Source: Verrucomicrobiaceae bacterium (GTDB taxonomy: Bacteria > Verrucomicrobiota > Verrucomicrobiia > Verrucomicrobiales > Verrucomicrobiaceae). From it: 64,000 bases of DNA. A model generated the notes under the pieces. It searched no databases and was not told the origin of the DNA. It was given only the letters and a program-made list of their open reading frames with translations. Both the position numbers and the translations under genes were made by a program. Positions 1 to 64,000 of the stretch are shown here, in pieces. Location: positions 124,001 to 188,000 of the forward strand of contig JAIXYN010000085.1 of the NCBI GenBank assembly GCA_027490195.1. The letters are read 5' to 3'. Within the stretch, counting starts at the first letter, position 1, and every line of letters starts with the position of its first letter.

Positions 1-3000
1 AGCTTCAATTCTTTCGCATCCGACTCCACAGTCAGTGCGCAGTAACCGACGCGATACTCAGGCATCTTGTGCTGCTTGGTACTGGCGGCAGAACCACGAA
101 TGACGATAACTGAAACAAAGACATTGGGGAACTCGTCTTCACCGAGCGGCACTCGGATGATCGGATTTTCGAGCGTGAGTTCCGTCACAAACTGGCGATG
201 CATTTTGTTGCGCTCCACCGTGACGAGCGCGGTGCCTGCGATGGGTGTTTTGACCACGATAACCGCATCTTCACCTGGCTTGAGCGTGGTTTTCTCCGGC
301 TGGAGGTTCATGCGGTTGCCATCCTCCATCGCCCAGGGGAATTCGTTGCCGCCGACAGCGTAGAACGGCATGCGAGAGAGTACCTTGGTGCCTTTGGCAT
401 CCACCGCCTCGGCAGTGACGAAGTAAACGCCGCCGCCTGCGGGAGTGAACGGAATGGTGACCGAGGGAGCCGAGCCCGCAGTGGCGGACTTTAAATCTAA
501 ACTCTGCTTCAACTCCTCACGCAGGATAACCTGATCCTTGGTTGTCGATCCGCCACCAGCGGTTGCGATTTTAAGCGTGTGGTATTCCTGACGCTCCACT
601 TTGAGATCAACGTGCACATTGCCTGCAGCCGGAGCGCCTTTGGAATCAATCGCAACGACTTCAAGCTGCAACGCCTTGCCAGCGGTGCCGAAATACTCAG
701 GACCTTTGAGGCCCAGCAGAAAATTAGCGCCGGGCACTTCAAACTCAGCGGTGGAACTGATGGTCTGCTCGTTGATGTCGGTGACTTCAGCATTCACCCG
801 CACGCGCTGTGGCAGTGCGGCGCGGTCTGGTGGCGGCTGCGGCATTTCGAGCGTGGCGGTGCCGTCGTCTGCCAAGAAGAGATTGCCATTCACGAACCAC
901 TCGTTTTCCACATCGTCATTTTCATGACCGGCGTAGTCGCCATCAGCATCACGATCCTGCGCATAATGCGACCACGAAGGTGCTTCGCCGAAATGATAGC
1001 GGCTGTAGGCCTCCGGCGCTGCGTAATCACGCTGCGAGTTCGCGCTCCACTGCACCTTGGCAACAGAGAGTGCCTTGCCCATGTAGTAGTTCGCACTGAG
1101 AGGCAGGTGGATGCGGTCTGGCTGAAACTTGATTGATTTCGTATCGAGTTTTACCTCAAACGTGTTTGGCTTGTAGTCATCAATTCGGAACGTCATGCCG
1201 CCACCGTCATCGCTCTGACTGTTTTGATTGGCTGCCTTGAGATTGATCGAAAGATCATACCAGCCCGCAGGGCCGGTTGGCAGCACGACATCATCAGCCC
1301 AGGCACCATTCGCAGTGAATGTAACCGGCTTGTCGATCACGATGCGGTAACGCGGATCGCGGATCACGAGACGCCCCTGCGCGGGTGCTTGATCGAGGCT
1401 CAAGTCATCACCAATAAGCAGGCGGGTGTGTGCCTTGAAATGCGCCGTTTCACCAGGCTTGTAGAGCGGGCGGTCAGAAAAAACAAACGTGCGCCGCTGC
1501 GGCTGCCAGACGTTTTCATAGGCCTGCGAGATGTCGTAGGGAATGGCAATGCCGCTATCGCTGCACTCAATAACGGCACAGTCGCCGTTCTTTTCAGCGA
1601 GCACGAACGCAGGCGTGACTCCCGGTGCGGTGGCGATGCCGCTGGCGTCGGTGTCGCCGTATCCGATGAGTTTCAAATCGGTATCGACGAGCGTGAGCCG
1701 CACTCCAGAAACAGGCTTGCCGGTTTCCAGCGAAGTCACGAAAACCATTGTTTCACGGCCATTGCTTTTCTGCATGATGCCCAGATCGGTAAACTGCACC
1801 AGGGTCTGAGTGATGACGCTTTTCTGTGTGAGTCCTGCGGCGGCAGTACCTTCGAGTTCGATGAACAGCGGGGCAGCAGGGAAATCACCAAGCACTTCAC
1901 GCCAGTTCAGTTTCAGGATCTCGCTGTGGTCGAGCGGCTTCGTCACCGGAAAGCTGCGGTCAAACACCTGGGTGCCAGGGTAGGCATCAATGGACTGCAT
2001 CTTGAAGGCGGCTTTTTGTTTATCGTTTCCGTAGTAGGCCGAGCGGTAGGCACGGTACTCATCAAGTGCTTTGAGCAATTCGGGACCATTGAGGCGCTTC
2101 GCCCGCACACGCACCTGGCTCACGTTTGCGGCGCTGAATTCATAATTCGCACCGCCTTTGGCCAACTGCGCATTGATGAAACTCGGCGCAGCCAGATAGG
2201 GTGGGTTTGGGATGAAGGAGACCTCGTTTTTGTAGTTGGCCTGCAACGGCAGATTGTCCCCTGAAGTCATCGCCATATCGACCGTGACGGTGTACTTCTT
2301 GTTTACTTCAAAAGGCCCGCTGAAGCGTAGCGTGCGGCCGAGAATTTCGACCTTGAGCCCGGTGATTGGACCTTCATCCTTGTGAACCACCGATGCCAAT
2401 TTCTGGCCAAGAGAAGCACGGCGAATGGTGACTAAAGGCGCGAGCTTTTGCGCAAAAGCTTCGACCATTTCCTTGGTCATTTCATCCGTTGTCGGCGGCA
2501 GAAGGCGCTTGTTGAAATCGATATCGATATAGTAGTCATTGTCGAACGGTGTGTGTGCCTCGACCTCGCGTACTTCGAACGGCTTGATCTCGCCAAGCTG
2601 AATGTCGTCACCCGTAGCGATTTGATTGATGCCGGAGGTGTTGCTGAGAGTTTCAGCGATAGTAAGACGCCATTTGCCAATGGAGAGCTGTGTTTCAGGC
2701 TCAATGATGATGGCGCTGAGGCGAGCTGCATCATCCCCTACGGAAGGCTTCACCTTGGAGATTTCCTCCGCCCAGGTCGCCTGCGGCTCGGTGCCCATGA
2801 GGGTGAAATCCTTGCCCGTGGCGTGGCGAACTTTGGCAGCGACCGGCTGCGGCGAAGACTCCGAGACAAACTTGATGTGCTTGACGACCTCTGCAGGCGT
2901 CACGCTGTCGTTGAACTCAAAGAGAAAACGAGGGGCGCGATTCTGCGCGTCGTCATCAAACCAGCGTGGATGCTGGTCAATGATGCGAAAGCGGGCGCTT

Positions 3001-3419
3001 TCCACGGAATCGAGTTTCTCAGCCGCGAGGGGTTTACCAGCAAGGTCGGTCAATCCGGTGCGCAGTTTGAACTCATAGCTGGCGGCGAACTTTGGTGCCT
3101 GCGTGAGGTGAAAGTGGCCGCTGCGTGTGCTCGTCCACTCAAACGTGCCGGTCAGTTCCGGGGTGATAACCAGGGGAGAGGTGGCAGCACTTTTGCCGAT
3201 CTGATCCTTCGCCACCATCGGCGTTGGAAATACGACTTCGATGGTCGATTCCGGTGCCAGTTCGGCTGGATTAATGGTGATGTCCGCGTGCAACTCCTGT
3301 GGCGGCGGCGCTTTGGGCGTGGCGCCGGATTTAGCCGGGGCCGCAGGAGAGAGAGCAGTGAAGGCAACAAACGCCAGCGTCATGGCTGGCAGCAGCGCGA
3401 GGCTGAAAGTGGTTTTCAT
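1..3419 (-). CDS. Alpha-2-macroglobulin-like protein, C-terminus outside window
   Basis: An uninterrupted minus-strand frame runs from an ATG at 3419 to the left edge (1139 codons, no stop), so the gene is partial. The first about 26 residues form a signal peptide (MKTTFSLALLPAMTLAF), followed by a proline-rich stretch and Ig-like/MG domains with wording typical of bacterial alpha-2-macroglobulins, for example TFEWTSTRSGHFHLTQ near residue 95 and FVFSDRPLYKPGETAHFKA near residue 645. The family traps or inhibits proteases, usually in the periplasm. The thioester and receptor-binding parts would lie outside the window, so it cannot be said whether a CXEQ thioester is present. Family assignment is from motif recognition; the exact subfamily is uncertain. 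Confidence 0.8.
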   Translation of the reverse strand, partial: MKTTFSLALLPAMTLAFVAFTALSPAAPAKSGATPKAPPPQELHADITINPAELAPESTIEVVFPTPMVAKDQIGKSAATSPLVITPELTGTFEWTSTRSGHFHLTQAPKFAASYEFKLRTGLTDLAGKPLAAEKLDSVESARFRIIDQHPRWFDDDAQNRAPRFLFEFNDSVTPAEVVKHIKFVSESSPQPVAAKVRHATGKDFTLMGTEPQATWAEEISKVKPSVGDDAARLSAIIIEPETQLSIGKWRLTIAETLSNTSGINQIATGDDIQLGEIKPFEVREVEAHTPFDNDYYIDIDFNKRLLPPTTDEMTKEMVEAFAQKLAPLVTIRRASLGQKLASVVHKDEGPITGLKVEILGRTLRFSGPFEVNKKYTVTVDMAMTSGDNLPLQANYKNEVSFIPNPPYLAAPSFINAQLAKGGANYEFSAANVSQVRVRAKRLNGPELLKALDEYRAYRSAYYGNDKQKAAFKMQSIDAYPGTQVFDRSFPVTKPLDHSEILKLNWREVLGDFPAAPLFIELEGTAAAGLTQKSVITQTLVQFTDLGIMQKSNGRETMVFVTSLETGKPVSGVRLTLVDTDLKLIGYGDTDASGIATAPGVTPAFVLAEKNGDCAVIECSDSGIAIPYDISQAYENVWQPQRRTFVFSDRPLYKPGETAHFKAHTRLLIGDDLSLDQAPAQGRLVIRDPRYRIVIDKPVTFTANGAWADDVVLPTGPAGWYDLSINLKAANQNSQSDDGGGMTFRIDDYKPNTFEVKLDTKSIKFQPDRIHLPLSANYYMGKALSVAKVQWSANSQRDYAAPEAYSRYHFGEAPSWSHYAQDRDADGDYAGHENDDVENEWFVNGNLFLADDGTATLEMPQPPPDRAALPQRVRVNAEVTDINEQTISSTAEFEVPGANFLLGLKGPEYFGTAGKALQLEVVAIDSKGAPAAGNVHVDLKVERQEYHTLKIATAGGGSTTKDQVILREELKQSLDLKSATAGSAPSVTIPFTPAGGGVYFVTAEAVDAKGTKVLSRMPFYAVGGNEFPWAMEDGNRMNLQPEKTTLKPGEDAVIVVKTPIAGTALVTVERNKMHRQFVTELTLENPIIRVPLGEDEFPNVFVSVIVIRGSAASTKQHKMPEYRVGYCALTVESDAKELK

Positions 3420-3502
3420 GGCGAACAGTGGGTTCACCCTGAGAGTAGCACGCCACCCGCAGGGGCGAGGAAATTTTTGTAGAGTTTTTGGAAACCTTAC
3501 GC

Positions 3503-4645
3503 TCAGATCGACGCTGCCGCTGTGCGCCGCGCCCAGGCATCCGCCTCAATAAGTGCCTCGAGTTTGGGATGCTCAACCACCTGATGCGCGTTCATCACAC
3601 GCTCCACCGTCTGCCAGATGCCGGGGAACGAAATCTTGCCATTCAAGAAGGCATCTACGGCCACTTCATTTGCAGCGTTGAGGACCGCAGGCAAAGTGCC
3701 TCCCACGGTCCCAGCGTGGCGCGCGAGATTAAGCGCCGGGAAATCATGCACGCGCGGGGCTTCGAAATGCAAGGCGCCAACCTTGGCAAAATCGAGCGGC
3801 TTGAGATTGTTCGTCACGCGGTCAGGCCAGGTCACTGCATATTGGATCGGGAAGCACATGTCGCTGTGGCTGAGCTGGGCGATGACGCTGTGATCGGCAA
3901 ATTCGACCATGCTGTGGACGATGCTCTGTGGGTGCACGACGACCTCGATCTTGTCCATCGGCACGTCGAAGAGCCACTTGGCCTCGATCATTTCGAGGCC
4001 CTTGTTGAAAAGGGTGGCGCTGTCGATGGTGATCTTGCGGCCCATGGTCCAGGTGGGGTGCTTTAGCGCCTGAGCGAGGGTAACGCCAGGCAGTTGATCC
4101 GCAGGCAGCGTGCGGAAGGGGCCGCCGCTGGCGGTGAGCAGAATACGCTGAACGCTGCTGTGCCGGTGGCCTTCGAGGCACTGGAAGATGGCGTTGTGCT
4201 CGCTGTCCACAGGCAGGATGTTCACGCCTTTGCGCTTGGCTGCCTCGGTGACAGCCTCACCGGCCATGACAAGAATCTCCTTACTGGCCACAGCGAGGTG
4301 CATGCCGCGCTCAATGGCAGCAAGCGCTGGGGCGAGGCCTGCGGTACCGACGATGGCGACGAGCACCATGTCGGCATCGGATTCGTTCACGAGATCGACC
4401 AGCCCCTGCGTGCCCGTGTGCACCACGACATCCGCAGGCAACAGCGCGCGCGCTTTTCCCGCAGCCACGGCATCGGTCAGCGCCACCTGCTTCACGCGAG
4501 TCTCGCGGACCTGCTCTGCAAGTGCTTCGACACTGCAGTTCGCAGCCAGACCGACGATCTGCATGCGCTCGGGAATGTCGCGTGCAACTTTGAGGGCACT
4601 GGTGCCAATGGAGCCTGTGGAGCCGAGGAGGAGAACTTTGCGCAT
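3503..4645 (-). CDS. dxr: 1-deoxy-D-xylulose 5-phosphate reductoisomerase
   Basis: 380 residues, the usual Dxr length. It catalyses the NADPH-dependent conversion of DXP to MEP in the cytoplasmic non-mevalonate isoprenoid pathway. The N-terminus MRKVLLLGSTGSIGTSAL is the NADPH-binding loop; ASKEILVMAGEAV, VDSEHNAIFQCLEG and KITIDSATLFNKGLEMIEA carry the metal and substrate contacts. The frame is open 30 codons further upstream, but the ATG at 4645 places the Rossmann motif at residue 8 as in relatives and leaves 19 bases to cdsA. It follows cdsA on the same strand, a common neighbourhood, so the two are probably cotranscribed. Confidence 0.95.
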   Translation of the reverse strand: MRKVLLLGSTGSIGTSALKVARDIPERMQIVGLAANCSVEALAEQVRETRVKQVALTDAVAAGKARALLPADVVVHTGTQGLVDLVNESDADMVLVAIVGTAGLAPALAAIERGMHLAVASKEILVMAGEAVTEAAKRKGVNILPVDSEHNAIFQCLEGHRHSSVQRILLTASGGPFRTLPADQLPGVTLAQALKHPTWTMGRKITIDSATLFNKGLEMIEAKWLFDVPMDKIEVVVHPQSIVHSMVEFADHSVIAQLSHSDMCFPIQYAVTWPDRVTNNLKPLDFAKVGALHFEAPRVHDFPALNLARHAGTVGGTLPAVLNAANEVAVDAFLNGKISFPGIWQTVERVMNAHQVVEHPKLEALIEADAWARRTAAASI

Positions 4646-4664
4646 CACGAAGGCTTGCTTTGGC

Positions 4665-5570
4665 TTATCGTGCGATGGCGGACAAGTAAAAATAAAACAC
4701 CGGCGCGGTGAAGAGCAGGCTGTCGGTAAGATCAAGGATGCCGCCGATACCGGGGAGCGCCTGGCCGCTGTCCTTGATGGCGACGCAGCGCTTGAGCACA
4801 GATTCAGCCAGATCCCCTGTGACAGCCGTCGCGCAGAGCACCGGGGCGAGAATCATACCATGCATCCAGGTGAGAGGAGTGAGCTTTTCGGGAATGGTGG
4901 CCAGTAGCACCGCAGCGGCCCCAAAGGAACCGATGAAAGCCCCCACAAAGCCTTCCCACGATTTCGCGGGGCTGATGTGCGGGATCATTTTGTGCTTCCC
5001 GAACAGCACGCCCACCACGTAAGCCCCCATGTCACTGAACTTGGTGACCATGATGAGGAATAGCACGAGGAAGATGTCAGTGATGCCCTTGCCATCCCCA
5101 TGGAAATACATGAGCCGCACCATGAAGCCGAAGAAGATGACGGTGTAAACGGTGCCAAAGACGGTGTTGAAGATGCGCTGCAGCGTGGACGCGCCTTCGA
5201 GCTGATGGCGGTAGCAGAGAATGAAGGAGCCATGCACACTGGCGGTGAGCGCCGCGAGATCGAACTCCATGGGCGGTGCCTTGTGACGCGTCGTCGTGTA
5301 CCAGATCACCACGCCCCAGTAGGTGATGCAGATGATGAAGCCGAGCGCGTTGAAGGAGCGCGCATGCGGGTCATTGCGCAACAGCCGAAAATACTCGACG
5401 GCACCCGCAACACCAAAAAATCCGGTGATCGCAATGATCAGCCAGGTGTTCTGCCATTCCAGGAAGGCCACTGCAAGCAGTGACCAAAGCAGCAGGGTGC
5501 TGAACAAACGGGACGCAAAAACGCGACGCTTGCTGGGCGCGGTGGTCGGCGTGGCGGCGGTTTCGGACAT
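4665..5570 (-). CDS. cdsA: Phosphatidate cytidylyltransferase
   Basis: 301 residues with multiple hydrophobic segments. CdsA makes CDP-diacylglycerol from CTP and phosphatidate in the inner membrane, the branch point for phospholipids. The C-terminal signature is clear: LKRCVAIKDSGQALPGIGG followed by ILDLTDSLLFTAP, matching the family S-x(2)-KR-x(4)-KD-x(2)-PGHGG-x(2)-DR-x-D pattern, with His replaced by Ile in the PGHGG part and Arg by Leu before TDS. The ATG at 5570 (MSETAATPTT) is chosen; an upstream in-frame start would add 17 unlikely residues. It lies 19 bases upstream of dxr. Confidence 0.92.
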   Translation of the reverse strand: MSETAATPTTAPSKRRVFASRLFSTLLLWSLLAVAFLEWQNTWLIIAITGFFGVAGAVEYFRLLRNDPHARSFNALGFIICITYWGVVIWYTTTRHKAPPMEFDLAALTASVHGSFILCYRHQLEGASTLQRIFNTVFGTVYTVIFFGFMVRLMYFHGDGKGITDIFLVLFLIMVTKFSDMGAYVVGVLFGKHKMIPHISPAKSWEGFVGAFIGSFGAAAVLLATIPEKLTPLTWMHGMILAPVLCATAVTGDLAESVLKRCVAIKDSGQALPGIGGILDLTDSLLFTAPVFYFYLSAIAR

Positions 5571-5780
5571 ACGGCAGGTTGGGGGTGCGCCATTTAGAGC
5601 CCATCCCGAAGGCGAGAGCAATGCGATTTCGCATTTGGCCTTCCTTCATGCCACGTTATTTCAAATCACAAGGCTGCCTACGTCATCCAATCTGGCCAGA
5701 AATAGCGCCAAATTTGACATGTGCGTTGACCATTTTCAAAGCCGTCCATCCAAGTACGGGTCGAAAATCTGGCCGGCAGA

Positions 5781-6770
5781 TCACAGCCCGCCTGCAAATA
5801 ACCTACGCAATTCGTGCAGCCCCTGCCCTTCGGCACAGACTTCGGTCAGATTCGAGACAGCGGCCGGGATGTGCTGCTCATAGTGTGGTTTGCCGAGATT
5901 ACGGCTCAAATTGGCATAAGCCCCAAGCGCCTGCATGAGCCGCTGGGCGGCGCAGAGGTAAAACACTTCGCTCACGTCACTCATTGCTAGGCCGCGGTGC
6001 TCGGCATAATAGCTCAGCAGGCAGTCGCGCTCCAATTTCGTGAGGTTTACATAAGGATCGTAGAGTAGCGAGGCGAGGTCGTATTCGGCGAGTCCGAGGC
6101 GCAGGCCTTGGTAATCGACCAGCCAAGCCTCCTCACCGCGAATGAGCACGTTTTGGCTTTGAAAATCCCGATGCACCAGACAGCGCTGGATTCGGGCTAG
6201 GCGACGGCGGAGCTGCCTGAGCGTCTCATGCGCAGCATTGAACTCGGCGTTGGAAACATCGCGTCCCAGGTACCCGCGCACATAATGTTCGAGGAAGTAG
6301 CCCTGCTCCCACTCATAGAGTGCCTCATCAAAGCCGGGTTCGAGTTCATCACAGTCAGCCTGCGACAGAGTTTTTTCGCCAACCCCATGAAACTTGGCCG
6401 CTTCACGCAGGGTGGCTTGATACAGCGGGAGGCGCCGGTCCCAGGGCTGGTCGTTGAAGGACTGCAGGTCGATGCGCCCCAGGTCCTCCAGCCATACGCA
6501 CAGGCGCTGCTCATCGAAGGCATAAACTTGCGGCACGTGCGCGCCGATTTTCTTCAGCCGATAGGTGGCGGGAACGAACTTCGGATTGTCCCGACGCGCC
6601 AGAGTGTAAACCATGAGGATCATCGGCGCGCGATCCCCCTGCCAGTTCAGGCGGTAGAAATGGCGGTCAGAGGCCCCTTTGAGGATCACCTCAACTTCGC
6701 ACGGTGTGCCGTTCAGTTCAGGGAACTGTTCGCGGGTGAAGATGAGCAAAGCCTCGTGTTCGGGGAGCAT
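5781..6770 (-). CDS. AmgK-like aminoglycoside-phosphotransferase-fold sugar kinase
   Basis: 329 residues. Kinase-fold motifs are visible: the Brenner loop LVHRDFQSQNVLIR around residue 200 and the metal-binding WLVDYQGLRLG about 15 residues later, with the lipid/sugar-binding C-terminal half after it. The family includes AmgK, the anomeric kinase for MurNAc/GlcNAc that works with MurU in peptidoglycan recycling. The adjacent upstream gene is a sugar-nucleotide transferase, which supports that role. The start at 6770 is preferred over one at 6815 because the extra bases overlap a TTCGTCATTC-type intergenic repeat. Substrate is inferred from context. Confidence 0.8.
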   Translation of the reverse strand: MLPEHEALLIFTREQFPELNGTPCEVEVILKGASDRHFYRLNWQGDRAPMILMVYTLARRDNPKFVPATYRLKKIGAHVPQVYAFDEQRLCVWLEDLGRIDLQSFNDQPWDRRLPLYQATLREAAKFHGVGEKTLSQADCDELEPGFDEALYEWEQGYFLEHYVRGYLGRDVSNAEFNAAHETLRQLRRRLARIQRCLVHRDFQSQNVLIRGEEAWLVDYQGLRLGLAEYDLASLLYDPYVNLTKLERDCLLSYYAEHRGLAMSDVSEVFYLCAAQRLMQALGAYANLSRNLGKPHYEQHIPAAVSNLTEVCAEGQGLHELRRLFAGGL

Positions 6771-6832
6771 GGTTGGGAAATATAGAATGACGAATGCGAA
6801 ACGACGTATGTCCAACGCTAACCCACGACTGC

Positions 6833-7762
6833 CTAAAAATCGATGTCTTCAGCACTCCCCGCCGCTCTGATGCCGCTGCGGACTATGCAGCGCTTCAGCA
6901 CCGAACCGGCCTGCACCCGGCCGCCGGGCCAGACGATACTATCCTCCATCTGTACTCCAGCTTCTATCACAGCACCGGCACCGATGACATTGATGCCGCG
7001 CAAAACGGCCCCGGCCTCGATGTGCGCCGCTGGATCGATCGCCGGGCCATACATGCCGTTCAGAGCCGAATGCGCCGATAAATAGGCCGTGCGGCTGCCC
7101 AGATCCCACCAACTGCCTTCATCAATCACCACAGCCCCGAGCTTTGCCCCGGCGCGGATCATATTGAGAAAGATGGGAATGACGGACTCGACCTTGCCAG
7201 GAGTGATCCACTCATGAATGGCCGGATCACAGGCGTAGATGCCGGTGAAGAGGTATTTCCCCTCGTCACCCGTGCCGAGTTTGTTGCGGATGTCGGTGAC
7301 CAGACCCCGCCGGGGATCAAAAGCGATGTGCAAGGACGGCCCATGGCTTCGAAGGACCAGGGTGACAAGGTTGCCGTTTTCACGATGCTCAGTGAGCAGC
7401 GGCTTCAGCGGCAGGTCGGTCAGGATGTCTCCGTTGTAGACGAGGAATGGCTCGTTTCCGAGCAGATCACGCACATTGGCAATCCCGCCGGCGGTTTCGA
7501 GGCGCACCGGGCTCTCATTACGGAACTGGATTGGCGTGCCCTTGTAATTTTGATCGGGAAAGGCCTCAGCATAGGCTTCAGGGATATGGTGCGTGTTTAC
7601 CACCAGACGCGACACGCCAGCCGCCATCAGGTGATCAAACGCATAGGTGATCAGCGGCCTGTGAAACACCGGTACGAGCGGCTTCGGAAGCTGCTCCGTC
7701 AACGGTTTAAGCCTCTCTCCAATTCCTGCTCCCAATACAAATGCCTGTTTCACGCGCGGCAT
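6833..7762 (-). CDS. MurU-like sugar-phosphate nucleotidyltransferase with beta-helix tail
   Basis: 309 residues. The N-terminus FVLGAGIGERLKPLTEQLPKPLVPV is the NTP-transferase pyrophosphorylase signature, and NGDILTD near residue 113 carries the metal-binding Asp. MurU (UDP-MurNAc formation) is about 220 residues; this protein has an extra C-terminal hexapeptide-repeat region (EAGAVLRGINVIGAGAVI onward), as in GDP-mannose or glucose-1-phosphate pyrophosphorylases. Its neighbour is an AmgK-like kinase 62 bases downstream, which favours MurNAc recycling, but a different NDP-sugar product is possible. Confidence 0.8.
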   Translation of the reverse strand: MPRVKQAFVLGAGIGERLKPLTEQLPKPLVPVFHRPLITYAFDHLMAAGVSRLVVNTHHIPEAYAEAFPDQNYKGTPIQFRNESPVRLETAGGIANVRDLLGNEPFLVYNGDILTDLPLKPLLTEHRENGNLVTLVLRSHGPSLHIAFDPRRGLVTDIRNKLGTGDEGKYLFTGIYACDPAIHEWITPGKVESVIPIFLNMIRAGAKLGAVVIDEGSWWDLGSRTAYLSAHSALNGMYGPAIDPAAHIEAGAVLRGINVIGAGAVIEAGVQMEDSIVWPGGRVQAGSVLKRCIVRSGIRAAGSAEDIDF

Positions 7763-7807
7763 TTACGCGGACAGGATGGCGGCGCAAACGGAAGTTGCCC
7801 CAGCAGA

Positions 7808-8548
7808 TCAAGCTGCCCGCTTCTTGCGCAGCCAAGTGACGAGCACCACAATGCCCGCCACGGCAATCACCGTCGGCAGCATGTACCCTCCGCCAGATCC
7901 AGTTCCACACAGCTCACATTCGCCCTCAAGGCTGTCCGGCATCGCACCTGCGGCCTGCTGAGATTCCGCCGTGATGGGCGGCGGTGCCTTCGTGCGCGGC
8001 GTGAAAGTTTTCAAATCCAGCACGTAGCTTGTTTCACCGGGAAAGAGGATCTGATAGCGCTCCACTTTCTTGCCGAGGGCGGTGTTGTGGTATAGCACGC
8101 TCAGTGTTCCAGTTGGCAGGGCCTTGATCGAGTAGCCCGTGCTCTCGGCAGGAAGCTTTGTGCGCCAGGTGCCCGTGAGCATGACCGGGTCTTCTGGAAG
8201 TTTCAGCGGGGCGTTCTCTGCCGCAGTAAACTCCCAGGCGAGGTCGGGCTTCACCTCCGTCACGGGATCGAGGATGACCTCAACCGCCTTTTGCACATAT
8301 TCATGGGCCTGGGCCTTGAGTTTTTGCTTCTGCTCCGCTGGCGTGACACCCAAGTCGGCATTGGTGAGGTAAGGCGCCACATTGGGGTCCGGCTGGAAAC
8401 TGCGCGGATCAATCTCAACCTGGAGCATCCATTCCCCGTTTTGCTCAAAGTGGGCCCTAACCGCCACATCCGGCAGCGGATGCGCTTGGATTGGGGCTAC
8501 GAACGCCAAAAGGGCGAGCATGAAAAGGTTGGTTGCCGTGTTGTTCAT
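7808..8548 (-). CDS. Exported protein with C-terminal membrane anchor, unknown function
   Basis: 246 residues; not recognised. The ATG at 8548 (MNNTATNLFMLALLAF) gives a clear signal peptide ending near QAHPLP; an open extension upstream adds non-signal residues and is rejected. The mature part looks beta-rich (about 160 residues), followed by a short CELCGTGSGGG cysteine/glycine linker and one membrane segment (LPTVIAVAGIVVLVTWL) with a basic tail KKRAA. The layout, exported domain plus C-terminal helix and positive tail, resembles sorted or membrane-tethered surface proteins. It ends 45 bases before the MurU-like gene on the same strand. Confidence 0.7.
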   Translation of the reverse strand: MNNTATNLFMLALLAFVAPIQAHPLPDVAVRAHFEQNGEWMLQVEIDPRSFQPDPNVAPYLTNADLGVTPAEQKQKLKAQAHEYVQKAVEVILDPVTEVKPDLAWEFTAAENAPLKLPEDPVMLTGTWRTKLPAESTGYSIKALPTGTLSVLYHNTALGKKVERYQILFPGETSYVLDLKTFTPRTKAPPPITAESQQAAGAMPDSLEGECELCGTGSGGGYMLPTVIAVAGIVVLVTWLRKKRAA

Positions 8549-8700
8549 CCGGCCAGACTGGCACATGCCAGAGGCCTGTGACGAGCTTTTTTCAAAAACC
8601 CCACATTTTTTGATTGTCAGGGGGGGCGGGGCTCGTTTTGAATAGGCGTAACTCCGCTCGGTCACTTCCTGACGGAAAGCTAACCAAACTCAAACTCAAT

Positions 8701-8955
8701 ATGAAATCCATCCTCACCACCCTCGCCGTTCTCGGCCTCTCCGTGTCCGCTTTCGCAGGCTGCGGCAAAATCGACACCACCAGCGGCAAGCTCAAGTCCG
8801 TTGACGCTGACTCCAAGTCCATCGTGATCGAATCCGGCGGCAAAGACGTCAAACTGACCCTGACAGCCGCCGTCACCGGCGCTGACAAGCTCGTCGGCAA
8901 GAAAGTGACCGCCACCAGCTCCCACAAGAAGGTGGAATCCCTCAAGGAAGGCTGA
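8701..8955 (+). CDS. Small exported protein
   Basis: 84 residues from the ATG at 8701. The N-terminus MKSILTTLAVLGLSVSAFA is a signal peptide; the mature part begins GCGKIDTTSGKLKSVDADSK and resembles small OB- or copper-binding-like beta proteins (KSIVIESGGKDVKL), but no family is assigned. The frame is also open upstream to 8614, which would add 29 non-signal residues. A strong intrinsic terminator follows at once, so it is a single-gene transcript. Confidence 0.7.
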   Translation: MKSILTTLAVLGLSVSAFAGCGKIDTTSGKLKSVDADSKSIVIESGGKDVKLTLTAAVTGADKLVGKKVTATSSHKKVESLKEG

Positions 8956-8987
8956 TCTCATTTTGAGGTGATCATTTCACCCGCGAA

Positions 8988-9016
8988 GCCCGGAAGAGAA
9001 CCTTCCGGGCTTTTTC
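8988..9016 (+). terminator. Intrinsic terminator after the small exported protein
   Basis: A perfect 9-bp stem, GCCCGGAAG with CTTCCGGGC, has a 5-base loop and is followed by five T residues. It sits 32 bases after the stop codon. Confidence 0.88.
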
Positions 9017-9073
9017 ATGTCTGCGTTCTGAGCCTCGGATTGACCGAATTTTCATTTATTCTTGAGATTGCCT

Positions 9074-9093
9074 GAAATAACATGTTTTATTTC
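9074..9093. promoter_or_regulatory. Imperfect palindrome upstream of Cys-rich lipoprotein
   Basis: The 20-base element starts GAAATAACAT and ends GTTTTATTTC; outer 7 of 10 positions are symmetric. It lies about 70 bases before the lipoprotein ATG, where an operator would be expected. A site for the adjacent Rrf2-type regulator is possible but not shown by sequence identity with the palindrome at 9441. Confidence 0.3.
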
Positions 9094-9160
9094 CACTCTT
9101 ATAGACTGTGCATAGGCTATCCAGCCTCTGCCAGTCTCAAGACATCCACACCACATCCTC

Positions 9161-9334
9161 ATGAAATCGCTTCTTACCCTTGCCCTTGTCTCCACGAGCC
9201 TCCTGCTTAGCAGCTGCGCCAACGGCCATTGTATCTTCGCAAAGAAGAAAGACACTTGCACATCCTGCTGCAGTGCTCCTGCCGCCAAGACCACCACCAG
9301 CGCCTGCTGCGCCACCCCGGCCAAGAAGAAGTAA
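9161..9334 (+). CDS. Small cysteine-rich lipoprotein
   Basis: 57 residues. MKSLLTLALVSTSLLLSSC is a lipoprotein signal with the lipobox LLSSC. The mature peptide is short and carries six further cysteines after the lipid Cys (in NGHC, DTC, SCC and SACC contexts) among lysine- and alanine-rich residues, which suggests metal or redox chemistry at the membrane surface. No family is recognised. It is followed by a strong terminator and lies just upstream of an NsrR-like regulator. Confidence 0.75.
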   Translation: MKSLLTLALVSTSLLLSSCANGHCIFAKKKDTCTSCCSAPAAKTTTSACCATPAKKK

Positions 9335-9357
9335 TTTCCGGCAGATCCTGTCTCGAA

Positions 9358-9385
9358 GCCCGGAGACGCGTCTCCGGGCTTTTTT
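9358..9385 (+). terminator. Intrinsic terminator after the Cys-rich lipoprotein
   Basis: Stem GCCCGGAGA with TCTCCGGGC, 4-base loop CGCG, then six T residues, 23 bases after the stop codon. Confidence 0.9.
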
Positions 9386-9440
9386 ATGCCTGCATTACGC
9401 CGATCTTGCCCGTCAATGTGCCACACTTGGCGCATCTTGT

Positions 9441-9469
9441 TTAAACATGCACTTCTTGTGCAAGTTTAA
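9441..9469. promoter_or_regulatory. Near-perfect palindrome, likely operator for the Rrf2/NsrR-like gene
   Basis: Half-sites TTAAACATGCAC and GTGCAAGTTTAA match at 11 of 12 positions around a 5-base centre. The element ends 24 bases before the ATG of the regulator, so it overlaps its probable promoter. NsrR proteins bind palindromes of about this size and often control themselves; the link here is inferred. Confidence 0.55.
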
Positions 9470-9493
9470 CTCAATGCCCTCGTAAATCGAGGC

Positions 9494-9931
9494 ATGCGAC
9501 TCAGCCTCTTCTCCGATTATTCCCTGCGCGTGCTCATGTTCGCGGCGCTGAAAGGGGAGATTTTTTCACTCAGCGAAGTCGCTGAAGCCTACGACATCTC
9601 GCGGCATCATCTGGTAAAGGTGGTAAACTTCCTTGCCAAGCTCGGCTACCTTGAAACCCGCCGTGGCAGAGGCGGCGGCATCGTCTTGGGCATGCCTCCA
9701 GAGGATATCCGCATCGGCATGGTTGTCCGCCGCACGGAGGACACTCCCTTCATCGTCGAGTGTTTCGACAAGCAGCACAATACCTGTCCCATCAACGGTT
9801 CATGCCGCCTCAAAGGCGCGCTCGCCCAAGCCGTGAACGCTTTTTACGAAAACCTCGATCGCCATACCCTGCGCGACCTCGTCGCCGGCTCCGCAGGCAA
9901 AGACATGAGGGAGACCTTGATGTCTCAGTAA
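9494..9931 (+). CDS. Rrf2-family regulator, NsrR-like
   Basis: 145 residues. The N-terminal winged helix reads MRLSLFSDYSLRVLMFAA with the recognition part ISRHHLVKVVNFLAKLGY, and GRGGGIVL is the wing. Three cysteines near residues 94-107, in VECFDKQHNTC and GSCRLKGAL, match the Fe-S ligand spacing of NsrR, which senses nitric oxide and represses NO-response genes. A palindrome sits directly upstream, and a monohaem protein follows 55 bases later. The NO-sensing role is inferred from the cysteine motif. Confidence 0.85.
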   Translation: MRLSLFSDYSLRVLMFAALKGEIFSLSEVAEAYDISRHHLVKVVNFLAKLGYLETRRGRGGGIVLGMPPEDIRIGMVVRRTEDTPFIVECFDKQHNTCPINGSCRLKGALAQAVNAFYENLDRHTLRDLVAGSAGKDMRETLMSQ

Positions 9932-9986
9932 TGACGAACCCCGAACATTGAATTTACCCGCCATGGCTTGTCACCTTCCGCACCCT

Positions 9987-11300
9987 ATGACGAGATACGC
10001 CTTCATTCTGGTTTCGTCATTCTGCCTCCCATCGTTGCTTCAAGCCGAGGACGAATACGAAAACGCCCCCATCCGCTACTCTGAAACCCCGCCCAACGAC
10101 ACCACTCAGCGACTCGAAAGCCTCATGGCAGCTGGCAAAGTCAAAATTGACCGCACGGACGCCTGGACCGTGTTGCGCGATGTCATGAAGCAGTTCGACA
10201 TCCCTCAGGAGTCCCAGGTCATGGTCTTCTCCAAGACCAGCAAGCAAAACGACCGCATCAGCCCGCAGACACCCCGCGTCGTTTACTTCGGCGACAACGC
10301 CTACGTCGGCTACTGCCTCGGGGGTTCGATCGAGGTTGCCACCATTGATCCAAAGCTCGGCCCCATCTTCTACCTGCTGGACCCCTATGAGGAGCCCGCC
10401 AAGCCCCTGCACTTTCAGCGCGACAACAGCTGCCTGAGCTGCCACGGCGGCCCTTTCACCCCCGAGGTGCCCGGCGTCATCGTACGCTCCGTCTATCCCG
10501 GCCCTGAAGGCCATCCCATCATGAGCCAGGGCAGCACCGTTGTGGATACCACGACGCCGTTCAGTGACCGCTGGGGTGGCTGGTATGTCACCGGCAGGCA
10601 CGGCAGCGTCCTGCATCGTGGCAACGTCACCGCCACCGAGAAAAACGATCAGACCATTAACATCGATTTTAAGGCAGGAGCAAACATCACGAACCTCGCC
10701 AAATTCTTCGACGTCACCCCTTACAAGCGCAAGCAGAGCGACATCGTGGCCCTCATGGTGCTGGAGCACCAGACCAGCGTGCAAAACATCCTCACCAAGG
10801 CGAACCACGCCGCCCTGCGTGCCATGAACATGCAGACCAGCCTTCAGCGCGAACTGGGCGAAATCGTCATGAGCGAACCCACCGGCACTGCTCGCCGCAT
10901 CATCGACCATTCTGCAGAAGACGTCGTCGAAGCCCTGCTCTTCAAAGACGAAGCCTCACTTCCCGAAGGCGGCATCGAGGGAGACCCCGCTTTCCAGACC
11001 GCCTTCACCAAACGCGCCCCGCAGAGCAGCGACGGCCGCAGCCTGAAGGACTTCCAGCTCCTGCACCGCCTGTTCAAGCACCGCTGCAGCTACATGGTTT
11101 ATTCCCTCACCTTCCAACACCTCACCGCACCACTGAAGCAAACCGTCCTGTCACGCCTCTGGAACATCCTCGATGGCAAGGACACCACCGGCCATTTCGA
11201 CTACCTCACCACCACCGAACGCAGCCACATCCGCCGCATCCTCGCCGAGACCCTGCCCGGAGCACCTGCGGAATGGAAGAAGGCGCTGGCGGCAAAGTGA
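9987..11300 (+). CDS. Exported monohaem c-type cytochrome-like protein
   Basis: 437 residues from the ATG at 9987, which gives the signal peptide MTRYAFILVSSFCLPSLLQA; an earlier TTG adds 13 residues without signal character. A single haem-binding CLSCH motif lies near residue 152 (FQRDNSCLSCHGGPF). The rest is not assigned to a named family. Position right after an NsrR-like regulator suggests an electron-transfer or NO-related role in the periplasm, but this is context only. Confidence 0.75.
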   Translation: MTRYAFILVSSFCLPSLLQAEDEYENAPIRYSETPPNDTTQRLESLMAAGKVKIDRTDAWTVLRDVMKQFDIPQESQVMVFSKTSKQNDRISPQTPRVVYFGDNAYVGYCLGGSIEVATIDPKLGPIFYLLDPYEEPAKPLHFQRDNSCLSCHGGPFTPEVPGVIVRSVYPGPEGHPIMSQGSTVVDTTTPFSDRWGGWYVTGRHGSVLHRGNVTATEKNDQTINIDFKAGANITNLAKFFDVTPYKRKQSDIVALMVLEHQTSVQNILTKANHAALRAMNMQTSLQRELGEIVMSEPTGTARRIIDHSAEDVVEALLFKDEASLPEGGIEGDPAFQTAFTKRAPQSSDGRSLKDFQLLHRLFKHRCSYMVYSLTFQHLTAPLKQTVLSRLWNILDGKDTTGHFDYLTTTERSHIRRILAETLPGAPAEWKKALAAK

Positions 11301-11347
11301 GCAGAGCTGCGGGTTGAAAACTCCCGCTCCATCTCCAACCTGCGCTT

Positions 11348-11728
11348 ATGAAACAGCTTCTTGTCTTCCTGCTCTGCGCGTTTTGCCTGGCCTCCTGCGG
11401 ACAAAAACAGCCTGCCGAAGTCGGCTTCGCTGACAAGGAAGTCGAAATGCTCAACGACGGCAAAGAGGCCACCTACAAGGGAAAACCGTACACCGGCCTC
11501 ATCCGCAACAAACACTCGAACGGCAAGACCGCAGGCGAATACCCTTACCAGAACGGCAGAATGCATGGCGTGATGAAGGAATGGTGGGAGAATGGCCAGC
11601 AGTCCGCAGAAACCAACTTTGACCACGGTCAGCGCCACGGCCTCAACCGCTACTGGGACATGAAGGGGCATCAGACGAAGGAGCAAATCTACGACCACGA
11701 CAAATCCATCAGCGAGAAGCACCTCTAA
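11348..11728 (+). CDS. MORN-repeat lipoprotein (YwqK-like)
   Basis: 126 residues. MKQLLVFLLCAFCLASC is a lipoprotein signal. The mature part contains MORN-2-type repeats: GKPYTGLIRNKHSNGK, YQNGRMHGVMKEWWENGQQ and FDHGQRHGLNRYWD. These repeats occur in YwqK-like proteins, often mislabelled antitoxins; function here is unknown. The next gene begins 45 bases later after a TTCGTCATT-type repeat. Confidence 0.75.
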   Translation: MKQLLVFLLCAFCLASCGQKQPAEVGFADKEVEMLNDGKEATYKGKPYTGLIRNKHSNGKTAGEYPYQNGRMHGVMKEWWENGQQSAETNFDHGQRHGLNRYWDMKGHQTKEQIYDHDKSISEKHL

Positions 11729-11773
11729 ATTTTGCATTCGTCATTCTGATTTCGCCATTCGTCATTTTTCCTC
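11729..11773. repeat. Interspersed TTCGTCATTC-type repeat (fragment)
   Basis: Contains ATTCGTCATTCTGATTTCG followed by CCATTCGTCATTTTTC, the same wording as the arms of the larger inverted repeats at 28095-28201 and 44548-44679. Confidence 0.6.
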
Positions 11774-12484
11774 ATGGTCGCCCCCGTCATCGCCCTGTTA
11801 GTCATCGCCCTCGTCTCGCTGCTGGCGGTGCGTGTGGGCTCCACGGCTCTAATGATGACCGGCATCAGTTGGGACACCGCCAGCTTCCAGGCCTACTCCG
11901 CGTTCTTTGGCGTTGGTTTCACCACGAAGGAGGCGGAGCTCGTCGTGAACCATCCCGTGCGCCGCCGCATCATCCGAGATCTCATTCTCGCTGGAAACGT
12001 CGGCCTCACCTCGGCGCTCGCCACGCTCATCGTCACGCTCCTGCAAAGCGGCTCCGGCGGCGACACGATGCTCATGCTTGGCTGGCTGATCGGCTGCTTG
12101 CTGCTGCTGCTGTTCGTCTCACGCATGAGCTGGTTTCAAACAATGCTCGACCGTGTCATCCGATACACCTTGGAACGCACCGGCATGGTGCGCGCCCTCG
12201 ATTACGAGCTCCTGCTGCGCATCCAGCACGGCTACGTCGTCTCCGAGATCGAAATCCTGTCAGGCACCTTCCTCGCCGGTCGCACCCTGAGCGAATCCCG
12301 CCCTTGGGATCGCGGTGTCGTCATCCTCGCCATCAAACGCGATGGTGAAACGCACCCCGGCATCCCCAGCCGCGACGATTTGATCAAATCCGGCGACGTC
12401 CTCACCGCCTACGGCAAAGAATCCGCCCTTCAGGCTATGACACAGCCGTTGGAGCAACCCGCAACCAAGTACAAAGAACCATGA
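11774..12484 (+). CDS. Membrane protein with TrkA-C domain
   Basis: 236 residues. Three membrane segments are visible: about residues 1-30, 75-93 and 97-117. The C-terminal half (about 145-225) fits a TrkA-C/RCK-C domain: SEIEILSGTFLAGRTLSES, then IPSRDDLIKSGDVLTAYG. Such domains bind small ligands and regulate ion transport. No pore motif (TVGYG) is seen, so it is not clearly a channel. It overlaps the SDR gene by 4 bases (ATGA), indicating cotranscription. Confidence 0.7.
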   Translation: MVAPVIALLVIALVSLLAVRVGSTALMMTGISWDTASFQAYSAFFGVGFTTKEAELVVNHPVRRRIIRDLILAGNVGLTSALATLIVTLLQSGSGGDTMLMLGWLIGCLLLLLFVSRMSWFQTMLDRVIRYTLERTGMVRALDYELLLRIQHGYVVSEIEILSGTFLAGRTLSESRPWDRGVVILAIKRDGETHPGIPSRDDLIKSGDVLTAYGKESALQAMTQPLEQPATKYKEP

Positions 12485-13191
12485 ACCTCACCAACCAAGT
12501 CTGCGCCGTCACCGGCGGTGCCAAAGGCATCGGCCTCGCCACCGCCCAAGCCCTGCTCGCACGCGGCGCGCGTGTAGCCCTCCTTGACCTCGAAAACGTC
12601 ACGCTCGACCATCCGCATGTGCTGTCGATCCGCTGCGATGTCTCCCGCGCTGCTGATGTGAAGTCAGCCGTCGATCAAATCAACGAGCAACTCGGTCCCA
12701 TCGACGTCTGGGTGAACAACGCGGGTCTCGCGCGTCATCGCTGGATTCCTGACTACACCGAAGAGGAGATCGACCTCATGCTCGCGGTGAATCTCAAGGG
12801 CACCATTCTCGGTTCCCAGGCCGCCTTGAAGGCCATGATCCCGCACAAGCGCGGCCACATCATCAACGTCATCTCCACCGCCAGCCTGCGTGGCATTCCG
12901 AGCGAGACCGTTTACTGCGCCGCGAAGTGGGGCGTACGCGGCTTCACCCAGGGCTTGGCCGAGGAAGCCGCAGCGCACCGCATCCGCGTCACCGCCATCC
13001 TGCCCGGCGGCGTGGACACGGCGTTTTGGGATGACGCCTCGCAGCGGCAGGCCCCCAAGCAGCTTTTCCTCAAGCCCGAGCACATCGCCGACGGCATCGT
13101 CGCCTGCATAGAGATGGACGATTTCTGCGTTCCGCGCGAGCTGGTGCTGCGCTCGCTCGATGACAGCGATTTCTCGGTGAAGCCGGCGTGA
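12481..13191 (+). CDS. Short-chain dehydrogenase/reductase
   Basis: 236 residues. The cofactor loop TGGAKGIGLATAQALLARG (residues about 11-29), NNAGLA near 79 and the catalytic pair YCAAK (Tyr and Lys) near 142 define a classical SDR; a Ser of ISTASLRG precedes them as expected. DLENVT after the second strand suggests NAD rather than NADP preference. Substrate unknown. It overlaps the upstream membrane-protein gene by 4 bases. Confidence 0.88.
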   Translation: MNLTNQVCAVTGGAKGIGLATAQALLARGARVALLDLENVTLDHPHVLSIRCDVSRAADVKSAVDQINEQLGPIDVWVNNAGLARHRWIPDYTEEEIDLMLAVNLKGTILGSQAALKAMIPHKRGHIINVISTASLRGIPSETVYCAAKWGVRGFTQGLAEEAAAHRIRVTAILPGGVDTAFWDDASQRQAPKQLFLKPEHIADGIVACIEMDDFCVPRELVLRSLDDSDFSVKPA

Positions 13192-13339
13192 TCACTTGAT
13201 ACCCGCTTGTATGGCATCGGCGTGCAGGAAGGTAGCAAATGTCATGTCTGCCGCGCGATGAACCAGCGCGGCACAAGCCCGTATGAATTCTTCCCGCCAT
13301 GCGTTTTCTCAGCATGAGTTGAACCTCTGGAGCCATCAC

Positions 13340-14134
13340 ATGAACACACTGATCCATTCGCAGGCCTCCCGACGTGATTTCGTCAAAACCTCGGCCTTGA
13401 GTGCCTTGGTCAGCATGATTGCTGCACGCGTATCAGGTGGCAAAACGCCGCCATCCGTAGAGGATGTTCAACGCTTGGGTGGAGATCTGCCGCCCGCAGA
13501 TTTCATCGCACTCTTTGATGGCCTCACTTGGGCAAACTGGCAGCACGACCCGCATCTCGATGGCGTGTGGGAGATCGCAGACGGCGTCATCCGTCTGCGC
13601 ACCGATGAACCGCCGCGCGTGGCCGGCAAGGACTACAACCTCTCCACCACGAAGAAGTACAAAGACTTCATCCTCATGATCGACTGGCGGCTCACGGGCA
13701 AACCCTATGTGAAACCGCACCAGTGGCTCATGGACGACGGCCAGTTTCACATCGATGCAGCCGGCCAAGTGATCATGAAGGACAATCTGACGTGGGGCGA
13801 CAGCGGCGTATTTCTGCGTGGTGTGCGTGCGGCGCAGATCAACATCTGGTGCCAGCCCTGTGGCAGTGGTGAAGTGGGCACGAAGTTCAAGGACACGCAG
13901 GCCACCAAAGAAGAGCGAATGAAAACCATGCCCAGCGTCCGCGCCGACAAGGGACCAGGCGAATGGAACCGATTCATCATCTCGCTGCGTGGTGATCGCG
14001 TGGATGTGTCGCTCAACGGCAAGGATGTGATCCAAGGCGCACGCGTGAAGGACATACCAGCCGAAGGGCCAGTCACCCTGCAGAATCACAAGGACGCCGT
14101 GGAGTTCCGACACATCTTCATCAAGGAGCTGTAG
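13340..14134 (+). CDS. DUF1080 (3-keto-disaccharide hydrolase-like) protein with Tat signal
   Basis: 264 residues from the ATG at 13340 (MNTLIHSQASRRDFVKTSAL), which places the twin-arginine motif SRRDFVK at residues 10-16; an earlier start at 13283 would push it further in. The DUF1080 lectin-like sandwich is seen in FIALFDGLTWANWQ, VWEIADGVIRLR, DSGVFLRG and EWNRFIISLRGDRVDVSLNG. Members hydrolyse 3-keto sugars or bind carbohydrate outside the cytoplasm. Confidence 0.85.
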   Translation: MNTLIHSQASRRDFVKTSALSALVSMIAARVSGGKTPPSVEDVQRLGGDLPPADFIALFDGLTWANWQHDPHLDGVWEIADGVIRLRTDEPPRVAGKDYNLSTTKKYKDFILMIDWRLTGKPYVKPHQWLMDDGQFHIDAAGQVIMKDNLTWGDSGVFLRGVRAAQINIWCQPCGSGEVGTKFKDTQATKEERMKTMPSVRADKGPGEWNRFIISLRGDRVDVSLNGKDVIQGARVKDIPAEGPVTLQNHKDAVEFRHIFIKEL

Positions 14135-14162
14135 TACTGAGCTTCTTCACCACTATTCCCAA

Positions 14163-15467
14163 ATGAAGCCGTTCCTTTTCGTTCTAATCCTCGCCACCAG
14201 CCTCCACGCGGCGCCCCCCCTCGACACCTTCATCAAGGAACAACAGCCTTCTTTGATCCAGCTTTACGAGCATCTGCATGCACATCCCGAGCTTTCATTG
14301 CATGAAGAGAAAACGAGCTCCCGCATGGCGGAAGAAATCCGCAAAGTGGGCTTTGAGGTGACGAAAAAGGTAGGCGGCTTTGGCGTGGTGGCCGTTTTAA
14401 AAAACGGCCCGGGGCGGACGGTGCTCGTGCGCACCGATCTGGACGGCCTGCCAGTGCGGGAGATTGGCTCCGTTCCTTACGCCAGCAAGACAACCACCAA
14501 GGATGACGCGGGCAACGAGGTCTCCGTCATGCATGCCTGCGGGCACGACATGCACATGACCTGCTGGGTCGGTGCGGCACGGGCGCTCGCGGCTTCGAAA
14601 GATCAATGGAAAGGCACGCTCGTCTTCATCGCACAACCGGCGGAGGAGCGAGGCATGGGTGCGCTAGCGATGATCGAAGACGGCTTGTTTCGACGCTTTC
14701 CCAAGCCCGATGTCTGTCTGGCGCTGCATTGCGATTCAAGTCTTGCAACCGGCACCTTCGGCTTCTCCAGCGGCCCGGCTACGGCGAGCACCGACACCGT
14801 GGACATCGTCGTTAAAGGCATCGGCGGCCACGGCGCGATGCCGAACCTGACCAAGGATCCCATCGTGCTCGCCTCGCAGATTGTGCTGGCGTTGCAAACG
14901 ATCGACAGCCGTGAACTGCATCCGGTGGAACCGGTCGTCATCACGGTGGGCAAATTCAACGGCGGCACCAAGAGCAACATCATCCCTGACAAGGTCGAAC
15001 TCGGCCTCACCGTGCGCACCACCAGCCCAGAGACACGCAAACAGGTGCTGGATGCGATTAAACGCATTTGCCGCGGCCTCGGCATCGCCGCCGGACTGCC
15101 GGAAAATCTGCTCCCGGAAATCTCGCTGGTCGGCCCCGGCACTCCCTCCGTCTACAATGATCCGTCACTCACCTCACGCGTGACTCAGGTCTGGGCGGAT
15201 GCCTTTGGCAAGGCCAGCGTGATCGAACGCAAACCCACGATGGCCGGCGAGGATTTCTCCCGCTACACGATGACTCCCGAAAAGATCCCAGTCTTCCTCG
15301 CCTGGCTCGGCACCGTCGCACCCGCAAAATTGGAGCAGGCAAAAGCCAACGGCGAAATCTTGCCCAGCCTGCACTCACCGTTTTATCGTCCCGAGCCAGC
15401 GCCCTCGATCACTTTCGGAGTCAAAGCGATGACGCTCGCGGTGCTGAACGAACTCAAACGAGATTGA
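14163..15467 (+). CDS. Exported M20-family metallohydrolase (amidohydrolase type)
   Basis: 434 residues with a signal peptide (MKPFLFVLILATSLHA). Metal ligands are in place: MHACGHDMHMTCWVG, the catalytic Glu pair in PAEERGMGA, ALHCDSS, and the C-terminal His in LHSPFY. HAHPELSLHEEKTS and VRTDLDGLPV are typical of hippurate/IAA-amino acid hydrolases. It probably cleaves N-acyl amino acids or peptides in the periplasm. It is 28 bases after the DUF1080 gene. Confidence 0.9.
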   Translation: MKPFLFVLILATSLHAAPPLDTFIKEQQPSLIQLYEHLHAHPELSLHEEKTSSRMAEEIRKVGFEVTKKVGGFGVVAVLKNGPGRTVLVRTDLDGLPVREIGSVPYASKTTTKDDAGNEVSVMHACGHDMHMTCWVGAARALAASKDQWKGTLVFIAQPAEERGMGALAMIEDGLFRRFPKPDVCLALHCDSSLATGTFGFSSGPATASTDTVDIVVKGIGGHGAMPNLTKDPIVLASQIVLALQTIDSRELHPVEPVVITVGKFNGGTKSNIIPDKVELGLTVRTTSPETRKQVLDAIKRICRGLGIAAGLPENLLPEISLVGPGTPSVYNDPSLTSRVTQVWADAFGKASVIERKPTMAGEDFSRYTMTPEKIPVFLAWLGTVAPAKLEQAKANGEILPSLHSPFYRPEPAPSITFGVKAMTLAVLNELKRD

Positions 15468-15500
15468 AGCGAATCACCCGTTCGCGCCGTTGATAGCCGC

Positions 15501-17432
15501 ATGATTCGCTTCCTCGCCGCATTCTTCATCCTCCGAAGCCTCGCGCTCGCCGAGTTCCGACAACCGGTGCCTGATGTGTTTCTCTGGCAGGATACCTGCA
15601 ACGTCTATGTGTTAAAGCACGATGATCGTGCACTGCTCATCAATCTGGGTGATGGCAGTGTGCTGGAGCATTTGGCGGAAATCGGCGTCAAGCAGGTCGA
15701 ATGGGTTCTCTTTACTGATCATCATCGCGAGCAGTGCCAGGGAGCACAGAAGCTTGACCGCCAAGCGACCCAGATCGCCGTACCAAAGGAGGAGCAGGCC
15801 TTCTTCGAAACGCCCAATGAGTTTCGCCACTGGAACCCGCGCCTCAGCGACAAATTCACGGTTCATGGTTCCAGCTATCTCCGCCCGCCTGCCCAGCCCG
15901 TGAAGATCGACAAGGGACTCGCAGATGGCGACTCCTTCACCTGGAACGGCCTCACACTCACCTGCGTGAGCACACCGGGCCATTCACCGGGCGGGATGAG
16001 TTTCATGCTGAAGCAAGGCGAGCGCACGCTGGCCTTTACCGGCGGAGTCATGCACGACGGTGCCAAGATGACGAACTGGTTCGACACCGAATGGGACTAC
16101 GGCTTCGCCAAGGGGCTCGATGCGCTCATCGCCACCGTGGACAAACTGATCGTGCTCAAGCCGGACATCGCCTTTTCGACACAAGGGCCGGTCATCGCGA
16201 ATGCCACAGCCCAATTCAAAACCTACAAGGACCGGCTCACCCAGTTCCGCCCGGATTACGTGCGCGGCTATCCCGTCGATAACCTCTCCAAACGCGGACC
16301 TCATCCCGCCACCCAGCCGACAAAGGCTCACTACATTGTGAAGGTGACTCCGCATCTCTACATGTTCGGTCCGGAGATGGCTGGAAAGAACTTTGCCATC
16401 ATCATTGCTGACAGCGGCCACGCTTTGCTGCTCGACTGCGGCCTGTTTCCGAAGCTCGTCCTCGAACGCATCATCAGCGACATGAAGGAGTTTCTCGGGC
16501 TGAAGCAAATCGACGCCTGCTGGATCTCCCACTCGCACGGCGACCATTTCACGCTCTTCCCTGCGCTGAAAGACCATGGCGTGAAATTCTGGACGATGGA
16601 CACCATCGCCGACAAATGCGAAAACCCACGCTACTACGACTACCCCGCGATGATCGGCGCTTACAACGCCGGCTTTGAAAAGGCCAAGATCGATCGCATT
16701 CTCAAGGCAGGTGAGGTGGTCGAATGGGAAGGTTACAAACTTCACATCGACTGGATGCCTGGCCAGACCGAGTTTGGTAACGCGCTCTGGCTGGAACTCG
16801 ACGGCAAAAAGATCGTCTTCACCGGCGACAACCTCTTCGGCGATCCCGCTGACCCCGCGCAGAACGGCCACGAATGCGTCAACGCTCGCAACAGCGCCAT
16901 CATCGATGAGGGCTACCTCGTCGCCGCCAAATACCTGCAAAAGCTCCAGCCCGACATCATCATGGGCGCACACGGAGTGCTCATGACGGAGCCCAAGGCC
17001 TTCATCGAGCGCTACCACGACTGGGCGCAGCGCATCATCCGCGAATACAAGCAGCTGCTGCCCGATGCGAACTATGAGTACCTCTACGATCCTTACTGGG
17101 TCAGTGCTTATCCCTATCGTGTGGACTTTCAGCAGCAGGCCACACAGGAGGTCAGCATCACCGTGCGCAATTTCCGCGACACTGTGCAACAGCATCACGT
17201 CTTGCTTCAGCTTCCTCCCGGCCTCACCGCAGATCCCGCGTTCCTTGAAGGCACTGTCCCGGCGAAATCACGCCAGAGCTTCAAGCTCAAGCTCACCGCA
17301 GATCCCGCTCAGGTACCTGCAGGAGTGCAAATGGTGCCCATGGACATCACACTCGACGGCAGGCGTTACGGCCAGCTCTTTGATTTCATCATCCAGGCCA
17401 AACAACCCGCAAAAAAAGATACTGCGCAATGA
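15501..17432 (+). CDS. Exported tandem metallo-beta-lactamase-fold protein
   Basis: 643 residues. Signal peptide MIRFLAAFFILRSLALA. Two MBL-fold domains: the first (about 25-240) has TDHHREQCQGAQ where HxHxDH is expected, followed by STPGHSPGGMSF, so its metal site is altered; the second (about 275-520) has an intact SHSHGDHFTLFPAL, FTGDNLFG and MGAHGVL. A C-terminal beta domain (about 540-640) follows. The second domain is probably the working hydrolase. The stop overlaps the next gene by 4 bases. Confidence 0.85.
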   Translation: MIRFLAAFFILRSLALAEFRQPVPDVFLWQDTCNVYVLKHDDRALLINLGDGSVLEHLAEIGVKQVEWVLFTDHHREQCQGAQKLDRQATQIAVPKEEQAFFETPNEFRHWNPRLSDKFTVHGSSYLRPPAQPVKIDKGLADGDSFTWNGLTLTCVSTPGHSPGGMSFMLKQGERTLAFTGGVMHDGAKMTNWFDTEWDYGFAKGLDALIATVDKLIVLKPDIAFSTQGPVIANATAQFKTYKDRLTQFRPDYVRGYPVDNLSKRGPHPATQPTKAHYIVKVTPHLYMFGPEMAGKNFAIIIADSGHALLLDCGLFPKLVLERIISDMKEFLGLKQIDACWISHSHGDHFTLFPALKDHGVKFWTMDTIADKCENPRYYDYPAMIGAYNAGFEKAKIDRILKAGEVVEWEGYKLHIDWMPGQTEFGNALWLELDGKKIVFTGDNLFGDPADPAQNGHECVNARNSAIIDEGYLVAAKYLQKLQPDIIMGAHGVLMTEPKAFIERYHDWAQRIIREYKQLLPDANYEYLYDPYWVSAYPYRVDFQQQATQEVSITVRNFRDTVQQHHVLLQLPPGLTADPAFLEGTVPAKSRQSFKLKLTADPAQVPAGVQMVPMDITLDGRRYGQLFDFIIQAKQPAKKDTAQ

Positions 17433-18517
17433 ACCGCCGCTCCATCCTGACCTCCGTTGCCGGGCTTGCGACAACGAGATGCCTCAGCAATACTCCTGGC
17501 CGCATGCAAGCCGCCGTCCAGATCATACAGAAGCAGGTCGATGCCGGCATTCTCGAGTCCGCCGTGCTGCATGTTCGGCAGGGCAAAGACACCTTGCAGC
17601 AGGCCTTTGGAAAAGCTGGGAATGCAGACGCCATTTTCCTGCTCGCCTCGATCACGAAGACCATGACAGCCACAGCCGTGATGGTACTGGCAGATCGAAG
17701 TGAACTGCGGCTTTCCGATCTCGCGATGAAATTCATCCCTGAATTCAATGAAGGCGCGCGGAAACAGATCACCATCGAGCAACTACTCGCTCACACTTCG
17801 GGCTTACCGGATCAACTGGAGAACAACACCGAGCTCCGCTCCAACCACCCCCCCCTCTCAGAGTTTGTGAGAGGCGCGATCCGCACACCGCTGCTGTTCG
17901 CTCCGGGGACGAAGTATCACTATCAAAGCATGGGCATCCTGCTGGCTGCGGAGGTTGTGGAACGCATCACGAAGACATCGTTGCCGGACTTTCTGGCAAA
18001 GGAGGTTTTTACGCCGCTCGGTATGAATCATACCACTCTAGGTCTCGGTCGCTTCAAACTAGCAGACACGATCCGCTGTCAGACCGAGCATGCCGCGCCT
18101 GAATCCGGTGCTGGCGATCCGCATGCCGCCTCGTGGGACTGGAACAGCCCCTACTGGCGCAATCTTGCGGCACCGTGGGGCGGTGCCCATGGCTCGGCTG
18201 CAGATGTAGCGCGTTTTCTTGGATCTTTCATGCACCCGCCCGGCCAGGTGCTCCGTGAAGAGACGGCACGCCTGATGCTCCAGAACCACACACCGGGCCT
18301 CTCTGCCCGCCGCGGCATCGGCTTTGCCTTGGGACCGGAAGGATTTGGGAAAGACTGTTCCAAACAGAGCTTCGGCCACAGCGGTTCCACCGGCACCCTC
18401 GCTTGGGCCGATCCGGCGACCGACACGACCTGCGTCATTCTCACTTCCCTGCCCTCGCGCATCTCAGCAGAGACGATTTTACATCCAGTCTCGGATGTGG
18501 TGGCAGAGACACGCTAG
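17429..18517 (+). CDS. Serine beta-lactamase-family hydrolase
   Basis: 362 residues. Class C/esterase EstB-like fold: SxxK as LASITKTMTATAV near residue 73, YxS in KYHYQSMGI near 170 instead of YxN, and the HxG triad part in SFGHSGSTGT near 313. The N-terminus MNRRSILTSVAGLATTRC looks like a Tat or lipoprotein-type signal. Such proteins are esterases, D-aminopeptidases or PBPs more often than lactamases. It is translationally coupled to the MBL protein (ATGA). Confidence 0.88.
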   Translation: MNRRSILTSVAGLATTRCLSNTPGRMQAAVQIIQKQVDAGILESAVLHVRQGKDTLQQAFGKAGNADAIFLLASITKTMTATAVMVLADRSELRLSDLAMKFIPEFNEGARKQITIEQLLAHTSGLPDQLENNTELRSNHPPLSEFVRGAIRTPLLFAPGTKYHYQSMGILLAAEVVERITKTSLPDFLAKEVFTPLGMNHTTLGLGRFKLADTIRCQTEHAAPESGAGDPHAASWDWNSPYWRNLAAPWGGAHGSAADVARFLGSFMHPPGQVLREETARLMLQNHTPGLSARRGIGFALGPEGFGKDCSKQSFGHSGSTGTLAWADPATDTTCVILTSLPSRISAETILHPVSDVVAETR

Positions 18518-18620
18518 CTGGATCAACGCACGCGGTTTTTTTTTCGCAAGATATGTGCTCCTGAGGCAAATCAGGCATCAATATCGCGTTCTTTGGGCGC
18601 GTATTCCTTTCCGATTGACT

Positions 18621-21600
18621 ATGACCAAACCAACCTGCCTTCTTCTGCTCGCCACGCTCAGCCTCCATGCCGCCGAGCCGCCTGTTCCGGCCAAGATCGA
18701 ATTCAATCGCGATGTGCAGCCGATCTTGTCGGACAACTGCTTCTACTGCCATGGCAACGACCCCAAGCATCGGGAGGCTGATCTGCGGCTCGACATTCGC
18801 GACGAAGCCGTGAAGGCGGAGGCTTTCATTCCCGGCAAGGCGGCGAAGAGCGAACTCGTGTCGCGCATCCTCACCGCAGATGCAGACGATCTCATGCCCC
18901 CGCCCGATTCGAACAAGAAGCTCACGCAGCGGCAGAAGGACATTTTGAAAAAATGGATCGATCAGGGCGCGGCCTACCAACAGCACTGGTCCTATGAAAA
19001 ACCGGTTAAGGCGGCGATCCCGGCAGGAAAGAACGGCGTGGACGTGCTGGTCCAACAGCGCCTTGCTCAGATCGGCCTCAAGCCTTCCCCGCAGGCCGAC
19101 GCGCGGACCTTGATCCGCAGGCTTTACCTAGATTTGATCGGTCTGCCGCCCAAACCGGAGGAAGTGGCCGCCTTTGAAAAGGACGCCTCTCCCGCTGCCT
19201 ACGCAAAGCTCGTCGAGAACCTGCTCAAAAACCCGCATTACGGCGAACGCATGGCCATCGGCTGGCTCGATGTGGTGCGCTTCGCCGACACCATCGGTTA
19301 CCACAGCGACAATCCACACAACGTGTGGCCTTACCGTGACTACGTCATTCAGTCCTTCAACAGCAACAAACGCTTCGACCGCTTCACCCTCGAACAAATC
19401 GCCGGCGACCTCCTGCCAGATGCCAATCAGGAGACACGGGTCGGCTCAGCCTTCAACCGGCTGCTACTCTCCACCGAGGAAGGCGGAGCGCAGGCAAAGG
19501 ACTATGAGCAGCGCATGCTAACCGACCGCGTCCGCGCCGTCGGCAATGCCTGGATTGGGCAGACCACCGGCTGCTGCCAGTGCCACGATCACAAATTCGA
19601 TCCGTGGACCCAGCGTGATTTCTATTCGCTGGGCGCGTTCTTTGCCGACATCAAGGAGCCGATTCTTGGTCGTCGCGAACCGGGCATGATGGTGCTCGAT
19701 GACGCAGGTCAGAAACGCCAAACGGACATCGCGCAGCGACTTGCTGCCCTGCAGTCCGATTTTGCCAAACCACGCCCCGAACTCGCACCCGCACAGGCGG
19801 CGTGGGAAAAGCAGGCGCTGGAAGCGGCCCTCAGCGGCGGCAAATGGCAGCCCCTGAAACAAGTCGTGGCTGCATCGGCCAAGAAGAACATCGCTCTCAA
19901 GGCCGACAAGGAAGGCGTGGTGCGCGGCACCATCGACGCCAAACGAAATGAGCGGAAGCAGAACGACGGCACCGAAACCTACACCATCACCACCAAGCTG
20001 CCAACTGGCACCACGGGCATCCGCATTGAGGCGCTCAAGGAAAAGCTGCCCGGCATCGGTCTTTCCTCGAATGGCAATTTCGTGCTCAGCGAAGTCGCTC
20101 TTACATCGGGAGGGAAGAACAAGCAGGCCAAACTCGCCGTTGCTCATGCCAGCGCTACGTTTGAGCAAAAGACCTTTCCAGCCTCTGCCGCCATCGACGG
20201 CATCGCAAATAAGAAGGAAAACGGCTGGGGTGTGTTGGGCGGAACCGGAGCCGATCAGTCGCTCTACCTTGAACTCGCTGCACCTGTCACCGAAGCAGAT
20301 GCCACGGTGACCTTCTCGCTCACTTTTGGCTGGGGTGATAACCATGAAATCGCCAATCTGCGTCTCAGCAGCACCAGCGCACCCAAACCCATCCGTGCGC
20401 CCGGCACATCCCTACCGGCCGCAGAGATCGCTGGCATCCTCAAGACAGCGCCGGAGAAGCGTACCTCTGAGCAAAAGCAGAAACTCACGGCCGCCTACAA
20501 GCAGATCGCTCCTGAGCTCAATGACCTCCGCTCCAAGATCGCCACGGTCGAAAAGGAAAAAGCAGATTTCGAAAGCAGCGCGCCCAAGTGCATCGTCTCC
20601 GTCAGCGACACCACCAAGCGCACCGTTCGTATCCTAGCCCGTGGAAATTGGATGGATGAAAGCGGCGAAGTCGTGAAGGCCGCCCTGCCCGGCTACCTGC
20701 CGAAACCCAAAATCGAAGGCCGCGATCTCACTCGTCTCGACCTGGCGCAGTGGCTCGTTTCCAAAGACAATCCGCTCACCGCCCGCACGGTGATGAACCG
20801 TCTCTGGAAGCAGTTCTTCGGCACCGGTTTGAGCAAGGTGCTCGACGATCTCGGTGCCCAGGGCGAGCCACCGGTGAATCCCGCGTTGCTCGACTGGCTG
20901 GCCTGCGAGTTCATGGACAGCGGCTGGGACATGCAGCACATGATCCGCATCATTGCGAACAGCGCGACTTACCAGCAAGTCTCCAGTTCCACCAAGGAAC
21001 TCACCGCCGCTGATCCCTACAATCGTGAATGCGCCCGTCAGAGTCCTTTCCGCCTTGATGCCGAGCTCGTGCGTGACAATGCGCTCACCATCTCCGGCCT
21101 GCTCGTTCCCAAAATCGGCGGTCCGAGTGTGAAGCCATATCAGCCAGCCAAATACTGGGAAAACTTGAACTTCCCCACACGCGAATGGCAGAACGACAGC
21201 GGCGAAGGCCTGTATCGGCGCGGCCTCTACACTTGGTGGCAGCGTTCCTTCACTCAACCGTCCTTGCTCGCCTTCGACGCGCCAAGTCGTGAGGAGTGCG
21301 TGGCCGAGCGCAACCGCTCCAACATCCCGCAGCAGGCCCTCGTGCTGCTGAATGACCCGACTTACGTCGAAGCCGCTCGCATCTTTGCCGCCCGCATCCT
21401 GACCGAATCCAGCGGCGATGCCAGTCAGCGAATCACTTGGGCCGTGCAGCAGTCCTTGCAGCGCAAACCAAGTGCGGAAGAACTCAAGACGCTTTCAGCC
21501 TTGTTCACACAACAACTCGCCGATTACCAAAAGGAGCCTGCGGCTGCGGCAGTACTGCTCAAAACCGGTGCTGCACCTGTCGCCGCCAGTTTGAATCCGA

Positions 21601-21671
21601 GCGAACTCGCCGCATGGACGCACGTCGCCCGCGTGCTCTTGAACCTGCATGAAACCATCACGCGGAGCTGA
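18621..21671 (+). CDS. PVC-type cytochrome with DUF1549 and DUF1553 domains
   Basis: 1016 residues from the ATG at 18621, which opens a signal peptide (MTKPTCLLLLATLSLHA); the frame is open far upstream without sense. Domains in order: planctomycete cytochrome C1 with CFYCHGNDP near residue 35, DUF1549 (about 140-350) with a second haem-type motif CCQCHDHKFDPW near 318, a carbohydrate-binding-like insert, and DUF1553 (about 690-960) with LDLAQWLVSKDNPLTAR and MNRLWKQFFGTGL. These giant proteins pair with DUF1501 partners, here 3 bases downstream, in secreted polysaccharide oxidation. Confidence 0.92.
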   Translation: MTKPTCLLLLATLSLHAAEPPVPAKIEFNRDVQPILSDNCFYCHGNDPKHREADLRLDIRDEAVKAEAFIPGKAAKSELVSRILTADADDLMPPPDSNKKLTQRQKDILKKWIDQGAAYQQHWSYEKPVKAAIPAGKNGVDVLVQQRLAQIGLKPSPQADARTLIRRLYLDLIGLPPKPEEVAAFEKDASPAAYAKLVENLLKNPHYGERMAIGWLDVVRFADTIGYHSDNPHNVWPYRDYVIQSFNSNKRFDRFTLEQIAGDLLPDANQETRVGSAFNRLLLSTEEGGAQAKDYEQRMLTDRVRAVGNAWIGQTTGCCQCHDHKFDPWTQRDFYSLGAFFADIKEPILGRREPGMMVLDDAGQKRQTDIAQRLAALQSDFAKPRPELAPAQAAWEKQALEAALSGGKWQPLKQVVAASAKKNIALKADKEGVVRGTIDAKRNERKQNDGTETYTITTKLPTGTTGIRIEALKEKLPGIGLSSNGNFVLSEVALTSGGKNKQAKLAVAHASATFEQKTFPASAAIDGIANKKENGWGVLGGTGADQSLYLELAAPVTEADATVTFSLTFGWGDNHEIANLRLSSTSAPKPIRAPGTSLPAAEIAGILKTAPEKRTSEQKQKLTAAYKQIAPELNDLRSKIATVEKEKADFESSAPKCIVSVSDTTKRTVRILARGNWMDESGEVVKAALPGYLPKPKIEGRDLTRLDLAQWLVSKDNPLTARTVMNRLWKQFFGTGLSKVLDDLGAQGEPPVNPALLDWLACEFMDSGWDMQHMIRIIANSATYQQVSSSTKELTAADPYNRECARQSPFRLDAELVRDNALTISGLLVPKIGGPSVKPYQPAKYWENLNFPTREWQNDSGEGLYRRGLYTWWQRSFTQPSLLAFDAPSREECVAERNRSNIPQQALVLLNDPTYVEAARIFAARILTESSGDASQRITWAVQQSLQRKPSAEELKTLSALFTQQLADYQKEPAAAAVLLKTGAAPVAASLNPSELAAWTHVARVLLNLHETITRS

Positions 21672-21674
21672 GCC

Positions 21675-23093
21675 ATGCATTCGATCTCCCCGCAAACCCG
21701 CCGCGCTTTTCTTGGTCGCACCACGCAAGGGCTCGGCAGTGTGGCGCTGGCTTCCTTATTGCAGCCGCAGCTTTTGAATGCAGCCTCGCGCGGAGTCCTC
21801 GGCCCACTGCCCTTTCCACAAAAAGCCAAGCGTGTCATATGGCTCACCATGGCCGGCGGGCCATCACAACTTGAGTTGTTCGACCACAAACCTAAGCTGG
21901 CGGAAATGGATGGCAAGCCGATGCCGGAGTCGTTCACGAAAGGGCAGCAGCTCGCGCAGCTTCAGGGACAGAAACTCGTGTGCAAAGGGCCGATGTTCCG
22001 CTTCCGAAAGCATGGCAAGTGCCAGATGGAACTGTCGGATCTGCTGCCGCACATAGGCGGAGTCGCAGATGACATCTGCCTCGTGCGCTCCATGACCACG
22101 GACGCGATCAATCACGACCCGGCGCATATGTTCATGAACACCGGGGCACAGATTGCCGGTCGTCCCAGCATGGGTTCGTGGGTAACCTACGGCCTCGGCT
22201 GCGAGGCGGATGATCTGCCGGGCTTCGTTGTGATGATGTCCACCGGCAAAGGCCGCAATCCACAGCCCATCGCAGCAAGACAGTGGAACAGCGGCTTCCT
22301 GCCTTCCAAGTACCAAGGCGTGCAGTTACGCTCGCTCGGCGATCCGGTGCTCTACCTCACCAGCCCGAACGGCGTCACACGCGAGCGCCAGGGCCGCGAT
22401 TTCGCCGCCATCAATGAGCTCAACAAACAGCATGCCGCCCTCTGCGATGACCCCGAAATCGCCACCCGCATCGCCCAGTATGAAATGGCATTTCAAATGC
22501 AGGCCAGCGTGCCTGAACTGATGGACATCAGCGGTGAAGGAACGAAAACCCTCGAACTCTACGGCTGCCAGCCCGGCGACGGTTCCTTCGCATCGAACTG
22601 CCTTCTTGCCCGCCGCCTCGCCGAGCGCGGCACACGCTTCATCCAGCTTTACCATCGTGACTGGGACCACCACAGCCTGCTCAAGGAAGAGCTGCCGTTG
22701 CGCGCCAAAGAAGTGGACCAGGCCTGCGCCGCACTCATCAAGGATCTTAAACTACGCGGCATGTTTGATGACACGCTCATCGTCTTCAGCGGCGAATTTG
22801 GCCGCACACCCATGGCACAGGGCAACAAAGGCCCTATCGGCCGCGATCATCACAACAAAGCGATGTCGATGTGGCTTGCCGGTGCGGGCATCCAGCGCGG
22901 CATGACCTTCGGCAGCACCGATGACCTCGGCTATGCCGCGCAGGAAAATCTCACCACCGTCCACGACCTCCACGCCACGATGCTGCATCAGCTCGGCATC
23001 CAGCACGACGCCTTCAGCTTCAAATTCCAAGGCCTCGACGCCAGGCTCTCCGGCGTCGAAGGTGCCAAAGTCATTAAACAGATTCTCGCATGA
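21675..23093 (+). CDS. DUF1501 protein with Tat signal (copy 1)
   Basis: 472 residues. Tat-like leader TRRAFLGRTTQGLGSVALA. The body is DUF1501, a sulfatase/alkaline phosphatase-fold family: WLTMAGGPSQLELFDHKP, AHMFMNTGAQIAGRPSMGSW, FSGEFGRTPMAQ and DHHNKAMSMWLAGAG. It follows the DUF1549/DUF1553 cytochrome, its usual partner, and overlaps the next gene by 4 bases. A close paralogue lies at 26688. Confidence 0.92.
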   Translation: MHSISPQTRRAFLGRTTQGLGSVALASLLQPQLLNAASRGVLGPLPFPQKAKRVIWLTMAGGPSQLELFDHKPKLAEMDGKPMPESFTKGQQLAQLQGQKLVCKGPMFRFRKHGKCQMELSDLLPHIGGVADDICLVRSMTTDAINHDPAHMFMNTGAQIAGRPSMGSWVTYGLGCEADDLPGFVVMMSTGKGRNPQPIAARQWNSGFLPSKYQGVQLRSLGDPVLYLTSPNGVTRERQGRDFAAINELNKQHAALCDDPEIATRIAQYEMAFQMQASVPELMDISGEGTKTLELYGCQPGDGSFASNCLLARRLAERGTRFIQLYHRDWDHHSLLKEELPLRAKEVDQACAALIKDLKLRGMFDDTLIVFSGEFGRTPMAQGNKGPIGRDHHNKAMSMWLAGAGIQRGMTFGSTDDLGYAAQENLTTVHDLHATMLHQLGIQHDAFSFKFQGLDARLSGVEGAKVIKQILA

Positions 23094-24028
23094 AACCCAC
23101 TGCCATCATCCTCCTAGCACTCTCACTCAACGCCGCCGCCTTCGACATCAAGGTCACGGAAAAAGACCACGTCGATGTGTCGAACGATGGCAAAGTCGTC
23201 GCCCGGCTCATGATGGCGAATGATCTGAGCACATCCGAGAGACATCATGAGACTTACAAGCCCTATCTGCATGTCTTCGATCCCAGCGGAGCCACCCGCC
23301 TCACCAAAGGCCACGGCTTCAGCTTCACGCATCATCGCGGCATCTTTCTTGGGTTCAGCAAGATCAGCTACGGCGGGAAATCCTATGACCGCTGGCACAT
23401 GAAAGGTGGCGACCAAGTAGTGACGAAGGTGGCACCCGGCGATTCCAGCTTCACCGCCTCCATCGACTGGCAGGGTGACACCACCGCGCCCTTTCTCACC
23501 GAGGAACGCCGATTCACCTTCACCACGCCCGCAAAACCGTTCTATCTGGGCATCGAGATGACCAGCTCCATCAAGCCCGTCAGTGGCGAGGCGCAGATGG
23601 GTGGCGATCCGGAACACGCCGGCGCGCAATTTCGTCCCTCCGAACTGGTGGACACCAAAACGACGACCTACATCTTCCCAGGCGTAAACGTTGACGCGCA
23701 CAAGGTCAAAGACCTGCCCTGGGCCGCCGAGGTCTTCACCGTGGGAGGCAAGACCTTCACCGTCGTGATTCTCAATCACCCTGACAACCCAAAGGACACC
23801 GCCACTTCGGCCTACCGCGATTACGGCCGCTTTGGTATGTTCCCGAAAGGCAAGGCCACGGTCGAGGCCCCCTTCAAGCTGCACTACCAATGGGTCATTG
23901 CCGAAGGAGATGTACGTGATGCCGCTGTCTTTCAGCAGGCTTGGAATACCTTCGCAGGAAAGAACGATCCGGTACCGCAGCTGACGATCAAAAGCTCGGA
24001 GCAGCCGAAACCGAAAAAGGAAAAATGA
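23090..24028 (+). CDS. DUF6807 (PmoA-like) exported protein
   Basis: 312 residues with a short signal peptide (MKPTAIILLALSLNAAA). The sequence YKPYLHVFDPSGATRLTKGH, then FTHHRGIFLGFSKISYGG and HWHM-like context RWHMKGGD, are typical of the family named PmoA in annotations although unrelated to methane monooxygenase chemistry as far as known. It ends with a lysine-rich tail (PKPKKEK). Position in the PVC cluster suggests a carbohydrate-related extracytoplasmic role. Confidence 0.8.
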   Translation: MKPTAIILLALSLNAAAFDIKVTEKDHVDVSNDGKVVARLMMANDLSTSERHHETYKPYLHVFDPSGATRLTKGHGFSFTHHRGIFLGFSKISYGGKSYDRWHMKGGDQVVTKVAPGDSSFTASIDWQGDTTAPFLTEERRFTFTTPAKPFYLGIEMTSSIKPVSGEAQMGGDPEHAGAQFRPSELVDTKTTTYIFPGVNVDAHKVKDLPWAAEVFTVGGKTFTVVILNHPDNPKDTATSAYRDYGRFGMFPKGKATVEAPFKLHYQWVIAEGDVRDAAVFQQAWNTFAGKNDPVPQLTIKSSEQPKPKKEK

Positions 24029-24138
24029 GAGCTGAACATCGACGCCAGAAATATCATTATTGGTCATTGAGCGACTAGGATTTCGACCGGCATATGGTTT
24101 GATTAATCTGACCCCTCGAACCCAAAAAACGCACCTCA

Positions 24139-26685
24139 ATGCCTCCCCAAAGGTTCCCCTCATTTATCCTGCGTTCGTCGCTGTTTATTTTAGCGTCGTC
24201 GTTTCTGCCCTCTGCCCAGGCTGTTCATCAAAAGAACGCAGGACCAGAGAAGGTCGAACTGAAGTTCAAGCTCCCGCCGCCATCGCCACTGTCGCCGGAA
24301 GCGGAGATGAAGACCTTCAAGGTCGAGAAGGGTTTCCATATCGAACTCGTCGCCAGCGAGCCGATGATCGAATCTCCGGTGGCGATGAGCTTTGATGATC
24401 AGGGGCGGCTCTACGTTGTGGAAATGCGCGGCTACATGCATGACCTCGAGGGAGGAGGCGAAAAAGAGGCCACCGGCCGTGTGTCACTAATCGAAGACTC
24501 CGATGGCGACGGCCGCATGGACAAAGCGACGCCGTTTCTCGACAACCTCGTCATGCCACGTGCCGTGCTGGCCGTGAATGGCGGGGCATTGATTGCCGTG
24601 CCACCGAATCTGTATTTCTGCAAAGACACCGACGGCGATGGCAAGGCGGATGTGAAAGACGTCGTTGCAACCGACTTCGGCACACTCGGTGGTCAACCGG
24701 AGCACATGGCCAACACTCCGGTCTGGGCCATGGACAATGCGATCTGGAGCGCAGGATATTCCACCCGTTTCAAGTTGCGCGGAGGTGTGTGGCAGAAGGA
24801 TACGGGCCTGGGTCGTGGCCAGTGGGGTCTGTGCCAGGACGACTTCGGCAGGCTCTACTTCAACTACAACTCCGACATGCTTCGTGCCGACCTTCTGCCC
24901 ACGGAGGCCTTCACGCGCAACCCGCTGCTGCGCAATGCGACAAGCATCAATGCCAAGGTGGCCGCAGATCAAACGCTGTATCCTTCCCATCCTACGCCCG
25001 GCGTGAATCGCGGCTACGATCCGAAATCACTCCGCGCCGACGGCACGCTGTCCCGGCCCACCGGCACCTGCGGCGCATTGATCTACCGTGGCAACGCCTT
25101 TCCCGCCGCCTATCGTGGCAACGCCTTCGTCCCGGAGCCCTGTGCGAATCTGGTGAAACGCTTCACCATGAGCGAAACAGGCGGCATCGTGAAGGCCACG
25201 AACACGGCCAAGACCACTGAATTCCTCACCTCCACCGATGAGCGTTTTCGTCCCGTGCAGGCCGCCAATGGCCCCGATGGTGCACTTTACCTCGTGGACA
25301 TGTATCGCGGCATCATTCAGCACCAGAGCTTCCTCACGCATTACCTCATCGCAAACATCAAAGATCGCAAACTGGAGTCACCTTTCAATCAGGGGCGCAT
25401 CTGGCGCATCGTGCCGGACGCGAAGGAGCGCCCGCAACCGGTGAAAGTGAGCAAAGATGTGAAACTGCTCACCCATGCCAACGGCTGGGTGCGTGACACC
25501 GCACAGCGCCTCATCGTCGAGTCTGGCGATGCCGCCACCGTGCCCGCGCTGAAGGAAATGCTCTCCGACAAATCGGCGCTCGCGCGCCTGCATGCCCTGT
25601 GGACTCTTGACGGCCTCGCCTCTATCACACCGGATCTGCTGCGCGTCGCATTCACTGACAAAGATGCTCAGGTGCGTGCGGCAGCCGTGCGCATTTCCTC
25701 CCGTGACTTCGCCCCGGACTTGATCGCGCTGACTGCTGAGAAGGACGCGCTTGTCCTGGCACACCTCGCTATCAAGCTCACCTCCTTCAATCTGCCGGAT
25801 GCCGATACCGCCGTGGCCAAGCTGCTCGCGAGCAACGGTAAAAACGCCTTGGTTCGTGAAGGTGCAATGACCGGCATGCGCGGTAGAGAAGCGGCTTTTG
25901 CCAAGCTCTTGGCCGGACAGCTCACCAAAGACAACAGCGAGCAGATTGGACCGGCCTTGGAGGCGTTAGGAGCAGTTTTGGCCCAGGCCAACAAGGCCAA
26001 ACCATTTGAAGACATGTTGGAGCTCGCCGCTGCGCAGCCTCAAGGGGGAGCAATGCAGGCAGCCATGATCAAAGGCCTTGCCAGCAATGGCGGTGATCCC
26101 AAATCCAAAACTCCCGCGAAGCTGCTCTGGCTCGACTCAGAGCCTGCCTCATTAAAAACACTCAAGTCAGCAATGAGCGACAAAGCGGGAGCCAAGCTTT
26201 TTGTGAGCGTGGAGGCACGCCTCGCATGGCCCGGCAAACCGGGAGCCCCACCGCCCCCAAAAATCGTGCCGCTGAACGAAGCGCAAACAGCCTTGTTTGA
26301 AAAAGGCAAAACCGTTTACGCCACCCTTTGTGCGGCCTGCCATCAGCCGCATGGTTTCGGCCTGGACGGCCTCGCACCTCCGCTGGTGGACAGCGAATGG
26401 GTGCTCGGCAAACCGGACATTCTCACCCGCATCGTCCTCCACGGTCTCGCCGGTCCGGTGAAGGTTGGCGGGCGCAGCTTCAACCTCGCCATGCCACCGC
26501 TGCCACAGCTCACCGATAAGGACATCGCTGGTGTCCTGACCTACATCCGTCGTGAATGGGAGCATAATGGCTCGCCCGTCGAAACCAAAGCCGTCACCAC
26601 CCTGCGAGACCAAAACAAAGGCCGCATGGCGATGTGGACGGAAGAAGAATTGAAAAATCTAGGCAAGAAACCGATTTCCAAATAA
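24139..26685 (+). CDS. PVC-type propeller / HEAT / cytochrome c protein
   Basis: 848 residues. Signal peptide about 1-28. Then a sugar dehydrogenase-like beta-propeller (about 55-430; FHIELVASEPMIESPVAMSF, RLYVVEMRGYMHD), a HEAT-repeat region (about 440-690) and a C-terminal cytochrome c domain with CAACHQPHGFG near 732 and a Met ligand candidate in NLAMPPLPQLTDKDI. These proteins are thought to oxidise sugars and pass electrons to haem. The following DUF1501 gene starts 2 bases after the stop. Confidence 0.9.
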   Translation: MPPQRFPSFILRSSLFILASSFLPSAQAVHQKNAGPEKVELKFKLPPPSPLSPEAEMKTFKVEKGFHIELVASEPMIESPVAMSFDDQGRLYVVEMRGYMHDLEGGGEKEATGRVSLIEDSDGDGRMDKATPFLDNLVMPRAVLAVNGGALIAVPPNLYFCKDTDGDGKADVKDVVATDFGTLGGQPEHMANTPVWAMDNAIWSAGYSTRFKLRGGVWQKDTGLGRGQWGLCQDDFGRLYFNYNSDMLRADLLPTEAFTRNPLLRNATSINAKVAADQTLYPSHPTPGVNRGYDPKSLRADGTLSRPTGTCGALIYRGNAFPAAYRGNAFVPEPCANLVKRFTMSETGGIVKATNTAKTTEFLTSTDERFRPVQAANGPDGALYLVDMYRGIIQHQSFLTHYLIANIKDRKLESPFNQGRIWRIVPDAKERPQPVKVSKDVKLLTHANGWVRDTAQRLIVESGDAATVPALKEMLSDKSALARLHALWTLDGLASITPDLLRVAFTDKDAQVRAAAVRISSRDFAPDLIALTAEKDALVLAHLAIKLTSFNLPDADTAVAKLLASNGKNALVREGAMTGMRGREAAFAKLLAGQLTKDNSEQIGPALEALGAVLAQANKAKPFEDMLELAAAQPQGGAMQAAMIKGLASNGGDPKSKTPAKLLWLDSEPASLKTLKSAMSDKAGAKLFVSVEARLAWPGKPGAPPPPKIVPLNEAQTALFEKGKTVYATLCAACHQPHGFGLDGLAPPLVDSEWVLGKPDILTRIVLHGLAGPVKVGGRSFNLAMPPLPQLTDKDIAGVLTYIRREWEHNGSPVETKAVTTLRDQNKGRMAMWTEEELKNLGKKPISK

Positions 26686-26687
26686 CC

Positions 26688-28094
26688 ATGCACACACCAA
26701 CACAACTCCATCGCCGCGCCTTTCTCGGCAAGACTTCCCAGGGACTTGGAGCGGTAGCGCTTGCATCACTGCTTCGGCCAGCACTGGCCGCACCGGTACG
26801 TGGAGTTCTTGGCACTCTGCCCCTGCCCCAGAAGGCCAAACGCGTGATCTGGCTGACCATGGCGGGCGGACCTTCACATCTGGAGACATTTGATCCCAAG
26901 CCGAAACTTGCCGCGATGGACGGCAAGCCGATGCCCGAGTCGTTCACGAAAGGCCAACAGCTTGCGCAGCTTCAAGGCAAACCCTTGAACTGCTTCGGCC
27001 CGCAGCATTCCTTCACCAAATTTGGGAAGAGCCAGATCGAGATCTGCTCGCTGTTTCCGCAGATCGGCAGCGTGATCGACGACATCTGCCTGATCCGCTC
27101 TATGACGACGGACGCGATCAATCACGATCCGGCGCACATGTTTATGAACACCGGCTCGCAGATCGCTGGCCGACCAAGTATGGGCTCGTGGATCACCTAT
27201 GGCCTCGGCACCGAGGCGTCGGATCTGCCAGGCTTCGTCGTTTTGACCTCTCTCGGCAAAGGCGGGCAAAACCAGCCCATCGCCGCTCGCCAGTGGAGCA
27301 GCGGATTTTTACCATCAAAGTATCAGGGCGTGCAACTACGTGCCCAGGGCGATCCCGTGCTGTACCTCACCAATCCGAACGGCATTACGCGGGATCAGCA
27401 AGGTCGCGATGTGGCTGCGATCAACGCAATCAACAAGCAGCGCGACGCCATCGTGGACGATCCCGAAATCGCCACACGCATCGCCCAATACGAGATGGCA
27501 TTTCAGATGCAGGCCAGCGTACCCGATTTGATGGATGTGAGCAAGGAAGGCGCGAAGACGCTGGAACTCTACGGCTGCCAGCCGGGAGATGGCTCCTTCG
27601 CATCCAACTGCCTTCTAGCGCGCCGTCTCGCCGAACGCGGCACGCGCTTTATCCAGCTCTATCACAAGGACTGGGACCATCACGGTGGCGTCAAAGAAGG
27701 CGTCGCTCTCAAGGCGCAGGAAATCGACCGTGCGTGCATGGCACTCATCACCGATCTCAAGCAACGCGGCATGCTGGACGAGACCCTCATTGTCTGGGCC
27801 GGAGAATTTGGCCGCACCCCGATGTCCCAGGGCGGCAGCGGCCGCGACCATCACAATAAGGCCATGTCCGTGTGGCTCGCAGGTGCAGGCATCCAGGGCG
27901 GCATCGTGCATGGCGCCTCCGATGATCTCGGCTATGCCGCCATCGAGAAAATCACCACCGTCCATGATCTGCACGCCACCATGCTGCATCAGCTCGGCAT
28001 CAATCACGACGCCTTCAGCTTCAAATTCCAGGGGCTGGATGCGCGACTCAGCGGTGTGGAAGGCGCGAAGGTGATCAAAGACGTTCTCGCTTAA
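26688..28094 (+). CDS. DUF1501 protein with Tat signal (copy 2)
   Basis: 468 residues from the ATG at 26688; the 18-codon upstream extension overlaps the previous gene and is rejected. Leader HRRAFLGKTSQGLGAVALAS. Nearly the whole length matches the copy at 21675 (for example GWLTMAGGPSHLE-type start, HDPAHMFMNTGSQIAGRPSM, GRDHHNKAMSVWLAGAG), so the pair arose by duplication, each attached to its own cytochrome partner. Confidence 0.92.
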   Translation: MHTPTQLHRRAFLGKTSQGLGAVALASLLRPALAAPVRGVLGTLPLPQKAKRVIWLTMAGGPSHLETFDPKPKLAAMDGKPMPESFTKGQQLAQLQGKPLNCFGPQHSFTKFGKSQIEICSLFPQIGSVIDDICLIRSMTTDAINHDPAHMFMNTGSQIAGRPSMGSWITYGLGTEASDLPGFVVLTSLGKGGQNQPIAARQWSSGFLPSKYQGVQLRAQGDPVLYLTNPNGITRDQQGRDVAAINAINKQRDAIVDDPEIATRIAQYEMAFQMQASVPDLMDVSKEGAKTLELYGCQPGDGSFASNCLLARRLAERGTRFIQLYHKDWDHHGGVKEGVALKAQEIDRACMALITDLKQRGMLDETLIVWAGEFGRTPMSQGGSGRDHHNKAMSVWLAGAGIQGGIVHGASDDLGYAAIEKITTVHDLHATMLHQLGINHDAFSFKFQGLDARLSGVEGAKVIKDVLA

Positions 28095-28201
28095 ATGACG
28101 AAACCAGAATGAGGAATAACGAATCAATGACAAATGCCGAATACTCAGAGTCATTGGTCCATTCGGACTTCATTCGTCATTCCTCATTCTGGTTTCGTCA
28201 T
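28095..28201. repeat. Long inverted repeat of the TTCGTCATTC family
   Basis: Arms 28095-28124 and 28172-28201 are complementary at 29 of 30 positions, with a 47-base centre. It lies directly after the DUF1501 stop codon. Transcribed, it would form a very stable hairpin. Related arms occur at 44548-44679 and fragments at several other gene borders. Confidence 0.88.
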
Positions 28202-28211
28202 TCTTAGTCCC

Positions 28212-29000
28212 ATGAGCTTCCGTAGTTTCGAATCAGCTTCTCTCGGCAACGGCATTCATCACGCCACGGTGAAGTCTGCCGCACTGCGCCGTCGTGCAGA
28301 CATCAGCTTCTATGTGCCGCCTGATGCCAAGGTAGAAAAGCTTCCTCTCGTGATTCTTTTGCACGGTGTTTACGGCAGCCACTGGGCTTGGCTCTACAAA
28401 GGCGGGGCACATCAAGTGCTCGACCGACTGATCAAAGAGGAAAACTTGCCACCGATGATGCTGGCCATGCCTTCAGACGGCCTTTGGGGAGATGGCTCGG
28501 GCTATGTGCGGCATACTGCGGCCGATTACGCGAGTTGGATTGTCGATGAAGTGCCCGAGGCAGCCGCTCAAATCGATGCACGCTGCGTCGAAGCACCGCG
28601 CTTCATCAGCGGCTTGTCCATGGGCGGCTACGGTGCGTTGCGGCTCGGGCTCCTGCACCCGAAAAAGTTTACGGCCATCAGTGCGCACAGCAGCATCACC
28701 GACGTGCCGCCGCAGATGCGGGACTTTGTGGAGGAGTCCCTCACAGAATTTGAGCTAGCCGAAACCGAGCCTCTCGCGGTCATTGACTGTGCAAAATTGA
28801 ACTCACGCCTGCCGCATCTGCGCTTTGACTGCGGCAGTGAGGATGTCCTAATCGAACATAACCGCACGCTGCACCGCGATTTGGAAGCCTCTGGCATCCC
28901 GCACATCTATGAGGAGTTTCCCGGCGGCCACACCTGGGACTACTGGAATGCTCATCTTGCGGACACGCTGCGGTTTTTCAGCGCGTGCCTCTCCCTGTAG
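28212..29000 (+). CDS. Alpha/beta-hydrolase esterase (FrmB/feruloyl esterase-like)
   Basis: 262 residues from the ATG at 28212; the upstream open frame runs through the inverted repeat. The nucleophile elbow GLSMGGYGAL lies near residue 140, VILLHGVYGSHWAW is the oxyanion region, and GGHTWDYW near 240 holds the catalytic His. No signal peptide, so likely cytoplasmic. It fits the putative esterase D family; the substrate is unknown. Confidence 0.88.
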   Translation: MSFRSFESASLGNGIHHATVKSAALRRRADISFYVPPDAKVEKLPLVILLHGVYGSHWAWLYKGGAHQVLDRLIKEENLPPMMLAMPSDGLWGDGSGYVRHTAADYASWIVDEVPEAAAQIDARCVEAPRFISGLSMGGYGALRLGLLHPKKFTAISAHSSITDVPPQMRDFVEESLTEFELAETEPLAVIDCAKLNSRLPHLRFDCGSEDVLIEHNRTLHRDLEASGIPHIYEEFPGGHTWDYWNAHLADTLRFFSACLSL

Positions 29001-29002
29001 CT

Positions 29003-30778
29003 TCACTTCTTCACCGACCTCGCCTTGTCCGTGTAAAACACCATCGGCAAGCTCAGATGTTCCTTGTCACCCACCGTCTGGCCAACAAGCGGAATGAGGT
29101 TTTTGAAAGGAAAGTCAGGGCTGGGGGCAAAATCACGGTCGAAGGCGAGCATGGGACCACGAACGATGAGGTCACGCCATTCGGCATAGGGGCCGGTGTA
29201 GATGTCGGTGATGCGCTCGACTTTGGCTGAGACAGGCGTCATGACAAAACCGGCCAGCTTCACACCACGCTGCTCCACTTTTGATTTCATGACTTCGTAG
29301 TCGCCGCGCTGCGTGCACAGATCCACGCAGGGCACATCGCCATACCAAGCAATGAATGCTGGCGAATCAGAAATAACGAACTCATTTTTTTCCATGAGCT
29401 GACGCAAAATGGAAACGCGATCCGGCAGAAAGGGCGGCCAGTGGGGCGGAATTTTACCGCCCATGGTCAGCCCAAACTTCATCAGCACAGGCAGATTCAC
29501 CGCCAATGGCAGCGCGGTGATGAGCAAAGCCACCAGCGGTGCCCCCCAGCGTGCCATGAAGTCGCCGGACATGTGAAAGCGGGACCAAAGCACCACGAGC
29601 ATCGCCGCACCGTAGGTGCACATGGCGGGCATGAGCACGATGTAGAGCGCATTGTCATCCTTCTCTTTATCGCTCAGTCCGATGAGCCCCATGCCGATGG
29701 TCACACAGGCGAAAACAACCGCCAGCGTCCAGCGCACAGAAGCCGCATCTGCCTTGCGAAAGCGGTGCATGAGGGAAAGGAAAAACAGCAGGGCGGGCAC
29801 CACATATCCCAGATGCGCCATGAGCAGCCCCAGCTGGTCCTGCCAGCCGAGACCGACACGCCGCAGCAGATCATCCACCTGCAGCAGCGGCACGCTGGGT
29901 GAGAAGTCACGCAGGAGCAAATCATGCGCCACAGCAGAAGATTGGGCCTGAAACAAGGCCTTGATGCCGCCGAGTGGATCACCGCAGAGCTGGACGTTCC
30001 ACCAGCCCCAGGCGGCCAATGTCAGCACCGGGAACAAGGCCACCACAATGGCTCCGGCTTTCCCACGCGGAAGAAACACCACCATGCCAATGATGATTCC
30101 CGTCACGATCCAAAGTGCCATCCAGTGCGTGAGCACCATGAGCGAACAGACGCTTCCCAGCAGCGTGAGTGGTACCAGCATGCCACGATTTTCCACCGCA
30201 CGTCCCGCCGCCGAGGCATAAAGACGAAACGCCACTGCAAACAGCAGCACCAGCAGCCCCCGTGGCGCACCGCTGACCATCATCTCCCACGCCGGCTCAC
30301 ACACCAGTAGAGCGATGGCTGCGATGGCAGCGACTTGTTCGTCAAACAAACGCCGTGCCGCGCCATGCGTGAAAAAAATCGTCAGCAGATACCACGTCAC
30401 GCCAAAGCACGCGATCACCCGGTCCAGCAAAAAAATAGCCCCACCCGTGCCTGGATCATAAACCTCCCAGCGCTTCAGGAAACGAAACGCCACCGACCAC
30501 AGCAGCGGCTGGAGCGGCGGCTGCACGGTCTCTGGCATCGCCATAGGCGTCGGTTGCTTCTGCGCCACCTCCATCTGTGACCAGGCATACGGCTCGATCA
30601 CGTGCGTCTGATACGAGCCCGTCCGGGCGATCTGCCGCGCGAGCTGCGCCTGGTTCATGCCTTCAGAACTGCTCAGGCCGCGAAACGTCACAAACACATG
30701 CAGCAGCGCCATGACGATGGCGGCGGCATAAAACACCAGTCGAAGCAGAGCGCCGGGGCCGGAGGAGTTGGAAGACAT
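29003..30778 (-). CDS. Polytopic membrane protein, GT-C glycosyltransferase-like
   Basis: 591 residues from the ATG at 30778. About ten hydrophobic segments fill the first 440 residues; the C-terminal about 150 residues look soluble. An early loop with SSSEGMNQAQLARQIARTG resembles the acidic first-loop region of GT-39/ArnT-like enzymes, though the usual DE pair is weak. A role in glycan or lipid-carrier transfer is possible; confidence in function is low. It converges with the esterase gene (2-base gap). Confidence 0.65.
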   Translation of the reverse strand: MSSNSSGPGALLRLVFYAAAIVMALLHVFVTFRGLSSSEGMNQAQLARQIARTGSYQTHVIEPYAWSQMEVAQKQPTPMAMPETVQPPLQPLLWSVAFRFLKRWEVYDPGTGGAIFLLDRVIACFGVTWYLLTIFFTHGAARRLFDEQVAAIAAIALLVCEPAWEMMVSGAPRGLLVLLFAVAFRLYASAAGRAVENRGMLVPLTLLGSVCSLMVLTHWMALWIVTGIIIGMVVFLPRGKAGAIVVALFPVLTLAAWGWWNVQLCGDPLGGIKALFQAQSSAVAHDLLLRDFSPSVPLLQVDDLLRRVGLGWQDQLGLLMAHLGYVVPALLFFLSLMHRFRKADAASVRWTLAVVFACVTIGMGLIGLSDKEKDDNALYIVLMPAMCTYGAAMLVVLWSRFHMSGDFMARWGAPLVALLITALPLAVNLPVLMKFGLTMGGKIPPHWPPFLPDRVSILRQLMEKNEFVISDSPAFIAWYGDVPCVDLCTQRGDYEVMKSKVEQRGVKLAGFVMTPVSAKVERITDIYTGPYAEWRDLIVRGPMLAFDRDFAPSPDFPFKNLIPLVGQTVGDKEHLSLPMVFYTDKARSVKK

Positions 30779-30829
30779 GGCCGTTACATGCCACATACGG
30801 ACCCTGCGTGCCAATAACGATCTCGCATC

Positions 30830-31768
30830 TCACTGATGCGGCTCAAAAATCACCCCGCCGCACTGGCGCTGCCCGTCCGTGCCCGCACAGCGCCAGTACC
30901 AGCGCACCGCAGGCTTCACAAACGAACCCAGCTTGCCTTCCAGAATGCGGAATTGCCCCAGAAGCTCGCCGCCATCAAGCACCTGGAGTGAACGCGCCGC
31001 CACAGTGCCTGAAAGCGTACCACCCTTTTCCAAGATGACCGGCCCTTCACACACAAAATCCCCCGAAGCATGGCCCGCGATGGTGACCGAGCGCGCCCGC
31101 ACCTCCTGCAAAAACGTCACTTCACAGCCAGCGCTCACTATCAGGCGATCACAGACGATGCTATCAGCGATCAGTCCGTCCATGTCGATCGCCCTTGAAG
31201 GCAGTTCCAAAGCCTCCTGCTCGATGCGCTGCAGCTTTTTCATGCAAATCGGGCAGGAAGGCGTGGCAAAGTCACCCGCCGTGGTGACGACGAAGAGAAA
31301 ATCACTTTTCTCAGCAGGCAAGCCCCGTACAGCGGCATCCAGAGCCACGGCATCCACCGCTTCAATGCGCAGCTCCTGCGCCGTACTAAGCGCCGCCGGG
31401 CTGAAACCCGCAGGTGCGATCAAAATACCGCGGGCATCGGGGGTGGTGCGCATCTCCTGCGCAAAACGCTGCACCGTCTCCGGCGTCGCACCCCATTCGT
31501 TCCATGCAGCGGTCTTCACCATTGCCCTCCTTGCTTTCACCGATCTGGGTTCCTCGATCATGCCAAACAGCACCGCGCCGTCCGGCATGATGCGTGAGTC
31601 CGAAAGTTCGCAGCCTGCCTGTGTCGCAATCGCACGTGCCAGCTCTGAAAGACGTGCCCAATCCAGGCATGCGATCAACTCCGGCGACCAACCGGCCAGC
31701 CGGTCCACGCCGCCACTCCGTCGCAGGGAAAAACCTGCTTCTTCGAGAGTGACAAACGGATCTAGCAT
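30830..31768 (-). CDS. Mrr-like domain fused to a bactofilin-like beta-helix
   Basis: 312 residues from the ATG at 31768. The frame is open to 32197 but that part lies over metX and is rejected; another ATG at 31876 is possible. The N-terminal half (about 10-180) resembles restriction-endonuclease-like Mrr domains (RFAQEMRTTPDARGILIAP, then AQELRIEAVDAVALD), but the D...QxK catalytic wording is not seen. A CPICMKK motif follows, then a repetitive beta-helix stretch like bactofilins (IVCDRLIVSAGCEVTFLQ, LSGTVAARSLQVLDGG). Function unknown; a polymer-forming or sensor role is inferred. Confidence 0.65.
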   Translation of the reverse strand: MLDPFVTLEEAGFSLRRSGGVDRLAGWSPELIACLDWARLSELARAIATQAGCELSDSRIMPDGAVLFGMIEEPRSVKARRAMVKTAAWNEWGATPETVQRFAQEMRTTPDARGILIAPAGFSPAALSTAQELRIEAVDAVALDAAVRGLPAEKSDFLFVVTTAGDFATPSCPICMKKLQRIEQEALELPSRAIDMDGLIADSIVCDRLIVSAGCEVTFLQEVRARSVTIAGHASGDFVCEGPVILEKGGTLSGTVAARSLQVLDGGELLGQFRILEGKLGSFVKPAVRWYWRCAGTDGQRQCGGVIFEPHQ

Positions 31769-31951
31769 GGGCGGGATGGCTGGAGCCTGGATTTGAGGCG
31801 CTGGTTGATGGACACCGAACGGTGGTACCAAAGCACATTCAAGCGAAGCACCAACCCTATTGATCAAGCCATTCATGAAACTGGAAGACAAGACCTGACG
31901 GCGAGCAATCCGCCTTGCCGCTTCTCCAAAACCCTGTTTCTTCCGCGACTC

Positions 31952-33157
31952 ATGTCGAAGGCCGTCAAAACAGAAGAAACCAAGTTTTTCCACACCGGTA
32001 GCATCAAGGAACCCTTCATGTTCGCCTCCGGTGCCGAATTGCCTGAAATCACGGTCGCTTACGAAACCTATGGCAAGCTCAATGCCTCCAAATCGAACGC
32101 CATTCTGCTGTTTCACGCCCTTTCCGGCAGCCAGCATGCGGCTGGCGTAACCACCGAAGTGCCAAACACGGATGAACGCTGGACGGAGGACATCCACAAC
32201 GGCTGGTGGGACCTCTTCATCGGCCCCGACAAAGCGCTCGACACCAACCGCTACTTCATCATCTGCGCCAACTACCTCGGCGGCTGCTACGGCAGCAGTG
32301 GGCCGGCTTCCGTCAACCCCGCTACCGGCAAACCCTACGGCAGCACTTTTCCCGAGGTGCGCACCAGTGATGTCGTGAAGTCCCAGCTCGCCCTGCTCGA
32401 CAGCCTAGGCATCAAAACACTCCACGCCGTCATTGGCGCCTCCGTGGGAGGCCTGCTGGCGATCAATCTGGCTACGCTGTACCCTGAGCGTGTCAAACTC
32501 GTCGTCCCCATCGCCAGCGGCTGCCGCACCACGGTGCTCACACGCCTCACATTGTTCGAGCAGGTGCTCGCGATTGAAAACGACCCGCACTTTCAGGGCG
32601 GCGATTTTTACGAGGGCAAAGCACCCGAGTATGGCCTCGCCCTGGCACGCATGATCAGCCACAAAACCTTCGTCCACCTCGACGCCATTGAACGCCGTGC
32701 ACGGCAGGATGTGAAGTCCGGCGGAGCCTCGCTCTCATGGTATCGCGTCCAACACAACGTCGAGAGCTACATGCTGCATCAGGGCAAAAAATTCGTGAAG
32801 CGCTTCGATGCCAACACCTACCTACGCATTGCTGACATGTGGCTTCGCTACGATCCCCTCGGGGATGCCGGGGTGACCACATATGCCGAGCTATTCGCCC
32901 GCAGTGCCGCAGCCGGGCAGCACTACCTCGTCTTCAGCATCGACAGCGACTTCTGCTTCTACCCCGAAGAGCAGGCCGAACTAGTCAGCCACCTCGAAAA
33001 AGCCGAGGTCTCCAACATGCACATCACCGTGCACTCAGACAAAGGCCACGACTCCTTCCTTCTCGAACCCCAGCTCTACACCCCGCATCTCTCATTCACC
33101 CTTGATGGCCGCTGGAACAAAGGCTCGGTGGATCGTCCGGTGCAAGAGGTCGAATAA
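31952..33157 (+). CDS. metX: Homoserine O-acetyltransferase
   Basis: 401 residues from the ATG at 31952 (MSKAVKTEETKFFHTG); the longer frame from 31793 is rejected. Alpha/beta-hydrolase acyltransferase: nucleophile in IGASVGGLLAINLA near 155, Asp in FSIDSDFCFYP near 330 and His in SDKGHDSFLLE near 360. LPEITVAYETYGKLNASKSN and ALSGSQHAAG are typical of MetX. It activates homoserine for methionine synthesis. No metW follows; an acyl preference for succinyl cannot be excluded. Confidence 0.92.
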   Translation: MSKAVKTEETKFFHTGSIKEPFMFASGAELPEITVAYETYGKLNASKSNAILLFHALSGSQHAAGVTTEVPNTDERWTEDIHNGWWDLFIGPDKALDTNRYFIICANYLGGCYGSSGPASVNPATGKPYGSTFPEVRTSDVVKSQLALLDSLGIKTLHAVIGASVGGLLAINLATLYPERVKLVVPIASGCRTTVLTRLTLFEQVLAIENDPHFQGGDFYEGKAPEYGLALARMISHKTFVHLDAIERRARQDVKSGGASLSWYRVQHNVESYMLHQGKKFVKRFDANTYLRIADMWLRYDPLGDAGVTTYAELFARSAAAGQHYLVFSIDSDFCFYPEEQAELVSHLEKAEVSNMHITVHSDKGHDSFLLEPQLYTPHLSFTLDGRWNKGSVDRPVQEVE

Positions 33158-33162
33158 CTCCC

Positions 33163-33945
33163 ATGTCCCTGCAACTCACATTCCTCGGCACCGGCACCTC
33201 CGTCGGCATTCCGGTGATTGGCTGTGACTGCGCCGTGTGCCGCAGCACCGACCCCAAGGACAATCGGCTGCGCAGTTCGGTTTACATCCACACGCCGGAA
33301 GCGGCATGGGTGGTGGATACCGGGCCGGACTTCCGCATGCAATGCCTGCGTGAAAACATCCGTAGCCTGGATGCCGCGATCTTCACGCATCCGCACATGG
33401 ACCACCTCACCGGCTTCGATGATCTGCGCCGTTTCACCACCGAAGCAGATCATTTCCTGCCGATCTACGGCACCCCGGAATGTCTCGCCGTTCTGGAGCG
33501 CATGTTCATCTATGCCTTCAATGGCGAGAACCGTTATCGCGGCTATTTGAAGCCCTTTCCGAAACCGATTCACGGCCCGTTTCATCTTGGCGAAACAACC
33601 ATTACCCCCCTGCCCGTCATGCACGGCAAGGTGGAAACCATCGGCTATCTCTTCTCTCGCGGCGGAAAAAAACTCTGCGCCTACATCCCGGACTGCAAAA
33701 CGCTGCAGCCCCAGTCTCTCGAAGCACTGAGAGGGGTCGATACGCTCATCATCGACGCCCTGCGCCACACGCCACACCCCACGCACATGAGCTTTGAAGA
33801 AAGCCTGGCCGTGCAGCGCGAACTCCAGCCGCGCCAGACCTGGTTCACCCACATCCAGTGTGAGATCATGCACTCGGTGGAAGATCCAAAACTGCCTGCA
33901 GGAGTTAACATCGCCTTCGACGGCCTTAAACTGGAGTGGACCTGA
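33163..33945 (+). CDS. PhnP-like metallo-beta-lactamase-fold hydrolase
   Basis: 260 residues. LTFLGTGTSVGIPVIGCDC and CAVCRSTDPKDNRLRSS are the PhnP-type N-terminus with a zinc-binding Cys cluster; THPHMDHLTGFDDLR is the HxHxDH site, VMHGKVETIGY and MSFEESLAVQRELQP complete it. PhnP cleaves 5-phosphoribosyl 1,2-cyclic phosphate; without other phn genes nearby the true substrate may be another cyclic phosphodiester. It starts 5 bases after metX. Confidence 0.88.
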   Translation: MSLQLTFLGTGTSVGIPVIGCDCAVCRSTDPKDNRLRSSVYIHTPEAAWVVDTGPDFRMQCLRENIRSLDAAIFTHPHMDHLTGFDDLRRFTTEADHFLPIYGTPECLAVLERMFIYAFNGENRYRGYLKPFPKPIHGPFHLGETTITPLPVMHGKVETIGYLFSRGGKKLCAYIPDCKTLQPQSLEALRGVDTLIIDALRHTPHPTHMSFEESLAVQRELQPRQTWFTHIQCEIMHSVEDPKLPAGVNIAFDGLKLEWT

Positions 33946-33946
33946 A

Positions 33947-35557
33947 ATGAGGCCTGGGATTCCAATCCTGAATCAGAAAACACGCGGCAGAGCTGCGAGA
34001 ACATTCATTCGCCATTTTTGCCTCTTCATTCTGGCCTCCACACTCTCAGTCCACGCCCAGCTCATCGCCGACTGGGATGCCGCCGCTGAAACCGCTGTCG
34101 TTTTCAACCCGGATTTCCCCGGCTCTGCGGAACTCGCCGCCTACTACGCCGAAAAGCGCCACATTCCCAAGGAACGCATCATCGGGCTGCGCTGCTCGCA
34201 GGAAGACTCCATCTCACGCGGTGAATTCGAAGCCCAGTTGCGCGGTCCGTTGCTGCAGCTCTTTGAGTCCAAGCACTGGTGGAATCCGGAGCCTCCCCTG
34301 CCTGGCAAACGTCTCACGGACGGTGGTATCCCCTCTGCCACCAAACAGCCGAACAAGGTTCGCGTTTTGGTGCTTATGCGTGGCATCCCTTTTCAAATCC
34401 GCCGTTCAACGCAAAAACCCAAGCAATCAGAGGAAGACGAGGCCAGTGTCGATTCGGAACTCGCCGTGCTCGGCCTCAGCAAGCCACCGATCAAAGGTGG
34501 CCTGCGCAACCCCTACTTCGACCAGCAGACGCGTTTTCCCCTTGCTCAAAACTTTACCGGACTCCTTCTCGTGGGCAGGCTCGACGGACCCGATGAACCC
34601 ACCGTAAAACGCATGATTGATGACGCGATCTATGCCGAGCAAACGGGCCTGCTTGGCCGCGCCGTCATAGATTTTGCGCAAAAGACGGGTGCCTATCAGG
34701 AGGGCGAGGACTGGCTCAAGAATAGCGCCGAATCGTATCGCCGCGCTGGCATTCCTGTATTCACCGACCGCTCTGCAGACGTGCTGCGTGATGGCTGGCC
34801 GCTGCCTGATACGATTTTCTACTTCGGCTGGTACACCGATCACATCGTCGGGGCGCTGGCTTCACCCACCTTTCACTTCAAGCGCGGGGCCATTGCCTGC
34901 CACCTGCATTCGTTCAGCGCCAGCATCATCCGCTCGCATGACAAGGCTTGGGCCGGCCCGCTGCTCTCGCACGGGGCTGCCGTCACTTTCGGCAATGTGT
35001 TTGAGCCTTACCTCGCACTCACGATGCACTTCGATATCTTCAACAAGCGCCTACTCGAGGGTTTCACTGTCGGCGAAGCGGCGTGGAATGCCACACCTGC
35101 ACTCTCGTGGATGAACGTCGTTTTGGGGGATCCCCTCTACCGCCCCTTCGGCAAAGGCATCGGGACCAAGCTTGGAGAAGGCCCCGACCGCGATTACGCG
35201 CTTTATCAAGGCCTGGTGCTGCGGCTGGCGGGTGAACCTGATGGTCACATCAAGACCGCACTCACCGAATTTGCCGAGAAACGAAAAAGACCACGCCTGC
35301 TCGAACTCACCGCTCTGCTCTCCGCCCTTCAGTCCAAGATCCCACAGGCCATCGACCTGCTCGAACACGCCGAATCCACCACCCAGGATGCCGCCGAACT
35401 GCTGCGTCTGAGATTATACCGTGCGGAAATGCTCCGCCGCATTGAAAAAGCCGATGCCGCACGCAAGCTGCTGCGTGAGGCACTGCAAGACGTGCGCTTC
35501 AAAGAGCAACCGGCCAAGATTGCCGCCGAATCCCTGCTCAAGGACATGGGCGGATGA
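33947..35557 (+). CDS. TIGR03790-family exported protein
   Basis: 536 residues from the ATG at 33947, one base after the preceding stop. A signal peptide (FIRHFCLFILASTLSVHA) precedes VVFNPDFPGSAELAAYYAEK and KRHIPKERIIGLRC, the start of the TIGR03790 domain common in Verrucomicrobia and Acidobacteria. DGWPLPDTIFYFGWYTDHIVG and SHGAAVTFGNVFEPYL are other conserved blocks. The C-terminal about 120 residues are helical, TPR-like. Function unknown; the fold is caspase-like or hydrolase-like by repute, which is not tested here. Confidence 0.75.
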   Translation: MRPGIPILNQKTRGRAARTFIRHFCLFILASTLSVHAQLIADWDAAAETAVVFNPDFPGSAELAAYYAEKRHIPKERIIGLRCSQEDSISRGEFEAQLRGPLLQLFESKHWWNPEPPLPGKRLTDGGIPSATKQPNKVRVLVLMRGIPFQIRRSTQKPKQSEEDEASVDSELAVLGLSKPPIKGGLRNPYFDQQTRFPLAQNFTGLLLVGRLDGPDEPTVKRMIDDAIYAEQTGLLGRAVIDFAQKTGAYQEGEDWLKNSAESYRRAGIPVFTDRSADVLRDGWPLPDTIFYFGWYTDHIVGALASPTFHFKRGAIACHLHSFSASIIRSHDKAWAGPLLSHGAAVTFGNVFEPYLALTMHFDIFNKRLLEGFTVGEAAWNATPALSWMNVVLGDPLYRPFGKGIGTKLGEGPDRDYALYQGLVLRLAGEPDGHIKTALTEFAEKRKRPRLLELTALLSALQSKIPQAIDLLEHAESTTQDAAELLRLRLYRAEMLRRIEKADAARKLLREALQDVRFKEQPAKIAAESLLKDMGG

Positions 35558-35655
35558 AAAGCCCTTGTCAGATTGAATGCCGCGAATTTGGCAGTCTGTG
35601 CTAAAACCCGGTGCTTATCGCCCGTTTGAAGTGGGCCGCTTATTCACACCCATCC

Positions 35656-37065
35656 ATGAAGATCACCACCACCGCTCTGCTCTTACTTTGCCTGACCCTC
35701 GGGGCCAGCGCTGAAATCCGCATCTGGAAAGACGCCTCAGGTGCCCACGAAATCAAAGCCGAACTCGTCAGTGTCGCAGGAGGCAAAGTCACCTTGAAGC
35801 GTGAAAACGGCACCCTGCTAAGTCTCGCAGTCTCCTCTCTCAGCAAGGCCGATCAGGCTCTCCTCGGTGGTTCCTCCAGCAGCGCAGGCGGCGCTCCAGG
35901 CGACTGGCCGCAGTGGCGCGGCCCTGGCCGCGACGATGTCTCCAAGGAAACGGGGCTGCTCAAAAAGTGGCCCGCTGGCGGCCCGAAACGCCTTTGGGCG
36001 TCGGAAGAAGCCGGGCTTGGTTATTCAGGTTTCGCCGTGGTCGGGGGCAAGCTTTATACGATGGGCTTGTATGATGCCGAAGAGAAACTCATCTGCATCG
36101 ACACCTCCACCGGCAAGAAACTCTGGGAAACCGCCGTCGGCCCGATTTTGAAAAATGACTGGGGTGATGGACCACGTGCCACCCCCACTGTCGCCAACGG
36201 CATGGTCTATGCCACGAATGGCACCGGCGAAGTCATCTGTGCGGATGCAGCCACGGGCAAGGAAGTCTGGAAAAAGAGCCTCACCAAGGATCTTGGCGGC
36301 AAAATTCAGGGCTGGGGCTACACGGAATCCCCGCTCGTGGATGGCGATCTCGTCATCGTAACTCCCGGTGGCGCCCAAGGTGCCGTCGCCGCACTGGATG
36401 CGAAAACCGGCAAAGTCGCATGGCAAACCACCGATGTGAAGGAGAACGCCCAATACTCCTCAGTGATCCCCATCACCCAGGGCGGTGAACGTGAATACGT
36501 GCAGCTTCTCATGAACAGCATCCTCGGCGTCTCCAAAACAGGCAAGGTACTGTGGAAGACTGAATTCCCGGGCAAAGTCGCCGTGATTCCTACCCCCGTC
36601 TACAGCGACGGCCAGGTGTACGTGGCCGCTGGTTACGGCGTCGGTTGCAAGTCGGTCAAAATCGACGGTGGCAACGTTACCGAATTGTATTCCAACACCA
36701 ACATGGTCAATCACCATGGCGGCGTGGTTCTCATCGACGGCCTGCTCTATGGCCATTCCGACAAAGGCGGATGGACCTGCCAGGATTTCAAAACCGGGGA
36801 AATCGTCTGGCAGGACAAAGGCATCGGCAAGGGTGCAGTGACCAGCGCCGACGGCAAACTCTACTGCCTCTCAGAAGACTCTGGCACGGTCGCTTTGGTC
36901 GATGTCTCCAAGAAAGGCTGGCAGGAAATCAGCAGCTTCAAACTCGAAGCCACCTCCTCGCAACGCAAGCCCAAGGGTAAAATCTGGACACATCCCGTCA
37001 TCAGCAACGGCAAGCTTTACCTGCGTGACCAGGAGTTCATCTCCTGCTACGATGTCAAAGGCTGA
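35656..37065 (+). CDS. Exported PQQ-like beta-propeller protein with SHD1 domain
   Basis: 469 residues from the ATG at 35656 (MKITTTALLLLCLTLGASA). An SHD1-like domain (about 20-70: IRIWKDASGAHEIKAELVSV, LSSLSKAD-type end) is followed by a low-complexity Ser/Gly linker and a propeller with DWPQWRGPGRDD and repeated CIDTSTGKKLWE, CADAATGKEVWK, ALDAKTGKVAWQ blades. These proteins are common in PVC secretomes. Whether PQQ is bound is unknown. The stop overlaps the start of the next gene (TGATG). Confidence 0.88.
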   Translation: MKITTTALLLLCLTLGASAEIRIWKDASGAHEIKAELVSVAGGKVTLKRENGTLLSLAVSSLSKADQALLGGSSSSAGGAPGDWPQWRGPGRDDVSKETGLLKKWPAGGPKRLWASEEAGLGYSGFAVVGGKLYTMGLYDAEEKLICIDTSTGKKLWETAVGPILKNDWGDGPRATPTVANGMVYATNGTGEVICADAATGKEVWKKSLTKDLGGKIQGWGYTESPLVDGDLVIVTPGGAQGAVAALDAKTGKVAWQTTDVKENAQYSSVIPITQGGEREYVQLLMNSILGVSKTGKVLWKTEFPGKVAVIPTPVYSDGQVYVAAGYGVGCKSVKIDGGNVTELYSNTNMVNHHGGVVLIDGLLYGHSDKGGWTCQDFKTGEIVWQDKGIGKGAVTSADGKLYCLSEDSGTVALVDVSKKGWQEISSFKLEATSSQRKPKGKIWTHPVISNGKLYLRDQEFISCYDVKG

Positions 37066-37712
37066 TGAGCAGCCGCAATCCATTTTTCGGAGGCAGAGCC
37101 GCATGGCTCTGCCTCTTTTTTATGCTCACCCAATGCGGTCAAGCCCCCCGCAGCGAGTGGAAACTGCTCTCTGACGAGTTTGCCCCTGCGTGGAAGCCCT
37201 CAGGCATGCCCGAAGAAGGCAAAGTTTTAATCCAAAATGGCGAGATCTCATTGCAACCCGGCCAGCCAATGACCGGAGTACGTTTTGAAGCGTGGAATTC
37301 CGCCGGGCTGCCGCTCACACGCTATTCCATCGAATACGAGGCTATGCGCGTGGAGGGGAACGACTTCTTCGGCACCGTGACGTTTCCGGTGAACGACTCG
37401 CATGTCTCGCTCGTCGTTGGCGGCTGGGGAGGCACCCTTGTGGGCATCTCCAGCATTGATGACATGGACGCCAGCGAGAACACCACAACCGGCAACGCGC
37501 AGTTTGAAAACAACCGCTGGCACAAGGTGCGCATCGAGGTTCGCGATGATGACCTGCGCGTCTTGATCAATAATAAGCTCTTCGTCAATACCAGCACCAA
37601 GGGCCACAAGCTCTCCCTGCGTGCCGGTGACATTGAAAAATGCCTCCCCTTCGGATTCACCAGCTATGCCACGCAGTCACGCATTCGCAACGTGCTGATA
37701 CACCGGCTGTAA
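37065..37712 (+). CDS. DUF1080-like/concanavalin-type exported protein
   Basis: 215 residues. Hydrophobic leader AAWLCLFFMLTQCGQAPR looks like a lipoprotein signal (LTQC). The body is a beta sandwich: GVRFEAWNSAGLPLTRYSIE, FGTVTFPVNDSHVSLVVGGW, NNRWHKVRIEVRDDDLRVLI, related to DUF1080. Translational coupling to the PQQ-like gene suggests joint work at the cell surface. Confidence 0.75.
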   Translation: MSSRNPFFGGRAAWLCLFFMLTQCGQAPRSEWKLLSDEFAPAWKPSGMPEEGKVLIQNGEISLQPGQPMTGVRFEAWNSAGLPLTRYSIEYEAMRVEGNDFFGTVTFPVNDSHVSLVVGGWGGTLVGISSIDDMDASENTTTGNAQFENNRWHKVRIEVRDDDLRVLINNKLFVNTSTKGHKLSLRAGDIEKCLPFGFTSYATQSRIRNVLIHRL

Positions 37713-37765
37713 ACTATCCGAGCTGAGGCTTGACCTTGCAGGACCACCCCATATCCTCCGAACCC

Positions 37766-38545
37766 ATGGCAACCGAGCATATACAACGAGGGCAGGTCAT
37801 TTTCCGTGAAGGCGACAAGTCCAAGGAGGCTTACTTCATTGTCAGCGGACTGGTCGAGATTTCCATCAATACTTCTCACGGTGTCCAGTCACTCGCCAAG
37901 ATCGGCCCGGGAGAAATCTTCGGAGAGATGGGCATGATCATGGACCGCCCGCGCTCCGCCACAGCCACCGCTCTGGACAACACCACGCTGGAGACCATTG
38001 CTGAAGCGGAGTTTGAGCAGCAGATCATCCAGCGCTCCGACCGCCTGCATGTCTACCTCGCCACGCTGTTTGAGCGCATCCGCAGGACCGACCTGCTGCT
38101 AAGCACCACTACGAATGCCACCGTGCCGCTGGTCTCCAAACCCAAGCCAGGCAAGGAACCTGTCTTCCGAGTGAAGATACGCTCGCATTACGATCAAACC
38201 GGTTTCGACCATCCTTCAGTGGAAAAAACGATCACCAAACTCCCCTTCCGCATCGGTCGCACTTACTTTGACACCGCAGTGTCATCCCTTGCCCGCAACG
38301 ATATCTCCATTGAAGAGCATCATCCGTATCAGCTCTCGCGCAATCATTGTGAGATCGATTTCGAGCACGGTCATTTCGTCCTGCGTGATCGCGGCAGCAA
38401 GCTCGGCTCCTGGGTGAATGGCGAGCACGTCAGCGTAGATGCGGGTTGCATCACCAGTCTGCTGAAAACCGGCGAAAACAAAATCATCTTCGGCAATGCC
38501 GACAGCCCGCACCGCTACACGATCACGATTGAGGAGCTGCCATAA
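37766..38545 (+). CDS. Cyclic-nucleotide-binding plus FHA domain protein
   Basis: 259 residues from the ATG at 37766; a TTG start 12 codons earlier is possible. Residues about 5-115 are a cNMP-binding fold (GQVIFREGDKSKEAYFIVSG, KIGPGEIFGEMGMI, RPRSATATAL). Residues about 165-250 are an FHA domain (FRIGRTYFD, LSRNHCEIDF, DRGSKLGSWVNGE), which binds phosphothreonine. It may join second-messenger and Ser/Thr-kinase signalling. The 3' end overlaps the convergent enolase-superfamily gene by 23 bases. Confidence 0.9.
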   Translation: MATEHIQRGQVIFREGDKSKEAYFIVSGLVEISINTSHGVQSLAKIGPGEIFGEMGMIMDRPRSATATALDNTTLETIAEAEFEQQIIQRSDRLHVYLATLFERIRRTDLLLSTTTNATVPLVSKPKPGKEPVFRVKIRSHYDQTGFDHPSVEKTITKLPFRIGRTYFDTAVSSLARNDISIEEHHPYQLSRNHCEIDFEHGHFVLRDRGSKLGSWVNGEHVSVDAGCITSLLKTGENKIIFGNADSPHRYTITIEELP

Positions 38546-39923
38546 GCTCGCGCTTCACTTCATCCGCACGATAGCCAAATCCCGGGCCGCTTAGCGTGCT
38601 AAGGTCCACGATGCCATTGCGCCGCTGAAACAATCCTGGGTGGATTTCCTGCTCAGGCAGTGACGCATCGGGATAGAACTGCATCGCATTGCACTCAACA
38701 CCCTGGATCGTTCCTGCATGGGCGGCCAGGCGGACGTGCGGGATCATCGCCAGCATCGGGTTCGTCAGATCCTGCACCATGAGCGGCATGCCATGCGCCT
38801 TGGCCCAGCAAAGACTCAGCAGCGCGCCTGTCTGGGTTTTACAGGTCTTCAAGGCCACACCGGACCAGCCGAGACGGCGGCCCAGGCGAACGAACTCCCA
38901 GTCGTGCGCACTTTCGTCGAGGAACAACGGCTTGCGTGCTGAAACGCTGCGCACATCGATCTGGTGCGCCTCAAGGTCATACGGGAACGGCTGCTCCACA
39001 TACAAGGTTCGGGCATATATCTCCGGCTCGTCACGCAGCAGACGGTCGAGGATATCATTCACATAACCGGGCTCCTTGACGGTGCAGTTGAAGTCAGCAC
39101 TGAGCCATTTGACGCCACCTGCGAAACCAATACGGCCAATGCGCTGCATGCGCTCAAAATCCCATGCCGCATCCGTGCCGCGCAGCTTCACTTTGAGGCA
39201 TTTCAAGCCATCGCGTTGGATCCAGTCTGCCAGCAGCAGCGGATGTTCGTCTTTCGGCTCCGTGCCATTCAAATCCGCTGCCTCCAGCGCATCCACACCA
39301 CCCACAAGATGCCATACGGGCAGATGCTTCGGTGCATCCATCACGAGGTAATCCTGTGGATAGCGACCCTTGAAATCAATGCCGCTACCTTCTTCCGGTG
39401 TGATGAACGCAGATAAATCGCGGTTCATAAACTCCGCGTTGTATGTAGAGTAGATGCCGCGGTTGTGCAGCACCCCATACGCATCATGCACAGCGATATC
39501 GAAGGCGCTGAAGGCCACCAGCGAGCCTAGGTAGGGCATTTCATCCCCACCCGCAGCCGCATTGGCCTCCTTCAAAGTCGCCGCCAGCGGGCCGTGCATG
39601 AAATCCTGGCCGATCTCCATCGGATGGCCGGTAAAGCCGCTCTCCACGAGGCGCTTTGCCAGCAGTGTGGAAAAATCCTGCATGCGCTGCGCACGCACCG
39701 CCACACTCACTGTACTAGGCCAGACCCACGACACGCTGAGCGGCGTTTCACCCCAGCCCTGCGCCGTTTTGCCAGCCCGGTCCGCCACCGTCACGCGCAC
39801 CCTCAGACAAACGACATTCGCCACGGTCTCTGGTCCGAACTTCAGCGGCACACGCATTGTCACGGGCAGGAAGAAACCTTCAGCGGCGGTGACTCGGACG
39901 TCGGTAGACTTCGTGGTGGGCAT
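38523..39923 (-). CDS. Enolase-superfamily (mandelate racemase/MLE-like) enzyme
   Basis: 466 residues. Barrel motifs: KCLKVKLRG (KxK) near 243, SADFNCT (Asp ligand) near 275, LYVEQPFPYD (Glu ligand) near 310 and FLDESAHDW (Asp-Glu) near 336. N-terminal capping domain about 1-140. Longer than average (about 370) through insertions near 150-220. It abstracts a proton alpha to a carboxylate in some acid sugar or amino acid; substrate unknown. Divergent from the amidohydrolase at 40002. Confidence 0.85.
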   Translation of the reverse strand: MPTTKSTDVRVTAAEGFFLPVTMRVPLKFGPETVANVVCLRVRVTVADRAGKTAQGWGETPLSVSWVWPSTVSVAVRAQRMQDFSTLLAKRLVESGFTGHPMEIGQDFMHGPLAATLKEANAAAGGDEMPYLGSLVAFSAFDIAVHDAYGVLHNRGIYSTYNAEFMNRDLSAFITPEEGSGIDFKGRYPQDYLVMDAPKHLPVWHLVGGVDALEAADLNGTEPKDEHPLLLADWIQRDGLKCLKVKLRGTDAAWDFERMQRIGRIGFAGGVKWLSADFNCTVKEPGYVNDILDRLLRDEPEIYARTLYVEQPFPYDLEAHQIDVRSVSARKPLFLDESAHDWEFVRLGRRLGWSGVALKTCKTQTGALLSLCWAKAHGMPLMVQDLTNPMLAMIPHVRLAAHAGTIQGVECNAMQFYPDASLPEQEIHPGLFQRRNGIVDLSTLSGPGFGYRADEVKRELMAAPQS

Positions 39924-40001
39924 ACGCGCAAAATGAAGCGCCTCAGCAGGCCCGCAAAGAAAACATTGCCGTGGCGATGTGCTTCCGCTTCATTCTTTCA
40001 C

Positions 40002-40787
40002 ATGCGCATTTGGGATCTGCACTGCCACATGTCCGGTGTGCCCGGCCTCACACCGGAGGAACGCCTCAAGGCGCTGCTCGTTTATGCCGACCGCATGGGC
40101 ATCGAACGACTGTGCGTTTACATGGGCCTAAAATGGTCACAGGACCCCACCCCTACCGATCTGGTGCAGCAAAACAACGAAGTACTGCGCGCCATCGCAA
40201 AGTTCCCCACTCGTGCCTTTGGATTTGTCTATCTTAGCGCCAAGCATCCTGAAGAAAGCCTCGCAGAACTGGAACGCTGCGTGGCCAATGGCCCCATGGT
40301 GGGCGTGAAGCTGTGGGTGGCGGAAAGATGCAACGTGGCCGCCATCGATTCGATCATCCGCCGCGCCGCTGAACTGAAAGCCGTCATTTTCCAGCACACC
40401 TGGTTCAAAACCACCGCCAACTACCCCGGTGAATCGACCCCGGATGAACTCGTCGCGCTGGCAAAACGTTTTCCCGATGTGCCCATCATCTGCGGCCACA
40501 CCGGGGGTACTTGGGAACTGGGCATTCGTGCCATTCGCGCCCAGACCAATCTCTATGCCGATCTCGCCGGCTCAGATCCCACGGCAGGATTCACCGAGAT
40601 GGCGGTGCGTGAGCTCGGTGCTGCGCGCGTCATCTACGGCAGCGACTGCGGCGGCCGCAGCTTCGCCAGCCAGCTGGCAAAAGTCCACGGCGCGCAGATC
40701 AGCGATGCCGACAAACAAAAGATCTTCTGCGATAACCTTCGAGACCTTATGCTGCCCATCCTGCAGGCCAAGGGCATCAAAGTGTGA
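40002..40787 (+). CDS. Amidohydrolase (TIM-barrel, PF04909-like)
   Basis: 261 residues from the ATG at 40002, chosen because MRIWDLHCHMSG puts the HxH metal motif at residue 7; the longer frame overlaps the divergent gene. FQHTWFKTT near 129, ICGHTGGTWELG near 165 and IYGSDCGG near 213 are the remaining barrel metal ligands. Substrate unknown. It converges on the GYF-domain gene with a 2-base gap. Confidence 0.85.
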   Translation: MRIWDLHCHMSGVPGLTPEERLKALLVYADRMGIERLCVYMGLKWSQDPTPTDLVQQNNEVLRAIAKFPTRAFGFVYLSAKHPEESLAELERCVANGPMVGVKLWVAERCNVAAIDSIIRRAAELKAVIFQHTWFKTTANYPGESTPDELVALAKRFPDVPIICGHTGGTWELGIRAIRAQTNLYADLAGSDPTAGFTEMAVRELGAARVIYGSDCGGRSFASQLAKVHGAQISDADKQKIFCDNLRDLMLPILQAKGIKV

Positions 40788-40789
40788 CG

Positions 40790-41140
40790 TCAGCCCTTCT
40801 TTTTGCCGAAGCCAAAGAGACGCCGCAAGAAGCCTCCGCCTGATTTGGTCTCAGCGGCTTCAGTGTTCGGGGCGTTCGGTCCGGCCAGCCTGCGGGCACC
40901 TGCGTCCGATTTTTCTTCAGCAGGTTTCTTGGCCGCCACAGGCGCAGCTCGACCAGCCGGAGTCGGCAACGATGCCGCCCACCATGCGGGCGCCAGCACG
41001 GCCACCGTCTGCCATGCCTCCAGTCCCGCATGCCAGATCAGGGAGTCCGAAGACAGCTTTTTGGCACGGACCAGCTCGGTCATCGCCTGGTCATCCATAG
41101 GACCCTCGGCTGCGCCTGCGTTGTTGTAGTACCAGTTCAT
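40790..41140 (-). CDS. Small GYF_2-domain protein
   Basis: 116 residues. The first about 55 residues, MNWYYNNAGAAEGPMDDQAM to AGLEAWQTV, are a GYF_2 domain (W-Y-Y...GP...W), often found on PVC membrane proteins. The rest is Ala/Pro/Lys-rich and ends FLRRLFGFGKKKG. A protein-interaction role is inferred from the domain. Confidence 0.82.
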   Translation of the reverse strand: MNWYYNNAGAAEGPMDDQAMTELVRAKKLSSDSLIWHAGLEAWQTVAVLAPAWWAASLPTPAGRAAPVAAKKPAEEKSDAGARRLAGPNAPNTEAAETKSGGGFLRRLFGFGKKKG

Positions 41141-41231
41141 CTTGATGTGTCTCTAGGCTACCTTCACATCAAAACAGCGCAAGGCAGGAGGAAATGCTTT
41201 TCACAGCCCCTGAATCATTCAAACTACCGGC

Positions 41232-42056
41232 ATGAATCGCCGGAATTTCATGCTGACCTCCAGCGCCATGCTCGCAGCCTCATCCCTGCGCGCGGTGGAA
41301 GAGACGAAACTAACTGACTGCCACGTCTATCTCGGTTCCCATCCGTTTCGGCAGCTTGGCGCTGAAAATCCCCAGGAATTCATTCACCGTCTGACCCTGT
41401 GCGGCGTGACGGAAGCCTGGACCGGTGCCTTTGAAGGCCTGCTGCGGCGTGATGTGGCCAACGTGAACCGTGAGCTCGCCAAAGCCTGCCAAAACTCCAT
41501 TCTCCGCCCCTGCGGCACCATCAATCTCTCACTGCCAGACTGGCAGGATGACGTCAAACGCTGCGCTGAAGATCACGGCATGCGCGTGGTTCGCCTGCAT
41601 CCGAACTATCACGGCTACGACTTGCAAGCGCTGGCCTTCCGCCAACTGCTCCCCCTCGCTGCAAAGCACCGTCTGCTGGTTCAACTGGTGGTCCAGATGG
41701 AAGATGAACGCACTCAGAATCCCCAGGTACGTGTGGCTCCGGTAGATCTCAAGCCACTCTCAGGCATCCTGCAGGAGATGAAGGAATCACGCATCATGCT
41801 GCTCAATGCCAATGCGGCCATGCTGCTTCGTCATTTGCAGGAATGCCCAAACGTCTGGCTCGATTTCGCGATGATCGAAGGCGTGGGCGGCGTGGAAAAC
41901 CTGCTCAAGACCTTTCCTCTGGAGCGGCTCGTGTTCGGCTCATTCGCCCCCGTGTTCTACTGGGAGTCCGCCCGCCTAAAAATGCAGGAATCTGCGCTCG
42001 ATGCCGCGCAAACCAAGGCGGTGCAGTGGCAGAGCGCCTCCGCCCTGCTCGCCTGA
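41232..42056 (+). CDS. Amidohydrolase-like TIM-barrel protein with Tat-like leader
   Basis: 274 residues. Leader MNRRNFMLTSSAMLAAS is Tat-like. It resembles the gene at 40002 (same barrel), but the first metal motif is DCHVYLG instead of HxH, and the final motif is FGSFAPV instead of GSD, so it may have lost or changed its metal site. FVRLHPNYHGYDL-type core is kept (VVRLHPNYHGYDLQ). Possibly a non-catalytic or altered-specificity relative. Confidence 0.75.
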   Translation: MNRRNFMLTSSAMLAASSLRAVEETKLTDCHVYLGSHPFRQLGAENPQEFIHRLTLCGVTEAWTGAFEGLLRRDVANVNRELAKACQNSILRPCGTINLSLPDWQDDVKRCAEDHGMRVVRLHPNYHGYDLQALAFRQLLPLAAKHRLLVQLVVQMEDERTQNPQVRVAPVDLKPLSGILQEMKESRIMLLNANAAMLLRHLQECPNVWLDFAMIEGVGGVENLLKTFPLERLVFGSFAPVFYWESARLKMQESALDAAQTKAVQWQSASALLA

Positions 42057-42165
42057 AATTCAGCGCAGAAGCCTCTGCGGAGGTGCGTTTTGTCAAAGCC
42101 AAACCTTGCGCTCCTGCCCTCTGCATCCATCAATCCTACCCACCCGTATCCCCATCCCACCGACC

Positions 42166-43083
42166 ATGATCAAACTCACCGGCATCGCAGACGAAGCAGG
42201 CGCATCCTTGGATGTGCAAATCCAGGCACACCAGGAACTCGGCTGGGACAGCATCGAATCACGCGGCGTCGAATTCGACGGAGTGAAAGGCAATCTGCAT
42301 GAGATCCCCGACGCTCTTTTCGACAAGGTGTTCGCACACCTGGCCGAGAAAAACATGAAGATCAGCGGCTTCGGCTCCCTCATTGGCAACTGGGCCAAGA
42401 AAATCACCGACGACTTCAGCATCACCGAAGCTGAAATTGGCCGCGCCATCCCGCGCATGCAGCGCCTCGGTGCCAAGCTGATCCGCGTCATGAGCTACGC
42501 CGTCTGCAAAGACGAAGGCGGCAAGGACCTGGAAGAGCAGTTCGCCCCCGAACGCATCCGTCGCATGACGGAGATCAACAAGCGCTTCGCCGATGCCGGC
42601 CTCACCGTCGTTCATGAAAACTGCATGAACTGGGGCGGTATGAGCCCCACCTATGTGAACCGCATGGCTGAAGCAGTGCCTGGCATGAAGTGGGTCTTCG
42701 ACACCGGCAACCCCGTCTTCATCGACGACCGCGACAAGCCAGGCCACAAGCAGGACGCTTGGGAAATGTATCAGGCCGTGAAGCCCTTCATGGCCCACGT
42801 CCACGTCAAAGACGGCATCTGGGACAAGGCGAAGAACGACGCCGTCTACACCTTCCCAGGCGAAGGCGAAGGCCAGACTGAGCGAATCATGAAGGATCTC
42901 GTGGAAACTGGCTACGATGGCTACATCAGCATCGAGCCCCACGTCGCCGTCGTCTTCCACGGCGCAGGTGCTGCAGATGATCTTTCCCCCGAACAGAAGG
43001 CCAAGGAACAGTACGACAGCTACGTCAAATACGGCCGCATGCTTGAGGCGATGCTGAAGAATCTCGGTGCCAAACTGGGCTGA
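42166..43083 (+). CDS. Sugar phosphate isomerase/epimerase-like TIM-barrel protein
   Basis: 305 residues from the ATG at 42166; upstream open frame overlaps the previous gene. Xylose isomerase-like/AP endonuclease 2 barrel: LTGIADEAGASLDVQIQAHQ, the Glu in TVVHENCMNWGG, Asp in WVFDTGNPVF, AHVHVKDGIWDK and Glu in GYISIEPHVAV. It probably binds a divalent metal and isomerises a sugar or polyol. Same strand as the amidohydrolase upstream. Confidence 0.88.
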   Translation: MIKLTGIADEAGASLDVQIQAHQELGWDSIESRGVEFDGVKGNLHEIPDALFDKVFAHLAEKNMKISGFGSLIGNWAKKITDDFSITEAEIGRAIPRMQRLGAKLIRVMSYAVCKDEGGKDLEEQFAPERIRRMTEINKRFADAGLTVVHENCMNWGGMSPTYVNRMAEAVPGMKWVFDTGNPVFIDDRDKPGHKQDAWEMYQAVKPFMAHVHVKDGIWDKAKNDAVYTFPGEGEGQTERIMKDLVETGYDGYISIEPHVAVVFHGAGAADDLSPEQKAKEQYDSYVKYGRMLEAMLKNLGAKLG

Positions 43084-43151
43084 GCCCAAGGTGTGGTGGG
43101 CTCTGACCCCCACTATAAAATTTACGAGGGACAGCGTCCCCCGTTCCTTGC

Positions 43152-43757
43152 TCAGACCTCAAACACCCCCGTGCCGCCTGCGAGAAACATCTCCCAGTCG
43201 CGCACGCGGTGGTGATTCTTGATGAGATGCGTCACGGGGATCTCACGTGGCACAGAGGGACGGCGCAGGAGCTTGAGCCCCGCTTCCTCCGGCAGTTTGT
43301 TCCCCTTGCGGCTGTTCACCCGGCGGTCTGCCAGCACGCAGTTTTCCCAGTTGCTCGCGCCACCGCGAGAGACTGGAACGATGTGATCAATGTTGCCCTC
43401 ATGCGGTCGCAGCTTGCGCCCCGTGTACTGGCACATGCCGCCATCGCGTTCCCAGATCGCCTTGGCGCAGAATTTGGGGCGGCGCTTGGGCACCTTATCA
43501 AAGCGGGCCAGCACCAACACGGAAGGCACACGTACCGGACCTTGAACGGTGCCAATACTGTTGTCACCTTCGCGCACCTCCAGCTTCAGCCATTCCTCCC
43601 AGGTCACGGGTCGCATGTCTCCGGCTTCGTGAATGTCGAGCGCAGTCGCATTGCCCGCCGCCATCATGCTGAAGGACTCCATGGGCGTTTTAGAGTCGAT
43701 GGCCTGCCAGTGCCGATTCAGCACCAGTACGGTCGTTTTGGTCAACGTTTCATTCAT
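43152..43757 (-). CDS. HNH endonuclease, copy 2
   Basis: 201 residues. HNH signature: MCQYTGRKLRPHEGNIDHIV with the HNH core IDHIVPVSRGG, ENCVLADRRVNSRKGNK. The N-terminal about 90 residues (TTVLVLNRHWQAIDSKTPME) are shared with the neighbour at 43924; the two are about two-thirds identical by eye and of similar length. No integrase or intron border is seen, so these are not obviously homing enzymes. They are the last genes of the minus-strand RNA-repair region; whether the substrate is DNA or RNA is open. Confidence 0.88.
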   Translation of the reverse strand: MNETLTKTTVLVLNRHWQAIDSKTPMESFSMMAAGNATALDIHEAGDMRPVTWEEWLKLEVREGDNSIGTVQGPVRVPSVLVLARFDKVPKRRPKFCAKAIWERDGGMCQYTGRKLRPHEGNIDHIVPVSRGGASNWENCVLADRRVNSRKGNKLPEEAGLKLLRRPSVPREIPVTHLIKNHHRVRDWEMFLAGGTGVFEV

Positions 43758-43895
43758 GCACAGCTCCTAAGTTGGAATTTCGGCACGAAGGAACTCACAC
43801 GCTTGGTGATCGTTCCTTGATGTTGGACAGCTATGCTGGCGAGTCTTGGCCGTTTGCCAAGTGCCAAGATCGTTTCCCTGCCTGAATAGGCAAAA

Positions 43896-43919
43896 TGCCG
43901 CCGGGTTGCCCCGGCGGCA
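43896..43919 (-). terminator. Intrinsic terminator after HNH copy 1
   Basis: Perfect 10-bp stem TGCCGCCGGG with CCCGGCGGCA, GCAA tetraloop, followed on the minus strand by TTTTG. It begins 5 bases after the stop codon, so the second HNH gene needs its own promoter in 43758-43890. Confidence 0.85.
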
Positions 43920-43923
43920 CAGG

Positions 43924-44508
43924 TCATTTGGCCAAAAACATCTCCCAGTCCCGCACCTGATGCGTGTTGCGGATCAGGTGGGTAACGGGCAGTTCGCGTG
44001 GCACGGCAGGTTTTCGCAGCAGCTTCAGGCCGGCCTCTTCAGGCAACTTGCTGCCTTTGCGGCTGTTGACGCGCTTGTCGGCAAGGACGCAGTTTTCCCA
44101 GGAGGTGGGCCCGCCACGGGACAGCGGCACGATGTGGTCGATGTTCCCTTCGTGAGGGCGCAGCTTGCGGCCGGTGTACTGGCACAGGCCACCGTCGCGC
44201 TCCCAGATGCCGCGCACGCCAAACTTGGGGCGTTTCTTGGGCACCCTGTCATAGCGGGCCAGCACCAGCACGGAAGGCACACGCACCGGACCGTTCACGG
44301 TGCCGATGGCGTTGTCGCCTTCACGCACCGGGAGGCCCAGCCATTCCTTCCATGTCACCGGACGAATGTTTCCGTCCGCTTCGATGTCGAGCGCTGTGGC
44401 CGCTCCGGTGGCGATCATGCTGAAGGCCTCCAGCGGCGTTTTCACGGCGATGGCCTGCCAGTTGCGGTTGAGCACCAGGACGGTGGATTTGGTGAGGAGG
44501 TCGTTCAT
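43924..44508 (-). CDS. HNH endonuclease, copy 1
   Basis: 194 residues, start at 44508 (MNDLLTKSTVLVLNRNWQ). HNH core LCQYTGRKLRPHEGN, IDHIVPLSRGGPTSWENC and NSRKGSKL. The catalytic His-Asn-His/Asn elements look intact. Paralogue of the next gene. An interspersed inverted repeat separates it from rtcB upstream. Confidence 0.88.
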   Translation of the reverse strand: MNDLLTKSTVLVLNRNWQAIAVKTPLEAFSMIATGAATALDIEADGNIRPVTWKEWLGLPVREGDNAIGTVNGPVRVPSVLVLARYDRVPKKRPKFGVRGIWERDGGLCQYTGRKLRPHEGNIDHIVPLSRGGPTSWENCVLADKRVNSRKGSKLPEEAGLKLLRKPAVPRELPVTHLIRNTHQVRDWEMFLAK

Positions 44509-44547
44509 GAGATGGAAAAGTAAGTTGGTTTGTTTGCGTAGCGGAAA

Positions 44548-44679
44548 ATGACGAAACCAGAATTTTGAATGACGAATGAAGTCCCAATGCCGAAGCTCGA
44601 AGCGTGGTGAGACAGCCCGTTGGTGCTCGTGTTTCTGGCTTCGTCATTCATCCGTCATTCCTCATTCTGATTTCGTCAT
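44548..44679. repeat. Long inverted repeat of the TTCGTCATTC family
   Basis: Arms at about 44548-44580 and 44646-44679 are complementary at most positions (start ATGACGAAACCAGAAT, end ATTCTGATTTCGTCAT). It fills the gap between rtcB and the first HNH gene and is the same family as 28095-28201. Confidence 0.85.
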
Positions 44680-44687
44680 TGGAGGCG

Positions 44688-46106
44688 TTAGTCCTCCGCC
44701 TTCTCTCCAGCCGGACACATCTTGACGATGCGTGGCTCAAACTTGCCGAGCACTTCGACAAGATCCGTCTGCGCGGCCATGACGCTGTGAATGTCCTTGT
44801 AAACACCCGGCACTTCATCAAGACCGGCGCTGAGCAGCTCGACACCTGCGGCTGCGAGCTGTCTCTTCACGTTTCCCCAGGCGAAGCTCTGCAGCGCCTG
44901 GCTGCGGCTCATCACACGACCTGCGCCGTGAGAAGCGCTGTGGAGTGACTCGGGGTTCCCCTTGCCACGCACCACAAAGCCCGGTGTCGCCATAGAGCCC
45001 GGGATCACTCCCAGCACGCCAGCACCTGCAGGCGTCGCCCCTTTGCGGTGCACGATGACTTCGCGCGATTCGCCTTTCACCACATGCGTTTCCTTCCAGG
45101 CGAAGTTGTGGTGGTTCTCGATGTCGAGAATGACATGAGCCCCCACCTTCTTCGCGATGTGCTTGTGAATGAGCGCATGATTCGCCTCTGCGTAGCGGCC
45201 CATGAGGTTCATGGCCGCCCAGTATTCCTGACCGGCCTCTTCCTCAAAGGTGAGCCACGAGAGGTGTTTCATCTCGTGCGGCAAATCGTAACGTCGATCC
45301 ATGGCGATGCGGCTGTAGTGCTGGCACACCTGCGCCCCCACACCGCGTGAACCGCTGTGAGAAAGCAGCGCGATGTACTCGCCCGGCTTGATGTCGAAGC
45401 CGGACTCCTTCAGCGCGACGGCATCATCTGCCGACACAGTGAAAAAGCCAAACTCCACGAAGTGATTTCCTGAGCCACTGGTGCCAAGCTGCGCCCACGC
45501 CTTGTCTTTGTGACGACGCGTGATCGGAGACACGCTCCAATCCTCGTCCATCACATCGTGCTGACGGCGCTGCTTGAATTCACAACCCATGCCAAAGCGA
45601 GTTTCGCTTTCGATGATGTTCGCCAGTCGGTCTTTCTGCCCCGCAATGGTGCTGGCCTTGCGGTCATAAACCGTGAGGCGCATGCGACACGCGATGTCCA
45701 CACCGACAGCGTAAGGAATCACACAATCCTCCGTAGCCAGCACACCACCGATCGGCAGCCCGTAACCCGAATGAGCATCCGGCATGAGTGCCCCTGCCAC
45801 GGCGACGGGCAGCGCACAGGCATTCGCCAGCTGCTGCACCGCACTCGCATCGAGTCCTACGCCCCACTGATGCCAGGGCGCAATTTGATCGCGCTGCTTG
45901 TAGGCAGGCGCATAGAGATCACGCGCGAAGGCCTCCCGCAAAGGATCGCCGAGGAATGATTCCGGCTTGGAGATGATGGCACCAAGTTCTTCCTCCAAGC
46001 GCGCGGACTCACCGCCTTGGGAGATGAAATTCGCAATGAATTCCATGCCAGACTTGAGCGCTGCGCCCTGGCTTACGCCAAGGCGTGTTAGTTCTTGAGT
46101 TTGCAT
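44688..46106 (-). CDS. rtcB: RNA-splicing ligase RtcB
   Basis: 472 residues, normal length. It joins 2',3'-cyclic phosphate or 3'-phosphate ends to 5'-OH ends using GTP and Mn, in tRNA splicing or RNA repair. Metal and guanylate motifs are intact: LMPDAHSGYGLPIGGVLA, VGVDIACRMRL (Cys), LGTSGSGNHFVEFG (His), LLSHSGSRGVGAQV (His), IPGSMATPGFVVRG and the guanylated His in LHSASHGAGRVMSR. It is 133 bases after the RlaP-type gene, with a strong hairpin between. Linkage to a Ro60-like gene and RNA ligase indicates RNA repair. Confidence 0.97.
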   Translation of the reverse strand: MQTQELTRLGVSQGAALKSGMEFIANFISQGGESARLEEELGAIISKPESFLGDPLREAFARDLYAPAYKQRDQIAPWHQWGVGLDASAVQQLANACALPVAVAGALMPDAHSGYGLPIGGVLATEDCVIPYAVGVDIACRMRLTVYDRKASTIAGQKDRLANIIESETRFGMGCEFKQRRQHDVMDEDWSVSPITRRHKDKAWAQLGTSGSGNHFVEFGFFTVSADDAVALKESGFDIKPGEYIALLSHSGSRGVGAQVCQHYSRIAMDRRYDLPHEMKHLSWLTFEEEAGQEYWAAMNLMGRYAEANHALIHKHIAKKVGAHVILDIENHHNFAWKETHVVKGESREVIVHRKGATPAGAGVLGVIPGSMATPGFVVRGKGNPESLHSASHGAGRVMSRSQALQSFAWGNVKRQLAAAGVELLSAGLDEVPGVYKDIHSVMAAQTDLVEVLGKFEPRIVKMCPAGEKAED

Positions 46107-46182
46107 GATGAAATAGAATGAGATGCTGAAATGCGAACACGGTCCTCCCGGCAGCGGTGTTCGTTCTTGGAGTTTGGAAAGT

Positions 46183-46216
46183 GCAGCCTGGAAGGATTTG
46201 GAATCCTTCCAGGCTG
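46183..46216. other. Perfect hairpin between the RlaP-like gene and rtcB
   Basis: A 34-base element with a 16-bp perfect stem (starts GCAGCCTGGAAGGATT) and a 3-base loop. No T run follows on either strand, so an RNA-processing or stability element is likelier than a terminator. Confidence 0.6.
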
Positions 46217-46239
46217 CGGGTTGGGCATGATTGGCCCGG

Positions 46240-47016
46240 CTAGTTCTTCAAGGCATAACGCCGGAAAAAGATGTCGAGTTCATCCAGGTCCCCCATGGCG
46301 TCCTCAGGATCGTTCAGCGCCTTGAGCCTCTGCAGTTCCGCGACAATGAAGCGCGAAAGCACGAGATCGGGCGCAGACTTGCTGAGCTCATCGCCAGCGC
46401 GCTTGCGGACCAGAAGAGCCTCCAAGGCCAGCCGGACTTCGCGTTCATCGAGCACGGCATCCACCAGTTCCTGAAAGAGCATGGGCACCTGACCCAGCGA
46501 ACGCTCGATCCAGCGGCACGCCAGCAGCGGCCGGAGGACGTAGAGATACTTTTTCAGGCTCACCTGATCCCTGCCATCCAGATAGCTCTTCCAGTTGCCG
46601 GATGCCATGTGCAGGTAGTGCGCAAAGCAGCGGCGTGGCGAATAGAAAATCCCGGCCAGTTCCTCGAACTCACGTGTGAAGTCGGGATCACGATGGTAAA
46701 CCATCGGTGACTTCATCCATTCAAGGAGTGGCGGATTGCTTTTCCGCAGCAGGCGCAGCGCCTTGCGCAGTTCCCAGCCGCTCACATCGAGTTCATCGCA
46801 GAGCGGTTCTTCGATCACATCGCGCCGGCTCTCGATGGAGAGATACCATTCACGACGGTGCACATACAGAAAGCGCACATCGTAGTCGCTGTCTTGGGAC
46901 TCAAAACCCCAGGCACGGCTGCCGCTTTCGCAGGCATACAGCACCCGGACATCCTGCTCGGTTTCGAGACGGTTGAGCGCATTGCGGACGCGCTGAGAAA
47001 CTTCGTTGTTTGGCAT
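46240..47016 (-). CDS. RlaP-type nucleotidyltransferase (PF10127)
   Basis: 258 residues. Pol-beta-fold nucleotidyltransferase: GSRAWGFESQDSDYDVRFLY near residue 32 has the GS...DxD metal motif, followed by helical parts. The family (COG3541, called RlaP) is found with RNA ligases and Ro60/RtcB in bacteria and is proposed to add nucleotides to damaged RNA ends. The start is supported by a strong Shine-Dalgarno, AAAAGGAGGT, 5 bases before the ATG. It lies between the Ro60-like gene and rtcB, as in known RNA repair operons. Confidence 0.9.
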   Translation of the reverse strand: MPNNEVSQRVRNALNRLETEQDVRVLYACESGSRAWGFESQDSDYDVRFLYVHRREWYLSIESRRDVIEEPLCDELDVSGWELRKALRLLRKSNPPLLEWMKSPMVYHRDPDFTREFEELAGIFYSPRRCFAHYLHMASGNWKSYLDGRDQVSLKKYLYVLRPLLACRWIERSLGQVPMLFQELVDAVLDEREVRLALEALLVRKRAGDELSKSAPDLVLSRFIVAELQRLKALNDPEDAMGDLDELDIFFRRYALKN

Positions 47017-47055
47017 GGTAAACCTCCTTTTCTAGGGAGTGGTAAAATGAAAGGA

Positions 47056-47078
47056 CCGCCGCCCGGAATGGGCGGCGG
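47056..47078 (-). terminator. GC-rich hairpin after the Ro60-like gene
   Basis: Stem CCGCCGCCC with GGGCGGCGG, 5-base loop, then TCCTTTCATTTT on the minus strand. It lies 19 bases after the Ro60 stop and may partly terminate or process the transcript before the RlaP-type gene. Confidence 0.5.
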
Positions 47079-47097
47079 GCCGGGTGTGTGGTTGGTG

Positions 47098-48525
47098 TTA
47101 TAGCTCCACGGCTTCGATCATGCGGATCAGTGCGCCTGGGTCGGAATCCAGCAGCTTCAGAGTCTCCAGCGTTTTGTCGCTGAAGCCGGCCAGGCAGCAA
47201 ACCTGGCGCTCTGGGAACTGCAGGGAGCCGTAGCCGTTCAGGTCAAAGCTGAACACTTTCGGATCGCAGCGGTGGCGCGCCTTCCAGCAGCGGAATGTCT
47301 CCACGGGCGCCTGGTGTCCCACCCAACCCTGCATGTCAGAGAGGATGATGACACGGTCATACGCCCGGTCTGCGCACTGGAAGATAGAGTGGAAGTCGGT
47401 TCCCGCCGACTGTGCCTGGCCTTGCAGCCATTTGGCCAGCGAGAGCGTGCTGTCGCGCTTGTTCAGCGTGACGTATTTGGCCCTGTCGCTGAAGAGAATG
47501 ACATCGGCGTCATTCGCCTTGAGCAACGTGGCGGCAAAGAGTGAACCAATCTGCAGCGGGCGACCCATCATGGAGCCGGAGCCATCCAGCGCGACAAGCG
47601 TGCGGCCTGGAAAGGATGGCACGTTGGCGAGCGAGATGTCCACGGCATCGCTGAGGGCTGCCAGTGCATCGGCTGCACGCGGCAGATTGCTGACCTGCAC
47701 AGCTTCAAGAGCCGTCTGAAAGCGGAACGGCAGCACAAGCGATTTGCGGATGAGTTTTTCATCGCGCAGCATCGCCAGCGCCTCGTTCACGGCTTCCGGA
47801 GCAGCTTCGAGCACGTTGCGCAGGTTTCGCAGCAGGGCGAAGTAGCCCAGCTTCCGCGTGCGAATGAGCTCCGACCATGCCTCGCGTTTCAGCGAGGCAA
47901 GATCATCGTCATTCTGCGCGACGGCACCGGCCTGCGTGAGCTTGGTTTCCCAAGTTTCGGCAGCGGCCAGTGTGCCTTTGACGAGCTTGCCCAGTGCCTC
48001 CGTTGCAGGCGGGTGAACGAGATTCACAACATCGACCAGCGAAAGGTCGGCGCTGTCCTTGCGGTATTTCGCGAGCTGATACTCGTCGAAACGCGCGAGG
48101 GCGCGGCCAAGACCTTTCTTGAGCGAATTCGGAATCACTTTCCCATGCGCACCGCGGTAGCAGGCGAGGATCTCGATGGCGTCATCTGGACGATGCACGA
48201 CACGGTCATAAAACCGCGCCGTCCACGCCTGCCCCTTCACGCTTTTGGCCAGCTCCGCCGCAGCGAGGTGGCTCACACTGCGCATGCCGGCGAATTTGCG
48301 GGCATAGAGCGCGGCCTTGGCCACGAAGCATTTGTCACTCTGGGCTGAGATTAGCTCACGCAGGCGCTGCGCGGTGGCATCGCCACTGCGGTAGAAGTCA
48401 TCCTTGAGCATGGACGTGAGCATGAGGGAGGCGAGTTCGAGTTTGGGCGACTCGGTGAAGGCCTCGCCACCCGCGAGGTTGAGCGTGTCAGCACGCGGGC
48501 GTTTCTTGAGGAAGTTAAATTTCAT
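47098..48525 (-). CDS. rsr: Ro60/TROVE-domain protein (Rsr)
   Basis: 475 residues from the ATG at 48525 (MKFNFLKKRPRADTLNLAG); an open extension upstream runs into an RNA gene. The TROVE HEAT-repeat ring covers about 10-310 (KCFVAKAALYARKFAGMRSV, SHLAAAELAKSVKGQAWTAR) and a vWA-like domain follows with the MIDAS motif VALDGSGSMMGRPLQIGS near 340. Ro60 proteins bind Y RNAs and misfolded RNAs and cooperate with exoribonucleases. A Y-like RNA gene ends 23 bases upstream of the start codon, the arrangement known for bacterial Rsr, and three more precede it. Confidence 0.95.
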   Translation of the reverse strand: MKFNFLKKRPRADTLNLAGGEAFTESPKLELASLMLTSMLKDDFYRSGDATAQRLRELISAQSDKCFVAKAALYARKFAGMRSVSHLAAAELAKSVKGQAWTARFYDRVVHRPDDAIEILACYRGAHGKVIPNSLKKGLGRALARFDEYQLAKYRKDSADLSLVDVVNLVHPPATEALGKLVKGTLAAAETWETKLTQAGAVAQNDDDLASLKREAWSELIRTRKLGYFALLRNLRNVLEAAPEAVNEALAMLRDEKLIRKSLVLPFRFQTALEAVQVSNLPRAADALAALSDAVDISLANVPSFPGRTLVALDGSGSMMGRPLQIGSLFAATLLKANDADVILFSDRAKYVTLNKRDSTLSLAKWLQGQAQSAGTDFHSIFQCADRAYDRVIILSDMQGWVGHQAPVETFRCWKARHRCDPKVFSFDLNGYGSLQFPERQVCCLAGFSDKTLETLKLLDSDPGALIRMIEAVEL

Positions 48526-48548
48526 GGTGTTGGTTTGCTGGGTGGAAT

Positions 48549-48642
48549 GCGGAGAAAGTTTGCCAGGGAGACGGCCCGTGATAAGCCGCCGGCGCTCTTG
48601 CGAGCACACCGGCTCCCGAAGTAACCCCGGCATCACTGCCGC
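48549..48642 (-). ncRNA. Y-RNA-like RNA 1, directly before the Ro60-like gene
   Basis: 94 bases between closing strands. Stem 1 ATGCGG/CCGCAT; 5' internal loop CAGTGA; stem 2 TGCCGG/CTGGCA; 3' internal loop AACTTTCT; then GGTTACTTCG after stem 2. The distal part holds GCCGG-type hairpin with GCTC-GCAA-GAGC and an outer GGAG/CTCC pair, but no T-arm. Shares all conserved parts with the four RNAs upstream. Confidence 0.78.
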
Positions 48643-48672
48643 ATGGTGTTCTTGAGTTCGGAAAATGGATTT

Positions 48673-48813
48673 GGGGAGAAAAGTGACCGGAGAACGGATG
48701 CGTTAACATCCAGCTGCTCTACCACTGAGCTACAAATGCCTGTGGGCACCCGGCAGGACTCGAACCTGCAACCAGCCGATTATGAGTCGAAGTAACTCCA
48801 GTCTCACTGCCCC
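48673..48813 (-). ncRNA. Y-RNA-like RNA 2 with a permuted tRNA-like domain
   Basis: 141 bases. Stem 1 TTTGGGG/CCCCAAA (extends to 48670-48816), loop CAGTGA, stem 2 GACTGG/CCGGTC, 3' loop ACTTTTCT, AGTTACTTCG motif. The distal part is a circularly permuted tRNA: anticodon-like CTCATAA, strand TCGGC, T-arm GCAGGTTCGAGTCCTGC, an acceptor stem CGGGTGCC/GGCATTTG closed by CACA, D-arm GCTCAGTGGTAGAGC, then GCTGG pairing with TCGGC. T-loop and D-loop are canonical. Confidence 0.82.
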
Positions 48814-48823
48814 AAAAAAGAAT

Positions 48824-48960
48824 CGCGGAGAAAAGCAGACAGGCTCTAACTGAGAAAGCCGGGAATCGAACCCGGCGCCGGCTTTCACCGACCCCCAACT
48901 CATGGGCAATCGCACTTCAGTTTGTGTTTGGAGCGAAGAAATTCTGTCTTCACTGCCGCG
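48824..48960 (-). ncRNA. Y-RNA-like RNA 3
   Basis: 137 bases. Stem 1 TCGCGG/CCGCGA, loop CAGTGA, stem 2 AGACAG/CTGTCT, 3' loop GCTTTTCT, AATTTCTTCG motif. Distal part has the T-arm GCCGGGTTCGATTCCCGGC followed almost at once by a D-arm-like CTCAGTTAGAGC, again T before D; no acceptor stem is visible. 11 bases separate it from RNA 2. Confidence 0.8.
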
Positions 48961-48977
48961 AAATTGAAAAAAGAGAA

Positions 48978-49073
48978 TCTGAGGAGAAAGCCGGCCAGGG
49001 CTTCACCCTGTTGCCAGGATGATGGGATTTGAACCCACGATTTCCGGAGTATCCCCGGCCTTACTGCCTCAGA
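48978..49073 (-). ncRNA. Y-RNA-like RNA 4 with closed acceptor stem
   Basis: 96 bases including a 7-bp stem 1 TCTGAGG/CCTCAGA; loop CAGTAA; stem 2 GGCCGG/CTGGCC; 3' loop GGCTTTCT; GGATACTCCG motif. Distal part: T-arm GTGGGTTCAAATCCCAT, then the acceptor-like stem CATCCTG/CAGGGTG closed by a GCAA tetraloop. Follows a terminator-like hairpin of the upstream gene, so it may start a new transcript. Confidence 0.82.
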
Positions 49074-49093
49074 GTCATGTGCTAAAATTGAAA

Positions 49094-49126
49094 TGCGTGC
49101 GGCACACTTGCAGCATGCCGCACGCA
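49094..49126 (-). terminator. Hairpin after the unrecognised protein gene
   Basis: Perfect 11-bp stem TGCGTGCGGCA with TGCCGCACGCA, 11-base loop, then TTTCAATTTT on the minus strand. It begins 25 bases after the stop codon at 49152. Confidence 0.6.
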
Positions 49127-49151
49127 CAGGGATTGAACGTGTCGGATTAAA

Positions 49152-49964
49152 TCAATCAAGGAAGGCCAGATTGCTGCGCGAAGGAGCACGGTGCTCCTCG
49201 TTCATCAAAACCTGGTGCCAGTCGTGAAGCACGATGGTGGCATGGTCGGCATGACGAATCGAGCCCCGGGCATAAACACCGGGGTTTCGGCGCATCTGGC
49301 GCCATGGCCAGCTTTTCGCGGCAGGACGGCGCAGGAGCAGGTTGTCATACTGCTTCTGCGTGAGTCCGCGAGGATGCTGCTGGTGGACATAGACGACCTC
49401 GCCTCCGGTGCGGTAGAGCTGCTCCACAAGGTGAGGCTTGCTGCCGCCTCCGCGTGAGATGGGCTCGTGACGCAGGATGAGCTTGGGATCAACGACCAGT
49501 GGTTTATCCACGGGCACGAAGAACCACTCACCCTGACGGCGGAAGGCCGCGTTGTTCCGGGTGTTGGCCTGGCGGGCATTCAGGTTCTTGCGAGCCTGCG
49601 CCTCACGCACGGGAGCTGGTTTGAGCGCCTCCTTGGCCTGCACCACGGTGGATGCATTGCTGGGGACGGCGGCGACAAACCATTCGCGCTCATCGTGACC
49701 GCACAGAAAGCGATCCTTGCGTTTGCTGTCCTCGTTTTTCACGAGGAGCAGCAGGTGGCGAATCTCCTTCTGCTTGTGCAGCAGGGAGAACTCCACCTCC
49801 GCAAGGCTCACATCATCGCCACGAAGGGCGAAGAACTGTCCATGACGGTCATGACCGATGTCGAGCGAGTATCCCGAAGGGGTGCCCCAGCTGCGAGCCG
49901 GAGTCTCCACACGAAGCCGTGCACCGATGGATTCAAACGCACGTTCGAGATGTTCGAGTTTCAT
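49152..49964 (-). CDS. Unrecognised protein between tRNA and Y-like RNA genes
   Basis: 270 residues; no family recognised. No signal peptide or membrane segment. It is rich in Arg, His and Lys, with about 30 Arg. Notable parts: SGYSLDIGHDRHGQFFALRG near 30-50, FLCGHDEREWFVAAVP near 86-101, a basic middle (KNLNARQANTRNNAAFRRQG) near 125-145, FFVPVDKPLVVDPKLILRHE, and VYVHQQHPRGLTQKQYDNLL. The FVAAVP and FFVPV segments look like an internal repeat. A cytoplasmic RNA-related role is inferred only from position, flanked by Y-like RNA 5 upstream and RNAs 4 to 1 and the Ro60-like gene downstream. Confidence 0.75.
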   Translation of the reverse strand: MKLEHLERAFESIGARLRVETPARSWGTPSGYSLDIGHDRHGQFFALRGDDVSLAEVEFSLLHKQKEIRHLLLLVKNEDSKRKDRFLCGHDEREWFVAAVPSNASTVVQAKEALKPAPVREAQARKNLNARQANTRNNAAFRRQGEWFFVPVDKPLVVDPKLILRHEPISRGGGSKPHLVEQLYRTGGEVVYVHQQHPRGLTQKQYDNLLLRRPAAKSWPWRQMRRNPGVYARGSIRHADHATIVLHDWHQVLMNEEHRAPSRSNLAFLD

Positions 49965-50126
49965 AAAGGAATCATCGAATCATCATCCGTTCGATCTGCC
50001 CGCGAACGAGCACGCTGGACGGATGTGACAGCGATCTTCCAAACAAGGTGATGCCAGCGGGAAGATGCGCTGGCTAGGTGGGTTGGTGTTTCATAGGTTG
50101 TATTGAGATGAGGTTGAAAAAGGATT

Positions 50127-50255
50127 GCGGAGGAAGTCGAACGAAGTGCTGTGACGCCGGCGGACCGGCATCTCGGCGGGATTTGCACCCGCATGTCTGG
50201 GCTCGCACCCAGTGCTGTACTGTTTGCTACGAAGTAACTCCGTTCTCACTGCCGC
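50127..50255 (-). ncRNA. Y-RNA-like RNA 5, adjoining tRNA-Val
   Basis: 129 bases. Stem 1 TTGCGG/CCGCAA (extends to 50125-50257), loop CAGTGA, stem 2 GAACGG/TCGTTC, 3' loop GACTTCCT, AGTTACTTCG motif. Distal part: an extra arm CTGGGTGCGAGCCCAG, T-arm GCGGGTGCAAATCCCGC, and acceptor-like stem GATGCCGG/CCGGCGTC closed by TCCG. The T-loop TGCAAAT is of the array type. It starts 7 bases after the CCA of tRNA-Val, so it is probably cotranscribed. Confidence 0.8.
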
Positions 50256-50262
50256 AAAAGCA

Positions 50263-50336
50263 TGGTCGCCCGTGAAGGTGCTGCCCCCTCGATTTCTGGA
50301 TGTAAGCCAGACGTGATGCTGTTTCACTAACGGGCG
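50263..50336 (-). tRNA. tRNA-Val (anticodon TAC)
   Basis: 74 bases with encoded CCA. Acceptor CGCCCGT/ACGGGCG, anticodon stem TCTGG/CCAGA around loop CTTACAT, T-arm GAGGG-GGCAGCA-CCTTC. T-loop lacks the usual TTC. Confidence 0.85.
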
Positions 50337-50342
50337 TGAAAA

Positions 50343-50417
50343 TGGTCGGTCCACAGGGACATGCACCCTGCTATGCCGGTTAAAAGCCGACTGCTTCGCT
50401 GTCTAAGCTTTGGACCG
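50343..50417 (-). tRNA. tRNA-Lys (anticodon TTT)
   Basis: 75 bases with encoded CCA. Acceptor CGGTCCA/TGGACCG, D-arm GCTTAGACAGCGAAGC, anticodon loop CTTTTAA, T-arm CAGGG-TGCATGT-CCCTG. All stems are complete. Confidence 0.9.
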
Positions 50418-50461
50418 AAAAAAGATTGTGTTTGGTTTGCCGTGCGATCTAGACTCCGAGC

Positions 50462-50845
50462 ATGAATCACCCCACGAGTTGCAAAAAATGCATCCTGATG
50501 CTGGTGTTGCTTGTCTGGATTACCTCATGCGTTTCACAGACTTATACCTCCGCCATACCGAGCCCCGAGAGCACGGTGACAGTCTTTGGCCTTGTGAAGA
50601 CCCAAGGAGCGTTGAAACGGTTGACCTGGACTGAGGGCATGACCCTCACTCACTGCATCAAAAAAGCAGGTGGCTTTTGCGCTCCCGCAAATTGGAAAGA
50701 TGTGATTCTGATAGAGCCCATTGAGCGTGGCAATCGTATGCGCATGCGAAAGCGATATCCCAAACTCGACGAAAAAAAGGCGAATACTGTTAAAGTTCGC
50801 AAAGGGAGCATCATCATCGTTGAGGACCCGAGTCCGACATTTTAG
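50462..50845 (+). CDS. Small SLBB-like lipoprotein on the strand opposite the array
   Basis: 127 residues. Lipoprotein signal MNHPTSCKKCILMLVLLVWI with the lipobox ITSC. The mature part TVTVFGLVKTQGALKRLTWT and TLTHCIKKAGGFCAPANWKD looks like an SLBB domain, as in polysaccharide export proteins. It is the only plus-strand gene in the tRNA array, sitting between tRNA-Lys and tRNA-Leu(GAG), and its stop is 3 bases from the 3' end of the latter. Confidence 0.72.
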   Translation: MNHPTSCKKCILMLVLLVWITSCVSQTYTSAIPSPESTVTVFGLVKTQGALKRLTWTEGMTLTHCIKKAGGFCAPANWKDVILIEPIERGNRMRMRKRYPKLDEKKANTVKVRKGSIIIVEDPSPTF

Positions 50846-50848
50846 AGT

Positions 50849-50924
50849 TGGTGCTCATGGCAGGACTTGCACCCGCACTGGCGACGTTCTCGACGTCGTG
50901 CCTCTGCAGTTGGGCTACATAAGC
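50849..50924 (-). tRNA. tRNA with Leu anticodon GAG, short variable loop
   Basis: 76 bases with CCA. Acceptor GCTTATG/CATGAGC, anticodon stem CGACG/CGTCG with loop TCGAGAA (C at position 33), T-arm GCGGG-TGCAAGT-CCTGC. The variable loop CCAGT has 5 bases, although bacterial tRNA-Leu is class II. Shares its T-half with tRNA-Leu(CAG). Confidence 0.82.
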
Positions 50925-50932
50925 TTTGAAAT

Positions 50933-51009
50933 TGGCAACCCCGGCGGGATTTGAACCCGCAATAACCCGATAGAAAGTCGGGTGCCTTGGCCAGTTAGAC
51001 GACAGGGTC
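50933..51009 (-). tRNA. tRNA-Glu (anticodon TTC)
   Basis: 77 bases with CCA. Acceptor GACCCTG/CGGGGTT, anticodon stem CCCGA/TCGGG with loop CTTTCTA, T-arm GCGGG-TTCAAAT-CCCGC. The only array member with a canonical TTC T-loop and a GG-containing D-loop. Confidence 0.93.
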
Positions 51010-51019
51010 GAAAAGATGA

Positions 51020-51058
51020 AATGCGGCCACTTTGGCTTGTCACCCTAGTGGCCGCATT
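51020..51058. other. Perfect hairpin after the RNA ligase gene
   Basis: 11-bp stem AATGCGGCCAC with GTGGCCGCATT and a 17-base loop, 4 bases after the ligase stop; TCATCTTTT follows on the minus strand. A weak terminator or a processing site before tRNA-Glu. Confidence 0.55.
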
Positions 51059-51062
51059 CGAG

Positions 51063-52088
51063 TCAATCGCCGCCCTTGAGAAGGAAGCGGTTGCTGATGG
51101 CTTTGAAGGACAGGCGCCCTCCGAGCACCTGGCTGATGCTCTCACTTAGCGAGCGGATGACAATGCCTTCACGCTCGTTTTGCGTTCCAGCATAGAAGCC
51201 CTCCGAGAGCGCAAGAAGCGATGCCTGATCATGAGCGAAAGATTCGCCGCGTTCCAACACCTCCACCATGGGAACGCCGATGGATCCTGGAAAGTCGCCG
51301 GCCTCATCATGCGCGAGGTAGCGACCATTCTTTTGATCAAAGACGTTGAAGGCCGCGAGCTGGATGCCTGGGAGGGCAAGACGATTCTTTTGAATGCCTG
51401 GCCCGACCAGCTCCGCCTGCAAGATCATTTCGGGATGACGAGCGAGAGCTGTTTCGAGCTGGTATTTCTCCGCAGCATTCCAGTAGGCATTGTTACCGCG
51501 CTTGATGCTCCAGTTTCGACCGCAGACAGTGAATGCCCCGGTGTGGCAATGGATGCCGTAGCTGGCCGATGTGCCGTCACATTTCACCGTGATGACATAG
51601 GGGCGCCCCGTTAGCTCGGCGATGACTTCGGGCACACTCTGCACGCGCATTTCGTCGGTCTTCGGCACTCCGGGCAGGAACGGACCGTCTACTTCGTCAT
51701 TCATGGGTATTTGTGGCTCCCATTTATTGATGCGCAGAGAATCGGTGACATCCTCGCCCGGGGGCAAAGCTGTAGGCAGTTCCGGAAACTGCTTCAAAGG
51801 CAGCAACAATCCTTGGGAGAGCACGCCGCGAAGACGGAGCGTTCGCAGATGAAAGCCCGCCGGCTGCGCGATGGGTGTACCATCTTTGGGCCGCTAGAGA
51901 AACTGGAAGCGTGGTTCATCGGGCGGCACGGCGTCGATTTCGAAAAACACACCGGTAGCCCCGACAGAAAACTCGCCCTTTTTGACCACACACTGCCAGC
52001 CCTGAATGCGAGCCAGTTCGATGGCGTCCGCATTGGCAATGGGTTCGATGGCGAGAACCGTCTGAATAGAAGCGAGTTTACGTTTCAT
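51063..52088 (-). pseudogene. DraRnl-type RNA ligase interrupted by one in-frame TAG
   Basis: 342 codons from the ATG at 52088 to the stop at 51063, the length of Deinococcus Rnl. A single TAG at 51896-51894 (codon 65) breaks an otherwise continuous frame: no shift is needed to read through. Before it, the OB-like domain MKRKLASIQTVLAIEPIANA and VVKKGEFSVGATGVFFEIDA; after it, FHLRTLRLRGVLSQGLLLP and the nucleotidyltransferase motifs: VKCDGTSASY (motif I Lys), CGRNWSIKRG, EGIVIRS (motif IV) and LSFKAISNRFLLK (motif V). It would seal 3'-OH/5'-P RNA nicks. Pseudogene, read-through or a separate C-terminal protein from the GTG at 51824 are all open. Confidence 0.85.
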
Positions 52089-52114
52089 AGGGTTTGTGAG
52101 TTGGATGGGATAAA

Positions 52115-52208
52115 TGGCGGAACGTCGAGGACATGCTCCTCATGCCGCACGAGGGCGGCACGATCTTGTTAGCAACAAGTCCCGGCACGCTGGTCCGGTT
52201 GACGTTCC
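52115..52208 (-). tRNA. tRNA-Ser (anticodon GCT)
   Basis: 94 bases with CCA and discriminator G. Acceptor GGAACGT/ACGTTCC; loop TTGCTAA; long variable arm GTGCCGCCCTCGTGCGGCAT as expected for Ser; T-arm TGAGG-AGCATGT-CCTCG. It ends 26 bases before the RNA ligase start codon. Confidence 0.86.
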
Positions 52209-52217
52209 ATGATGAAG

Positions 52218-52293
52218 TGGCACTCCCGGAAGGACTTTCGCCTACAACCTGCGCGTTCGAAGCGCGGTGCTCTATACATTGAGCTACGGGAGC
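52218..52293 (-). tRNA. tRNA-Arg (anticodon TCG)
   Basis: 76 bases with CCA. Acceptor GCTCCCG/CGGGAGT, D-arm GCTCAATGTATAGAGC, loop CTTCGAA. The T-arm is weak (GTAGG/CCTTC, one mismatch) with loop CGAAAGT. Confidence 0.82.
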
Positions 52294-52300
52294 ATTGAAA

Positions 52301-52375
52301 TGGTGCCCATGGCAGGACTCGCACCCGCACTGGACCGCTTCTGAGGCGGTTGTCTCTGCATTGGACTACATGGGC
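52301..52375 (-). tRNA. tRNA with Leu anticodon CAG, short variable loop
   Basis: 75 bases with CCA. Acceptor GCCCATG/CATGGGC, D-arm GTCCAATGCAGAGAC, anticodon stem ACCGC/GCGGT with loop CTCAGAA, variable CCAGT, T-arm GCGGG-TGCGAGT-CCTGC. A class I shape with a Leu anticodon, so the charged amino acid is uncertain. Confidence 0.84.
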
Positions 52376-52382
52376 ATGAAAC

Positions 52383-52458
52383 TGGCAGCCTCGGGTGGGT
52401 TTGCACCACCAACCCTCCGCTTCAAAGGCGGATGCTCTGCTGATTGAGCTACAAGGCT
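52383..52458 (-). tRNA. tRNA-Gln (anticodon TTG)
   Basis: 76 bases with CCA and discriminator G. Acceptor AGCCTTG/CGAGGCT, D-arm GCTCAATCAGCAGAGC, anticodon stem TCCGC/GCGGA with loop CTTTGAA, T-arm GGTGG-TGCAAAC-CCACC. Confidence 0.9.
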
Positions 52459-52468
52459 ATTTTTGAAA

Positions 52469-52543
52469 TGGTCGGTCCGGCTGGCATTGCACCAGCACCT
52501 TCCGGGTTATGAGCCCGACGCTCTACTGTTAAGCTACAGACCA
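52469..52543 (-). tRNA. tRNA-Met or Ile2 (anticodon CAT), copy 2
   Basis: 75 bases with CCA. Acceptor TGGTCTG/CGGACCG, D-arm GCTTAACAGTAGAGC, anticodon stem TCGGG/CCCGG with loop CTCATAA, T-arm GCTGG-TGCAATG-CCAGC. The three-G-C-pair signature of initiators is not clear, so elongator Met or lysidine Ile. Confidence 0.88.
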
Positions 52544-52550
52544 GTGAAAA

Positions 52551-52627
52551 TGGTCGGATACCCCGGTGCTGCCCCGGGCGTGTCTTGGTCCCAAACCAAG
52601 CGAGAACGGCTGGCTCTCTCGTATCCG
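52551..52627 (-). tRNA. tRNA-Pro (anticodon TGG)
   Basis: 77 bases with CCA. Acceptor CGGATAC/GTATCCG, anticodon stem CTTGG/CCAAG with loop TTTGGGA, T-arm CCCGG-GGCAGCA-CCGGG. The D-arm is large (GAGA/TCTC with loop GCCAGCCGT). Confidence 0.85.
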
Positions 52628-52636
52628 ATGAAAAGA

Positions 52637-52711
52637 TGGACGTGCACCCCAGACTTGCACTGGGTAATGCGGTTTTGCGGACCGCTGACTCGGCTCTTTG
52701 TCTTGCGCACG
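52637..52711 (-). tRNA. tRNA-Cys (anticodon GCA)
   Basis: 75 bases with CCA and discriminator T, the usual Cys identity base. Acceptor CGTGCGC/GTGCACG, anticodon stem GCGGT/ACCGC with loop CCGCAAA (C at position 33), T-arm CCCAG-TGCAAGT-CTGGG. Confidence 0.88.
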
Positions 52712-52718
52712 AATTAAA

Positions 52719-52792
52719 GGGTTCCCTCAGCCGGTTCTGCCCCGGCACCGCTTCGTTCACAACGAAGAATGCTGCTGTTACACTATGAAGGG
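52719..52792 (-). tRNA. tRNA-His (anticodon GTG), no encoded CCA
   Basis: 74 bases. Anticodon stem CTTCG/CGAAG with loop TTGTGAA, T-arm GCCGG-GGCAGAA-CCGGC. The 3' end reads ACCC instead of CCA and the outer acceptor pair is C-A; six inner acceptor pairs hold (CCTTCA/TGAGGG). It may need end repair. Confidence 0.78.
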
Positions 52793-52802
52793 TGTGTTGA
52801 AA

Positions 52803-52878
52803 TGGATCCTCCGGTGGGATTTGCGCCCACATGAACCTGTTTACGAAACAGGTCCCTTTCTACGTCGGCCACGGAGGA
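52803..52878 (-). tRNA. tRNA-Thr (anticodon CGT)
   Basis: 76 bases with CCA. Acceptor TCCTCCG/CGGAGGA, anticodon stem CCTGT/ACAGG with loop TTCGTAA, T-arm GTGGG-CGCAAAT-CCCAC. The D-arm is poorly paired. Confidence 0.88.
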
Positions 52879-52903
52879 ATTGAAAAGTGGTGCGGCATGT
52901 CGG

Positions 52904-52959
52904 AACGCCATGCGCGATAGCGCAACATTAAGACGAAGTCATTTGGCGTAGCCGAAGGC
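52904..52959 (-). other. Structured insertion A in a tRNA T-arm (56 bases)
   Basis: Begins GCCTTCGGC, then ACGCC...GGCGT enclosing AAATG, a small GAC-TTC-GTC stem, AATG, and the hairpin TGCGC-TATC-GCGCA. It lies exactly between the seventh T-loop base and the 3' T-stem strand. Homologous to the insertion at 53280-53343. Confidence 0.75.
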
Positions 52960-52986
52960 AACTGCCCCGACGCGCCCTGTTTGGTT

Positions 52987-53049
52987 ATGCCTGCGCGAAG
53001 CGCAAAACCATGAGGTGCGGAGCACTGGCTGCATCGGCGCAGGAGCGCC
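52987..53049 (-). other. Structured insertion C in a tRNA anticodon region (about 63 bases)
   Basis: Begins with hairpin GGCGC-TCCT-GCGCC, then ATGC...GGCAT enclosing GTGC-TCC-GCAC and TGCGC-TTC-GCGCA. Element order and sizes match insertions A and B, but sequence identity is lower and the borders are approximate. Confidence 0.58.
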
Positions 53050-53092
53050 AACACTCGCATGCTTGCTGTTACATCAATGCCGCAATGAAAAG

Positions 53093-53167
53093 TGGTCGTT
53101 GGAGTTGGTAGCGCGCCAACCTGGTCGGATTTTCAACCCGCTGCTCATCTGTCTAAGCCATCCAGCG
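53093..53167 (-). tRNA. tRNA-Phe (anticodon GAA)
   Basis: 75 bases with CCA. Acceptor CGCTGGA/TCCAACG with a C-A mismatch at pair 3, D-arm GCTTAGACAGATGAGC, loop TTGAAAA, T-arm GTTGG-CGCGCTA-CCAAC. Confidence 0.82.
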
Positions 53168-53179
53168 TTCTATGAGAAA

Positions 53180-53253
53180 TGGTCCCTCGGCGTGGTGACG
53201 CTCCACGGTCTGCCGGTTATCGACCGGCTGCTCTGCTGTTGAGCTACAGAGGG
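53180..53253 (-). tRNA. tRNA-Ile (anticodon GAT)
   Basis: 74 bases with CCA. Acceptor CCCTCTG/CCGAGGG (one T-C mismatch), D-arm GCTCAACAGCAGAGC, anticodon stem GCCGG/CCGGC with loop TCGATAA (C at position 33), T-arm CGTGG-AGCGTCA-CCACG. Confidence 0.86.
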
Positions 53254-53263
53254 ATGAAAAAAT

Positions 53264-53417
53264 TGGCGGAGCACCAGAGAATGCCTTGCGCGATAGCGCA
53301 TCATTTGAACGCTCGGCGCATTTGGCATGGCCTCGGAAGAGGCACTTGCACTCTGGACGCCTTGATCGGGCGCAGCGGTTTTCGAGACCGTTTCCTCGTC
53401 TATGCCGGACGTGCTCC
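53264..53417 (-). tRNA. tRNA-Ser (anticodon CGA) with a T-arm insertion
   Basis: 154 bases with CCA and discriminator G. Acceptor GGAGCAC/GTGCTCC, anticodon loop CTCGAAA in a CGGT/ACCG stem, long variable arm GCGCCCGATCAAGGCG, T-stem CAGAG/CTCTG with a complete T-loop TGCAAGT followed by a 64-base insertion (53280-53343). Without the insertion it is a normal class II tRNA of 90 bases. Confidence 0.85.
53280..53343 (-). other. Structured insertion B in a tRNA T-arm (64 bases)
   Basis: Begins GCCTC-TTCC-GAGGC, then ATGCC...GGCAT enclosing AAATG, CGC-CGA-GCG, CAAATG and TGCGC-TATC-GCGCA. Compared with insertion A, the ATGCC/GGCAT and ACGCC/GGCGT stems and the inner CGC/GCG and GAC/GTC stems show compensatory changes. 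Same site in the T-arm. Confidence 0.78.
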
Positions 53418-53425
53418 GTTTGAAA

Positions 53426-53500
53426 TGGTGGAGCCGGACGGTAATGCTCCGTCGCTTGCTGGGTGCAAACCAGCCGTGCAGTCTTCTACACTACGGTCCC
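53426..53500 (-). tRNA. tRNA-Ala (anticodon TGC)
   Basis: 75 bases with CCA. Acceptor GGGACCG/CGGCTCC keeps the G3-T70 wobble pair that defines Ala; pair 4 is A-C. Anticodon stem GCTGG/CCAGC with loop TTTGCAC, T-arm GACGG-AGCATTA-CCGTC. Confidence 0.88.
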
Positions 53501-53509
53501 TTTGGAAAT

Positions 53510-53585
53510 TGGCGGTCGAGACGGGTGCTGCCCCCGCTATCTCCTCCCTGACAAGAAGGCGAGTCTGCTGTTACTCTTCACGACC
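53510..53585 (-). tRNA. tRNA-Asp (anticodon GTC)
   Basis: 76 bases with CCA and discriminator G. Acceptor GGTCGTG/CTCGACC with one T-T mismatch, D-arm GAGTAACAGCAGACTC, loop TTGTCAG, T-arm GCGGG-GGCAGCA-CCCGT. Confidence 0.85.
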
Positions 53586-53592
53586 GAAAAAT

Positions 53593-53665
53593 TGGACGCA
53601 GGGGATGGAGTTGCACCAACCAAGACAGGCTTATGAGACCCGTCAGAGCACTGGCTCTCCCTGCA
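53593..53665 (-). tRNA. tRNA-Met or Ile2 (anticodon CAT), copy 1
   Basis: 73 bases with CCA. Acceptor TGCAGGG/CCCTGCG, a compact D-arm AGAGC-CAGT-GCTCT, anticodon stem CGGGT/GCCTG with loop CTCATAA, T-arm GTTGG-TGCAACT-CCATC (one T-T mismatch). Discriminator T. Confidence 0.82.
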
Positions 53666-53676
53666 GTTTTAAAAAA

Positions 53677-53763
53677 TGGTGCGGCGTCACGGTAATGCTC
53701 CGTGCGGTCTCTATGAGCTTTGGGGTTACAGTCCAGGTCGCCTCTTTAACGATCTACCGCCGC
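53677..53763 (-). tRNA. tRNA-Tyr (anticodon GTA)
   Basis: 87 bases with CCA and discriminator A. Acceptor GCGGCG/CGCCGC plus a G-A at pair 7, anticodon region CTGTAAC with a weak stem, long variable arm with AGCTC/GAGAC as expected for bacterial Tyr, T-arm CACGG-AGCATTA-CCGTG. Confidence 0.8.
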
Positions 53764-53783
53764 GTTCTTGATTTGGAATAAAA

Positions 53784-53858
53784 TGGCACGGCGGGTGGGT
53801 ACTGCCCCCACATCTTCGGGTTTTGGAGACCCATGCATTGCTTGTCTGCCACCGCCGT
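53784..53858 (-). tRNA. tRNA-Trp (anticodon CCA)
   Basis: 75 bases with CCA and discriminator G. Acceptor ACGGCGG/CCGCCGT, anticodon stem TGGGT/ACCCG with loop CTCCAAA, T-arm GTGGG-GGCAGTA-CCCAC. First clear tRNA of the array in transcription order. Confidence 0.88.
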
Positions 53859-53878
53859 ATTGGGAAATCTTTTCCGTT

Positions 53879-53970
53879 CTGCCATTCAAGGACACGGAGA
53901 CAGCCTTGCCACTGTACACTCTCCCAAGGTTACACCACCTGTTACCGTGCTCCGCGCCCTTGAATGGCAG
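53879..53970 (-). ncRNA. 92-nt RNA-like element with a 21-bp closing stem
   Basis: Starts CTGCCATTCAAGG and ends CCTTGAATGGCAG; continued inward by GCGCGGAG/CTCCGTGT pairs this gives 21 uninterrupted pairs, two of them G-T. The 50-base centre contains CCTTG/CAAGG. It lies 20 bases upstream of tRNA-Trp in the array direction. No T-arm or known RNA family is seen; promoter and function unknown. Confidence 0.55.
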
Positions 53971-53997
53971 ATCAGCCTCGTTGAGAGGTGATCTGCC

Positions 53998-54296
53998 AAA
54001 TAAAGAACGAACACCGCTGCCACGCACGGGATGGAGTGTTGGTCACTCCATCGCTGGCGTCGCACCCGCAGGTATTTCACGGCGGATGTTTCGGTGTTTA
54101 TGGCACACCTCCCGGGGAAGCCGTTTCGTGATGTCAAAAATGGGCAAAGAATTCCCACATTCCTCGTCTCGACGTAGGAATATTGCGTATTCGATGGCTG
54201 CTTCAGTTGACATTCGGAAGGAGGGTGCAAACCTGTGTGCAGGTCTTGCTCTTGCGTCTCTAAACGACTCCTCCGGGAGTCAGCTTGGCTGGCCTT
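53998..54296. other. Stretch without a supported gene, several hairpins
   Basis: No convincing protein or tRNA gene. It contains a 9-bp perfect hairpin GATGGAGTG/CACTCCATC (54030-54052), a second at 53966-53997 (GGCAGATCA/TGATCTGCC) overlapping the 92-nt element, and on the plus strand GACTCC-TCCG-GGAGTC. A plus-strand terminator follows, so a plus-strand small RNA may end here. A 56-codon minus ORF at 54043-54213 lacks a ribosome site. Confidence 0.4.
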
Positions 54297-54334
54297 GCCC
54301 CGGTGTCCGTTAGCGCGGATGCCGGGGTTTTTTT
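54297..54334 (+). terminator. Strong intrinsic terminator on the plus strand
   Basis: 12-bp stem starting CCCCGGTGTCCG and ending CGGATGCCGGGG, followed by seven T residues. It faces the array and has no obvious plus-strand gene before it. Confidence 0.82.
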
Positions 54335-54413
54335 CGTGCTGTGGGGAAGCGGTCAAAGGACCGCGGGTTCAATCAATGAGTTTGGAAAATAGATAAGCGG
54401 TTCGTTTCGCGGC

Positions 54414-54454
54414 CAAAAAAAAGCCCTGCTGCCTTGGAGTGGCGAGCAGGGCTT
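54414..54454 (-). terminator. Intrinsic terminator of the small ORF upstream of the array
   Basis: 10-bp stem AAGCCCTGCT with AGCAGGGCTT, 14-base loop, followed on the minus strand by a run of T residues. It separates the small ORF from the array. Confidence 0.85.
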
Positions 54455-54479
54455 CCTTCGGAAACTTGGCCTTCGGGGC

Positions 54480-54644
54480 CTAATGGGGCGTTGAAGCGCC
54501 CTGCTCGTTATATCTCTTTGTTGGGAGACTCCAATCTTGTGCTGGATAGGCGGCCATAAAGCCATGATCCAATATCGCACACACGATCTCTCCCCGACGC
54601 TCGGTCAGCGCGGATGAGTTAAGATGTGTCTGGTTGGTTTTCAT
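54480..54644 (-). CDS. Small hypothetical ORF upstream of the array
   Basis: 54 codons, MKTNQTHLNSSALTERRGEI to YNEQGASTPH. No family recognised and no clear Shine-Dalgarno; support comes from a promoter-like sequence 22 bases before it and a strong terminator 25 bases after it. It may instead be a noncoding transcript. Confidence 0.4.
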   Translation of the reverse strand: MKTNQTHLNSSALTERRGEIVCAILDHGFMAAYPAQDWSLPTKRYNEQGASTPH

Positions 54645-54665
54645 GGCTTGTGTTGAAGGTAACGA

Positions 54666-54694
54666 ACAATGACACGGCCTTATTAGACCGTCAA
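54666..54694 (-). promoter_or_regulatory. Candidate sigma70-type promoter
   Basis: TTGACG at 54694-54689 and CATTGT at 54671-54666 with 17 bases between, 21 bases before the small ORF. The -10 match is moderate. Confidence 0.35.
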
Positions 54695-54763
54695 CAACAT
54701 ATTCTATATTTTTCTTATGCGGTCGAGTTTCAAAAGCGTTTTCACACCTAAAACTCCATCACG

Positions 54764-55708
54764 TCATGGAAACGCCTTTTCCATCGCCTCCACATTCGTT
54801 TTCATCACGGTCATGAAATCACCGCTCGCCGGCACGTTGCCACACGGATCGAAGACGATGCTCTGGAGTCCCAGGGCAGCGAGCTTCTCCACACTGTCTT
54901 TGCTGGGCTCCCCTTCCCAGATCATCCACCGGGCACGGTGACCGGCGAGGATAGCATTCAGGTCACTGAGAGCGGTGCCATCAAGCGCCGTGTCGGGCTC
55001 CCACAAAACCGACCTCAAATCCAACCCATAACGACGTGCAAGATAATGATAGACCGGGTGCGAAGCCACCAGCGGGTGCTGCACCAGACGACGGCTCAGC
55101 GCGCTCATGCGATCATCGAGAGCTTCCAGTTCATCCTTGAGGGATTCAGTGTTCTTGCTGATGGCGTCCTTGGCTGCCGGCACCAGCTTGACCAGCGCAT
55201 CACTCACCGCCTGCGCCTGCATGGAGGCCTGCTTGAAATCGATCCACGTTGTGAAGGCGGTGCCATTGTGGCTGTGCGCGCCCGCTGGGCCGTGGCTGTG
55301 GGTGGAGGCGTCGCGAACTTCAATCAAGTTGTTGGCAAAGGCCGCAGAGGCATCCACGACCTTCGACTCTGGCAGCGTGACCTTGTCCGCCCACTTGGAG
55401 TAGCCAGCACCGTTCATGAGAATCAGGTCAGCGCTTTGAAATGCCGTGATGGCCGCCTCGTCTGGTTGCCAGAAAGCAGGATCTTCATTTTTCGGAGCCA
55501 GAAAGCGCACCTCCACAGAATCCCCCGCGATGCGCTGCGCAAAGTACTGCAGCGGATAGTTCGCTACCAGTACTTGCGGCTTGCCTGACTTCGCAGGCGT
55601 GGGAGCCGCAGCAGTCTCAGCGGTTTTTTCCGCAGGAGCCTGCGCCGCAGGTTTGCAACCTGCGAAAACTAAAGCGAGGCAGGAGAAAAGAAGGGTGCGT
55701 GTTTTCAT
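54764..55708 (-). CDS. Zinc/manganese-type ABC substrate-binding lipoprotein (ZnuA-like)
   Basis: 314 residues from the ATG at 55708 (MKTRTLLFSCLALVFAGC, lipobox VFAGC). Cluster A-1 fold: VLVANYPLQYFAQRIAGDSV, a His-rich loop THSHGPAGAHSHNG near 145, LVASHPVYHYLARRYGL with a metal His near 215, and IFDP-like IVFDPCGNVP near 290. The His loop favours zinc. No permease or ATPase gene is adjacent in the window, so partners lie elsewhere. Confidence 0.88.
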   Translation of the reverse strand: MKTRTLLFSCLALVFAGCKPAAQAPAEKTAETAAAPTPAKSGKPQVLVANYPLQYFAQRIAGDSVEVRFLAPKNEDPAFWQPDEAAITAFQSADLILMNGAGYSKWADKVTLPESKVVDASAAFANNLIEVRDASTHSHGPAGAHSHNGTAFTTWIDFKQASMQAQAVSDALVKLVPAAKDAISKNTESLKDELEALDDRMSALSRRLVQHPLVASHPVYHYLARRYGLDLRSVLWEPDTALDGTALSDLNAILAGHRARWMIWEGEPSKDSVEKLAALGLQSIVFDPCGNVPASGDFMTVMKTNVEAMEKAFP

Positions 55709-55760
55709 ATGAGGTGATGACATTTGTTAGGGCATACGCGGTCAATGGCAAACTGACAAT

Positions 55761-56798
55761 TCAGGCACTGAGCCGGAACTCTCCGCGCTGGAGGAGGTCA
55801 TTCAACGCCTTACGATACGGCGCAGGCATGGGTGTGGACTCAAGTTCGGCGAAAGGGATCACCCGGTGTGTATCAGGCCACACACCTGCCTGCTCATGCG
55901 GTTCATGCACCCACAGCGTGACCTTGTAGCGCGTGATGCCGTACTGCATGCGCAGCAAAACAGGCGGCGGTTGATCTTCATGCATGGGATGCAGCGCAGG
56001 GAGCTTCCAAAGGCCGGTGCGGCGTTTACCAGTCTCAAGCTCCAGCAACACCCCCGCCTTGGTGCGCAAAAAAATGACTCGCTCAGTGACGGCGGTGATC
56101 TGCTGGCGCGACTGTTTCACAGGCAGCGTTTCGGGATCAATCGCACGGCAGTGGGCCCGCACCGGGCAAAGATCACACGCCGGCTTCGTCGGTGTGCAGT
56201 GCGTCTGCCCGAGTTCCATGAGCGCCGAGTTCAATGCCCGTGGATCATCCGTCGTCTGCACCAGAGCTTTCGAGCGTTCCCACAGCAGCTTCGTGCCTGC
56301 AGTGGAATCGACCGGCGTGGCATCGTTGTAGATGCGCGACAGCACACGGGCGACGTTGCCATCGACGATGGGTTCCGCGAGACCGAAGGCAAAACTGGCC
56401 ACTGCACCCGCTGTGTAGGGGCCAACACCAGGCAGTTCTAGAATGACCGCGTGTTCCCTTGGGAACACCCCGCCATGCTGCGTCATCACCTCTTGGGCAA
56501 GACGCTGAAGATTACGTGCCCTCCGATAGTAGCCGAGCCCCTCCCAGGTTTTGAGCACCTCCTCCTCACGTGCAGCCGCCAGCGTCTTGAAGTCAGGAAA
56601 CCGTTCCAGCCAGCGGGCATAAAATCCACGATCCAGAACCGTCGCGATCTGTGTCTGCTGCAGCATCACCTCGGCAATGAGAATGGCATACGGGTCGCGA
56701 GTGCGCCGCCAGGGATAATCACGCGCGTTATGCCCAAACCAGTTCACAAGCTCCGTGGCGATAGTATGGGGATCCGGCCTAGCAGTTCGAGAGGGCAT
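55761..56798 (-). CDS. mutY: A/G-specific adenine glycosylase
   Basis: 345 residues. It removes A mispaired with 8-oxoG or G. PYAILIAEVMLQQTQIATV holds the catalytic Glu near 43, LPGVGPYTAGAVASFAFG is the helix-hairpin-helix and VDGNVARVLSR contains the catalytic Asp near 144. The 4Fe-4S cluster is CTPTKPACDLCPVRAHC (spacing 6-2-5) near 200. A shortened NUDIX-like C-terminal domain (about 230-340) recognises 8-oxoG. Confidence 0.96.
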   Translation of the reverse strand: MPSRTARPDPHTIATELVNWFGHNARDYPWRRTRDPYAILIAEVMLQQTQIATVLDRGFYARWLERFPDFKTLAAAREEEVLKTWEGLGYYRRARNLQRLAQEVMTQHGGVFPREHAVILELPGVGPYTAGAVASFAFGLAEPIVDGNVARVLSRIYNDATPVDSTAGTKLLWERSKALVQTTDDPRALNSALMELGQTHCTPTKPACDLCPVRAHCRAIDPETLPVKQSRQQITAVTERVIFLRTKAGVLLELETGKRRTGLWKLPALHPMHEDQPPPVLLRMQYGITRYKVTLWVHEPHEQAGVWPDTHRVIPFAELESTPMPAPYRKALNDLLQRGEFRLSA

Positions 56799-56871
56799 CG
56801 TGCCCTACTTATGAACGATCCGGCGCATTTTTCATGAGTCTTTCGCCACTCCTGCGATTAAAATCGCGCCC

Positions 56872-57810
56872 ATGCCAGCCCTGACAAGTTACACTCATGC
56901 GCTCACCTCCACTCAAGCGGCGAAGCTCCGCACCCTGCTGGAGGAGCGCGGCTTTGAATTTCAAACCAAACCCTACTGCCTTTACGCCGCCGCTAAATCA
57001 AAGGTGAACGTCTGCGTCTATGAGAAAGGCCCCAAGATCGTCGTCCAGGGCAAGGAGACCGAGGATTTCATCACGAACTTGCTCGAACCCGAGGTGCTGG
57101 GGGAGGCCAAGCTCGGCTACGAGGAAGTGCACAACCCCGAGATGTTTCAGCCTCACATCGGTGTAGATGAGAGCGGCAAAGGCGACTTCTTCGGCCCCCT
57201 GGTCATTGCAGGTGTTTATGTCGATGGCGATGTCACACGCCGTCTGCGTGACATCGGGGCGGTGGACAGCAAGCGCATCAGCAGTGACGCGCGCATCCAT
57301 AAAATTGCCACTGACATTCGCACCATTCCCGGCCTCGCCTGGGAGGTGATCGCGATTCATCCAGCACGGTACAACGAGCTTTATGCCAAATTTGGCAACT
57401 TGAACCGGCTGCTGGCCTGGGGGCATGCCCGGATCATCGAAAACCTGCTCGAACGCGTCCCCGGCTGCAAGCGCGCCATTTCGGATCAGTTCGCCAATCC
57501 CGCCGTGCTGCAGCGTGCCATGCAGACCCGCGGCAAAGAAATCGAACTCGTCCAGCGCACCAAAGCAGAAAGTGACCCGGCGGTGGCTGCCGCCTCCATT
57601 CTGGCACGCGAGGGTTTTGTGGGCTGGCTGAATTCACAGAGCCAGAAATTCGGCATGGAAATCCCCAAAGGAGTCTCAGAAGGCGTGAAACAAACAGCCA
57701 TCGATCTGGTGCATCAGCACGGCAGCGGCGTCCTGCCAACGCTGTGCAAAATGCACTTCCGAACTTCTTCCGAGGTGCAATCGCGGATAGTTTCTGATCA
57801 TCCCAAATAA
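56872..57810 (+). CDS. rnhC: Ribonuclease HIII
   Basis: 312 residues. N-terminal TBP-like substrate-binding domain (about 1-90: LLEERGFEFQTKPYCLYAAA, KIVVQGKETEDFI) and the catalytic domain starting IGVDESGKGDFFGPLVIAG near 98, with the acidic residues of DESGKGD typical of HIII; AVDSKRISSD and EAESDPAVAAAS-like KAESDPAVAAASILAR follow. It degrades RNA in RNA:DNA hybrids. Divergent from mutY with a 73-base gap. Confidence 0.95.
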   Translation: MPALTSYTHALTSTQAAKLRTLLEERGFEFQTKPYCLYAAAKSKVNVCVYEKGPKIVVQGKETEDFITNLLEPEVLGEAKLGYEEVHNPEMFQPHIGVDESGKGDFFGPLVIAGVYVDGDVTRRLRDIGAVDSKRISSDARIHKIATDIRTIPGLAWEVIAIHPARYNELYAKFGNLNRLLAWGHARIIENLLERVPGCKRAISDQFANPAVLQRAMQTRGKEIELVQRTKAESDPAVAAASILAREGFVGWLNSQSQKFGMEIPKGVSEGVKQTAIDLVHQHGSGVLPTLCKMHFRTSSEVQSRIVSDHPK

Positions 57811-57896
57811 TCCTACTGACTAAATCGTAGGTAGAGACGATAATTCGAGACAGAAATTAGTTGCACCCCAGTACGCGTCTCGCTAGTCACCACATT

Positions 57897-58235
57897 ATGA
57901 CCACGATCACCAAAAAAGATTTGGTTGCGGATCTCAGCAACGCAACGGGAATCAAACATACCGACACACTGGCCATGGTGGAAGCCTTTATGGAACTGGT
58001 TTCGAAGAATCTAGCTGAAGGCAATGAAGTCACATTGCGCACTTTCGGCACTTTTGACCTCCGCGTGGCGCGGGGCAAAATTGGCCGTAACCCTAAGCAG
58101 CCAAATTCTGAGGTGATGATTCCAGACCGCTGTGTTGTACGTTTCAAGCCCAGCAAGGAGCTCAAGTCACGTGTGGCGGCACTGTCGGTGCAAAAAGTAA
58201 ACAGTGACGGGTCCATGAATGCCAGCCACGGTTAG
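57897..58235 (+). CDS. HU/IHF-family DNA-binding protein
   Basis: 112 residues from the ATG at 57897. The HU fold is complete: TKKDLVADLSNATGIKHTDT, GNEVTLRTFGTFDLRVARG and the arm GRNPKQPNSEVMIPDRCVVR, KPSKELKSRV. The last about 18 residues are an extra tail (VQKVNSDGSMNASHG). Whether it is HU or IHF-like cannot be decided. Confidence 0.93.
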   Translation: MTTITKKDLVADLSNATGIKHTDTLAMVEAFMELVSKNLAEGNEVTLRTFGTFDLRVARGKIGRNPKQPNSEVMIPDRCVVRFKPSKELKSRVAALSVQKVNSDGSMNASHG

Positions 58236-58336
58236 CTCACAGTAATCGAGCTGGCCGGTCTTGCCGGGAGACCAATAGCCAAAGGCTGGGAATCACGTGC
58301 AACGTCAGGCGATTTGGTGCGTACTTTCCGCCCATC

Positions 58337-61300
58337 ATGTTGCCTCGTATTCTCTCCACGTTCGCCGCTTTCGCCCTCCTGCTACACACCGCCTCCGCTG
58401 CCCCTCAGTGGATTTGGCTGTCGAAGGATGGCAACAAGAACCCGCAGGTCACCTTCCGCTATCGCATTGAAGTGCCTGCCAAGGTGCAATCTGCCGCGCT
58501 GGAACTGACCTGTGACAACGGCGCTGAGGCCTTGGTGAATGGTCAAAAGGTTCTCACCAATCCCGACTGGATGGAGGCCACGAAAGTGGACATCATCAAG
58601 AATCTCAAGCTCGGGGCGCAGAACGAAATCGTCGTCAACGGTCACAACAAAGGCGGCGCGGCGGCGCTCATCGCCCGCCTCACCCTCAAGCTGCCGAACA
58701 ACGAAAAGCCCATCGTCGTGGAAACCACGGACAAATGGGAGGCCACCAAGACCGGTACGGAATCCTGGCAACCCGCCATCGTTATCAATGAGTATGGCCA
58801 AGGCCCTTGGGGACTCGCGCTGGATGGCAAACCGGGCGGCGGCAGAAACAGCGGCCCGGCAGAAAGCATCGCTGCATCAGAGATCACCGTGCCCAAAGGC
58901 TTCAAGGTGGAAAAACTCTACAACGTGCCCAAGGACCAAGAAGGCTCCTGGGTGGCTCTCACCGTCGATCCGAAAGGCCGCCTGATCGCCTGTGACCAGT
59001 ATGGCAGCATCTACCGCATGGGCGTGCCAGCCATTGGCAAAACCGAGAACCTCAAGCCGGAAAAACTCGCCATCGAATTGGGCAAAGCCCATGGCCTCCT
59101 CGCCGCATTCGACAGCCTCTACGTCATGGTCAACGAAGACGGCAAAAACAACGGCCTCTACCGCCTGCAAGACACGAATGGCGACGACCAATACGACAAG
59201 ACCACCAAGCTCCACACCATGGCTGGCGGCGGCGAGCACGGTCTGCACAGCATGACCGTCAGTCCGGATGGCAAACGCATCTACTTCAACTGCGGCAACC
59301 ACACCAAACTCCCCGAAGGCCTCATGGACAGCCGCCCCGCCAAGATCTGGAGCGAAGACCACATCCTCCCGCGCATGTGGGACGCAAACGGCCACGCACG
59401 CGGCCTCCTCGCACCCGGCGGCTACATTTGCAGCATGAACCCCGACGGCAGCGGCCTGGAGCTTTTCTGCTACGGCTTTCGCAATGAGTTCGACATCTGT
59501 TTCAATGACCAAGGCGAACTCTTCACCTACGACGCCGACATGGAGTGGGACATCGGCAGCCCATGGTACCGCCCCACCCGTGTGAACCATTGCGTCAGCG
59601 GCGCAGACTACGGCTGGCGCAGCGGCAGCGGCAAATGGCCCAACTATTACCCTGACTCCCTCCCCACCACACTTGACATCGGACCCGGCAGCCCCACCGG
59701 CGTCGTCGCTGGCACAGGCGCGAAATTCCCTGCCAAATACCAACACGCCATCTTCATCAACGACTGGACCTACGGCACCATGTGGGCCGTCAACCTCGAA
59801 GCCAAAGGCGCCAGCTACGCAGCCACCAAGGAGGAATTCGTCTTCGGCAAACCGCTCCCTCTCACTGACGTCGTCATCCATCCGCAGGACGGTGCCATGT
59901 ACTTCGCAGTCGGCGGTCGCAAGACCCAGTCCGGCGTCTATCGCGTGACCTATGTGGGCGATGAATCCACCGCCCCCGTCAAAGCGCAGCCTCTCGGTGA
60001 GGACTTCAAACTGCGTGCCTCCCTCGAAGCCTACCACACCGGCAAGGTCGATGCCGCCAAGGCTCTCCAAGACGCCTGGAGCAAGCTCAGCCACGACGAC
60101 CGCAACGTGCGCTATGCCGCCCGCGTCGCGATTGAAAAACTCCCCGTCGCGCTTTGGCAGGAAAAAGTTTTCAGTGAAACACAGCCCGTCGCCTTGATCG
60201 AAGGCATCATTGCCCTCGCTCGCGTGACCGGTGCCAAAGCCAATTCCGAAGGTGGCAAGCCCGCTGCCAAGCCCACCGGCACCTCCTCGGAGCCCATCGG
60301 CTACGTTTCAACTGAAAACGTCGAGCTCGAAGGCCGCATGCTCCTCGCCTTGGGCAAGCTGGTCGGGGCCAAGCTCACGCTCGACCAGCAACTCGCCGCC
60401 CTGCGTGCCTTGGAACTCGTTTTAATCCGCTTGGGCAAACCGGACGCAGACATCTGTGCACAGATCTCCACGGCACTCGATCTCGTCTATCCCACTGAAA
60501 ATGCCTTCCTGAACCGCGAGCTCTGCCAGATCCTCGTCGCCATCGATTCCCCCACCGTTGTCTCCAAGACGCTCGCCCTGATGGCCACCGCCAAAGACGA
60601 TTTCCAGGAAGTCGCCACCGATGCCGTTTTGAGCCGCAACGATGGCTACGCCAACGCCGCCCGTGCCGCCGCCGGCAGCCGCCCGAACGCCCAACAGATC
60701 AGCTACATGTTTTCACTTCGCAACGCCACCGCAGGCTGGACGCCTGAGCATCGCCAGACCTTCTTCTCCTGGTTCCCCCGCGCCCGCACCTGGAAGGGCG
60801 GCAACAGCTTCAAAGGCTTCATTGAAAACATCCGCAAGGACGCCCTCGCCACCTTTGTGCCGAAGGATGAGCTCGCATCCCTCGAAGCCCTCAGCAACAA
60901 GGTCGAAGCCAGCACCTCAATCCCCAACTATGTCGCCCCTAAAGGCCCCGGCAAAAACTGGACGGTCGATGAAGTCGTGGCACTCACCGCAGGCGGACTC
61001 AAAGGCCGCAACTTCACCAATGGCGAGGCCATGTACCGCAGCACCATGTGCGCCACCTGCCACCGCTTCAACGGCGACGGCGGCAGCATCGGCCCGGATC
61101 TCACCGGTGTCGGCAACCGCTACACCATGCGCGATCTCATGGAAAACATCGTCGATCCCAGCAAGGTCATCTCCGACCAGTACGACAGCCACGAAATCAC
61201 CAAAAAAGATGGCAGCATCATCATAGGCCGCATCGTCGTCGAAGAAAACGGCAAGGTCTTCATCATGACCAACCCCTTCGCCCCCAACGATCACATGGCC

Positions 61301-61453
61301 ATCAGCGAAAGCGACATCGCCAAGAAGGGCACCCGCAAAGTCAGCATGATGCCTCCCGGCCTCATCAACTCCCTCAATCAGGACGAACTCCTCGACCTCA
61401 TCGCCTACCTCACCAGCGGTGGCAATGCGAAGGACAAGGCGTTCGCCAAGTAG
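58337..61453 (+). CDS. Large PVC propeller / HEAT / cytochrome c protein
   Basis: 1038 residues. Signal peptide (MLPRILSTFAAFALLLHTAS), a carbohydrate-binding-like beta domain (about 25-125), a dehydrogenase-like propeller (about 185-540; KGFKVEKLYNVPKDQEGSWV, EYGWRS-like DYGWRSGSGKWP), HEAT-like repeats, then a cytochrome c domain with CATCHRFNGDGGSIGPDLTG near 910. The C-terminal block DPSKVISDQYDSHEITKKDG is the typical heme-binding-region tail. It stands alone, followed by a terminator. Confidence 0.92.
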   Translation: MLPRILSTFAAFALLLHTASAAPQWIWLSKDGNKNPQVTFRYRIEVPAKVQSAALELTCDNGAEALVNGQKVLTNPDWMEATKVDIIKNLKLGAQNEIVVNGHNKGGAAALIARLTLKLPNNEKPIVVETTDKWEATKTGTESWQPAIVINEYGQGPWGLALDGKPGGGRNSGPAESIAASEITVPKGFKVEKLYNVPKDQEGSWVALTVDPKGRLIACDQYGSIYRMGVPAIGKTENLKPEKLAIELGKAHGLLAAFDSLYVMVNEDGKNNGLYRLQDTNGDDQYDKTTKLHTMAGGGEHGLHSMTVSPDGKRIYFNCGNHTKLPEGLMDSRPAKIWSEDHILPRMWDANGHARGLLAPGGYICSMNPDGSGLELFCYGFRNEFDICFNDQGELFTYDADMEWDIGSPWYRPTRVNHCVSGADYGWRSGSGKWPNYYPDSLPTTLDIGPGSPTGVVAGTGAKFPAKYQHAIFINDWTYGTMWAVNLEAKGASYAATKEEFVFGKPLPLTDVVIHPQDGAMYFAVGGRKTQSGVYRVTYVGDESTAPVKAQPLGEDFKLRASLEAYHTGKVDAAKALQDAWSKLSHDDRNVRYAARVAIEKLPVALWQEKVFSETQPVALIEGIIALARVTGAKANSEGGKPAAKPTGTSSEPIGYVSTENVELEGRMLLALGKLVGAKLTLDQQLAALRALELVLIRLGKPDADICAQISTALDLVYPTENAFLNRELCQILVAIDSPTVVSKTLALMATAKDDFQEVATDAVLSRNDGYANAARAAAGSRPNAQQISYMFSLRNATAGWTPEHRQTFFSWFPRARTWKGGNSFKGFIENIRKDALATFVPKDELASLEALSNKVEASTSIPNYVAPKGPGKNWTVDEVVALTAGGLKGRNFTNGEAMYRSTMCATCHRFNGDGGSIGPDLTGVGNRYTMRDLMENIVDPSKVISDQYDSHEITKKDGSIIIGRIVVEENGKVFIMTNPFAPNDHMAISESDIAKKGTRKVSMMPPGLINSLNQDELLDLIAYLTSGGNAKDKAFAK

Positions 61454-61479
61454 TCCAGTTGCGCCGCAACTGGATTGGA

Positions 61480-61511
61480 GAAGGCCGACGATTTCGTCGG
61501 CCTTCTTTTTT
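61480..61511 (+). terminator. Intrinsic terminator after the PVC cytochrome gene
   Basis: Near-perfect 12-bp inverted repeat GAAGGCCGACGA with TCGTCGGCCTTC, then six T residues. A second short hairpin CCAGTTGCG/CGCAACTGG (61455-61473) precedes it. Confidence 0.88.
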
Positions 61512-61515
61512 CTGC

Positions 61516-61992
61516 TCAAGCTTTTTGAATCAAGATCACTTTCAACCCTGCCGCTTTTGCCAACGCAGCTTGGCGAAGATCGCAGGTGATGAATTCCTTG
61601 AAGTGGAGTTCCAGCGCAGCAGCCACGTGAAACAGATCAAAACTTCGGACGTCAAGGCGCTGACTGTAGCTGGCGGAAAGTTCGACAGCGCGTTCAGCGG
61701 CGGCATCCCAAGGCATCGGAGTCGTTTGAAAGAGGCCCTTCATCACGCAGGCTCTCAGACGCCGCTCCGTCTCATCTTGCTCTTTGCGGAACTGACGTTT
61801 GATGGCGGAAGTGGCATTCGAGACAGCGAAGGTGCGCAAACGCAGTGCGTTGGTAACTTCGAGAGCGTGAAACGGCGTGTAGATTAGAAAAGGCCGGCCG
61901 ACACGGCGGTGAGCCGCCAGAGCCGCCTCGTTGTCCACATCCCGCACCAGCAGGCGCACTAGAAAACTGGTGTCCGCATACATTTTCATCAT
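61516..61992 (-). CDS. PIN-domain toxin (VapC-like)
   Basis: 158 residues. MYADTSFLVRLLVRDVDNEA carries the first PIN Asp, HALEVTNALRLRTFA the Glu, and RSFDLFHVAAALELHFKEFI with TCDLRQAALAKAAGL the last acidic residues. VapC toxins are Mg-dependent RNases, often cutting tRNA or rRNA. The start overlaps the antitoxin stop by 4 bases (ATGA). Confidence 0.88.
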   Translation of the reverse strand: MMKMYADTSFLVRLLVRDVDNEAALAAHRRVGRPFLIYTPFHALEVTNALRLRTFAVSNATSAIKRQFRKEQDETERRLRACVMKGLFQTTPMPWDAAAERAVELSASYSQRLDVRSFDLFHVAAALELHFKEFITCDLRQAALAKAAGLKVILIQKA

Positions 61993-62252
61993 CGGTCACC
62001 GCGTGATAGTTCCAGCACATGATCCAGTGACGGTGCGTCAACCATGGGGAGAGGCTGGGCCAGCAAATCTTCGAAATGCTCATCCCATAGACGATTTCGC
62101 TTATCTTCATCGCTACCTGCATCAGCAGCCGGGGCGCTGAGATCCCACAAAGCAACGCCACCATCCGTAATACGTACAGAGTGCCCTCCACCGGTCAGTT
62201 TTTTCACTGACTTGGGATCACGTAACAGCGTGCGAAGTGGAACCGTTTTCAT
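61989..62252 (-). CDS. Antitoxin-like partner of the PIN toxin
   Basis: 87 residues from the ATG at 62252 (MKTVPLRTLLRDPKSVKKLT); the much longer open frame upstream is antisense to the DUF1080 gene and is rejected. The N-terminus resembles Phd/YefM-type DNA-binding antitoxins (KSVKKLTGGGHSVRITDGG), the acidic C-terminus would mask the toxin. Assigned mainly from coupling to the PIN gene. Confidence 0.78.
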   Translation of the reverse strand: MKTVPLRTLLRDPKSVKKLTGGGHSVRITDGGVALWDLSAPAADAGSDEDKRNRLWDEHFEDLLAQPLPMVDAPSLDHVLELSRGDR

Positions 62253-62333
62253 GTGTCTGACAGTAACGTCAGACAACCGGTGCGTCAAGTTGGCTGAAAC
62301 AGGGCACCCCCTGATTGCGTTGCATGCAACATC

Positions 62334-63116
62334 ATGCACCGCCTCCTCCTCACCCTCCCCCTCTTCGCCGTTCTCGCCTCCGCCGCTGAACCCAAAAAAG
62401 AAAAGCCCTTCACCCCCGGCGGCATCTACCGGCAGGGAGATATGCAGCGGCCACGGCCCACGGTGATCACCCCGCCAACAGCGACGACAGCACCCAGTGA
62501 CGCCATCGTTCTCTTCGATGGCAAAGACCTTTCCAAGTTCATCCGCAAGCCGCGCAAGGATGACAAAGACCAAAGCGACGTGCCCAATTGGAAGATCGAA
62601 AACGGCTACGCTGAGATCAAGCCCAAGGGCGGCGACATCGATACCAAGGACAAATTCGGCTCCTGCCAGATCCATCTCGAATGGGCCACGCCCGCCGAGG
62701 TGGTGGGCAAAAGCCAGGGCCGTGGCAACAGCGGTGTTCTCATCCATGGCTGGGGCGAGGTGCAGGTGCTCGACTCCTATGAAAACGACACCTATCCCGA
62801 TGGTCAGGCCGGAGCGATCTACAGCAACTATCCGCCGCTCGTGAACGCCAGCCGCAAGCCCGGCGAATGGCAGAGCTACGACATCATCTGCGAGTGCGCC
62901 AAGCTCGGTGACAAGGGCACCGTGCTCCAGCCTGCACGCATCACCGTGCTGCACAACGGCATCATCGTGCAGCATGCCGCTCCGCTTGAAACGAAGCTGC
63001 AGGAAGTCGGCTTCGCTCTGCAAGACCATCACAACCCGACACGCTATCGCAACATCTGGGTGCGCCCCCTGCACCGTTACGATGAGAATGCAAAGAAGGA
63101 CGAGACGGCGAAGTGA
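62334..63116 (+). CDS. DUF1080 (3-keto-disaccharide hydrolase-like) exported protein
   Basis: 260 residues. Signal peptide MHRLLLTLPLFAVLASAA. DUF1080 sandwich: AIVLFDGKDLSKFIRKP, WKIENGYAEIKPKGGDI, GNSGVLIHGWGEVQVLDSYE, and EVGFALQDHHNPTRYRNIWV with RPL at the end. The family cleaves or binds sugars outside the cytoplasm. It is divergent from the toxin-antitoxin pair. Confidence 0.9.
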   Translation: MHRLLLTLPLFAVLASAAEPKKEKPFTPGGIYRQGDMQRPRPTVITPPTATTAPSDAIVLFDGKDLSKFIRKPRKDDKDQSDVPNWKIENGYAEIKPKGGDIDTKDKFGSCQIHLEWATPAEVVGKSQGRGNSGVLIHGWGEVQVLDSYENDTYPDGQAGAIYSNYPPLVNASRKPGEWQSYDIICECAKLGDKGTVLQPARITVLHNGIIVQHAAPLETKLQEVGFALQDHHNPTRYRNIWVRPLHRYDENAKKDETAK

Positions 63117-63145
63117 TCAAACGCCGTCCGCGCTAAGACTGACTC

Positions 63146-64000
63146 TCACTTGAATTTCACATCCACCTTCGGCAGCATTGCCTTGATCTTGGCCTGCGTT
63201 TCCGGTGGGTAGCTCTGCGGGCGGCGAATGAGTTTCAATTCCTTTAGAAACGCAAAGCCCTGCAACTGCGGCAGACGTTCTTCTGGCAAATCCAGTCCGC
63301 CGATTTCGAGTTGTTCAAGCTGCTTGAGGTCCGTGGCGAGCTTCAGTCCTTCATCGGTCAATTTCTCGCAATGCGTCAGCGTCACCCGCTTCAGCGATGC
63401 GATGCCCTTGATAGCGGCGATGCCTTCTGGGCCGTCAAGCCCGTCGCCAAGCTGCAAGTATTCGAGCGGCAGGCCCACGAGGTTCTTCAGAGCTGCCGCT
63501 GTGGCATTGTGCGTGCCGAGTTCGAGGCCCTTGAGCTTTTTGAGCTTGGCCAGATGCACCGCACCAGCATCCGTGAATTTGGCGTGAGCGAGACTGATGC
63601 TTTCGAGGTTTGGCAAATGGTCGCAAAGCTGTTCAATGCCCGCATCATCAATGCTGCTGCCACGGTGGCTGACTTTAACCACATGCGTCCACCCCTCGCA
63701 CTTAGCGTAGGCGCGTCCGGTCATGGCAGTGCCGACGAAAGAAAATGCTTCAAGATTTTTCAATCCGGCGAGCTTTTCCATGCCCGCGTCTGTGAGCTTG
63801 CCGTTGTTGGTGAAGCGTAGCACCTTCAAATTCGTGAGCTTCCCGAGCGGCGCGATCCACTCGTCGTTCGCCTTGGTCGAGATCACATTCAGCGACTCCA
63901 GCGTGGTGATGTGACCGAGATGCTCAAAGAAGGCAGCGTCATACGGATCATCCTTGCGGTGGTCATGCGGCCCAGTGTTCGGCACGGCGAGGTCCACGAG
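63146..64000 (-). CDS. Leucine-rich repeat protein, N-terminus outside window
   Basis: 284 codons in frame to the right edge, so the gene continues. At least eight leucine-rich repeats of about 24 residues: TTLESLNVISTKANDEWIAP, TNLKVLRFTNNGKLTDAGME, PNLESISLAHAKFTDAGAVH, KQLEQLEIGGLDL. The TDAGM/TDAGA spacing is the bacterial RNI-like type frequent in PVC. Function unknown; probably protein binding. Confidence 0.85.
   Translation of the reverse strand, partial: LVDLAVPNTGPHDHRKDDPYDAAFFEHLGHITTLESLNVISTKANDEWIAPLGKLTNLKVLRFTNNGKLTDAGMEKLAGLKNLEAFSFVGTAMTGRAYAKCEGWTHVVKVSHRGSSIDDAGIEQLCDHLPNLESISLAHAKFTDAGAVHLAKLKKLKGLELGTHNATAAALKNLVGLPLEYLQLGDGLDGPEGIAAIKGIASLKRVTLTHCEKLTDEGLKLATDLKQLEQLEIGGLDLPEERLPQLQGFAFLKELKLIRRPQSYPPETQAKIKAMLPKVDVKFK

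What the first reader, a model, noticed from the sequence alone, without database searches (positions are those of the whole stretch)
48549..50257. A family of five Y-RNA-like RNAs with covarying closing stems, four in tandem before the Ro60-like gene
Seen directly: five minus-strand elements share a closing stem, a 5' internal loop CAGTGA (CAGTAA once), a 6-bp second stem, a pyrimidine-rich 8-base 3' internal loop ending CTTTTCT-like, and then RRTTACTTCG. Stem 1 is ATGCGG/CCGCAT, TTTGGGG/CCCCAAA, TCGCGG/CCGCGA, TCTGAGG/CCTCAGA, TTGCGG/CCGCAA; stem 2 is TGCCGG/CTGGCA, GACTGG/CCGGTC, AGACAG/CTGTCT, GGCCGG/CTGGCC, GAACGG/TCGTTC. The compensatory changes show a real RNA structure. Established: bacterial Y RNA genes lie upstream of rsr. 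Inference: these are Ro60-bound RNAs, with an unusual copy number of five. I could not match them to a published Ro-binding consensus from memory.
Basis: partly seen in the sequence, partly recalled or inferred. Interest (0 to 1): 0.93.

Follow-up and report, generated by a model that had tools for sequence, protein, structure and literature searches.

The report
Ro60 RNAs carrying rearranged tRNAs
Next to a bacterial gene for an RNA-quality-control protein (Ro60) lie five small RNA genes, some of which carry rearranged transfer RNAs, inside a block of unusual extra tRNA genes and RNA-repair genes, which suggests a kit for coping with damage to the cell's tRNAs.

Summary
Five minus-strand RNAs share a closing stem, a CAGUGA / NNYUUYCU internal loop, a second stem and a UUACUUCG-like motif. 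The motif lies upstream of Ro60 in 19 of 19 close Verrucomicrobiota relatives, and also in some Clostridia, Neolewinella, a Desulfobacteraceae bin and phage contigs. Compensatory changes are strong. These are Y RNAs by position and architecture, but not Rfam YrlA: score and Ro-stem signature differ. The same genome has a second, distant Ro60 with four YrlA-type RNAs and RtcR; no locus examined carries both signatures. Beyond the finding: (1) E2 is a circularly permuted tRNA; 8 of 11 E2-type RNAs keep an anticodon arm (U33, A37, A38). (2) E5-type RNAs keep the tRNA elbow by covariation: G18-U55 in nine, A18-G55 in five, none discordant. (3) The adjoining Verrucomicrobiota tRNA arrays mostly use A18/G55, while 43 of 43 non-array tRNAs are G18/U55. 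(4) RlaP, RtcB, two HNH genes and an interrupted RNA ligase share the block. Ro60 binding and transcription are untested. Best reading: tRNA-mimic Y RNAs of a tRNA-repair and reserve-tRNA island, a new variant of bacterial Y RNA.

The parts
48547..48644 (-). Y RNA E1: Ro stem with CAGTGA / AACTTTCT loop; no T arm found
48670..48816 (-). Y RNA E2: Ro stem plus circularly permuted tRNA (anticodon arm with loop CTCATAA, T arm, acceptor closed by a loop, D arm, extra hairpin)
48823..48961 (-). Y RNA E3: Ro stem plus T arm and further hairpins; 6-nt spacer (TTCTTT) to E2
48978..49073 (-). Y RNA E4: Ro stem plus T arm and closed acceptor-like hairpin
50125..50257 (-). Y RNA E5: Ro stem plus D region, anticodon-like arm, T arm and a closed hairpin in acceptor position; elbow A18-G55
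47098..48525 (-). Ro60 orthologue (TROVE; vWA match below cut-off)
   Evidence: Pfam PF05731 E 7e-19
46240..47016 (-). RlaP, RNA repair pathway DNA polymerase beta family
   Evidence: Pfam PF10127 E 8e-90
44688..46106 (-). RtcB-like RNA ligase
   Evidence: Pfam PF01139 E 5e-86; NCBIfam RtcB models below cut-off
43924..44508 (-). HNH endonuclease paralogue 2
43152..43757 (-). HNH endonuclease paralogue 1
   Evidence: Cas9/IscB-type HNH matches below cut-off
49155..49964 (-). U270, conserved 270-aa protein of unknown family between E4 and E5
   Evidence: no Pfam match; relatives aligned from six loci; fold search without a hit at E 0.001
51063..52088 (-). RNA ligase gene (PF09414; DRB0094-like below cut-off) with an in-frame stop after residue 64
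50266..53500 (-). tRNA array; 6 of the 7 units called by ARAGORN have a non-canonical T loop

Best explanation
Shown from sequence: the five RNAs belong to a Ro60-linked family (called A-type here) with a conserved two-stem module, an internal loop CAGYRA / NNYUUYCU and the motif WWHCUUCG, carrying different inner domains, most of them tRNA-like. E2 is a circularly permuted tRNA whose acceptor stem is closed by a loop, so it has no free CCA end. E5 keeps the tRNA elbow by a joint change of two loop bases. Inferred: Ro60 of this clade binds the two-stem module, and the tRNA-like end docks a protein that recognises tRNA, so that Ro60 is tethered to tRNA processing or repair. Partners could be RtcB, RlaP, the RNA ligase or HNH proteins of the island, or PNPase as in Deinococcus. 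Inferred: the block is a tRNA-damage kit, with the array as reserve tRNAs, the ligases as repair and the Y RNA/Ro60 particle as handler of broken or misfolded tRNA. Anticodon loops of E2-type RNAs may also occupy anticodon nucleases.
For: Ro60 linkage. Covariation. A-type and YrlA-type signatures never in one locus; one change between them on a quick Ro60 tree of 50 chosen rows. Permutation: the best hit of E2 outside itself is a housekeeping tRNA-Arg(UCU), whose 3' half matches E2 35-75 (90%, E 2e-8) and whose 5' half matches E2 76-104 (87%, E 0.07), in swapped order. Anticodon arms: 8 of 11 E2-type RNAs have at least 4 bp around a 7-nt loop with U33, A37, A38; 7.9% of shuffled tails reach 4 bp. 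Elbow: 14 of 14 E5-type concordant. Island: of 18 Verrucomicrobiota loci (L024-L039, L043, L044), 17 have four or more ARAGORN tRNAs, 14 an HNH match, 12 RtcB, 6 RlaP, 2 the RNA ligase (several contigs end nearby). Parallel: the Anabaena tRNA array is repressed by TrcR together with rtcB and an HNH gene (PMC10272220, passages). [quoted passage not shown]
Against: No transcript or binding data. E1 has no T arm, and E3 and E4 are only partial mimics, so full mimicry is not needed in every copy. RlaP was found in 6 and the RNA ligase in 2 of 18 relatives, and the window's own ligase is interrupted, so those two are not constant parts. The anticodon arm fails the 4-bp test in 3 of 11 E2-type RNAs (L032, L034, L035). 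Near-identical rows (window, L024) enter both counts of 11 and 14. The partner protein is unknown.
Confidence: 0.6

Rival explanations
1. Anticodon decoys: the RNAs mainly sequester anticodon nucleases or similar toxins, with Ro60 as a stabiliser.
For: Anticodon loops with U33/A37/A38 and varied triplets in E2-type RNAs; mini elements that are only a Ro stem plus an anticodon-like hairpin (L033:7223-7296, L034:3132-3204, L044:5255-5323, phage L177:3956-4025). Hughes et al. name competitive inhibition as a possibility for YrlA, which their nuclease does not cut (PMC7790460, passage).
Against: E1, E3 and E4 of the window show no such arm: E1 and E3 fail the test, and the hairpins found in E4-type RNAs lack U33. 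Several E5 loops lack U33 (by eye).
Confidence: 0.25
2. Permuted pre-tRNA genes: E2 and perhaps E5 are processed and ligated by RtcB into working tRNAs.
For: Permuted tRNA with anticodon arm beside an RtcB gene; the relative L024 reads ACCA in the acceptor loop.
Against: Acceptor loops vary and many lack CCA, e.g. GAAA in L032; E1, E3 and E4 cannot give a tRNA; the closed Ro stem is conserved.
Confidence: 0.05
3. Ordinary YrlA Y RNAs, diverged in sequence only, that tether Ro60 to PNPase.
For: Same architecture (outer stem, asymmetric loop, inner stem, T-acceptor-D order); Rfam YrlA matches E2 over the full model, 38.2 bits, E 7.8e-6; tether to PNPase is described for Deinococcus (PMC7790460, passage).
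Against: Below the gathering score of 69; the YrlA signature GAAUGC..ACUACA was not found beside the A-type Ro60 genes, nor A-type beside the other clade; several inner domains are not YrlA-like.
Confidence: 0.3

Closest known systems
YrlA (Rfam RF02553) bacterial Y RNA
   Same: Beside Ro60; closing stem, asymmetric internal loop, inner stem, then T arm - closed acceptor - D arm (E2 type); tRNA-like D, T and acceptor arms are described for YrlA (PMC8394870, passages)
   Different: Ro-stem signature CAGYRA/NNYUUYCU plus UUACUUCG instead of GAAUGC plus ACUACA; E2 type adds an anticodon arm that the Rfam consensus printed lacks; upstream, not downstream, of Ro60 compared with this genome's YrlA type
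Deinococcus Y RNA (Rfam RF01053)
   Same: Ro60-linked family; 34-nt local likeness in E3
   Different: 20.6 bits against a gathering score of 80; E 1.2
rsr-yrlBA-rtcBA RNA repair operon with RtcR (Salmonella; PMC7790460, passages)
   Same: Ro60, Y RNAs and RtcB together
   Different: The only RtcR match of this genome lies beside its other Ro60; here a tRNA array, RlaP and HNH genes
Anabaena trn array under TrcR (PMC10272220, passages)
   Same: Long tRNA array tied in control to rtcB and an HNH gene
   Different: No Ro60 or Y RNA in the passages read; array on a plasmid and rtcB on the chromosome, here contiguous
TROVE proteins of jumbo phages (PMC7824862, passages)
   Same: Ro60-like protein with tRNAs and RNA ligases, read there as RNA repair against anticodon cleavage
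   Different: The passages describe the protein with a tRNA-like partner, not A-type RNAs as such; viral contigs found here carry both

Membership tests
Bacterial Y RNA, broad sense | Encoded beside a Ro60 gene | tested here: met
Bacterial Y RNA, broad sense | 5' and 3' ends pair in a stem with an internal loop, separate from an effector domain | tested here: met
Bacterial Y RNA, broad sense | Binds Ro60 | not testable with these tools
   no binding data
Bacterial Y RNA, broad sense | Transcribed as a small RNA | not testable with these tools
   no RNA data
YrlA RF02553 | Reaches Rfam gathering score (69 bits) | tested here: not met
   E2 38.2 bits, E4 region 17.1; E1, E3, E5 not listed. Pairs of array tRNAs reach 18-20 bits, so only E2 stands out; the model also rings below cut-off in 13 of 14 control genomes at E 1
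YrlA RF02553 | T arm - closed acceptor - D arm order | tested here: met
   E2 only
YrlA RF02553 | Ro-stem signature GAAUGC ... ACUACA seen in the genome's own YrlA-type RNAs | tested here: not met
Deinococcus Y RNA RF01053 | Reaches Rfam gathering score (80 bits) | tested here: not met
   20.6 bits, partial
RtcR-controlled RNA repair operon | RtcB gene present | tested here: met
RtcR-controlled RNA repair operon | RtcR adjacent | tested here: not met
   only RtcR match of the genome is on C43
RtcR-controlled RNA repair operon | RtcA present | not tested
   not searched

The most novel reading that the evidence does not exclude
A self-contained anti-tRNA-damage kit: a reserve set of tRNAs changed at the elbow (A18-G55 instead of G18-U55) so that agents or enzymes reading the normal elbow miss them, plus Y RNAs that show permuted tRNAs with real anticodon loops as bait or adaptor for the Ro60/RtcB/RlaP machinery.
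Probability: 0.3. Interest if true: 0.92.

Novelty: new variant of a known kind. Interest (0 to 1): 0.76.

Why it matters
It gives a second candidate Ro60-binding RNA signature, tied to one Ro60 clade, in a genome that also carries the YrlA type, so Ro60/RNA specificity can be tested within one organism. It shows a Y RNA inner domain as a permuted tRNA with an anticodon arm, and another that keeps the tertiary elbow contact by joint change. It places Y RNAs inside a tRNA array whose members mostly change one of the most conserved contacts of tRNA. Together these make the open question of what bacterial Y RNAs do with tRNAs directly testable.

Tried and rejected
Rfam at gathering thresholds found only tRNAs in the window. 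A descriptor that required pairing gave 48 plus-strand hits against 31 in shuffles over both strands, so it was replaced by anchors that do not ask for pairing. The 3' anchor was missing for 18 of the 69 hits; one search used 50 elements (L006 also left out), of which 41 unique. A first elbow pattern failed on 9 of 14 E5 rows and was redone. The anticodon test gave 16 of 67 elements at 4 bp or more: 8 E2-type, 3 mini, and 5 E4-type whose loops lack U33 and look like chance.

Phylum pattern scan: 41 of 387 genomes match, mostly single hits; G016 and G327 have two each on different contigs; hits clustered in one place only in G000 (4) and G181 (3). The reversed pattern also gives scattered hits. 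G080, which has a close Ro60, was missed because its motif differs. One-mismatch A-type motifs away from the upstream position (L051, L111, L113, L114 downstream) and lone B-type ones (L052, L088, L119) were not counted as Y RNAs. No A-type motif was found upstream of Ro60 in L041, L042, L103, L106, L107, L109 at one mismatch although these Ro60s are 43-51% identical; L105 gave a mini element at two mismatches. On the tree the A label therefore needs 5 changes against all other rows; the tree is a quick one of 50 rows that I chose, with long branches flagged. In the pair counts, 'further pair types' is reached by 21 and 32 of 500 shuffles, unlike the other measures. E5 can also be read as a normal-order tRNA with a short acceptor (UUCG with CGAN): ARAGORN calls a tRNA in E5 types of L025, L027, L028, L029; the consensus fold prefers a closed acceptor hairpin and does not show the D stem. 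U270: model pLDDT 78.8, no match at E 0.001. No covariance model was built or run across genomes. That the anticodon-arm and elbow features are unreported rests only on searches of open papers; the key Y RNA papers were not held.
Full report
What is there. On the minus strand of the window, in order of transcription, lie a tRNA array (units recognised between 53500 and 50266, with the RNA-ligase gene in between), E5, a 270-aa unknown protein, E4, E3, E2, E1, Ro60, RlaP, RtcB and two HNH genes. E3 and E2 are separated by six bases, and E5 starts a few bases after a tRNA unit, so the Y RNAs look like members of the same array, perhaps cut from common precursors (inference).

The five RNAs are structured elements. 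With the 5' loop motif as anchor, 66 of 69 hits in 140 sequences fall upstream of Ro60 (one, L006, repeats the genome of L039), while shuffled sequence gave one hit. Fifty have a 3' anchor, 41 unique: 374 of 410 stem cells outside the anchors pair, against 268.9 +/- 7.6 when 3' halves are exchanged between elements. Class alignments agree: E2 type, 11 sequences, 96.2% of cells paired and 14 pairs with changes on both sides (0 of 500 shuffles reach either value); E5 type, 14 sequences, 94.1% and 16 pairs (0 of 500). The shuffles do not remove relatedness, but partners slid by 1-3 columns score far lower. The consensus module is stem 1 ending GG/CC, 5' loop CAGYRA, 3' loop NNYUUYCU, stem 2 of about 8 bp, then WWHCUUCG.

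Distribution. Nineteen Verrucomicrobiota loci with Ro60 identity of 54-97% and upstream sequence held (L005, L024-L039, L043, L044) all have at least one A-type motif upstream, one mismatch allowed; 16 of 19 have three to five. L046 holds only 3 bases upstream and was left out. Paired elements were also found upstream of Ro60 in L040 (Desulfobacteraceae bin), L047 (Neolewinella), the Clostridia loci L050, L064, L095 and L097 (five candidates, two mismatches allowed), and in the viral contigs L104, L105, L177, L182 and L185; L189 has the motif only. The genome's second Ro60, 28-32% identical, has four YrlA-type RNAs downstream with another signature, GAAUGC..ACUACA. In no locus do both signatures occur. 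On a quick tree of 50 chosen Ro60 rows the nine YrlA-type rows form one side of a branch with support 100, and A against B needs one change; A against all other rows needs five, because some relatives show no motif in this search.

E2 as a permuted tRNA. A search of the genome with E2 found as best match outside itself a housekeeping gene, tRNA-Arg(UCU): its 3' half matches E2 35-75 (90%) and its 5' half matches E2 76-104 (87%, E 0.07), in swapped order. The swapped order is clear; which tRNA was the source is not, since the 5' halves of several other tRNAs match the same D-arm stretch as well or better and a tRNA-Met matches E2 29-75. E2 thus reads anticodon arm, T arm, acceptor closed by a loop, D arm. 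The anticodon arm uses the conserved UUCG(A) as its 5' strand. In 8 of 11 E2-type RNAs it has at least 4 bp and a 7-nt loop: CUCAUAA (three), CUGUUAA (two), AUGAAAA, CUGAGAA, CUUAGAA, with U33, A37 and A38 in each; L032, L034 and L035 fail the test. Clostridia loci L064 and L097 show the same order with UUU and UCU triplets (read by eye). Mini elements are just a Ro stem with an anticodon-like hairpin.

The other inner domains. E5 reads D region, anticodon-like arm, T arm, then a hairpin in acceptor position closed by a loop, which would be a tRNA opened at the acceptor/D junction; a normal-order tRNA with a short acceptor is a possible alternative reading. E4 has a T arm and an acceptor-like hairpin, E3 a T arm and other hairpins, E1 no T arm.

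Elbow. In E5-type RNAs the D-loop dinucleotide 18-19 and T-loop base 55 are AG with G in five and GG with U in nine, none discordant of 14 (exact probability 1 in 2002, not corrected for relatedness; window and L024 are near copies). All 11 E2-type are GG/U. Because G18-U55 is a pair of the tRNA elbow (PMC7912444, passages), the joint change argues that E5 folds like a tRNA in three dimensions (inference).

tRNA array. ARAGORN tRNAs upstream of Ro60 in 19 loci (188 with a T arm, a few of them Y RNAs that ARAGORN calls tRNA): AG/G 119, GG/U 32, AG/U 6, GG/G 4, AG/A 1, D loop unassigned 26. The assignment is mechanical, and some discordant rows are register slips of the T loop (e.g. two Leu rows). 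The Bacteroidota locus L042 supplies 12 of the GG/U and 2 of the GG/G; without it Fisher p is 2e-17, not corrected for relatedness. The 43 tRNAs outside the array in the list are all GG/U. ARAGORN tRNAs of 20 other Ro60 or motif loci from Bacteroidota, Clostridia, Sericytochromatia and phages are nearly all GG, with U55 in most; one AG/G case (L085) was seen. So among the loci seen the A18/G55 elbow is a trait of the Verrucomicrobiota arrays, shared by some E5 RNAs.

How it probably works. Y RNA architecture next to its own Ro60 clade suggests that Ro60 grips the two-stem module (inference; not tested). The tRNA-like end would be the docking side, as described for YrlA (PMC8394870, passages). 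In 18 Verrucomicrobiota loci, 17 have four or more ARAGORN tRNAs, 14 an HNH match, 12 RtcB, 6 RlaP and 2 the RNA ligase; several contigs end nearby, so these are lower bounds. RtcB with a tRNA array, and the Anabaena precedent of a tRNA array repressed by TrcR together with rtcB and an HNH gene and induced by translation inhibitors (PMC10272220, passages), point to a tRNA-damage or translational-stress response. Whether the anticodon loops serve as decoys for anticodon nucleases, a possibility named for YrlA (PMC7790460, passage), is open. Control differs from the classical operon: the only RtcR match of the genome is beside the YrlA-type locus.

Comparison and novelty. Membership in bacterial Y RNAs in the broad sense is met on position and architecture and untested on binding and expression. 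Membership in Rfam YrlA is not met on score and Ro-stem signature. From memory, Chen et al. 2014 found likely Y RNAs beside Ro60 in over 250 bacteria and phages, many with a tRNA-like domain, and Wang et al. 2018 solved a YrlA domain without anticodon arm; neither paper was held, so A-type RNAs may already be listed there. I rate this a new variant of a known kind.

Noticed in passing
window 50266-53500 and arrays upstream of Ro60 in L024-L044: Array tRNAs replace the G18-U55 elbow by A18-G55 in most members, while 43 of 43 tRNAs outside the array in the list keep G18-U55.
   Followed up: yes
window 51063-52088 (-): RNA ligase gene carries an in-frame stop after residue 64; relatives L024 and L028 have an uninterrupted frame. 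Nonsense mutation, assembly error or decay.
   Followed up: partly
window 49155-49964 (-): U270, a conserved 270-aa protein between Y RNAs, without Pfam match or solved-fold match, with relatives aligned from six related islands.
   Followed up: partly
G000 contig C43 about 151453-155200 (L003, L020, L212): Second Ro60 system with RtcR and four YrlA-type RNAs in the same genome.
   Followed up: partly
window 43152-43757 and 43924-44508 (-): Two HNH paralogues with weak Cas9/IscB-type HNH similarity; HNH relatives near Ro60 in 14 of 18 Verrucomicrobiota loci.
   Followed up: no
window 50462-50845 (+): A small SLBB-domain ORF lies on the opposite strand inside the tRNA array.
   Followed up: no
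L177 3880-4190 and L182 2197-2510 (viral contigs): Viral contigs carry A-type Y RNAs, including a mini anticodon-hairpin form, just upstream of a Ro60 gene.
   Followed up: partly
L097 41-812: A Clostridiales locus has five candidate A-type elements in tandem before Ro60, a parallel to the window's five.
   Followed up: partly
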